A stretch of DNA of 36,285 bases. Origin: Chrysochromulina tobinii. Lineage: Eukaryota; Haptophyta; Prymnesiales; Chrysochromulinaceae. The notes beneath the pieces are model-generated. The model was given only the letters and a program-made list of their open reading frames with translations. It was not told where the DNA came from and searched no databases. The DNA is taken from positions 1-36,285 of the forward strand of contig JWZX01001576.1 in assembly GCA_001275005.1 (NCBI GenBank). The letters are read 5' to 3'. How positions within the stretch are numbered: the first letter of the stretch is position 1; the number at the start of each line of letters is the position of its first letter. The position numbers and the translations under genes were made by a program. Shown here piece by piece: positions 1 to 36,285 of the stretch.

Positions 1-1
1 G

Positions 2-2491
2 GCCGCCGCCCCAGCCACAGCCCCAGCCGCCGCCCCGGCCACCGCCCCGGCCGCCCCCCCTGCCGCCGCCCCAGCCGCTGCCCTCCCGTCCGACACTAAG
101 ACGGCCATCTGTCGCAGCGATCCTGACGGCTGGTACACCTTTTATTTTGAAGAGCGCTCCGAGCCCCTCTTCCTGCGCGTGGGCGTCGCCTACGCGGCAC
201 CGGACGGCCAGGATGCCGAGCGCCATGCTGAGCGCGCCGTGGAGCGCCATGCTGAGCGCGCCGAGGAGCGCCGTGCTGAGCGCACCGAGGAGCGCCGTGC
301 TGAGCGGACCGAGGAGCGCCGTGCTGAGCGCACCGAGGACGCGAGAGACGATGCGCCGCTCAGCACGGCGCTTAGGCCGCTCGTGAGCGCATTTGAGAAG
401 GTGCGACGCCTCGCCATGGCGGCGAGCACGGCGGAGGATGCCGTCGATGAGCTCCGCGAGGGCGGCGCGGTCGCCACGCCAGGGGTCTCGCCTACCTCAT
501 CTTCTCCTTCGGGGCTCCGACCCACGACGGCGGCGGCGCCGCCCTCCTCATCGCGGCTGCAGGTGATGGCGTATCGTCCGACAACGGCCGGCGGCCCCGC
601 GCTTGCGACGGCGCTTTTGAGCAGCCGCAGCTCGGGCGAGATTGCGAGCAGCCGCAGCTCGGGCGAGATTGCTGTGGAAGCCCTCGCGGCTCGGCTTGGG
701 GAGCTCGTGGCTGCAGCATCGCTCCGGGCCCTCGGGCAGCACTACGCCCTCGTGCCGTCGACGATCGCCATGGTGCGCAGTCAGCTCGAGTTGCTGCCGC
801 CGGCGAGTGTGATCGAGATGGTCATCTCCCTTGAGGTGGGCACGCCCGAGGCGCTGCCTCTGCTCCGCATGGAGATGGGGCAGCTGCGCATCGTCCGCGC
901 GGGGCTGCAGCTCGAGCTCGTGGGCGACACACTGGTTGCGTGTCGCGGGGCTCTCGTACGCTCCACCTCGGCGCTCGTGCGCTCTGCCTCCGAGCCCACC
1001 GACATTCACATCATCTCGCCGCTCCAGACGCCCATCACGGCGCTGCAGACGCCCATCACGGCGCTGCAGACGCCCACGGCGGCGCTTGCGACGCCCACGA
1101 CGGCGAAGGATGCGCTTGTCGCCCGTCGGGTGCGCTCGACGCCCTTGCGCTCTCTCGTCGCGCACCGCGGCCACCCCGGCTTCTGGCTGCTCGCTCGGCT
1201 GGTCGCGCCCACGACGGCGCGGGTCACATCGGGCGCCGTCCCGATAGGTAGCAGCGACGCCTCCACCGCCGTGTCGCCGCCGCCGCCTGTCGCCTCTGCG
1301 TCGGCACCTGCCGCTGCCGCCCCCACGGCCCCGCCTGCCTCTTCGAACATGCCGCCGTCGGCGCGCGCCGTCCGGCAGGAGACGGCGGACGGCGGGGCGC
1401 GGGGCGGTGGCGCCCACGACGGCGCCTCGCGTCGGCTCGAGGTGCACGTCGTCGTGGGCGGGATGCTGCCCGAGCCATGCCGCGAGGTGCTCGAGAAGCT
1501 CGAGCGCGAGGCGCATGCAGCCGCCGCTCGTTCGACGAAACGGTCGTTGCTCAGCCGGCTCCACGAGACACGTGTCCTCGACGTGCGCTTGTTGCCCGGG
1601 GGCGAGCAGGAGCTGCCGTTGCTCGTCACGCATCCTCTGGAGCTGCATGAGCGCCTGCAGACCGACAAGTCTGCAGCGCTCGCCGCCGCGTGCGACGCTC
1701 TGCAGCCCTTTGCAGTGGACCCGGGGGGTGGCCACCCCAACGTCTTCGTGTACCGTACGGCGGCGGCGGCGGCGGGCAGCTCGCAGCGGCACATCTTTGT
1801 GCTGCGCCTCTCTCTGGATGAGATCCCCATCGAGGGCAGCGGCATCGCCTCCTCCGCCTCGTTCGTCGCGCTCGAAGGGAGCGCCGTCTTGGGCACCGTC
1901 TTGGACGGCGTCGTCGCGTGCGGCGTCTCGGCGAGCGTCCCTGGCAGCACGACGGCCGGCGCGCCGGCGGGCGCGCCCGCAGTCGAGCAGCCCGCAGCGG
2001 GCGCTGGCATCCAGGCTCGAACGGAGGTGAGGCTGCTGCTCAGCGTGTGTGGCGTGGACGAGCCCTCTGATGAGATCTCGCACGGTCTCGTCAATCACGT
2101 GCGCGAGAAGCTCGAGGAGCTCACCACGGCGCGCTTGGGGATCCTCCTGCCACGCATCGCACACACGCGAGTCTCGACCGCGGACCTGCGCTTCTTACGG
2201 CCCGTAGGCGCACCGCCGCTCGCCACCGCGCTCCTGCCGCTGCCGCGCACCGAGCCGTCGCGCACGCGGGCCGAATGGATGGACTGGCTGCGAGCGTGCG
2301 GGGGATGGCTTCGTGCGGGTGGCTGGTGCCCGCTCACCCACGCACCGCTCGCTGAGGCAGAGGTACTCACGTTGCTGCACGTGCCGCCGCGCTCGCACAA
2401 CTCGCGCCACGCGCACAAGGACTTGATCTGCGTCTTCGCGTCGCTTGAGGCGGCCTCGCAGGTCGACGTGAGCGGAGGCGGAGGCAGCGAC

Positions 2492-2543
<52 letters not shown>

Positions 2544-5534
2544 CGCGTGGAGACGCTGGGGAGGAGCCGTGGCGCTCTTCCGAGCTGGTTTGGGAGCAGC
2601 GGGTGCGCGTGCTTGGACACGCAGAGGCGTCGGATTGGTCGCTGCGCCTGAGGGCGTGGGGGCGTGGGCCTGGGGTCGTCGAGGGCGCCGTGGTGGTGGG
2701 TAGCCCCAGCGGACCTGACCCCCAGCGCTCCGATGGCCCCGCAGCCCAGCTCGTCGAGGCGCTTTGCTCGGCGTTCGCATCACGTCTGATCGAGGCGGAG
2801 GTGATCGAGGCGCTCGATTTCGTCCTGGCAGCTCTCCCGCGCACGAGCGCTGCCGGGATCACAATCTCCCCCGTGGCCCAGCGTCCACCCTCGCCCGTGC
2901 TCAGCCAGCAGCCCAATTTCATTCGCCCCTCTTCCGCGTTCGGCTTCCTCACAGGGCTTCCCTCCCTCCCTCGGCTGACGCCCCCCCTCTCCGACCCGCT
3001 GCCCCCACTGGTGCGCCGTGTCGCCTTTGCCCTCTGCGCCGCCAGTGCCGCCGGCTCGAGCGCCACGAGCCGCATGGCTCGCCCTCTCCTCATGCCGCGC
3101 TGGGCATTACGCCGCGTCGCGCACCTCGTTTGCCGAAGCATTGCAGAGCTGATGCCCCACGCACTCGCACCGTACCTCGTGTGCGCGACCGCCGCGGGGG
3201 ACGACTTCTTAGATGAGCAGTGGCAAAGGACCCCCCCCTCTACGTCCAATGAGTCTTCCGTCCACCGAGGGCAAGAAGTGGAGCCCTGTGGGGAACAGTC
3301 GAGCGCCGCGCCCGACGAGCACAGCGCTGTGCCGAGCGCCTCTGGCGCAGTGCCGAGCGCCTCTGGCGCTGTGCCGAGCGCCTCTGGCGCAGTCGGGCTC
3401 GTGCCTCCGCCGATACGTGTGCCGCCCATCTCGGCGCCCATCGGGTCCATCGGCGCCACGTCATCATACGGGGCCTCGGCACCAGCTGACCAGCTCAAAG
3501 GCGTTCACAGCGACTCGCCGTTCACAGCTGACCAGCTCTCGGGCGTGCGCGTGGCGAGCTGCGTGCTGCTGCTTGCCCTGCCCCTCTCGAGCCCCATCAG
3601 CCCGAGCACGAAGCAAGACGAGAGGTCCAGCCGCCTCGTGCTGCTCCACCTCGGGAGTGCCCTGGACGGCACCAGCGAGAACATCTCCACCCAAGCTCGC
3701 GCGGTGCACGACACTCATCGTATTTACTCTTCGGCGATTGGCTTCTCCCGTAGCGACGGCGCAGGGGCGGGCGCGCTGCCCTCGGCTGTGGGAACTCCTT
3801 CGCCGGCGGCGCCGCAGCTGCCGCCAGAGGTGCTTCCCTTGATGGCCATGCTGGACATGCAAGGGCAGCTCACGCGTCATGCGATGACGCTCCTCCCGCG
3901 CCGTGCCGAGCGCGATGGGCTCGTCGGCACCGGTAAGCCAACGCTCCCAACGACGTGCAGCTCGCCCCCGATCTCGGCGCCCGCTACGACGCCTTTGGCG
4001 CGGGAGCCTAGCAGCAGCAGCGGCGGCAGCAGCGGCGGCGCAGGAGCCCCCGCGGCCACCAGTGCCGTAGCCGAGGGCTCGAAAGGAAGCCGCGAGTCGA
4101 GCCGCGCCGTGCCGGGCGCCGTACCGGGCGCCTTGCCGGGCGCTGGGCAGGGCGCTGGGCAGGGCGTCGGTACAGGCGCCGTATCGGGCGCCATGGTGGG
4201 CGAGTCGATGGCAAAGGGAATGCCGCGCACCTCGCCGAACCTGAGCCGAACGGGCTCGGATTTGAGATCAGAGCTGAGACGCACGGTGAGCCTCGCTGCT
4301 GGCTCCGGGTACGACCCGAACATGAGCCGCACCGGCTCGAAGGGCGATGTGCATCGCGATGTAATGCCCTCCCAGTCGAACAAGCTCGCTTCGGCCTCGT
4401 CGGCGCTCTTGCATGCGGGCAAGCTGCACGAGGCGGCCGAAAGCGTGCTGCGCATTGCACCGAGGCTGCACACGTGGAGGCGCCCGCTTCTCCTCGTGCT
4501 CAGAGGCAACGGCAGCGGCGCCGGCGTCAGCGCCGGCGCCGCCACTGACACCGAGGCGGAGGCCGACACGCCCGAGGCAGGCCTCTTTGGGTGTTCTCGA
4601 TCGCGATCTCCGATGCATCTCGGCAGCGAGGACGGCGCCATGTCTTCGATCGTCTCCTCATTGAGCGTCTCGCCCCCACCGGCGCGATCGCCGCCCGCCG
4701 GGCTCGCGCACTCGCCCGTCGAAGGCCTCATCCTAGGCAGCCCCCCGTTTGGACTTGGCACCGCGCCGACCGGCACCGCGCCGACCGTGCATGGCGTCTC
4801 GCTCGCGACGGCTGCAAGCGCCGCCGTCCACGCTGAACGCGGAATGAACAACAGCCCCACTGTGGCCGCGGTCTCTGCGGCGTTTGAGCGTGCGGCGCTC
4901 CGCCAGGCATACTCGGAGCTCTCGTCCAAGCTGGTGCTCATGGTGGCGGAGCGCCTTGCCGAGCGGCTGAGCCAAGCTGGCCCGTACGCGGCCCATCACT
5001 GCCCGCCGCCCGCTACGGGCGCGGGTGCCATGCAGCCCGAGGGCGCCGAGCTGGGCGATGAGGCTGCGGAGGGCGTCGAGGAGGGCGTGTTCGAGGGGCC
5101 CAGAGCGGACACGGCGGCGGCGGGGGGGGTGCAATTTGTGCTTGCGCGCCGTCGCCGGTGCATCAGCCTGCTGCGACTGTCCACATCGGGGGGCGGCGTG
5201 CGCTGCGCCGTGCATCTGCTCGGCAGTCCGCCGCTCGAGCCGCGCGTGCGTGCGCGTGCTGCGGGTCCGTCGAGCGTCGTGCCGAGCGGGGGGCTCGACG
5301 CGAGACGAGACGACGAGACGGTGAGCGTGAATGCCCAACGCGACGCGAGACGAGACGACGAGACGGTGAGCGTGAATGCCCAACACGACGCGAATGCCCT
5401 CGCTGCCGAGGGTGCAGCAGCAGCAGCGCCCGAAGGGGGTGGCGACGGGACGTCCGAGCCGAACCGACAAGTGATCGTGGATGCAACCACGCATGAGAGC
5501 CGAGCGGCCGCGGCAGGTGCGGAGGGCGATGCCC

Positions 5535-5578
<44 letters not shown>

Positions 5579-6991
5579 ACCGCCGAGGACGCGGCTCCGG
5601 AGGTGAGGACGGCGCTCGAGGCACTGTATTACGACGCACACGTGGCCCTTTGCCTGCCGAGCGCGGCCGACGAGAGCGCCGTGTTGGTCGACGAGGGCGG
5701 CGAGGGCGGCGCTGCTAACCGGGCCACCCTCGGGGGAGCGAGCGTCGACTCGGTCACTTCGCTGCGCGCCTTGTTCGCTTCCTTTTCGAGCCCGCCGCTG
5801 AGCGCACGCTGCATCGTCCTCGAGGGCGAGGCCAACGGGCCACTCGCCTCGCCTGCACAGCTGCTTGGCTACCTCAGCTACCTCAAGCGACACGCCGGCG
5901 CCGCTGCCGGTGCGATGGGCAGCAGCGGTGGGGGCAGCAGCGGCGGGGGCAGCGGGGGCGTTGGTAGCGCCGGCCGGAGTGGCAGCCAAGTGCGCATCCT
6001 ACCTTGCGGCTCACGCGGCTCGATCGGGTTCCGGCTCCCAGAGCCTCATGAGGGCTTCGAATGCGTCGCATGGCTGCCGGACGGGTCGTCAGGGGGCGGT
6101 GGGGCGGCCGAGCCGGCGCCGCCAGCAGGCTGCTTCGGCAGTGCGGCCCATCCTTCGGCGCCCTCGGGTAGCGCTGTGCCGGGCGCGGGCGCGCAGGGCG
6201 GTAGCGCTGTGCCGGCGGAGGAGGAGGCCGGGGAGGGGCGCGCGTCGCCCGTCGCCCCGCCCGAGCCTACCCCAGGCTCGCGCTTCTCCTTTTTCCTCGT
6301 CGGAGCCCCCCGAGCGGCCGGTGCGGCGGCCGGTGGGGCGGCGGCCGGTGCGGCGGCGCGCGCACGCGACGAGGCCGGCCGACTGCTGGAACGCGCGTTG
6401 AGCGAGCGCTGGGCCGCCTATCGAAGCTATCTCGTGTGGACGCAGCTCCAGAGGGGCGACGCGCCGCCGGTGAGCGAGCTGATGGCCTTCCTCAAGGCGC
6501 TGCCGGTTGCCGTGGAGCTCGACACCATCTACCCATCGCTGCGCTCGCTACGTTCGCTGCCGCTGCCGTGGAGCGCCCTACTCCTCAGCCTCGCGAGGCT
6601 GCCGCTGCGCTCCTGCCGCTGGCACGACGGGAAGCGCGAGCACCTCATCCTGCTGCAGCGCGACCCCGCTCCCGCCAGCGCCCCGGCCTCGGTGCACGCG
6701 GGCGCCGCTGGCGCGGGCGCCGGTGCCGCGGCCACGGCCAGCACTGGCGGCGTGCACGGCGGGGCCCTCGCGTCTGTCGGCGGCGTGCACGGCGGGAGTA
6801 TCTGGTGCAGTGACCATCTCGTGCACTGCGAGGTGCGCTCGAGTGGGACAGAGCTGCGGCTGCGCGCGTGCTCGACGCGCCCGCTGACCGAGACGAGCGA
6901 ACTCAGTAGCGAGCTCACCGAGGTCGTCGCCAACGCCATCGCCTGCTGGGCGTGGGCCGCCGCGTTCGTGCCCCCGCCGCCCTCCTTTTGA
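2..6991 (+). CDS. Giant repeat-rich protein, 5'-truncated by window edge (possibly SZT2-like)
   Basis: The frame is open from the first bases of the window to the TGA at 6989-6991, giving at least 2,329 residues. No ATG is needed near position 179: the codon there is GTG and the frame reads through it (Ala/Pro-rich, then a stretch containing DPDGWYTFYFEER), so the true start lies upstream of the window. No intron is needed over 7 kb. Low-complexity blocks (AERRAERTEE repeats, poly-Gly near 2510, an Asp/Glu run at 5537-5580) alternate with blocks that look conserved: around residues 210-300, 470-700 and the C-terminal 200 residues, which are rich in Leu and Trp and contain SLPLPW. I see no transmembrane segment or catalytic motif. 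The size, the pattern of short conserved beta-rich segments between disordered linkers, and loose resemblance to SZT2 (a KICSTOR subunit acting on TORC1 at lysosomes) suggest an SZT2-like scaffold, but this is a weak guess. That it is a real gene is well supported. Confidence 0.85.
295..345 (+). repeat. In-frame minisatellite coding AERTEERR units
   Basis: Repeats of about 24 nt (GAGCGCCGTGCTGAGCG core) encode an Arg/Glu/Ala-rich stretch that is probably charged helix. Degenerate copies extend back to about 215. Unit length is a multiple of three, so copy-number change keeps the frame. Confidence 0.8.
616..672 (+). repeat. Two-copy 27-nt in-frame repeat (SSRSSGEIA)
   Basis: A 27-nt unit starting GAGCAGCCGCAGCTCGGGCG is present twice head to tail, encoding SSRSSGEIA twice. 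The copies are essentially identical, which suggests a recent duplication. Confidence 0.85.
1021..1090 (+). repeat. 21-nt in-frame repeat (LQTPITA)
   Basis: Three copies of a 21-nt unit (CTGCAGACGCCCATCACGGCG type, shown by the repeated LQTPITA/LQTPTAA peptide), followed by a degenerate fourth. All preserve the frame of the giant protein. Confidence 0.85.
3331..3393 (+). repeat. 21-nt in-frame repeat (VPSASGA) x3
   Basis: Three nearly identical head-to-tail 21-nt units encode VPSASGA. Surrounding sequence is Ser/Pro/Ala-rich linker. Confidence 0.85.
5297..5386 (+). repeat. 45-nt in-frame tandem duplication (DARRDDETVSVNAQR)
   Basis: A 45-nt unit occurs twice, the second copy starting at 5342, encoding the peptide DARRDDETVSVNAQ twice with nearly no substitutions. 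An Asp/Glu repeat of GAGGAC units follows at 5537-5580. Confidence 0.85.
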
Positions 6992-7339
6992 GAACAGAGA
7001 CTTAACCAAGAGAGATTCGAACGCGTGAAGCCACGTGAAGCAAGATCTGAAAAGTAGCTCCTACAACTTGGATTCCCAAAAGGGTAAAAGTTTCGGAGCC
7101 TCCGCGCGGAGAGCGGACCCCCATAACACAAACCGTGCTTCCGTGCAGCCTCCGTGCTGCGGAGAGAAGGGGCGACTCGTTTGGAGGCCCCCCGTCCGGA
7201 GATGTGGAGCAAGGCTGGGCATTGGGGAGATTTTCTTGTCGCCTCCGCCCTGGGCGCGCGCTCCGAGAGCGTAACCTCACTCGAAGACGAGCCCCTCGCG
7301 TCGCCCCGTGTGCAGGAGGCCACCGCTCAGCGAAGTGAA
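6992..7339. other. Intergenic region / possible 5' part of the next gene
   Basis: 348 bases between the giant gene and the preferred ATG of the Pro-rich membrane protein. The frame of the downstream gene is open back through an in-frame ATG at 7202, so up to 46 extra N-terminal residues are possible. A GTTCGAATC sequence on the minus strand near 7013-7021 resembles a tRNA B box, but no tRNA fold can be built around it. Confidence 0.4.
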
Positions 7340-8875
7340 ATGGGTGGATACGCTTTCCTCCTTTTCTTTGTGATGACGGCTGACCTCGTCGTACTGTTGG
7401 TGGCGGGGCTCTTTGGAGCACTGCAATGGCGCACCATGCGAAAGGGGACGCAACGAGCACGTGGGAGTCGACGACTATCTCAGCCGGGAGGTCGGGTGAA
7501 TTTTTGGCTCATCGTTCTTATCAGCTTCAGCAGGATACCAAGCGTTGTTGGCATGTGGCCTGGTCCACCGCCACCGCCACCACTTACTTGCTCCAGCTGC
7601 TTTGGCCAAACGTGTGCACCGGGACAATGTTGTTGTGGCCTCCCTTTGCTTCGTGATGGTGGATGTTTTGAGCGATCCAAATGTTATGTCCCTGAGCTGT
7701 TCATTGGGTGTCCATTTAATACCCAAGGCGAGGGTTGGGTCTTTTGCCCAGGACCGCCACCTCCACCTTCTCCACCGCCACTTCCCCCTCCGCGACCTCC
7801 ACCTTCGCCCTCGCCGCCGCCACCTCGGCCGCCCTCGCCATCGCCACCGCCGCCCTCGCCCTCGCCACCGCCACCCTCGCCGCCTCCACCTTCGCACCCG
7901 CCGCCGCCAAAGAGGCCGCCGCCACGACCACCACCACCACCGTCGCCGCCGCCATTCAACACGTGCTCCAATTGCGGCGGATTTGGGTATATTTGTACAC
8001 CTGACCCAGGTGGCCTCGTACCGTGGTACGCGGCATACTGCGTGTGCACCACCACAAACGGGGGAGAATGCCATTGTTCCTCCAGTGATTGTGGACCGCC
8101 GCACTACGGGTGCTGGGCGACATTTTGCCCAGGTCCTCCACCACCACCACCACCATCGCGGCCGCCGCCGCCGCCACCCTCGCCGCCGCCGCCGCCGCCA
8201 CCCTCGCCACCGCCGCCCTCACCCTCGCCACCGCCGCCATCACCTCCACCCTCGCCACCCGACCTCACCCTCGTCCCCGCAACCGCCTCCCGCATGGTCC
8301 CCACGGCCATCGCCTTTGTCGGCACTGCGCTGACTGACGGCGCGACGTGCGCCTTTCTTCCCTCTGGCGACGACACGTGCGCGGGTGCCGCGGCCGGCCG
8401 GCTCTTTCCGACCGGCGGCGTGCTCTCGGGCGGCTCGCTCACCGTGCGCCTCGGCGGCCCGATGATCTACAAGCTCTGCGTCGCGCCGGCCGGCTCGGCC
8501 GCGAGCCTCGACGCTCACTTCACATATGTGAGCTCCGTACAGCTCACCGTCGAGATCTCGCCGTGGCAAGAGCCGCCACCGCCGCCGCCCTCGCCCCTTC
8601 CCGACGAAGGTATTCCAGTCGTGCCGCCGCCGGAGAGTGCGCCATCGGTCTCTGCCAACAAGGGCATGGACATCGGCCCCATTGCAGGCGGCGCCGGGGC
8701 CAGTCTCCTTCTCCTGGCCTTCCTCGGGCTGGTGTGGAAACGCCGCCAAGCAAATCGTGCGCAGACTGCCAACTCCCAGTCTGGGTACCAGCTGCGCGAG
8801 GTGACTCCCGAGGTGGTCACTGGGGTGGTGGTGGCTCCTCCTATGGTGCCCTACCAGAAGATGTCTGACATGTGA
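7340..8875 (+). CDS. Type I membrane protein with Cys-rich modules and Pro-rich linkers
   Basis: From the ATG at 7340 the protein has 511 residues. It begins with a hydrophobic stretch (MGGYAFLLFFVMTADLVV) and a second one (VNFWLIVLISFSR) that could be the signal anchor. Two Cys-rich modules follow, each ending in FCPGPPPPP and each followed by a hydroxyproline-rich-glycoprotein-type linker of SPPPP units (7750-7950 and 8128-8260). Next is a globular beta-type domain (starting DLTLVPATASRMVPT, with paired Cys), a short Pro-rich stalk, one transmembrane helix (GASLLLLAFLGLVW) with a KRR stop-transfer signal, and a cytoplasmic tail of about 55 residues. The architecture resembles the pherophorin-like and extensin-like surface proteins of algae, but no named domain is certain. 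Its likely role is in cell surface, scale or wall attachment. An upstream in-frame ATG at 7202 is an alternative start. Confidence 0.75.
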   Translation: MGGYAFLLFFVMTADLVVLLVAGLFGALQWRTMRKGTQRARGSRRLSQPGGRVNFWLIVLISFSRIPSVVGMWPGPPPPPPLTCSSCFGQTCAPGQCCCGLPLLRDGGCFERSKCYVPELFIGCPFNTQGEGWVFCPGPPPPPSPPPLPPPRPPPSPSPPPPRPPSPSPPPPSPSPPPPSPPPPSHPPPPKRPPPRPPPPPSPPPFNTCSNCGGFGYICTPDPGGLVPWYAAYCVCTTTNGGECHCSSSDCGPPHYGCWATFCPGPPPPPPPSRPPPPPPSPPPPPPPSPPPPSPSPPPPSPPPSPPDLTLVPATASRMVPTAIAFVGTALTDGATCAFLPSGDDTCAGAAAGRLFPTGGVLSGGSLTVRLGGPMIYKLCVAPAGSAASLDAHFTYVSSVQLTVEISPWQEPPPPPPSPLPDEGIPVVPPPESAPSVSANKGMDIGPIAGGAGASLLLLAFLGLVWKRRQANRAQTANSQSGYQLREVTPEVVTGVVVAPPMVPYQKMSDM

Positions 8876-9265
8876 GGGGAGGGCGCCGCAGCTGGACGGG
8901 CGTCACACCGCCGCATCTCCACTTCTCCAGTTGTAATGTGAGCGCGTGAGCGGCCCGGTGTGGGGTTGGTTCTCCACTGAGAGCGCGTACGCAGCGGCGC
9001 CCTGCAGCGGCGAGCGGGCCCGGACACAGGAAAAGCAGGGCTGTGCAGATAGCATTGAGGGTGTTCCCGCAGCAGCACGTGCTTGTCGAAGTCGTCGTGG
9101 TCATGTCTGGGCTGTCGGTGTGTCGACTGTGTGTCGCTCGAGGCGGGCGAGAGGGGCTTCAAAAAACGTCGTGTTGAGCGATTTCGAAAACGCGTCGCGT
9201 TTTTGGTCCGTCCGCGCGCGCACCGCCACCGGCGCGGCTTCTCTTTGGAGTAGGCACCGCACTAG
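8876..9265. other. Intergenic region
   Basis: 390 bases between the Pro-rich membrane protein and the VPS13-like gene. No coding or RNA signal was seen. The presumed promoter of the VPS13-like gene lies here, but no clear TATA box is visible. Confidence 0.5.
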
Positions 9266-12200
9266 ATGTTCGCCTTCGATGGGTTCATCCGACGAGAGCT
9301 CGACAAACTGATAGGCACAGCTGGCGACGCTAAAGTCAGCGTCAAAGGCGGCAACGTTGTCATCGAGGACTGCCACTTTGACGAGGCCGCGTTCGAGGAC
9401 ATCATCTTTCCGCCGACAGACCCGATGCTGCCGCCGCTGCGCCTGGGCACGATGCATGTGCGAAAACTCGCAATCACGATCCCGTGGGGCAACTTCTCCA
9501 AGGGATTCATCGACGTCGAGCTGGATGGCCTCAGCATAAACTGCTACCGCCGACCGCTGGAGGAGGCGACGAGTGAGATGCTGCGTGCCCGCAGGGAGGC
9601 GTGCGTCGCCGGGCTGATGGAGCAGCTCATCTCGACACTGACGGCCATGACGAAAGACTCGAAATCGAAGAAGAAGCCCAAGACCAAGCAGGATGCAAAG
9701 GCGTCCAAACCTGCAACGGACGAGCCAGACACCGGCGGAGGCGGCCCTTTCGGTCGCTTCGTGCGTGGCATCGTCCGCCAGGTCCTCCAGTCGTTCCGGC
9801 CGATCGTGCGTCTGACGAACGTGCACATCCGCTACGAGGATCTCCTGTCGGACACGAGCTCGCCGATGGCCTTGGGGCTCACCATACAGCGCCTCTTCAT
9901 ACAGCATCCCGACTCGCCCTACTCCGAGATGATCGAGGACCCCGAGATGCAACCCGTCAAGGACGTGACCTCGCTCGAGCTCAACCTCGACGGCGTCGGG
10001 CTGTACATGCACACCGCCTCGATGGGCGTGCAGTCAGTCATCGGCGGCGGCCCAGCTGCTCAAGCGGCCGCGGAGGCGGCTGGCAGCGCGAGCAACGCGA
10101 AGAAGCTGAGCGCCGGCGAGGCGCGTCGGCTTGCGGCGTCTGGTGGCGGAGCGGACGACCGGACAGTGGGGGCCATGGGGGCGCTGTTTGGCGAGTTGAT
10201 GCGCGGCGGCGACGATGGGCCCCATGGGCCGCAGCAGTGGCTCTTGAGGCCGATCCGCGTGAGTGGAAAGGTACACGTCAACGTTGGAGTCTTCATCAAG
10301 GCCCCGACTCGCTGGGACTGGAACCACCTTGCCGTGGCCAACCTGACCGTCTCGCCCATCCGACTGGCCGTCTCGGAGGCGCAAGCTACGAGCCTGGTGG
10401 CAGCCGGGGCGGCCCTGGCAGTCATGCCCGCGCGCTACCTGTTCGTGATGCTCCGGCCGGCTGTGTGGAATCCGCGTGCCGTGCTCCGCGCCGCGATGAA
10501 CGCGGTGCGCATGGCCCTCATCACCGTCTCACCGTCGACACGGCTGCGCAACGCGATCCGTGACCGATCCAAGTACCAGAAAGTCCTCGTGCACGCCTTG
10601 CTCGAGCTGCGCAAGCGTGACGGAAGCGCCACCCCGCAGCTCGAGGACATCAAGCACGTCACCTCGACCGACAAGTTGCCGCTGGCGAGTGTGCCTATGA
10701 CCCTAGTGGACTCCGCTCGGCCACAGGATGCGTTGCTGGAGATGGATGCATTGTCGACGCCGATGCAGATCGCCATGTGGCGGATCGTCGCGTGGTCGCA
10801 GGCCAAGGAAGCTGCCGAGCAGGAGAAGCTGCAGGGCAAAAAGGGCGGCCGTGCCGCATCCCTGCTCTCTGGATTGAGCTCCGCTAAGAAGAGTGTGGTG
10901 AACAGCGACGAGCTGATGGCGGCGAGCGATGCCGTCACACAGATCGGAGACCCCGGAGAAGAGCAGGGCGAGGACCCCCTGGCGGGTGCCCCGCGGCACT
11001 TTAACCTCGTGTGTGCCAACTTGAGGGTGCTCGAGATCTCATTGAAGCTCGTCATTGATGACTCGGCCAATCATGGGTCCCTCACGCTCGAGGCGGGCGC
11101 CAAGACGGGCGCCTCGAGCGCGCTCGCCGCGAAGACGGTGACCACCACGACCACGACGGTCAACCTTGACGGGTCTGTCACGACGACCACAAGTGTGACG
11201 ACGTTCGAACCGCCGGTGCGCGACGCGCCGATCTCGACGGCCCTCGGCGTGCGCATCGGACCGATCGTCGCACGCGCGTGGGTGGCGCCGAAGGAGGGGA
11301 TCCGCGCGCACGCGGCCATCGGGGAGCTCGTGATTGAGCACTCGACTGCACGCGGCGGGCACCGGATGCAGCCACTCGTCTGCTTCCCAGGGGAGACGGA
11401 CATCCCCGACACGTCACCGCTCCTCGGGCCGCCCATGCCGGAGACAGAAGAGCCGCGACCGGCTCTCTTTGGCTTCTTTGGCGGCGGAAGGAAGAAGACG
11501 CCGCCGCCCCCTTCTCCAGCTTCGGAGGGGGGTGGGCCAGCTGGCGCGCCCGTCGCGTCGCCGCCGGCGGTCCACGCAGTCGTCACGCTGCCCCCCGAGC
11601 AGCCACCCGGAGAGATGCCTCTAGATGGCTCGTTGAAGGCTTCCATTGTAATTGATCGCGGCGACCTGCGCCTCGCGCCCCACCAGCTGCATGAGCTCTT
11701 CCTTGCGTACTTCACCCCCCTCGACCGCGCCCTCGACTTGATGCCCGGCCCGGCGCTCGCGCGCGACAAGTTGGCCGAGTTGCGTCTCTTCACAGAGGGG
11801 ATGCTCACAAAGCCGTGGTGGGCCATCCTCTCCGCCCTCCCCGCGACCGCCGAGGGGCTGTCTGGCGCGATGCCCGCGCTCATGCCCCTCGACATCACCG
11901 CCACCATCCGCCACGGCCTGTCGCTCCACATCCTGGCAGAGCCTCCCGTGGACGCCGAGCCTCTGGCGCCGCTCGTGCCCCTTGCGATGGTGCGCGTGCC
12001 CCCGCTGCGCATCCAGCTGGCGCCAGCGTCGTCCACGGAAGTCAAATCGGAGTACAAGGAGGTGCGCATCGGCCTCACGTTGGACGGTGACGTCGTGCTC
12101 GGCGCACCGAAGGCGCCGAAGCCGTTCCGGCCCTTTAGTGGGCCCGAGGCGCGACCCTCGGTAGAGACGTCCAGGATGATGCCCATGTTGATCTCGGAGC

Positions 12201-12715
12201 AGATGCAGCTCGTCGAGAGGCTCGCCGAGGTGCGAACGGCCAACCGGTCCCTTGCGGCGGATCTTCAGAGCCGTCTCGCAGTCTCGCGCTCCGAGTCAGC
12301 CGCGCTGCTGCTCGCGACGCCGCCGCCGCCGCGCCCTGCCATGGCGGTGGCGCCGCCGCCGCCGCCGCCGGTGCCGTCGGCGGCACGCGATGATGACGCG
12401 GCCGACGACGAGGAAGCGGTGGGCGGCGGGGGCGGCCGCGCCGTCCGAAATGGTGTTGGCGGTGGCGGCGGCGGGGTCCGCCGCCACAGCGAAGGCGCCG
12501 TGAGCGCGATCGCCTCGCCGCCCGCGGGTCCGTCGCGCCAGATCTCGATGCCGGCGCTCATGATCGGCTCCCCCGCTGGGTCCTTTTCGAACCACACCCC
12601 TCGTAAAGGAGGAGCCTTGGGCAGTGCGCGCGGACGCCTCAGCGAAATGCTCGGTTTGAAGGCGAAGGCCAAGGGGTCGGAAACGCCACGGGGGGAGGTT
12701 ATGCAGCAAATGTAG
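9266..12715 (+). CDS. Short VPS13/chorein-type bridge lipid-transfer protein
   Basis: A 1,149-residue protein in one exon. The first 110 residues are a Chorein_N domain: MFAFDGFIRRELDKLIG, a KVSVKGGNVVIEDC strand pair, LPPLRLGTMHVRKLAI and IPWGNFSKGFIDVELDGL match the canonical VPS13 opening (G-V-L-N-x-L and I-P-W-x-x-L elements). A second VPS13 hallmark, VRLTNVHIRYED, lies near residue 190. In this family the domain forms a hydrophobic groove that moves phospholipids between membranes at contact sites. A Ser/Lys-rich linker (132-155) and a Pro-rich insert (about 745-775) are present. The C-terminus (about 1010-1149) is a Pro/Gly-rich disordered tail. There is no VAB, ATG2-C or PH-like region, so at about a third of normal VPS13 length this is a minimal or truncated relative. 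Start ATG 9266 gives the exact family N-terminus. Confidence 0.85.
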   Translation: MFAFDGFIRRELDKLIGTAGDAKVSVKGGNVVIEDCHFDEAAFEDIIFPPTDPMLPPLRLGTMHVRKLAITIPWGNFSKGFIDVELDGLSINCYRRPLEEATSEMLRARREACVAGLMEQLISTLTAMTKDSKSKKKPKTKQDAKASKPATDEPDTGGGGPFGRFVRGIVRQVLQSFRPIVRLTNVHIRYEDLLSDTSSPMALGLTIQRLFIQHPDSPYSEMIEDPEMQPVKDVTSLELNLDGVGLYMHTASMGVQSVIGGGPAAQAAAEAAGSASNAKKLSAGEARRLAASGGGADDRTVGAMGALFGELMRGGDDGPHGPQQWLLRPIRVSGKVHVNVGVFIKAPTRWDWNHLAVANLTVSPIRLAVSEAQATSLVAAGAALAVMPARYLFVMLRPAVWNPRAVLRAAMNAVRMALITVSPSTRLRNAIRDRSKYQKVLVHALLELRKRDGSATPQLEDIKHVTSTDKLPLASVPMTLVDSARPQDALLEMDALSTPMQIAMWRIVAWSQAKEAAEQEKLQGKKGGRAASLLSGLSSAKKSVVNSDELMAASDAVTQIGDPGEEQGEDPLAGAPRHFNLVCANLRVLEISLKLVIDDSANHGSLTLEAGAKTGASSALAAKTVTTTTTTVNLDGSVTTTTSVTTFEPPVRDAPISTALGVRIGPIVARAWVAPKEGIRAHAAIGELVIEHSTARGGHRMQPLVCFPGETDIPDTSPLLGPPMPETEEPRPALFGFFGGGRKKTPPPPSPASEGGGPAGAPVASPPAVHAVVTLPPEQPPGEMPLDGSLKASIVIDRGDLRLAPHQLHELFLAYFTPLDRALDLMPGPALARDKLAELRLFTEGMLTKPWWAILSALPATAEGLSGAMPALMPLDITATIRHGLSLHILAEPPVDAEPLAPLVPLAMVRVPPLRIQLAPASSTEVKSEYKEVRIGLTLDGDVVLGAPKAPKPFRPFSGPEARPSVETSRMMPMLISEQMQLVERLAEVRTANRSLAADLQSRLAVSRSESAALLLATPPPPRPAMAVAPPPPPPVPSAARDDDAADDEEAVGGGGGRAVRNGVGGGGGGVRRHSEGAVSAIASPPAGPSRQISMPALMIGSPAGSFSNHTPRKGGALGSARGRLSEMLGLKAKAKGSETPRGEVMQQM

Positions 12716-12986
12716 CGCTGCGAGGAGCAATGAGCTCATACAATGACAAGGAGCGAAGGAGCCGGTCGTGTGTGCCATACAATACCGCGCCCTCATGGCT
12801 CATGTGTCATGAGGGCTCTCATCGGCGTGTCCCGCGATCAAGGCCACATACCTCAGATGTCAGCTGCAAAGCAGTCTCATACATGTACCAGTGGTAGTCG
12901 TCGGTTCCGAGCCATACAATGTCCTGCACAAACGCCCTAGTTACGTGTAAATCATTGACGAAACCTTGTGAAGTTTCGTTAACACG
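12716..12986. other. Intergenic region
   Basis: 271 bases, slightly AT-richer than the flanks. It contains two TCATACA/CATACAAT-like motifs and an in-frame stop (TGA at 12969) shortly before the lipase start. No gene seen. Confidence 0.5.
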
Positions 12987-15900
12987 ATGTTCTTCCCTTT
13001 ATCGCCGGCCGCAGACGTGGTGGCTCTCGATGCAGGAAGGAGGTTGCTTGCGCACCAGAATTGCACCTGCCGTGAGCTCTCGTGGCAGCTGGCTCGCACT
13101 TGCGCCGGCGTGCTCGTCGGCACCCTCGAGCGCCAGCATGCCGCAGTCGTCGAGACTGTGGTGCTGGCAGCAGAGGCTAGCCGCGCAGCAGAATGGTGGC
13201 AGCTAGCAGCAGGCAGCCTCATCAGCGCGTCGCTGCTCTACCACCACGGTCGCTGGATGGTGTGGATCTTACTCTCGATAGGTATTCTTTCGGTGCAAGC
13301 GCTCTACGTAGGTTGGCAAACGTGCATGATCTTCTTCAACGTCGTCTTATGTGCGCTTCCGCCGCTGAGCTGCTGCTTCCGCCTCCGAAGCTCGGCTTGT
13401 TTGCTCCTGCCTGCTCCTCCTTGATCGAAGCTCACTGCCACGCGCCCTGCCCCGTGTCAGACACTTGGGTGCGCAACGTCGGCGTTGTGTTCTGGTTGTG
13501 CGAGTCATCATACCGCTGGGTGATGGGAGGAAGCATCCGCAGGCGGTGGCGGCTGCGCCGCCGGCTGATGCGTGCAGTCACGTGGCGCGAGTACTCGGCG
13601 GCGGGTTTGGAGCTCGATGAGCTCGATGGGCGCGATCCATGGCGCGACTCACCCGCAGGCTACGGAGCGTCGGGTGTGACGACCGCCGCTCGCCAGCTTC
13701 GAGAGGCTCGAGAGGCTGGGAAGCGCGAGCAGCTGATGCAGCTGATGAGCACCATGATGGTTCGTAACCACCTTCAAATCGACCGACCGGCGCTGCACAC
13801 CGAGTGCCGTGTGGGCACCAAGCGGTCCATCGAGCAGCTCGTCACAGAGCAGGTGGCCGCGCTTCGGTGGCTCGCACAGGCTGCCAGGCTCGACGCCAAG
13901 GCCGACGCCTCCTCAGTGCCAGCGGCCATCGACTTCTTCGAGCGCAGCATCGTATGCCTGGGGCACACGGCCCTTTGCCTCTCCGGCGGTGGCAGCCTCG
14001 CCATGTATCGTAAGCACTGCCGCAGTCGCAGCGCGCGCACCGCCGCCGATCCTCACGCGAGGCGAGATTGCGATCTTGAGTTCCTGAGATCCGCCGCCGC
14101 CGATCCTCACGTGTGGCGCACCCCAATTTCTCAAGATCTCAGCTCATAACTCGCTTGCATCTCGTGCCTGCCGGCCGCAGACATGGGCGTCATCAAGACC
14201 CTCATCGAGAACGAGTGCATGCCGAGCATCGTGACGGGCACCAGCGGAGGCGCCATCATCGCGGGTATGCTCGCCATCTCCTCGGACGAGGAGATGCTCG
14301 AAAAGGTCATCCAGCCGGACATTGCGGTGCGCTACCCAGAGCGCTGGTTCCCGCCCATGGAGCAGCAGCTGTTCAACTACGTGCGCAACGGCTGCCTCGT
14401 CGAGCACGACGAGTTCGCCAATTGCTGCCGTCGCTATTACGGCGACGTGACCTTCGAAGAGGCGTTTGCTCGCACGGGGCGCATTGCAAACATCAACATC
14501 TCGGTGGGCGCGCGCCAGGGCGGCGTGGGCAAAAAGGCGTTGCTGCTCAACCACCTGACGGCGCCGCATGTGCTCATACGGTCGGCCGTGCATGCGTCGT
14601 GCGCGCTGCCCACGGTGATGCACCCGACCAAGCTGCTCATGAAGGGTGCCAACGGCCAGATAGAGCAGTTCGAGAAGGAGTCCCTCGAGTTCATCGACGG
14701 ATCCTTCACAGCAGACATCCCACGCCGTAGGCTGAGCGAACTGTTCCACGTGACGCAGGACATTGTGTCACAGGTGAACCCGCACGTGGTTGCGATGCTG
14801 CACTCGCGCCAACCGGGCGCATCGGCTGCCTACTCGCCGCTCCATCGCGTGCAGCAGCACTTCCTCGGAGACGTGCTCCATCGGCTCAAATACCTCGCAC
14901 GGCTGCGGCTGCTGCCTGCCATGTACGGCCAGGACATCACCGCAGCGATGGAGCAGCGATACACGGGCGACGTGACCATCGTACCGCGGGTGGGTGGGCC
15001 CTACGCGATCATCAAAATGGTCCAGAATCCTTCGCGCGCCATGATGACGCGCTACATCGCCGAGGGGCAGCGCGCAACCTTCCTGAGGCTCTCGCACATT
15101 AGGCATCTCCTGTCACTCGAGCAGGCCCTCGAGGCTGGGCTCGCCACCCTTCATGCTGAGCGACGCAAGCTCGAGGCTCTGGGCATCCTGCCGCCCTCCG
15201 ACCCCCGGACCCCATCGGCGGGGCAGCTGCGCTCGGGCACGGCGCCGGCACCGCTGCTGCGCCGCTCGCTCTCGCTGCCCCTCGGGCGCGAGACGCGGGA
15301 GGCGAGGCAGAGAGCCGAGGCCGAGGCTGTGGCCATGGTATCCGCATCGGTCGGGTCCGGGGGTGTGCCTCGACTGGCCACGTGGAGCGGTCCGTCCCCT
15401 CCCCCTCACCCTACCCTGTCGGATGCCCCAGCCGCCGCGGCGCCGTCCCGAGCACTCGGCCGCGCCCACCGACGCGCTGTGTCGCACGCGAGCCGCCTTG
15501 ATGACTGGCCATCCGCGGGCGGCGCTCAGGGCATCGGCGCTCAGGGCATCGGCGCTCAGGGCATCGGCGCTCAGGGCGTCGCGGGCACAGCCGAGGCGGA
15601 ACCAACGGACCCTCGGCACGGAAGGTGGCTCTCGACCTTGGTCGACTCTCCCTCTGCCGAGGCTGCCGACGGCTCCTCTGAGCCTTCACCTACCCTCCGA
15701 CTGCCAGCCGCGGTGGCGCCGACCCCCCCCAACCCGCGCCAGACCCGCGCCTCCCCGCACGCGGCCAATTGTGAACGCGAGAGCGGCTCGCCGACACGAG
15801 AGCGAGCCCCGAACAGCGCCGGCGGAGCGGCCGACGACGATGCTCGCTCGAAGCGCCTCCTCTCCGAGTCCATCAAACACAACAAGGCGCTGCAGCAGCT

Positions 15901-16078
15901 GACGCGTGACAAGGCCGCGATGCAAAAGGTTCTCGACGAGCAAGCCGATCTTTTGCGCTCGACCGAAGCCGCCCGCGAACGTGCAGAGCGCCGCTCGGCC
16001 GTGCTCGAGGCGACCCTGCGCACGATTCAAAGCGCGGCCTCGTCGTCCTTGTGTTCAACCGAGGTGCCGGCGCGCTGA
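12987..16078 (+). CDS. SDP1/TGL-type patatin triacylglycerol lipase, three exons
   Basis: Exons are 12987-13281, 13461-14009 and 14181-16078; joined they give 913 residues. Intron 2 (14010-14180) is certain: it splits a His codon, so that LSGGGSLAMY joins HMGVIKTLIEN, and its ends are GTAAGC and CCGCAG. Intron 1 (13282-13460) ends in GTCAG; its donor could instead be at 13312, which keeps the frame and adds ten residues. Exons 1-2 encode a hydrophobic segment and a DUF3336-like region (RRLMRAVTWREYSAAG). The patatin domain has the oxyanion GGGS (274-277), nucleophile Ser303 in GTSGG and catalytic Asp454 in IDGSF, the Ser-Asp dyad of plant SDP1 and yeast Tgl3/4/5, which hydrolyse triacylglycerol on lipid droplets. 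The C-terminal third is a disordered Ser/Pro-rich tail with an IGAQG repeat and a final coiled coil (about 845-905). Confidence 0.9.
14010..14180 (+). other. Lipase intron 2 with an internal direct repeat
   Basis: GT-AG intron of 171 nt. It is a multiple of three, so the frame is the same on both sides, but a TAA within it (14147-14149) shows it must be removed. It carries two copies of GCCGCCGATCCTCACG about 55 nt apart. It does not contain a copy of the downstream exon. Confidence 0.85.
15526..15588 (+). repeat. 15-nt in-frame repeat (GIGAQ) x4
   Basis: Four head-to-tail copies of a 15-nt unit (GGCATCGGCGCTCAG) in the disordered lipase tail, encoding IGAQG repeats. Confidence 0.85.
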
Positions 16079-16390
16079 ACGCTAGGATTCCTAGGCCGAC
16101 ACGGAGCCTGTGGCCGTCCTAGGCTGACCGCACAGGCTTGAAGATTCGAGATGTGGCTGTCGTGAGCCGTACTATACGTACGGCGTCGATAAACGTAGGC
16201 GGGCGACAGTCACCGCTATAACTCAAGAGGTGGACCGCACAAGAGTCGCTGCCGGAGCGACCGGCTGGCTTGGCACTATTCGACGCTGGCACAGGCCACA
16301 GCCGTGTACGGTTTATACGGTACGTGCGTACGTCGCACCGCGAACACTTTCTGAACACGTAGCCGTACACCATTAAATTTAAAAAAATTT
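16079..16390. promoter_or_regulatory. Upstream region of the MBD-AP2 gene with repeated CCGTAC/GTACGG
   Basis: 312 bases with no coding signal. The palindromic half-site CCGTAC or its complement GTACGG occurs at 16167-16172, 16178-16183, 16306-16311 and 16363-16368; the first two form an inverted repeat with a 5-nt spacer. An AT-rich block (TTAAATTTAAAAAAATTTA, 16374-16392) sits directly before the first ATG and could be a TATA-like element. A regulatory role is inferred. Confidence 0.35.
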
Positions 16391-17059
16391 ATGTACAAGC
16401 AGTCAAACACAAAAGATCCTCCCGTTAGGCCGTTTCGTCGTTTCCAAATTTGTGAACTTGATTGGAATTACGTCGCGTCGGCCTGCAACCTTTTTTCAGG
16501 TTCTGTGCTTCGGGGCTCGAACTGGAACTGTGCGGGAGTGATGCCGAAGCAGCGGCAGAACGGCCTACGAGAGTGGGAGAAAGAGATGATGCTGTGCGAC
16601 AACGAGGTTGACGATCGGCTGTGGGATGGCGCTCATGACGATGGCTGGCGCATTGTTCCGAGGGCTGACGCTGAGGGATGTGCCCGTGGGACCATCCGGT
16701 ACACCTACGTGGCACCTTCGGGTGAGCGACTGAGGTCCAAGACGGCGGCATTCGCCGAACACGAGGGTACCAGACTGTTGCACCCTGCGACAAACGACGT
16801 GCAGATTTCTCCTTCCGCGGCCGCAGCAGTCCAAGAGGCCGACGAGGCCGGTCTAGTGCTCTTACCTTCAGATCGCTCAGCGACGGGCTATAAGAATGTG
16901 GTTCACATCCGCGGCATGCGCAAGCCCTTCAAAGCCGAGATGATGGTCAGCAAGAAGGTCATGAATCTGGGCTTCTTCTCGACGGCGGAAGAGGCAGCAC
17001 TCTGTTGCGCCCGACAACGCGCAGCGGTGCCAGCAGCGGCCCGATGCCTGCGCCTCTGA
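16391..17059 (+). CDS. Methyl-CpG-binding-domain plus AP2-like DNA-binding protein
   Basis: A 222-residue frame. Residues 82-125 resemble an MBD/TAM fold: DDGWRIVPR, a basic-Gly loop (ARGTIRYTYVAPSG) and ERLRSKTAAF follow the MBD pattern GW-x-R … Y-x-x-P-S-G-x-x-x-R-S-K. Residues 163-213 resemble an AP2/ERF domain: SATGYKNVVHIRG, KPFKAEMMV and LGFFSTAEEAALCCAR match G-Y-x-G-V … W-x-A-x-I … L-G-x-F-x-T-A-E-E-A-A. MBD proteins read methylated CpG and AP2 domains bind DNA through a beta sheet, so this is likely a chromatin-reading transcription factor. The first 50 residues look unlike coding sequence, and ATG 16541 (MPKQRQNGLREWEK, residue 51) is the more natural start. The AP2 domain ends very near the stop, so a further exon is possible. 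Confidence 0.7.
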   Translation: MYKQSNTKDPPVRPFRRFQICELDWNYVASACNLFSGSVLRGSNWNCAGVMPKQRQNGLREWEKEMMLCDNEVDDRLWDGAHDDGWRIVPRADAEGCARGTIRYTYVAPSGERLRSKTAAFAEHEGTRLLHPATNDVQISPSAAAAVQEADEAGLVLLPSDRSATGYKNVVHIRGMRKPFKAEMMVSKKVMNLGFFSTAEEAALCCARQRAAVPAAARCLRL

Positions 17060-17816
17060 CTCTTTTGCGACAGTGCGTTCCGACTGTGTGGACTTACATG
17101 TGGACGCGGATCCGGTAGCGACCAGGGGCGGCGCACACCCGGCGGTAGCGGCGGCGTCAGATCCGCAGCCTTCAGATCCGCCGCCGCTGCCGCCGGTTGC
17201 GCGGGCGATGCGGCCCTAGTGCAGAGAGGGTGTGGCCGAGGAAGGCATTCGGCTCTCGGTCACACGACATCGAAATGGAATCGAAATGGACTCGTTGCAC
17301 GTCGGCATCGACGATAGTTCACCCTGAGCTCGCACGAGTCAAGCCGCGAGCACTCGGTGGAGCCGATTGAGCGTGAGGATGTGTGCACTGGGCCACTGGC
17401 TATACTGCGGCAGCTGAAACGGCGTAACGCGGTACGCGGCTACACTGTAGTACGCGTCCCTGGCGCGCCTCCCGCTGGAGCACTATCGCTGCACCGCCAG
17501 CTCGCAGGAAGCTCGCAGGCGCAGCTGCGGCGTCGTGGAGCACAGTGATTGTGATCCGCGTGTGCTTCTCGCACGCTCGGAGGACGGGGTCACTCTCTCG
17601 ACGTAGCGGTGTGTGCATCATAAATTCATATGCCGATATGCGATATGATGGTGTGTGAGTGTGTGTCCGGTCGCTTTTGCGGAAATGGGTTGCGTTGTGT
17701 CTTGTGATATGATACCACAGTGCGGCGTACAAACGAAACAATTCAGCTCTCATGTGCTTCAATGAACTACGCCTGCTAAGAACCTGCACAGCTGAGCTCG
17801 CCTGCACTAGCTCGGC
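17060..17816. other. Intergenic region
   Basis: 757 bases between convergent loci. It contains direct repeats of GCCTTCAGATCC/TCAGATCCGC around 17155-17185, a doubled TCGAAATGGA (17270-17290) and a TGTGTGAGTGTGTGT tract near 17653. No conserved coding frame was seen. Confidence 0.5.
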
Positions 17817-18398
17817 TCAGAGCTCGCAACCGTGAGATCGACGCACGCTGGTGGGCCCACAGGGGCCGCCTTGGGGAGGTTGGCTTCGCGCTTCGGTCGT
17901 GGCGCCGGGCATGGCGCTTGGGCTGCACCGTCCCGGTGACTCGGCTGACGGCGGGAAGGGCGACGGCCTGAGAAGCGCGTCGAGCATGGCTGGCATCGTT
18001 GCGATGGTGAGGTCGCCGTCCGCGGATAAGTCGCCCTGGTGTTCGCAGGGCAACGCGCTGTGGCCGCTGGCTATGGAGCGCGTGCGCTGCAGCCGGCGCC
18101 GCGTTGGGCACGTACGGGGCAGCGGGCGTGGCGCCGTCGAGAAGGTGCCGGCATCGGTATGGTGGAGTTGAACCAGTCGCTCGTGCCAACGCCTTCCGTG
18201 GAGCTGCAAAAAGTCCTCCGCACCGAGAGGTCTGCAAGCTGCTGCATCTCGAGCTCGAGATTGGACTACGAGATGGACGGCATTCCGTCTTTTGAGACGT
18301 TCTCCTTCATGGGGATGCCGCTCATGCGCAGTCCTTGAAGAGTGCCACACCGCTGGCCGAAGAAGCCGCCGCCTACGCCACCGCCGCCGCCTCCGCTT

Positions 18399-18435
<37 letters not shown>

Positions 18436-20214
18436 TACCGCCGAGGTAGCCACTGCCGAGCAACTCGTGGCCGCCGCCGCCCGTTGCCGCCGCTCAGGCC
18501 GCGGCCGAGAAGGCCGCCGCGGAAACCTGCCCCGCCGAAGCCGACCGACAGCTGCGCCGACAGCTGCGCCGACAGCTGCGCCGACAGCCCACGCGCGCTC
18601 AGGGCGGCGCTCAGGGCGGCGAGGTTGGAGGCGCCGAGGCCGGCGCCGAGGCCTGCACCGCCCATCCCCATGCAGTTCAGTCTGGCATGCGCGAGACTCT
18701 CTAGTTGCGAGAGGTGCTCCAGGGATGAGAGCCCATCCCAACCGCCCAGCCCGGCGCCGCCGAGCAGCCGCGACAACGCCGACGTGCCTGCGCGCGCCGC
18801 CACGCGAGGTTGGAAGGCGCGCGGAGGCAGTGCAACCGTTGCCACCTCCGCCGCCACCTCCGCCGCCGCCTGCTCCGCTTCCTCCGCCGCCGGCACCTTG
18901 CTGTGGTACTCCCCCCCTTGATGTGGTACTCCCGTTGGTGTGCTCGCGGGCGATGACGCGTGCAGCATTTCCATCAGCTGCTCCCCCGCACGGCACCTTG
19001 TTTGGGCGGCGGCGGAGCCTTGCTCTTGGTGTCGACTTTGATCGGCCGTCTTGCACTCTGTGTCGACGCGCTTCTGCATAAGCAAAGCCTGTACTTTTGG
19101 AGGTGCGACTTGATGCTCAGGCGAGTGGGGGCGTTCTCGCCGTGCAGGTCCATGATCGTCCATGATCTGGGCGATCGCCACGAGCCCAAGCTCGGCCACG
19201 GCGGCCTCGAAGCGAAGGTGGAGGTCGGGTGACCAGACAAAGTAGACGAATCGCTGCTTTTGCTGCGGGCCGGGCGGGGCATCTCATAGGCCACCCAGGC
19301 CGCCACCCAGGCCGCCGCCCGGGCCGCCGCCGAGGCCGCCGCCGAGGCCGCTGCCGAACTTTCCAGCCATGGCCCCACCGCCGCCGCCGCCGCCACCGAA
19401 GCCGGGGCCGCCACCCGGGCCTCCGACGAGGCCGCCGAAGCCACCGAGACCGGCGTTCGTAGGCACGCTGCGCGAACGCATGAGCGCGATGTCGCCGCCC
19501 AGGTCGCCGCCCGGGCCGCCGTCCAGGCCGCCGCCCAGGCCGCCAAAGCCACCGAGACCGCCACCCTTGCCGCCACCGTTGTCGCCGTCGCCGCCGCCAC
19601 TGCTGCCACCGTCGCCACCGTTGCCGCCGTGGCCCACGCCTCCATTGCCGTCCGCACCGCCGGACCCGGCCAGCAGCTGCTGAGCATATTGTGAAGTGAT
19701 CTGACTGACGAAGAGTCGCTTGTCTGAAGATGGACGAGGCGGCCCGCCGCCGCCGAGGCTCTGCAACCCAGAGCGCTCGCCAGAGCGCCGGTGCTCAAGC
19801 CGCCAGACAGGCTGCCGCCCAGCCCTCCCGAAAGACCCCCGCACTCAACGCACTCGGACGCATTGAGGCTGCTTGAGAGATTCGCCGCGAGGCTGCCGCT
19901 GCCGCGGGGGGCGCCACCAAGAGCACCGCCCGAGCCGGCCGCCGAGCCCGCTGCCAGCCGGAAGGTTGGTGGCGAGGCTCCCCGAAAGTCCTCCCGACAA
20001 CTCTCCCGTGAGGAGACCGCTCGGGTAGGCGCCGCGTTCCTATCCCGCCGCCGAGTCCGCCGCCGAGCCCACCGCTCAGGCCGCCGCTCAGGCGACCGCT
20101 CAGGCCGCCGCTTAGCGCGCCACTGAGGCTGCCGCTCAGGCTGCCGAGGAGTGCACTAGAGCCAACGAAGCCATCCGCGCGTTCCTGCGCATCGAGGGGA
20201 GGGAGCGCACACAC
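17817..20214 (-). pseudogene. GARP (SHLQKYR-class MYB) transcription factor locus, multiply frameshifted
   Basis: Read on the minus strand, 19250-19090 encodes a GARP DNA-binding domain of the Golden2-like/ARR-B type: FVWSPDLHLRFEAAVAELGL, AIAQIM, then DLHGENAPTRLSIK and SHLQKYR. The two halves are in different frames because GTCCATGATC occurs twice in tandem (19148-19157 and 19158-19167); removing one copy restores the helix. Upstream, Gly/Ser/Leu-rich coding sequence changes frame near 20040, 19930 and 19780, and a TGA (19284-19286) interrupts the frame just before the domain. Downstream, the frame changes again near 18985, where a GT donor could make it an intron, then near 18490, 18265 and twice more before 17817. 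No ATG opens the first segment: a TGA at 20215-20217 precedes it. Neighbouring genes are intact, so a decaying pseudogene is the best reading; local assembly errors in GC-rich repeats are the alternative. Confidence 0.55.
19148..19167 (-). repeat. 10-bp tandem duplication inside the GARP helix
   Basis: GTCCATGATC is repeated exactly twice on the plus strand. The extra 10 bases shift the frame by one between the second and third helices of the GARP domain. Confidence 0.9.
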
Positions 20215-20684
20215 TCAGTCGCGAATGCGTAATGTGGAGCCGTGACAAGAATGAGGGTGCACGCGCTTCACCAGCCCCCGACGATGATACAATGCGCCTG
20301 TACCAGCTGCGCGCGCCGAGGGCCGCGAGCACGACGAGCAGCGAGGTGGCAAGGGCGAGGCATCCGAGCAGTCGATTGGCAACCCACGCACGGGGATTCA
20401 GAAGGGCAAAACGGTCGGGCCGGGCGCCGGTGCTCTGTGAGAGCTCGACAGGCGACGTGGCGCTCTCGGCCGCGCACTAGCCGCGCGCACCTCTCGCTCG
20501 ATTGGGTAGCCGCCGCGCCCAGGAGAGGAGGGCACGAGAGGGGGCAAGGAGGCGGTCCTCGCCGAGCCAAGCGGTCGGAGTGCGTGTTCAGGAATCCGTT
20601 TAAGAATTTTTACGTTTCAAAAGAATCTAACGGAATGATTTTCAGCTTGGTCTTTTCAGTTCCTGCTTTCGCAGTAAAGTACCC
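20215..20684. other. Intergenic region between divergent loci
   Basis: 470 bases. The first 380 are GC-rich without a convincing frame. The last 90 (about 20595-20684) are AT-rich with CTTTTCAG and CTTTCGCAG pyrimidine-AG motifs directly before the Hint-protein ATG, which may be promoter or a 5'-UTR intron end. Confidence 0.4.
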
Positions 20685-21782
20685 ATGATGAAAGTGCTCA
20701 TCGCGATTCTTCTCGCCGCGCCAGTCGCCGCCGCCGCCACCGCAAATTTGCGTGGGCGCTTGGTGCATTGATGCACCGCAGATTAACCTGACCGCATTCG
20801 GCTTTCCAAGCTGTTTTAATGATTGTGGAGCGACCATCTTGGAGAAAGCATTTGGCTGCAACTTCTGTGCGCAACCGGAGGTGGCGCCATCAACACGGGT
20901 TGCGCCACTTCCTTATGCGCGGATTGCCTGGGACCTGGCAAGCAGCAGATGTGCGCCTTGTGCAACGCCTACAAACTAACTTTGACGCCGCCAAAATCCA
21001 TCTTTGATGCGTACACTTGCCCCTCCCTTGGGCCACTGACGTGCGACACGATCAGGGCGGGATTCGAGGGTTGCACCAACGACTGCAGCCAGGCTGACTA
21101 CAAGAACATCCTGACCGTTACTCTCCCCTTGTTCATGACTACTACCGCGGAGATTGCTCAGTACACCACTCTCCGGGATACCTGCACTGTCCTTCCTCCC
21201 AGTCCGCCGCCCCCGCCGCCGGCGGCGAAGGCCGCCGACCCATGCTTCCCCAGCGATGCGCTCGTCACGATGGTGGACGGCACGTCGCGCCGCCTCGACG
21301 CGCTCCGCGCGGGTGACACCATCGTCGCCGCCCGTGCCGACGGCGCCCTCACCAATGACATCGTCTCTCCTCTCTCCCTCGCCGACGCGGATGTGAAGGG
21401 CACAAGCTTTGTGGTCCTCACGACGGAGTCTGGCCGCGAACTCACGCTGACGCCCACGCACCACGTGCCGGTCGGCGCCACGTGCTGCGCCAACCTCAAG
21501 GAGGCCAAGGACATCGTTATCGGCGAGACTGTCTATGAGGCAGTTGTGAGCGCTGCCGTGCATGCCACGCAGGTCAAGAAGATTGGCTCGGTGACCAAGT
21601 CAGGCCTGCACTCGCCGGTGCTTACGCACGGCGCGATGCCGATCGTGAACGGCGTGGTGACGTCCTTTGACTCCATGGAGATCGTGCGCCTTGCCACCTA
21701 CGGGCTGCCCCTGCTCGAGGCGACTGGGCTCACCAACACCTTCCGTGATGCTGTCCTCGCCCAACGCAAGTACATTGCCTAA
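20685..21782 (+). CDS. Secreted Cys-rich protein with C-terminal Hedgehog-type Hint (Hog) domain
   Basis: ATG 20685 begins a signal peptide (MMKVLIAILLAAPVAAAATA). The Cys-rich region must then be read in another frame from about 20740 to 20880 (PQICVGAWCIDAPQINLTAF, FPSCFNDC) before returning to the first. Two short GT-AG introns, 20724-20781 (58 nt) and 20881-20948 (68 nt), both phase 0, would join everything into a 323-residue protein; two compensating indels are the alternative. The Cys-rich part has an internal repeat (GFPSCFNDC and GFEGCTNDC). After a short Pro-rich hinge comes a Hint domain: catalytic Cys in DPCFPSDALVTMVDG, the TxxH block in LTLTPTHHVPVG, and GLHSPVLTHGAMPIVNGVV, which matches the end of Hedgehog Hog domains. 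Such domains cleave themselves at the Cys and release the N-terminal part. Substrate and acceptor molecule are unknown. Confidence 0.8.
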
Positions 21783-22559
21783 GCGGGTGAAGCTGGGCAC
21801 AGGCATTGGCAGCAGGGTGGTAAGATGCGGCCAAGGGGCCTAAGAGCAAGAGTCAAGCAAGATCTCCGCACAAGAGCAAGGCAAGATGGCGCAGTTGTAT
21901 CTGCGTAGTACGATGAGATGATGACGCCTCAACCCGGCGCCTGACGAGCCGTCCTTCCTGTTCTACTGTGTGGAGATCAGTTCTCTTGTGGGTCAATCAG
22001 ATCAATTCCAAGAGGGTTTCTGAGTCGCTGAGACGAGATTGATTCGAAGAATTGATGGGGTATCGCATTGAGTAAAGGGTCGGCGTAGCGTCGAGTGTCC
22101 CGCATGTCGGCCCATGGCTTTAAAAAGAATTGTAATGATTATATGATTAAAGTACACAAAATTATTTCGTGTCCCCTCTTGTCCACTGCGCACTGGATTC
22201 CACTTTCCAGTGTCGAGTTCAACTCTGGAACTCAGTTCGGGAGTTCGGTTAACGCACGGCAGGAAAATTTGGATTACCGGTTCTCACGTCGCGAGGTCGC
22301 AGTGGCGCGAACACATGCACCCGCCCCCGGAGTCTTAAATATTAATAACGTTACGGTACGTGTACGCGTCCCCGCCGTCCTGGACCTGCGTGCTGGGGAG
22401 TGGGGTCTGGGGTGTGAATGATCTTAGTATGATCGTCGCGGCGCGGTGTATGAACCGCCCCCCGTGTGCCGCGCGCCCCTGGGTACCCCCCTCGCTGTAA
22501 ACCACCGCGCGGTCGCGCGTAGCAGTCTTTATGTCTCTTAGTCTGACACGCAGTCTGAC
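21783..22559. other. Intergenic region
   Basis: 777 bases between convergent genes (Hint protein and phosphodiesterase). It contains an AT-rich patch at 22120-22175 and short repeats of CAAGAGCAAG (21846-21875). No gene seen. Confidence 0.5.
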
Positions 22560-23941
22560 TCAACACTCATCAAGCTCATCCATGCGTACCACCGAGACAG
22601 CACGCGCTCTTCGCTCGGCCGCTGCCACGTCGAGATTTACCACCGACGGCACGCTCGGCCGCTGCCGCGTCGAGATTTGAGCAAACGAGCGCTCTGCCGC
22701 AGCCGCGGGCGACTGGGCGCTGCTGGAATCGTCAGGGAGAGGCTCGTCCACCGTTCGCCAGGCGAGGTCACAGCATAAAGAGACGTGGTCGCTGGGGAAC
22801 TCGGCGGATGGAATCGCCACATCGCGGATCAGTTCCTCCGACGGCGGGATCGGCGCCGTGCCCAGGACATCCAGCTGGGCTGCGTCCGCACAAATCCAAT
22901 CCAACGCATTCAGGTACGCTCGCGTGGCGTGAGTCGGCTGAGTGTGGAGCCCGTAGGCGCTCCGTAGCCTCCACGGCTGGCTGAGCTGCGCTCCCGCGCT
23001 CGCCTGGGCCAGCCTCGCTTGCAACTCCTCCTTCGCCTTCTCGGACGGTGGCGCGCCTTGCGTGTGCTCGCGCGCGAACTCGTCGCTCAGTCGAGCGACC
23101 TGCTCCCGCAGAGACGCCGCCGCTTCCTCGAGCTGCACGCCCAGCTCGCCGAGCTGCACCGCCGCCGCCTTGACCACCGCATCGCGATCGCGCTCCAAGG
23201 CGCCGCGTGGCAGCCCGAGCTGCAAGCTGATCTCTTCGGCGGCGAGCACGGGAGAGTCGAGCAGCGTGCGCCCAGCCTCCACTTCGGCGGCTAGGCGGGC
23301 GGCCCACGCGGTCTCCGCCGCCGCAGCCCCCGGCCCGTCTACGTGCAGGCTGACTTCCCTCGGCACATCGCGTGACAGTCGCACGCACTTGATGGCTCGA
23401 CGCAGCCTCTGAAAGCGCAAGGCCAGCTCCTTGGCACCTTGGAGGGACACCTGAGCCGGCCCCACTGGCGGCGGTGGCTGCTCGGCAGCGCCGCTAAGCT
23501 CGAGTGCTGGCGTGGGCAGGCTGAGGGCAGCCGGTCGCCGCCCGACAGCATCGACAGCTCGACGCTCTGCGGCAACGACGAAGCTCGAGGGCGAGGGAGT
23601 TGTGACGAAGCTCGAGGGCGAGGGAGGTGTGACGAAGCTCGATGGCGAGGGAGGCGTCCTTGTGGACGGTGGCACCGGCGACGCGGCTGCCGTCGGCCTC
23701 GGTGCGTCGGCTGGGCCATCCGCGGCTCGTCGGATCGTCGGCTCGTTCAAGCGGCCGAGGGCCGCACGCTTCGCGTCGTACTCCAGGCCTAGGGAGGAGG
23801 ACCACATGAGAGCGCCGTGCAACCAATCTGGATCGTCGGGACCCACGCATCCTGCCGTGAGCAGGCGCAGCACCGCATCAGTCGCGTCGCTGTTGAGGTC
23901 GCCAGCTACGATGAGCGCCGTCGGGGGCGCCGCTGCTGCTG

Positions 23942-23973
<32 letters not shown>

Positions 23974-25403
23974 TCGCCCGCCGTGGGCGTGGAGGCCTGC
24001 ACAGCGAGCCACTCGCGGGCGTGCCACAGCAGGTGAGCCGTCTGCATGACCCGCACGTGAACCGCGGGGTTGGCAAAGTACAGGTGCGTGTTGGCGACGA
24101 GGAGCCGTCGGCCGTTAGCTCGTGACTTGAGCAGCACGAGCTGACCCACCGTGGGCAGTGAGCGCATGCCCTCCGCTGTGAGCGGCTGCGCCCTGAGCAG
24201 CGCGCCGAGCTCCGGCGGCGCGTTCGTCGCGCAGTCGAGGGCGACAACGCGCGACTCTAGCACGTCAAAGGCGCTCTCACGCACAAACAGAGCGACGCCT
24301 TCGCTAGAGCTCTCGCCGCGCTTGAGCGCAAAGTGGCCTGCAAAGCCCGCCGCGCCCATGTGCGGCTGCCAGAGCGTCTCGAACCAGTCCTTGTCCACCT
24401 CCTGCAAGCACACGACGTCAGCGTCAAAGTGGCGCACTTCATCGATGAGCCTCGGCATCCGATGCGCGCCTCGGGTGAGAGAAGGGCTGCAATAGGAATG
24501 AACCGAGCCGGGCTCATCCCAGTGGCGCGAGTACGTGGCGGCCATCAAATTGTAGCTCAGCAGTCGGAAGCCCTCCCGCGCGCTCGAAGCTCTGCCGGCA
24601 CGCGCCGCATCCAGTGCCGCCACGCGCTCACGGAGCAGTCGGCGCACAGGCGGCCTCTCCACTCGGCCGACCGCCTCCGCCACCCTACCGAGCACGGCGG
24701 CCGCGCTGGCGGCCATCGCCTCGGACTCTTGGGGGCTCAGCTTGGGGATGAACTTCGGAGCGGGTGGCTCGGCACGCACGCGCAGCACGGCGCCCACGTC
24801 TGCGTCGGTTGGCATGTATGATCGTGCAGTGCAGACCACCACTGATTCCCCGGCGTCGTCGTGTCGCGTCCACACGAAGGTGCACTGATCGGCATCGCAG
24901 TTCAGGGTAGCAACAAATGGCAGCAACGGGATGCCGATCAGCGGCGCGGCCGTCAGGGAAAGCGCCTCAATTTCCGGTGGGTCGAAATGCACCGGTCGGC
25001 GTTCGGCGCCAATATCTAACCATGCAGCGCTTGCCCATGCCTGTTGCACGGGCGTGCTTGATAGAATGAGTTCGCCTTCGGCATTCGAGAGCGAGCAATC
25101 AGCCGTGGTCTCGCCGGCAGGGTCTTGCTTGGCCGCCTTGGCAGCCTTTTTGCTGACCGTTGCCGTGATCTCGCCGGCAGGGTCTTGCTTGGCCGCCTTG
25201 GCAGCCTTTTTGCTGACCGTTGCCGCACTCAGCCTATTGAGGCTCCGATCGAGATTTTCCGTCAGCGGCCGAAGAAGCGTGCGTGGTGCGCTGGCTCCCC
25301 TGGGCCAGAAGGTGATCTGCAGCTGGCTCTGCGTGCTCCTTACCACCACAGGAGACATGGCGGCGGCGGTGGCGATGGGAATGATTCGGAAATTCATGGT
25401 CAA
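22560..25403 (-). CDS. PDE12-like: PDE12-type 2',5'-phosphodiesterase / mitochondrial deadenylase-like (EEP family)
   Basis: A 947-residue single-exon protein. The N-terminal third resembles the PDE12-specific domain: a Lys/Ala-rich segment, AWLDIG, an FDPPEIEALSLT strand, then MPTDADVGAVLRVRAEPP, matching the YTPSNADIG region of animal PDE12. The endonuclease/exonuclease/phosphatase domain carries SYNLMA (283-288), catalytic Glu in VCLQEVD (331-337), VANTHLYF (436-443), GDLNSD (501-506), LDWICAD and the terminal SDH motif of FPSDHVSL. In animals this enzyme degrades 2-5A and trims poly(A) of mitochondrial mRNAs. Unusually, about 250 residues with PSPSSFVT repeats and a long coiled coil are inserted between the two halves of the catalytic domain. 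A perfect-length 60-nt tandem repeat encodes residues 61-100. The start may be M1, M3 or M16. It is divergent from Cdc48 with 186 bp between them. Confidence 0.88.
25103..25222 (-). repeat. 60-nt tandem duplication in the phosphodiesterase N-terminus
   Basis: Two head-to-tail copies of a 60-nt unit encode ATVSKKAAKAAKQDPAGE twice, differing at one codon. The near identity indicates a recent event. It lengthens a basic segment that could be part of an organelle-targeting region. Confidence 0.85.
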
Positions 25404-25589
25404 GCATGAAGTTCATAGCCAAACAGGTCCTGAGAATAGCAAAAATAGGCAAGAGTGACATCGAGGTGCTCAGGATTGCCCCGTTTATCTGTAGAGTTCG
25501 AAGCGAGAACTGATGAGGTTGCGGCTCGCGGCTGAGCTCGCTCGCTCTCATCGCCGCGTCGCGGCGTGTGCTGAACCGACGACGCAAGC
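25404..25589. promoter_or_regulatory. Divergent promoter region, PDE12-like and Cdc48
   Basis: Only 186 bases separate the two start codons, so both promoters must lie here or in the 5' coding regions. No clear core elements are visible. Confidence 0.5.
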
Positions 25590-28402
25590 ATGGCTCGCTT
25601 GAGCCTGCTGCTGCTGCTATTGGCGCACGTGGGCCGCACGGCTGCCAAAGGAGCCGCTGCTGCACACTCGAGGCCCGCCGTGAGCATCACATCTGCTTGC
25701 GCCATCCCGGATGGGTCAACCGCCGCTGCCACGCCGCTCGCTTTGAGGAGGCTACGCGCCTTGCGAGGTGGCAACACGGAGACGGCTACGACACGGGCTC
25801 GGGCGAGGCCCGAGGACGACGCGCCGATCGGACGCATGCGCCTGGTCGTGGCGACGGGTCGCGCCAACGATCCCTCTGTCGTCGAGATCAGCAAGGCGGA
25901 CGCTAAGGCGATGGCGCTTGAGGAGGGCGCGCACGTGACGCTGCGCGGGCGCAAGCAGCGGCGGACGACATGCGTCGTGCTGGTGTCGGACGAGCTCAAG
26001 GCCGGCGAGGCCCGCCTCTCGCAGACGTCTCTGAACGCAGTCCGGCTCGCCGACGGGCAGGACGTCATCGTCGCACCAGAGCCCAATCTCGCCGAGGCGG
26101 AGCGTGTGCTGCTGCTGCCCTTCAAGGCGTCGCTGACGGCGGCGGATGTGGACAGCGAGAAGGCCTTCGAGCTTGGCCTCGCACCTTACCTCAAGGGCCA
26201 GGACAGGCCGCTCACAGTCGGCGACATCATCGAGACGCCCCTGCCCGACTCTGGCGCGATTGTGCGCTGGAAGGTGCTCGAGCTCGAGCCTCCTGCGACG
26301 AACCCGATCGAGGCGGCGAGGGGCACGGTGGGTGCAGAGACGCTGGTCTTTGCCGAGGGCGAGCCGCTCGAGGAGAAGGACGACCTGTCCGGCGATGACG
26401 ACATCATCGGGTACGACGACATCGGCGGCCTCGACAAACAGCTCTCGATGTTGCGCGAGCTCGTCGACCTGCCGCTGCTCCATCCGGTCGTCTTCGACGA
26501 GATCGGCGTGCGCCCTCCCCGCGGTGTGCTGCTCGTAGGGCCGCCGGGGAGCGGCAAGACGATGGTGGCGCGGGCGGTCAAGTCCGAGACGGGCGTGCAC
26601 TTCCAGACCGTCAACGGCCCCGAGGTCATGTCGAAGCGCAGCGGCGAGAGCGAGGCGGGACTACGCAAGATCTTCGCGGACGCCGAGGCGAACTCGCCCG
26701 CCATCATCTTCATTGACGAGATCGATGCGATCGCCCCCAAGCGCGAGAAGGCGCAGGGCGAAATGGAGCGGCGCATCGTCTCGCAGCTGCTCACCCTCAT
26801 GGACGGAATCAAGCCCACCAGCCACGTCATCGTGATCGGAGCAACCAACCGCCCCTCCATCCTCGACTCGGCGCTGCGCCGCTTTGGCCGCTTCGACCGT
26901 GAGATCGACCTGGGCATCCCGGATGCGGCCGGTCGGCTGCAGATCCTGACGAAGAAAGCGAAGGGGATGCGCTTCTCGGCCGAGGTCGACCTCGTCCACA
27001 TTGCCGACGACACGCACGGCTACGCAGGCGCCGACCTCTCGCAGCTCGTCACCGAGGCGGCGATGCAGTGCGTGCGCGAGCGCGCGGGCGACATCGACGT
27101 GGACGCGGAAGATGTGGACCCGGAGGTGCTCAACGCACTCATGATCACGCCAGACCACATCAAGTTCGCCATGGACAAGACGGCGCCCTCGTCACTGCGC
27201 GACAAGGCCGTCGAGATCCCCGATTGCTCGTGGGAGGATGTGGGTGGGTTGCTTGACGTCAAGCGCGAGATGACGGAGACGCTCATGTACCCGCTCAAGT
27301 ACGGGCCCAAGTACAAGCGCTTCGGGATGCAGCCCTCCAAGGGGGTGTTGCTCTACGGCCCCTCGGGCTGCGGCAAGACGCTCGTGGCCAAGGCCATTGC
27401 CAACGAGGTGCAATCCAACTTCATCAGCGTCAAGGGGCCGGAGCTGCTCTCGATGTGGTTCGGCGAGTCGGAATCAAACGTGCGCGAGCTCTTCGACAAG
27501 GCGCGCGGCGCGGCGCCGTGCATCCTCTTCTTCGACGAGATCGACTCGATCGCCAAGCCGCGTGGCTCTGGCGGCGCCGGCGGCTCCGATTCGGGTGACC
27601 GCATCGTCAACCAGATCCTCACGGAGATCGACGGCGTTGGCTCCAAGGGATCGGTGCGCGCGTGCACGCCTCGCCAGACGCCCTGCATGCCTCGCGCCCA
27701 CCCACGCTGCCGGCCCGGCCTGGCCGCTAGCTGCCGCGGGGATGTCGAGGACGAGCAACCCAATCCATGTCCAACACCGAGCGCGTCTGTGAGGACCGCT
27801 ATTGTACCATCAAATGCCGAGGCGTCCCACGCAGGCCCTAACCCTAACCCTCAGGCAGAGGAGCCGAGGCTTCCGAAACTGCCGCGAGGCCGCTCCGAGG
27901 CCGAGGCCCTCCTCTCTTGCCTTGGCGTTCGCCCCTCTCGCGCCCGCCGACCCCCTCATGACCGCGCCCTTCGTCGCCCGCTCGGCAGGTGTTCATCATC
28001 GCGGCGACCAATCGACCCGATATGCTCGACTCGGCGGTCATGCGCCCCGGCCGGCTCGACCAGCTCGTGTACCTGCCGCTTCCCGACCTCGAGTGCCGTC
28101 GCGCCATCTTCGGCGCCGCCACTCGCAAGTCACCGCTCGCCGCCGACATCTCGCTGGACGACTTCGCCGCACGCACAGAGGGCTACTCGGGCGCCGACAT
28201 CACCGAGCTGTGCCAGCGCGCATGCAAGCTAGCCATCCGGCAGCACATTGCCGACGCCAGCGCAGGCGCGCCCGAGGACCAGCGCTGCACCATCATCACC
28301 TCGGCCCACTTCGAGGAGGCCTTCAGCAAAGCTCGCAAGTCGGTCACTGCCGCGGATGTCAAAAAGTTTGAGACCTTCCAGGCATCGATGCGCGCTCGCT
28401 GA
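25590..28402 (+). CDS. CDC48: Cdc48/p97 AAA ATPase with plastid-type leader (candidate SELMA sCdc48)
   Basis: Exons 25590-27653 and 27989-28402 give 825 residues. The 335-nt intron has GTGCGC and CGGCAG ends and joins GVGSKGS to VFIIAATNRPDM, exactly the D2 sequence of Cdc48. The protein starts with a classic signal peptide (MARLSLLLLLLAHVGRTAA), then an Arg/Ala-rich region (LALRRLRALRGG) before the Cdc48 N domain at about residue 80, a bipartite leader as used for complex plastids. D1 has Walker A GPPGSGKT (about 316) and Walker B IIFIDEIDAI (about 372); D2 has GPSGCGKT (about 590) and ILFFDEIDSI (about 645). The C-terminus (VKKFETFQASMRAR) is shorter than in cytosolic Cdc48 and lacks the usual acidic tail with its terminal Tyr. 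In red-lineage algae a second Cdc48 works with Ufd1 and Der1 in the periplastidal SELMA translocon; the leader suggests this is that copy. Confidence 0.9.
27836..27852 (+). repeat. Short telomere-like repeat in the Cdc48 intron
   Basis: CCCTAACCCTAACCCTC lies within the intron, about two and a half TTAGGG-type units. It is short and could be chance, but it is the canonical telomeric unit of many algae. Confidence 0.5.
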
Positions 28403-29589
28403 TGGGCGGGCCTAGCGCCGTGCGCCCCTCACAGGTGCGATCGAAAACGTGGGACAAGGGGACAAGGGCCTTGGTTCCAAGGGGGAGCCGGGGGGGGCAC
28501 GCAGCCCACAATTCCCGAGGCCGGGTGTGATGCATACCCGTGTGAGCCAATAAGCCGTGAGCTCCCGTACAGTGTGCCCTTCAAGCTATGTGTGTTTGGA
28601 CGAGTATAACACAATGTGCGGAAAGGCCAAAGAAGCGGTTCACACGGCATTGGCAAACGGGGTCCGGTCGCGATCGCGCGTCGCGGGCGCGCCGACACGC
28701 GATCGCGCGGTCGCGGGCCGCGCCGACCGCGCGTCGTCGGGCCGCGCGCGGGGCCGATTAGTTCGGCGCGGCCAGGATCGACGGAGGATGTGCTTGGTCC
28801 GTGCTCGTGTAGGAAGCGGTCTGCGCTCGTGCGGTGTGCGAATACCACAGTGAGCCTTCAATGCGCCCGTCGATGCGCCCGGCCATTCACGACCGACACC
28901 CTGGGTGCTGCAGCCTACCGAAAAGCCTACTACACTCACCACTTGGAGTGCGCGCCATGTATATCCCCGAAGGACCATCCTCAGCCCTGGATTCAAGACG
29001 GTCTCAAAGGTGACTCTCGGGCGGCCGCCAGCCCCTGTCGCCTCCGTTGGCCGCGCACCTGTCGCGGCAGGGGGGTCGCCGCACTGAGTTCAAAATCAGG
29101 TGGTGGGGATAGTGTCTTAGTGTGTGAATCCAGAAAGAATACCCTCCCCTACCCCTTTGGGTCAACCACTGAGTTCAAAATCAGGTGGTGGGGATAGTGT
29201 GTGAATCCAGAAAGAATACCCTCCCCTACCCCTTTGGGTCAAGCGCGGTGTTTCTGACGTGCTGTCTGCTGAAGGGCTGTCGCTCCCCGCCCGGCCCCGC
29301 TGTGGAGTTACGTAGTTTGTGAATAAAATTATACCGCCGGTAGGTTCGAGGAGCAGCTAGCCCTTGGCATATATGTCCAGAGCAGTGTGATGCACCTGGT
29401 CCAAGTCGCAAGTGTGGCGTGCTTCATATGATTTACAGCCTTAGAAGGGACCCTGGAACGCCTGGTTCCCTTCCACCCTTGACCTTCCACCCACTTGTGG
29501 CCTCAGCCTCGACAAGGTTCGTCCCCAAAGCCGAACGGCGCTCAAGACGACGCTCAACATGACGCTCAGAACGACGCTCAGAACGACGC
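28403..29589. other. Gene-free region with tandem repeat and G-rich tract
   Basis: 1.19 kb between the Cdc48 stop and the bestrophin stop. It starts with a G-run cluster (28450-28497: GGG, GGGG, GGG, GGGGG, GGGGGGGG) that could form a G-quadruplex downstream of Cdc48, then a CpG-dense block with short CGCGATCGCGCG-like palindromes (28665-28760), then a two-copy 75-83 bp repeat (29083-29242). No conserved protein or RNA was recognised. Confidence 0.5.
29083..29242 (+). repeat. Two-copy tandem repeat, 83 and 75 bp
   Basis: Copies at 29083-29165 and 29168-29242 both run from ACTGAGTTCAAAATCAGG to CCCCTTTGGGTCAA. They are identical except for an 8-base insertion (around GTCTTAGT) in the first copy. 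The precision suggests a recent duplication. Confidence 0.9.
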
Positions 29590-29600
29590 TCAGAACAGTC
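29543..29600 (+). repeat. 12-nt repeat overlapping the bestrophin stop codon
   Basis: Four to five copies of GACGCTCAGAAC (some degenerate) run through the 3' end of the bestrophin gene; the last unit contains its TGA stop (minus strand, 29590-29592). Confidence 0.8.
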
Positions 29601-31236
29601 CTTCGATCGCGGCCATCTCGGCTGGGGGTGCCGAGATCGCCTCCTGGAGATTGGCCATGATGATGTTGCACAGTGCCGTCATCGGCACGATCTCGAACGG
29701 CTGCTCCACCTGTGGGGAAGGGGAGCGCCGTGGTGAGCACTTGCATGCCGGGCGAGATCTCGAACGGCTGCTCCACCCACCTGGACACCCACTTCCTCGA
29801 TGCCCACGAAGATGTACACAATCAACGAGACCCAGAGGGCAATTGAGATCGGCGACATCGCGCCCGCGAGCACGAAGGGCAAGGTCGCGATCCACAGCAC
29901 GAGGCTGCGCACCTGCATGCAATGAGGGAGGCCATCAGTGGCAATCGGTGGCACTCGGTGGCACTCGGTGGCACTCGGTGGCAATCAGTTAGCAATCGGT
30001 GGCAATCAGTGGCCATCACAGCACGAGGCGGCGCACCACGTGACGCGACATGGTGGGCGGCACAGGCGACGAGAAGAGGCGCTCGCAGCCGCCCACGACC
30101 AGATTCAGATCCTCCAGATTCTGCTCCAGCTTCCGGTGCAGGTGGGCGGGTAAGTTCCCCGAACGAAATTGGCGATACAAGTTTCGGCGCAGCGCGCCCA
30201 GCAGCACGAGAGGTCGAGAACGCTGTTGGGACATCCACTCCGCCTCGGCCTTCGGGAGCAGTATGGAGAGCACGTTGTCCGAGTACACATCCGTATTTCG
30301 GATCGACGATGGTCCCGTCAGCTTCGCGTTCAGCTCCCAGCACCACGCTCCGAGGTACCTGATGAGGGATGCAATCAGCATGCAATCAGCATGCAATCAG
30401 TAGGCAATCAGCATGCAATCAGCATGCAATCAGCATGCAATCAGCATGCAATCAGCATGCAATCAGCTTCGCGTTCAGCTCGCAGCTCCACGCTCCGAGA
30501 CAGCGACACGTATCGCTGCGCCTGATGAGGGAGGCAATCAGCATGCAATCCGATACCGACACGTGTCCGCTGCGGCGCGCTTGGCTTCGGTCGGGCACGG
30601 CACGTCCGGATCAAAGAGCAGGGCCGTGGCGGCGTTCTGAGCGATCTCGCGGCACAAAAAGACGGCTCGGCCCCACAGCAGGCGTGCCTCGCTGAGTCGC
30701 TGGTACGTGTTGTTCGTCCGGAAGACGAGAAGCAGGCCAATCGCCGACCCGATCAGACCGTGAGGACCCGCCGCTGTGCGAGGAAGCCAGCGCGTCGGCA
30801 GTGACGCGACGAGGAACGCCCATGCCGATGCCGCGAGCATGATGGGCCAGAGTGCGGTCAGGATCGTCGAGTGGCGCCACGTGCGGATCGCCGCAAACCA
30901 GCGTCGGAAAGGCGGCCTGCCCGTGTACTGCTTCCACGTCTTGTGGTCAAAGAGCCGCGTATATGAAGGCTCGCCCGAAATGATGCCCGACACCTTGTAC
31001 ACAGGATTGAGACCGGCTGCACGCCACAGGCTCATCTGCACCTCAGGCGACTGATCCGATGGGCGGAGCGCGCGCACAGCTGCAAGCTGCGCTGAAAGCT
31101 CCTCCAGCACTGGGCGGACGGTGGTGGTTGCCAGAGGCGTGCCGCATCTTTGGATGGGTCGGACGATATTCATTCGGCCTCTCGGAGGCGAGACCACGAG
31201 CGCGCACATGCACAGGCCCATGGTGGTGACGATCAT
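29590..31236 (-). CDS. Bestrophin-like (RFP-TM/UPF0187) anion channel, four exons
   Basis: Exons on the minus strand: 31236-30557, 30358-30037, 29912-29781 and 29709-29590, joining to 417 residues with every junction in phase. Family landmarks: KTWKQYTGRPPFRRWFA and an RTWRHST segment before the first membrane helix (LTALWPIMLAASAWAFLV); LVFRTNNTYQRLSEARLLWG; RYLGAWCWELNAKL; the LVVGGCERLFSSPVPPTMSRH block, which matches the E-R-I-x-x-x-P-x-P-x-x-x-x-x-H core; LWIATLPFVL; and VGIEEVGVQVEQPFEIVPM, which ends the last helix with the E-E-I-G … E-x-P-F pattern. Algal homologues conduct chloride or bicarbonate, some in thylakoids. The chosen ATG gives MIVTTMGLCMCALVV, a possible signal or transit peptide; the frame continues upstream to 31446 without another ATG. 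All three introns show the duplicated-exon layout described under the intron entries. Confidence 0.88.
29710..29780 (-). mobile_element. Introner-like intron, bestrophin intron 3 (71 nt)
   Basis: Minus-strand intron from GTGGGTGG to CCCCACAG. After four bases it contains a 21-nt perfect copy (29776-29756) of the first bases of exon 4 (29709-29689, starting GTGGAGCAGCC). The rest is the shared core GCATGCAAGTGCTCACCACG plus a C/T-rich tract. It shares this core with primase introns 2 and 5. Confidence 0.6.
29913..30036 (-). mobile_element. Introner-like intron, bestrophin intron 2 (124 nt)
   Basis: The intron starts GTGCGCCGCCTCGTGCTGTG (30036-30017), a 19/20 match to the start of exon 3 (29912-29893). 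It continues with TGATTGCCACC-type minisatellite units and ends CCTCCCTCATTGCATGCAG. The ending is almost identical to that of primase intron 4. Confidence 0.6.
30359..30556 (-). mobile_element. Introner-like intron with nested copies, bestrophin intron 1 (198 nt)
   Basis: It contains a 37-nt segment (30499-30463) matching the start of exon 2 (30354-30318) with two mismatches. The segment is preceded by a copy of the end of exon 1 (GCAGCGATACGTGTCG), so it looks like the joined exon junction. About nine 11-nt TGATTGCATGC units (30369-30462) follow, then TCCCTCATCAG. A second TGATTGCCTCCCTCATCAG lies at the other side of the internal copy. Confidence 0.6.
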
Positions 31237-31552
31237 GGCGTCGCTGGATTCGTGAGGGTCGGGGGTACCAGTACCATGGTATGGGCAGCGAGAGGCGTCG
31301 CAGGATTCCTCGTGTGAACGTTCACACGACAGACGCGACAACCAGGTATGAAAACGACCGCTTTTCTTCACATTCCCGGATATGAACCTGAATGGACCCG
31401 GCGAGTATCCGTGAAAAACGGCGCGTCGCAGTCTACCGCGCGGCACACGATTCTAATTCGCGCTCACCGCTCCATAAGGTGGGGTGGCAGCCCCCCTGCA
31501 AACGCTGCCTGCCACTCCCCCAAAGTCCGCAGCCCGCAGCGTACTGCTTTGA
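31237..31552. promoter_or_regulatory. Upstream region of the bestrophin gene with an 18-bp perfect palindrome
   Basis: 316 bases between the primase stop and the bestrophin ATG. CGTGTGAACGTTCACACG at 31311-31328 is a perfect 18-bp palindrome about 75 bp upstream of the ATG. A second palindrome, TACCATGGTA (31272-31281), lies between it and the gene. Both are plausible binding sites for a dimeric regulator; this is inferred from symmetry and position only. Confidence 0.45.
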
Positions 31553-34500
31553 TCATTCCGCGGCGAGCTCGGCCTTTCGGGCGAGCTCCGCGGAGATCGT
31601 CGCGAGCTCATGAGCCGCACTCTTGACCTCCGCGGCGTGCTCGGCGTGCGTGGCGTCCCATGGCGGCTTCGCTGCCGCCGCCTCCATCGCCGCCACAACG
31701 TCTTCCAAACGCTCCCGTGTCGCTCCCACCGCGGCGCGCGCCGTCGCGTACCTAATTAGGGTGGCACGCATGGGCTCAATCAGCTGCACGCTCAAGTCAT
31801 CAGCTGCCATCACAAGGCACCGTCGCGCACCGATGCTGTGTGAGGATGGTCTGCACGCTGATGAGGGAGGCAATCATGGGCTCATCAGCTGTCATCAAAG
31901 GGCACCGTCGCGCACCGATGCTGTGTGAGGATGGTCTGCACGCAAATCTCGAGGAGGCGAGATGGCAGCTCTTCCGATGACGGAGACGCCGGTAGCGCCG
32001 TGTCGGGCGTGATAGGAGACATCGGTAGCGCCGTGTCGGGCGCGAGGGGAGACATTTGTGGCGCCGTGTCGGGCACGAGCGCTTGCGACGACGCTGCGAG
32101 CGCCCACGTTCTGGCGAGGTACTGTAGGTCGTCACTCGGCTTGCGCAGCAGCTGCCACTCAGGGCACGAGAGCTCGTCTGGAGGCACCGACGCGTTGAGC
32201 CTCTCGAACAAGCTCGGAGCACTCAACTGTGAGGGCGGCTCGAGCAGCGCGGAGAGTAGCTGCCGTCGGCGCTCGGTGCGCATGGACACTCCCGCCTCGT
32301 CCGCCCTATTCTGATCCAACAAGCCGTAGAGACGGCACACCGCCGCCCCATACTCACGCACCCCCGGCCGCTGCAGCAGCACATGGAGGAGCAGCAGCTC
32401 CGCCTGGTCACGTAGACCGGCGTGCTCCAGCCCCGTACCTGTGGGTGTGAACGCGCTGTGGTGAGCACATGCATGCAAGGCCGGTCATCAGGTGGCAATC
32501 AACGTCGAGCTCCAGCTGCGTACCGCGTGAACGGGAGCCGGACACATTCGACCCGATGGCCGCCGCCGCCGCCGCCGCCGCCGCCGTGGTGGTGGTGGTG
32601 GTGGTTGTGGTGGTGCCGGTGGCGGCGGCGGCGGCGGCGGCGAGTCGGGCGGCAGTGGCGTCGGCCGGTTCGTTCGCGACAGCACAGATAGCACACAGAG
32701 GCAAGGAATGGAGCTCTGCCAGCGAGGGGGGCCGTGGCCGAAGTCGCTCATGTGCACACGATGACGTGGCGATCCAATGGAGCGTATCCGGCACGGCGCT
32801 CCAAACATAAAGCTCATCAAGCCTCACCTCGAGCTCCGCTAATCTCGCCAGTGGAGGTCGTGCAGCCGAACGTGCAGGGGCTCGCGCCGCCGAGCGCGCC
32901 GTCGTGGGCGCTGACGACGGCGCCGGCGCCGGCGCCGGCGCCGATGACGACGAAGCTGACGAAGCGGGGGGCGAGAGAAGGTGTAGGCTTGCGTGGAGGT
33001 CGTCGCGCAGCTGGGCAGCGAGCGTGTCGTCGTCGGCCGCAAGCAGCCGAGCGAAGAGATGGATGTGGATCGATCGCTCGACCGCGGTACGCAAGTGGCT
33101 GAGCAAGGCCACCAACTCCTTCACGCACGCTTCGAGCTGGCCTGTGGACCGGCTCGCTTGATACGGCGCGAGCACCGATCGTCCCACCCACTCGACCCAG
33201 GAGGGCGCCGTGTCGAGCACCTGCATGCAACGAGGGAGGCCATCAGGTGGCACTCCAAGTGGCCATCATACGCGGGAGCGTGGGCGCCGTGTCGAGCACC
33301 TGCGTCTCGAAGGCGCGTCCGGCCGCCTGAGCGGCCGCTGCGGCGCCATCGGGGCCGACCGCAAACGCGGGCTGCGAGCGGATGGCGCCACGCGATGCCT
33401 GCACGTACTCGTCCGGATCCTTGTACGGTGTCGGCATCGTAGCGATGCGCACGTCGATCCCGCGAGCGTTGAGCCGAGCGAGCGCCCCACTCTCATAGAG
33501 CCGACGCGTCGCCTGCTGACCGGCCTCATCCGCATCGAGGGCGAGGACGAGCGTTCGGGACGGCGCGCCCGCGAGCAGCGGCGAGATTGCGAGCTCGAGT
33601 TGGAGATCGGTCAGAGCGGTGCCCAAGCACGCAACAGCATACCTGCGACAGAGAGCGCCCAAGCGCACCTGAAGCGCAATCAGCGGCCATCAGTGGCCAT
33701 CAGTGGCCATCAGTGGCCATCAGCGGCCATCAGCGGCCATCAGCGGCGGCCAGCGGCGGCGACCAGCGGCGACCAGCGGCGACCAGCGGCGACCAGCGGC
33801 GACCAGCGCAACTCCGCGCACCGTATCCCGACCGAATGCAGCGCGATGGCGTCCATGTACCCCTCGACGATCACCGCGCGCCCCGCCCGACGCATGGCTC
33901 CTTTGGCGAGGTGGTACGCGTACAACGTACCTGTGGGGAGGAGAGGCGCCGTAGTGAGCACTTGCATGCGCGAGGTGGTATGCGTACAACGTACCCCCTT
34001 TCGAGAAGACGGGCGAGTCGATCGAGTTGAGGTACCTAATAAGGCAGGTCATCCGGAGGGCTCAGCTCACAGAGGTCATCACAGAGGCCATCACAGAGGC
34101 AATCACAGAGGTCATCACAGTTACTTTGGGTAGAGGGCCTCCCTGCCCGGTTCGGGCGGCTTGAGGGCGCGCCCGCCAAAGGCGATCACGCGCCCGTGCG
34201 CGTCGTGGATCGGAATCATCAGCCGCGCGCGGAAACGGTCGTAGCTCTCGCCGCCGGTGTCGATGATCAGCCCGGCCTGCACGCACGCGGTGCGCGACAC
34301 GTTTGGCTGGCTAGCGAGGTACTTGGTGAGCACCTTGCCGCCGGCCGCGAAGCCGAGGCCGAAGCGCTCGGCAAGCGCGTTGTCGATGCCGCGCGAGCGC
34401 ATCTGCTCCGCGCACAGCGCCGCGTCACTTCCGGGCAGCGCGCGCGCACGCCGCGCCTGCTGGTACGCCGCCGCGGCCGCCTCGTTCGCAGCGACGAGGG

Positions 34501-34990
34501 CCTGATGCTCGGCCGTGAGCGGCGGCGCTGCCGGCCAGCCACCGGCGCCGAGCTGCTGCGTGTCGATCGCGTCGGCGCCCTCCACGTCGTACCGGCGCGC
34601 AAGCTCGGCCAGCGCCTCTCCGGTCGCCATCCCTTCGTGATGCTCCAGAAAGGTGACGGCGTTGCCGCTCGCCTCGCAAGCAAAACAGTAGTACACGCCC
34701 TTTTCGTCGTTGATGGACATCGAAGGGGTGCGCTCCGTGCCATCGCCATGGAACGGGCAGCGCGCCATAATCTTGCCGCCCGAGGCCTGCACGTGCACGC
34801 CGCTGTCGGCGATCACCTCAGAAAGCTTCGCCGCGCGGTGCACGGCCTCTCGAAAGCTGCTCAGTCCGCGGCGACGGCCGGCGCCGCCATCGGCGCCCGT
34901 TGCAACCATGCGCAGCGCCTGCGACACAACGCGCGCAGGGAGCGCCCTCCGCAGCAGCGACGTCATGAGGAATAGCCAGACGCCGCGCAT
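31553..34990 (-). CDS. dnaG: DnaG-type organellar primase, seven exons
   Basis: Minus-strand exons 34990-34125, 34035-33995, 33930-33822, 33642-33300, 33220-32524, 32438-31942 and 31783-31553 join in phase to 927 residues. The zinc-binding domain has the CHC2 motif CPFH … YYCFAC (about 78-105). The DnaG core follows (AERFGLGFA, RLMIPIHDAHGRVIAFGG, then YLNSIDSPVFSKG across introns 1 and 2). The Toprim domain has EGYMDAIALH, LGTALT and the acidic LALDADEAG, then DPDEY. The C-terminal part (LDTAPSWVEWVGRSVL; RDQAELLLLHVLLQRPG) matches the bacterial helicase-interacting region but is extended by Ala/Thr-rich inserts. Bacterial DnaG is about 600 residues. The leader (MRGVWLFLMTSLLRRALPARV) looks like a targeting sequence, so it probably primes plastid or mitochondrial DNA. 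Introns 1 (34036-34124) and 3 (33643-33821) carry TGATGGCC-type minisatellites but no clear exon copy. Confidence 0.9.
31784..31941 (-). mobile_element. Introner-like intron with tandem copies, primase intron 6 (158 nt)
   Basis: The intron begins with a segment (GTGCAGACCATCCTCACACA …, about 57 nt) that is repeated almost exactly after TGATTGCCTCCCTCATCAG. The first copy ends in GCAGCTGATGAGCCCATG, resembling the start of exon 7 (CTGATTGAGCCCATG) after its acceptor GCAG. It therefore has the same building blocks as the other introns, doubled. Confidence 0.55.
32439..32523 (-). mobile_element. Introner-like intron, primase intron 5 (85 nt)
   Basis: The first 21 bases (GTACGCAGCTGGAGCTCGAC…, 32523-32503) match the start of exon 6 (GTACGGGGCTGGAGCACGCC…) at 17 of 21 positions. 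Then TGATTGCC, a TTGCATGCATGTGCTCACCA core and a CCCACAG end, combining motifs from both intron subtypes. Confidence 0.6.
33221..33299 (-). mobile_element. Introner-like intron, primase intron 4 (79 nt)
   Basis: The first 18 bases (GTGCTCGACACGGCGCCC, 33299-33282) are identical to the start of exon 5 (33220-33203). The intron ends CCTCCCTCGTTGCATGCAG, nearly the same as bestrophin intron 2. Confidence 0.65.
33643..33821 (-). repeat. Minisatellite filling primase intron 3
   Basis: Within this 179-nt GT-AG intron are about five copies of a GGTCGCCGCT unit followed by about seven copies of TGATGGCCGC/TGATGGCCAC. The second unit is the same motif that recurs in the other introns of this gene pair. 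Confidence 0.8.
33931..33994 (-). mobile_element. Introner-like intron, primase intron 2 (64 nt)
   Basis: The first 25 bases (33994-33970, starting GTACGTTGTACGCATACC) match the start of exon 3 (33930-33906) with one mismatch. The rest is GCATGCAAGTGCTCACTACG plus a C/T-rich tract ending CCCCACAG, closely matching bestrophin intron 3 in another gene. Confidence 0.65.
34036..34124 (-). repeat. Minisatellite in primase intron 1
   Basis: This 89-nt GT-AG intron contains four to five units of CTCTGTGATGAC/CTCTGTGATTGC, related to the TGATKGCC motif in neighbouring introns. No copy of the downstream exon beyond GTA is visible. Confidence 0.75.
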
Positions 34991-35202
34991 CCGGCTGTGA
35001 TGACACTGTGGCGTCGTTTCGAGCGTTTAGGGCCAAAGCGACGCGGCAGCAGTCTCGTTCAACCACGTGGAGCCGTGCGTGGGGAAATAAGAGATAACGA
35101 TGTGCAGTTCGGTACCGGGACAAGTCAATGAAAGAGATCAATGCGACAGACTCTACACAGGTTGAGGCCCGCGCTCATAGTGCTCATGTCCGCGCTGGGC
35201 CG
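34991..35202. other. Intergenic region
   Basis: 212 bases between the methyltransferase stop and the primase start, both on the minus strand. It presumably holds the primase promoter; nothing recognisable. Confidence 0.5.
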
Positions 35203-36105
35203 TCACGGCAGCTGCAGCCGGTACAGCCGCTCGCCCTGCAGGTGGAACTTGCGCTCGAAGAGCGTGAGAGCGTCGTCCTCGTGGCGCAGCGGCGGCAGCT
35301 CCGTCAACAGCCGCCCTCGGTGCCCATTCATAGCCACGCCACGGGCGCTCAGCCTCGACGCACACAGCCGTGCCGCCGCCGTGGCCGCGCTGTCCTGAGC
35401 GCCGCCCTCCTCCTCCTCCTTCGGCCAGCGACTGACGGCGAGCTGCACCGCGTCGTTCGCCGTGCCGGTCAGCGAGCGCGCCGCGCCCAGGAATTCGTTC
35501 AGGTAGACGTTCCAGTTGGAACGGATCTCTAGTGTTCCACCGAGGCCGCAGAGAACGGGCAGCGCCGGGTGTCCGTGCCATCGCAAGTTGAGCCTTGCGG
35601 CCTTCGGGTACGGGTTCGGGTAGAGGAGAAAGTGGTGTCGCACGCGTGCCGCGCTCAGGCCGCTCCTGCCCGCGCCCTCCACGTCGCGCTGTAAGAGTAG
35701 CCGCCAGAACGAAGAGCACTCGGCGCGCACGAGCAGCGCATTCGGAGGCAAGGGCTGAGCCGACGCCTCCAGACGAGCCTCCGATCGATCGAGGCCGATG
35801 ATGGCTGCGTCGGGGTGCGCCCGCGCGAGCATGCACGTCGAGCGACCCGTGCCGCAGCCTGAGTCGAGGATGACTGGCGGGCGGCCTTCCAAGCCTTGGA
35901 GCCACGCCTCCGCTCCTTTGAAGGCATCGATTGTCGGTGCATGCAGTGGGCTCGCCAGGTAGCGCGGCAGGTGCTCCAATGAGCGCAGCCCGTAGCGCTC
36001 CACATTCGGGTGGGCCACCTGCGGGTATACCGCAGCGAGGTTGCTGCACTGCATATCCTCGGTTTTCGTGTAAGGGAAAGTGCAACCGCACGGTGGTGTG
36101 AACAT
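35203..36105 (-). CDS. TrmB-like SAM-dependent methyltransferase
   Basis: A 300-residue single-exon protein. SAM motif I is ILDSGCGTGRSTCMLA (about 79-94), followed by IIGLDRSEARL (motif II) and LVRAEC. The TrmB-type signature is strong: HFLLYPNPYPKAARLNLRWH, then LGGTLEIRSNWNVYLNEF, as in a bacterial (gamma-proteobacterial) TrmB-like family related to tRNA m7G46 methyltransferases. The substrate is therefore probably tRNA, though this subfamily is not well characterised and lacks some features of classical TrmB. The ATG at 36105 gives a Cys-containing N-terminus (MFTPPCGCTFPYTKTED) without an obvious targeting peptide. The bacterial-type sequence suggests an endosymbiotic or lateral origin. 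Confidence 0.82.
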   Translation of the reverse strand: MFTPPCGCTFPYTKTEDMQCSNLAAVYPQVAHPNVERYGLRSLEHLPRYLASPLHAPTIDAFKGAEAWLQGLEGRPPVILDSGCGTGRSTCMLARAHPDAAIIGLDRSEARLEASAQPLPPNALLVRAECSSFWRLLLQRDVEGAGRSGLSAARVRHHFLLYPNPYPKAARLNLRWHGHPALPVLCGLGGTLEIRSNWNVYLNEFLGAARSLTGTANDAVQLAVSRWPKEEEEGGAQDSAATAAARLCASRLSARGVAMNGHRGRLLTELPPLRHEDDALTLFERKFHLQGERLYRLQLP

Positions 36106-36285
36106 GGGGGCACTTGCAGAGGCAAGTGCGAGTGACGAGGCCGCTTACTACGCAGGCCGTGCCGTGCTTCCGGAAAAGGAAACAATCCTATCCAAATGTT
36201 TAGAGTGCTACCGCCGGCTTCCCCACCCCCGTTTGTCGTTTCTCGTTTCGGTGGTGAGGTTCTCTTACTTTAGTCACTTTAGTTC
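36106..36285. other. Right window edge, presumed methyltransferase promoter
   Basis: 180 bases upstream of the methyltransferase start. No gene seen. The final 80 bases are rich in TTTCG/CTTTAGT and AT-richer than the rest. Confidence 0.4.

Follow-up and report, generated by a model that had tools for sequence, protein, structure and literature searches.

Probable introner-type introns with long target duplications, dispersed through the nuclear genome of the haptophyte Chrysochromulina tobinii

How genomes gain introns by the thousand is a long-standing question, and two adjacent genes of Chrysochromulina tobinii raise it in concrete form: where did their introns, several of which begin with a copy of the exon that follows, come from? 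We analysed a window of 36,285 nucleotides (contig JWZX01001576.1) in which these genes encode a bestrophin and a DnaG-type primase. We consider it very likely that this haptophyte nuclear genome carries a dispersed family of introner-type introns with long target duplications. That degree of confidence covers the introner reading, and the route by which copies move lies outside it.

A sequence-only reading of this DNA had placed nine introns in the two genes, and all nine were recovered. They lie on the minus strand and are bounded by GT and AG, and their removal in silico yields complete bestrophin and primase frames with stops, matching known proteins (Table 1). One boundary had to be corrected: the donor of bestrophin intron 3 was moved 4 nt upstream, to CAG|GTGGGT, because the earlier 67-nt boundary breaks the protein frame. 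Eight of the nine intron lengths are not multiples of three, the exception being bestrophin intron 1. Conserved protein was recovered across three bestrophin junctions, three primase junctions and five junctions at locus L038, and this continuity suggests that the element-bearing introns are spliced. A short open-frame test (true joins open in 40 of 49 cases, one-base-shifted joins in 39 of 49 and 39 of 49) was uninformative in this G+C-rich DNA.

Table 1. Genes, introns, elements and exon-start copies in the window
Feature	Position	Strand	Details
Bestrophin gene, coding span	29590..31236	-	three introns; spliced product 417 aa
Bestrophin intron 1	30359..30556	-	198 nt; compound
Intron 1, older A element	~30359-30462	-	copy 30463-30499 of exon 30318-30354, 35/37
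Intron 1, second A element	~30522-30550	-	across 5' splice site; limits read from sequence
Bestrophin intron 2	29913..30036	-	124 nt; A element + minisatellite ~29913-30016
Intron 2, exon-start copy	30017-30036	-	exon 29893-29912; 19/20
Bestrophin intron 3	29710..29780	-	71 nt; B element 29710-29748
Intron 3, exon-start copy	29756-29776	-	exon 29689-29709; 21/21
Primase gene (DnaG-type), coding span	31553..34966	-	six introns
Primase intron 1	34036..34124	-	89 nt; 12-nt minisatellite
Primase intron 2	33931..33994	-	64 nt; B element 33931-33969
Intron 2, exon-start copy	33970-33994	-	exon 33906-33930; 24/25
Primase intron 3	33643..33821	-	179 nt; minisatellite
Primase intron 4	33221..33299	-	79 nt; A element 33221-33281
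Intron 4, exon-start copy	33282-33299	-	exon 33203-33220
Primase intron 5	32439..32523	-	85 nt; B element 32439-32476, preceded by A motif
Intron 5, exon-start copy		-	17/21; score 13.2, below cut-off 13.4
Primase intron 6	31752..31915	-	164 nt; compound; looser exon-start copy
Intron 6, second A element	~31858-31882	-	own duplication 58/61

The sequence-only reading had also described a layout in which the donor comes from the duplicated exon and the acceptor from a repeated element, and this layout holds. The copies reach 22/22 in bestrophin intron 3 when the shared G is counted and 20/21 in intron 2, and the copy in intron 1 was found as described; primase intron 2 reaches 25/26, and intron 4 reaches 22/22 when GCAG is counted. 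The copy claimed for primase intron 5 is visible, but its score falls just short of the cut-off. The two compound introns, bestrophin intron 1 and primase intron 6, contain a second element that lies with its own duplication across the older 5' splice site. Primase introns 1 and 3 carry an A-like minisatellite, and repeat scans found no exon-start copy in them. In the rest of the window, the repeat scans turned up no other intron that carries the element.

The element occurs in two types. B is ~40 nt long and consists of GCATGCAAGTGCTCAC, a pyrimidine tract and CCCCACAG; A is a CTGATTGC-type minisatellite with the usual end CCTCATCAG. Both had been proposed as subtypes and both were recovered, but they are not sharply separate: in some copies the B core directly follows the A motif GATTGCCACTGATGA. 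Within the window, the B core (≤3 mismatches) has 5 matches against 0.6 expected, a number reached in 0 of 100 shuffles. A-type acceptors joined to GTGC account for two of the five, each at 3 mismatches. The A end has 2 matches against 0.04 expected. Other repeats from the scans of the window are of low complexity (near 7.8 kb) or span 20 nt (at 1.2/1.4 kb, lacking GT/AG) or 34 nt (at 29082/29167). The window has no Rfam match at gathering score and no tRNA, and three folds of the element were no better than shuffles.

Genome-wide, allowing ≤1 mismatch, we found 1,907 matches to the B core (reversed-pattern control, 2) and 2,959 to the A 3' end (control, 0). Thousands of copies against near-zero controls bear out the claim of a dispersed family that is not due to chance. 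Identical elements occur at unlinked loci with different flanks, and many sequence-similar introns stand at unrelated positions of one genome, the pattern by which introners are recognized. GT directly follows 374 of 440 B ends and 884 of 1,318 A ends, compared with 5% after any CAG; the remaining 66 B ends and 434 A ends (about a third of the latter) have no GT after them. The 3' end of B is exact, its 5' filler varies and the core mostly starts at GCATGC. Similarity between introns does not reach both splice boundaries, the 5' part being locus-specific. Units of copy plus element are found in tandem or nested at C40, C88 and L058.

The duplications were assessed in a DNA sample of 293.5 kb. 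An exon-start copy at the donor side scored above the cut-off in 61 of 109 element copies (B, 34 of 49; A, 27 of 60) and was not found above it in the other 48; the cut-offs, 13.4 and 16.6, were derived from mismatched pairs, whose own maxima were higher (25.3 and 20.1). L055 was left out of these counts as the same locus as C65, which together with C498 represents one locus present twice in the fragmented assembly. With compound or tandem cases also left out (61 to 56), the duplications measure 14–60 nt with a median of 30, and the median intron length is 82 nt. The base before the duplication is G in 89% of the 56 cases, and A stands at −2 in 54%. Duplication length correlates with element length at a rho of −0.47; part of this correlation is an alignment artefact, and we do not count it as evidence. 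A motif-free scan, from which arrays and repeats with element motifs were left out (155 to 67), returned GT/AG as the commonest left boundary: 21 of the 67 repeats have it, compared with a mean count of 2.05 across 256 dinucleotide pairs. The opposite layout, with the donor from the element and the acceptor from the duplication, looked convincing by eye at C1, C88 and L032:1704; we do not claim it, the right-boundary GT/AG count (6 of 67) being inseparable from those of other dinucleotide pairs.

We propose that a short element would insert at (A)G|GT in an exon and duplicate 14–60 nt of the target. The resulting intron would consist of the first target copy, starting with GT, and the element, ending with AG. 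The duplicated exon would supply the 5' splice site, and the element would supply the 3' splice site, the pyrimidine tract and, in CTCAC or CTGAT, what we take to be a branch-point-like motif. Intron removal would bring back the original coding sequence. With medians of 30 nt for the duplication and 82 nt for the intron, copied host exon makes up about a third of a typical intron. The remainder is a ready-made 3' splice module, and an exonic G|GT can therefore become a donor.

For the movement of copies we tentatively favour target-primed reverse transcription by a LINE-type enzyme, from an RNA that would end at the intron's AG. LINE/SINE-type target-primed retroposition leaves target duplications of variable length and a fixed 3' end. 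The variable duplication, exact 3' end and heterogeneous 5' filler agree with this route, as do reverse-transcriptase and APE-type endonuclease domains lying close together on the same strand in nine contigs, two of the nine RVT_1 matches being below the RVT_1 cut-off. Against it, B copies have no 3' tail, their 5' end is mostly at one place and not randomly truncated, and no LINE has been linked to the element. It is possible, though in our view doubtful, that the element is a self-propagating half-intron retroposon that uses spliced-out intron RNA as the template for new copies. The 3' end of this RNA would be the element's AG, from which reverse transcription would proceed where an exonic AG|GT has been nicked. 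The 3' half alone (branch point, pyrimidine tract and AG) would be copied, and the target duplication would provide a fresh 5' half, so that the new copy would immediately be an intron and release template RNA again. If true, this would be an intron-gain cycle separate from DNA-transposon introners and from reverse splicing.

We rate as rather unlikely that the introners spread by an MMBIR-like switch of template during replication or repair. In this reading a DNA end would copy an existing introner's 3' part and then rejoin the target upstream, at an AG|GT, so that the sequence in between is duplicated. The variable duplication length, the G and A before the duplication, the mixed fillers and the tandem and nested units speak for it, but no donor exon beyond the AG was seen to be carried over in the aligned copies, and the AG|GT context is also selected by splicing. 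A non-autonomous, transposase-moved DNA transposon (MITE-like) with an unusually long target duplication is the usual reading for most introner families in the available text of PMC9860276, and the B ends are fairly constant. We think it decidedly unlikely here: duplication length is not fixed, and no terminal inverted repeat is seen by eye between GCATGCAAG and CCCCACAG. Plain tandem duplication of an AGGT-containing exon, followed by minisatellite growth, would explain AG|GT inside both copies of some repeats; it is hard to reconcile with a foreign element of the same sequence between the copies at unlinked loci, and we regard it as highly improbable. To an assembly or repeat artefact we give almost no credence. 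The assembly is fragmented and at least one locus (C65, C498) is present twice, but the intron boundaries fit conserved proteins, the reversed-pattern controls are near zero, and bestrophin exon 1 recurs in independent database records, which continue into intron 1.

Records that are 94–100% identical in bestrophin exon 1 differ inside intron 1, which suggests recent turnover, and new insertions might therefore be caught in population data. As to whether relatives have the same introns, five bestrophin relatives (P0018, P0025, P0029, P0030 and P0032; 51–56% identical, longest contigs 6.0–17.7 kb) are entered as one protein each across all three intron positions, and uninterrupted entries also exist for three relatives of a second introner-rich gene (P0121, P0122 and P0124; 79–83% identical, longest contigs 6.6–8.1 kb), but such database entries may be spliced predictions. 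Viral spread of the element was considered and rejected. Two IMG/VR scans gave two matches and one match, of which L052 and L053 look like chance, no duplication being present in the stretches read. A genuine B element stands at the end of the match L051, but the remainder of this contig looks by eye as if it were prokaryotic or viral, and a chimeric assembly is therefore a likelier explanation than carriage by a virus.

Among known systems, LINE/SINE-type retroposition resembles the C. tobinii family in its variable duplication and fixed 3' end, and LINE-like domain pairs occur in the C. tobinii genome; the B element differs in having no A-rich or repeat tail. In the available portion of PMC9860276, family 1 of Symbiodinium microadriaticum likewise takes its donor from the target copy and its acceptor from the element and has many dispersed copies, but it combines a 4 bp duplication with terminal inverted repeats, whereas the C. 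tobinii duplications are 14–60 nt and inverted repeats are not visible. The introners of Chrysochromulina sp. in that portion share a haptophyte host and have no terminal inverted repeats; they differ in their 4 bp duplications and in an element that carries the 5' splice site, the opposite layout. The Amoebophrya introner elements, as far as the accessible text of PMC7789003 describes them, are also repeated introns with direct repeats at their borders, but these repeats are 3–5 nt and are accompanied by inverted repeats of 8–20 nt and non-canonical splice sites. Direct repeats at intron borders are taken as insertion footprints in the part of PMC11782384 consulted too, but those repeats, of 4–30 bp (mean 11.4), come from 213 introns of assorted kinds and not from one dispersed family with a median of 30. 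The survey in PMC9860276, in the same portion, required similarity at both intron ends, a survey filter and not a definition, which would probably miss long-duplication families; such introners may therefore be under-counted. Rescanning genomes by comparing intron starts with downstream exon starts would test this directly. Earlier introner families have target duplications of 3–9 bp in that text, consistent with the sequence-only reading's view that long ones are unusual, and what stands out in C. tobinii is a duplication that is both long and variable.

Introns that begin with a copy of the downstream exon's first bases (exon-start copy) are real and widespread in Chrysochromulina tobinii. 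We searched the assembly (53.15 Mb, 2,253 contigs) for the core of the ~40-nt element subtype B and the end of the minisatellite subtype A. The B core, GCATGCAAGTGCTCAC, gave 914+993 matches with at most one mismatch (0+2 for the reversed pattern) and the A end, GATTGCNTCCCTCATCAG, gave 1,436+1,523 (0+0 for the reversed pattern); these totals contain a duplicated assembly of at least one locus (contigs C65 and C498) and are possibly lower bounds. The sequence-only reading had reported the core from two genes, and thousands of further A and B matches exist genome-wide. Copies are distributed patchily: among 20 unselected 10-kb stretches, A ends (at most two mismatches) occurred in five, with 18 of their 32 copies in a single stretch (L038), and B cores in five, one copy per stretch, the copy in L043 being doubtful.

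We measured the target-site duplication by aligning the sequence after the element's AG to upstream sequence in 293.5 kb of non-redundant DNA, comprising the B-core loci, the 20 unselected stretches and the window. Using cut-offs from mismatched-pair nulls (13.4 for B, the 99% point; 16.6 for A, the 98% point; null maxima above these, at 25.3 and 20.1), an above-threshold alignment was obtained for 34 of the 49 B copies and for 27 of the 60 A ends. In the 56 non-compound cases, its length counted from the acceptor has a median of 30 nt (quartiles 25-37, range 14-60) and is similar for A and B; intron length has a median of 82 nt (10-90% range 68-96). The two duplication copies are on average 0.93 identical (perfect in 9 of 56), and the base just before the duplication is G in 89%. 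The duplication starts with GT in 47 of 61 cases and GC in 7. Genome-wide, GT directly follows the element end in 374/440 B and 884/1,318 A copies, and the baseline for GT after CAG is 5.2% in the 293.5-kb sample. In a scan that used no element motif and recovered 67 clean repeats, the left-boundary pair GT/AG ranked top among 256 dinucleotide pairs (21 repeats versus a mean of 2.05); GG/CA in second place (20 repeats) represents the same joins in the adjacent register. That GT follows the element so often suggests that insertion may be targeted to (A)G|GT: if it ignored sequence, insertions into neutral DNA, flanked by other bases, would be expected to outnumber those able to splice.

That these are spliced introns is predicted from protein continuity and lengths. 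Length is not a multiple of three in 8 of the 9 window introns and in 32 of 49 introns tested. A short open-frame test gave no separation (true joins open in 40/49, one-base-shifted joins in 39/49 and 39/49). In-silico removal of three introns from the bestrophin gene yields a single 417-residue protein. Its alignment to solved bestrophins (best E 2.2e-22) spans all three junctions, and it also matches haptophyte proteins such as one from Prymnesium parvum (64% identity). Without its six introns, the primase gene has a complete frame between start and stop codons, and its core carries CHC2 zinc finger, DNAG_N and Toprim domains; junctions 1-3 fall inside the best PDB alignment, none with a gap. 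These results place the host among the haptophytes, probably within the prymnesiophytes. L038 holds a GTPase-like gene with many element-type introns, whose relatives additionally carry an HSP20 domain (PF00011). At the five conserved junctions KKV|STKG, PVK|VENE, YFL|CVVN, EQE|VMDH and SRH|VILA, the hand-joined protein of this gene aligns ungapped with proteins from Prymnesium and Blepharisma, among others.

Re-scanning the window reproduced the exon-start copies first quoted from sequence alone, and the junctions were revised at bestrophin intron 3, where the donor moved by 4 nt to CAG|GTGGGT. No exon-start copy was found in primase introns 1 and 3. Bestrophin intron 1 and primase intron 6 are compound, with a second element and its own duplication lying across the older 5' splice site; these second duplications begin otherwise, so a GT start is not universal among insertions.

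Features located in the window and elsewhere
Feature	Location	Strand	Observation
Bestrophin gene	window	minus	
Primase gene	window	minus	
Open frame with Hint (hedgehog/intein) module	window 20823-21782		PF01079, E 8.7e-22
Intergenic repeat	window 29082-29252		Two perfect 34-nt copies 85 nt apart, within a longer repeat; no tie to the elements
Reverse-transcriptase and APE-type endonuclease pairs	C367, C767, C914, C962, C1004, C1323, C1586, C1728, C1778	same strand within pair	Within ~1.4 kb
Possible opposite layout	C1 (L001), C88, L032:1704-1810		GT at element start, AG at end of second target copy; too few cases to separate from chance
Other fillers	C36 (L015) ~1220-1920		(GAATGT)n and ACTTG-rich repeats, flanked by long duplications with internal AG|GT
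Terminal B element, genuine-looking	L051:4350-4554 (IMGVR_UViG_3300027760_000958)		CACAG|GTGAG; viral-listed contig, remainder mostly prokaryotic-looking; suspected chimera

B strings identical from core to acceptor sit on unlinked contigs with different flanks (C37/C421; C537/C393/C608; C8/C248), so the mobile unit would span roughly GCATGC to CACAG, with an exact 3' end. Upstream of the B core, the filler is heterogeneous (0-28 nt, 62 in one of 38 copies), and a longer B form with the A motif was counted automatically in 2/38 copies and seen by eye in C40, C65 and primase intron 5. Tandem units of exon copy plus element, two consecutively at one site, occur at C40, C88 (L029/L030) and L058, which suggests repeat insertion or slippage between copies.

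The elements may be copied by LINE-type target-primed reverse transcription. This route fits the data better than movement by a transposase, given that the duplication varies in length, the 3' end is exact, the 5' side is ragged and no inverted repeats are visible. The B element has no tail and its core starts mostly at one position, which counts against target priming, and template switching during replication or repair is a serious alternative. For target-primed reverse transcription, LINE-type machinery is present in the genome and no LINE is tied to the element: there are 26 reverse-transcriptase (RVT) matches, 22 above cut-off, and the nine contigs with paired endonuclease and reverse transcriptase probably carry LINEs, of which some may be intact; five of the nine share one open-frame length, and RVT_1 matches fall below cut-off in two (C962 and C1323).

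Relatives of bestrophin (P0018, P0025, P0029, P0030 and P0032; 51-56% identical, longest contigs 6.0-17.7 kb) and of the L038 gene (P0121, P0122 and P0124; 79-83%, 6.6-8.1 kb) are uninterrupted protein listings, for which the gene caller is not given in each case and some contigs could be cDNA. Four records (P0002, P0004, P0009 and P0016) share 94-100% identity with bestrophin exon 1 and then read through into differing intron 1 sequences. Because these run into an intron, some of the record sources are not spliced predictions. The differing intron 1 in near-identical records points to putative turnover among strains or close species.

We compared the elements with known introners and related introns. 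Earlier families have target duplications of 3-9 bp (PMC9860276) versus 14-60 nt here, which bears out the initial view that such long duplications are unusual. In the same survey, Symbiodinium introners share the donor-from-target layout, but with a 4-bp duplication, and a Chrysochromulina family has the reverse layout. The survey filter required similarity at both intron ends, to within five bases on the exon side or ten on the intron side; the introns here would fail it because their 5' part is locus-specific. Repeats are 3-5 nt in another system (PMC7789003), against duplications of 14-60 nt here, and 4-30 bp (mean 11.4) in a set of assorted introns (PMC11782384), against our median of 30 nt. 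Introner candidates are reported from mirusviruses, in a text that does not describe duplications (PMC12768974), and introns of introner length from Pelagomonas (PMC9481584). No introners with duplications this long were found in the literature searched, which covers few subscription journals. The elements described here are an introner variant marked by long, variable target duplications.
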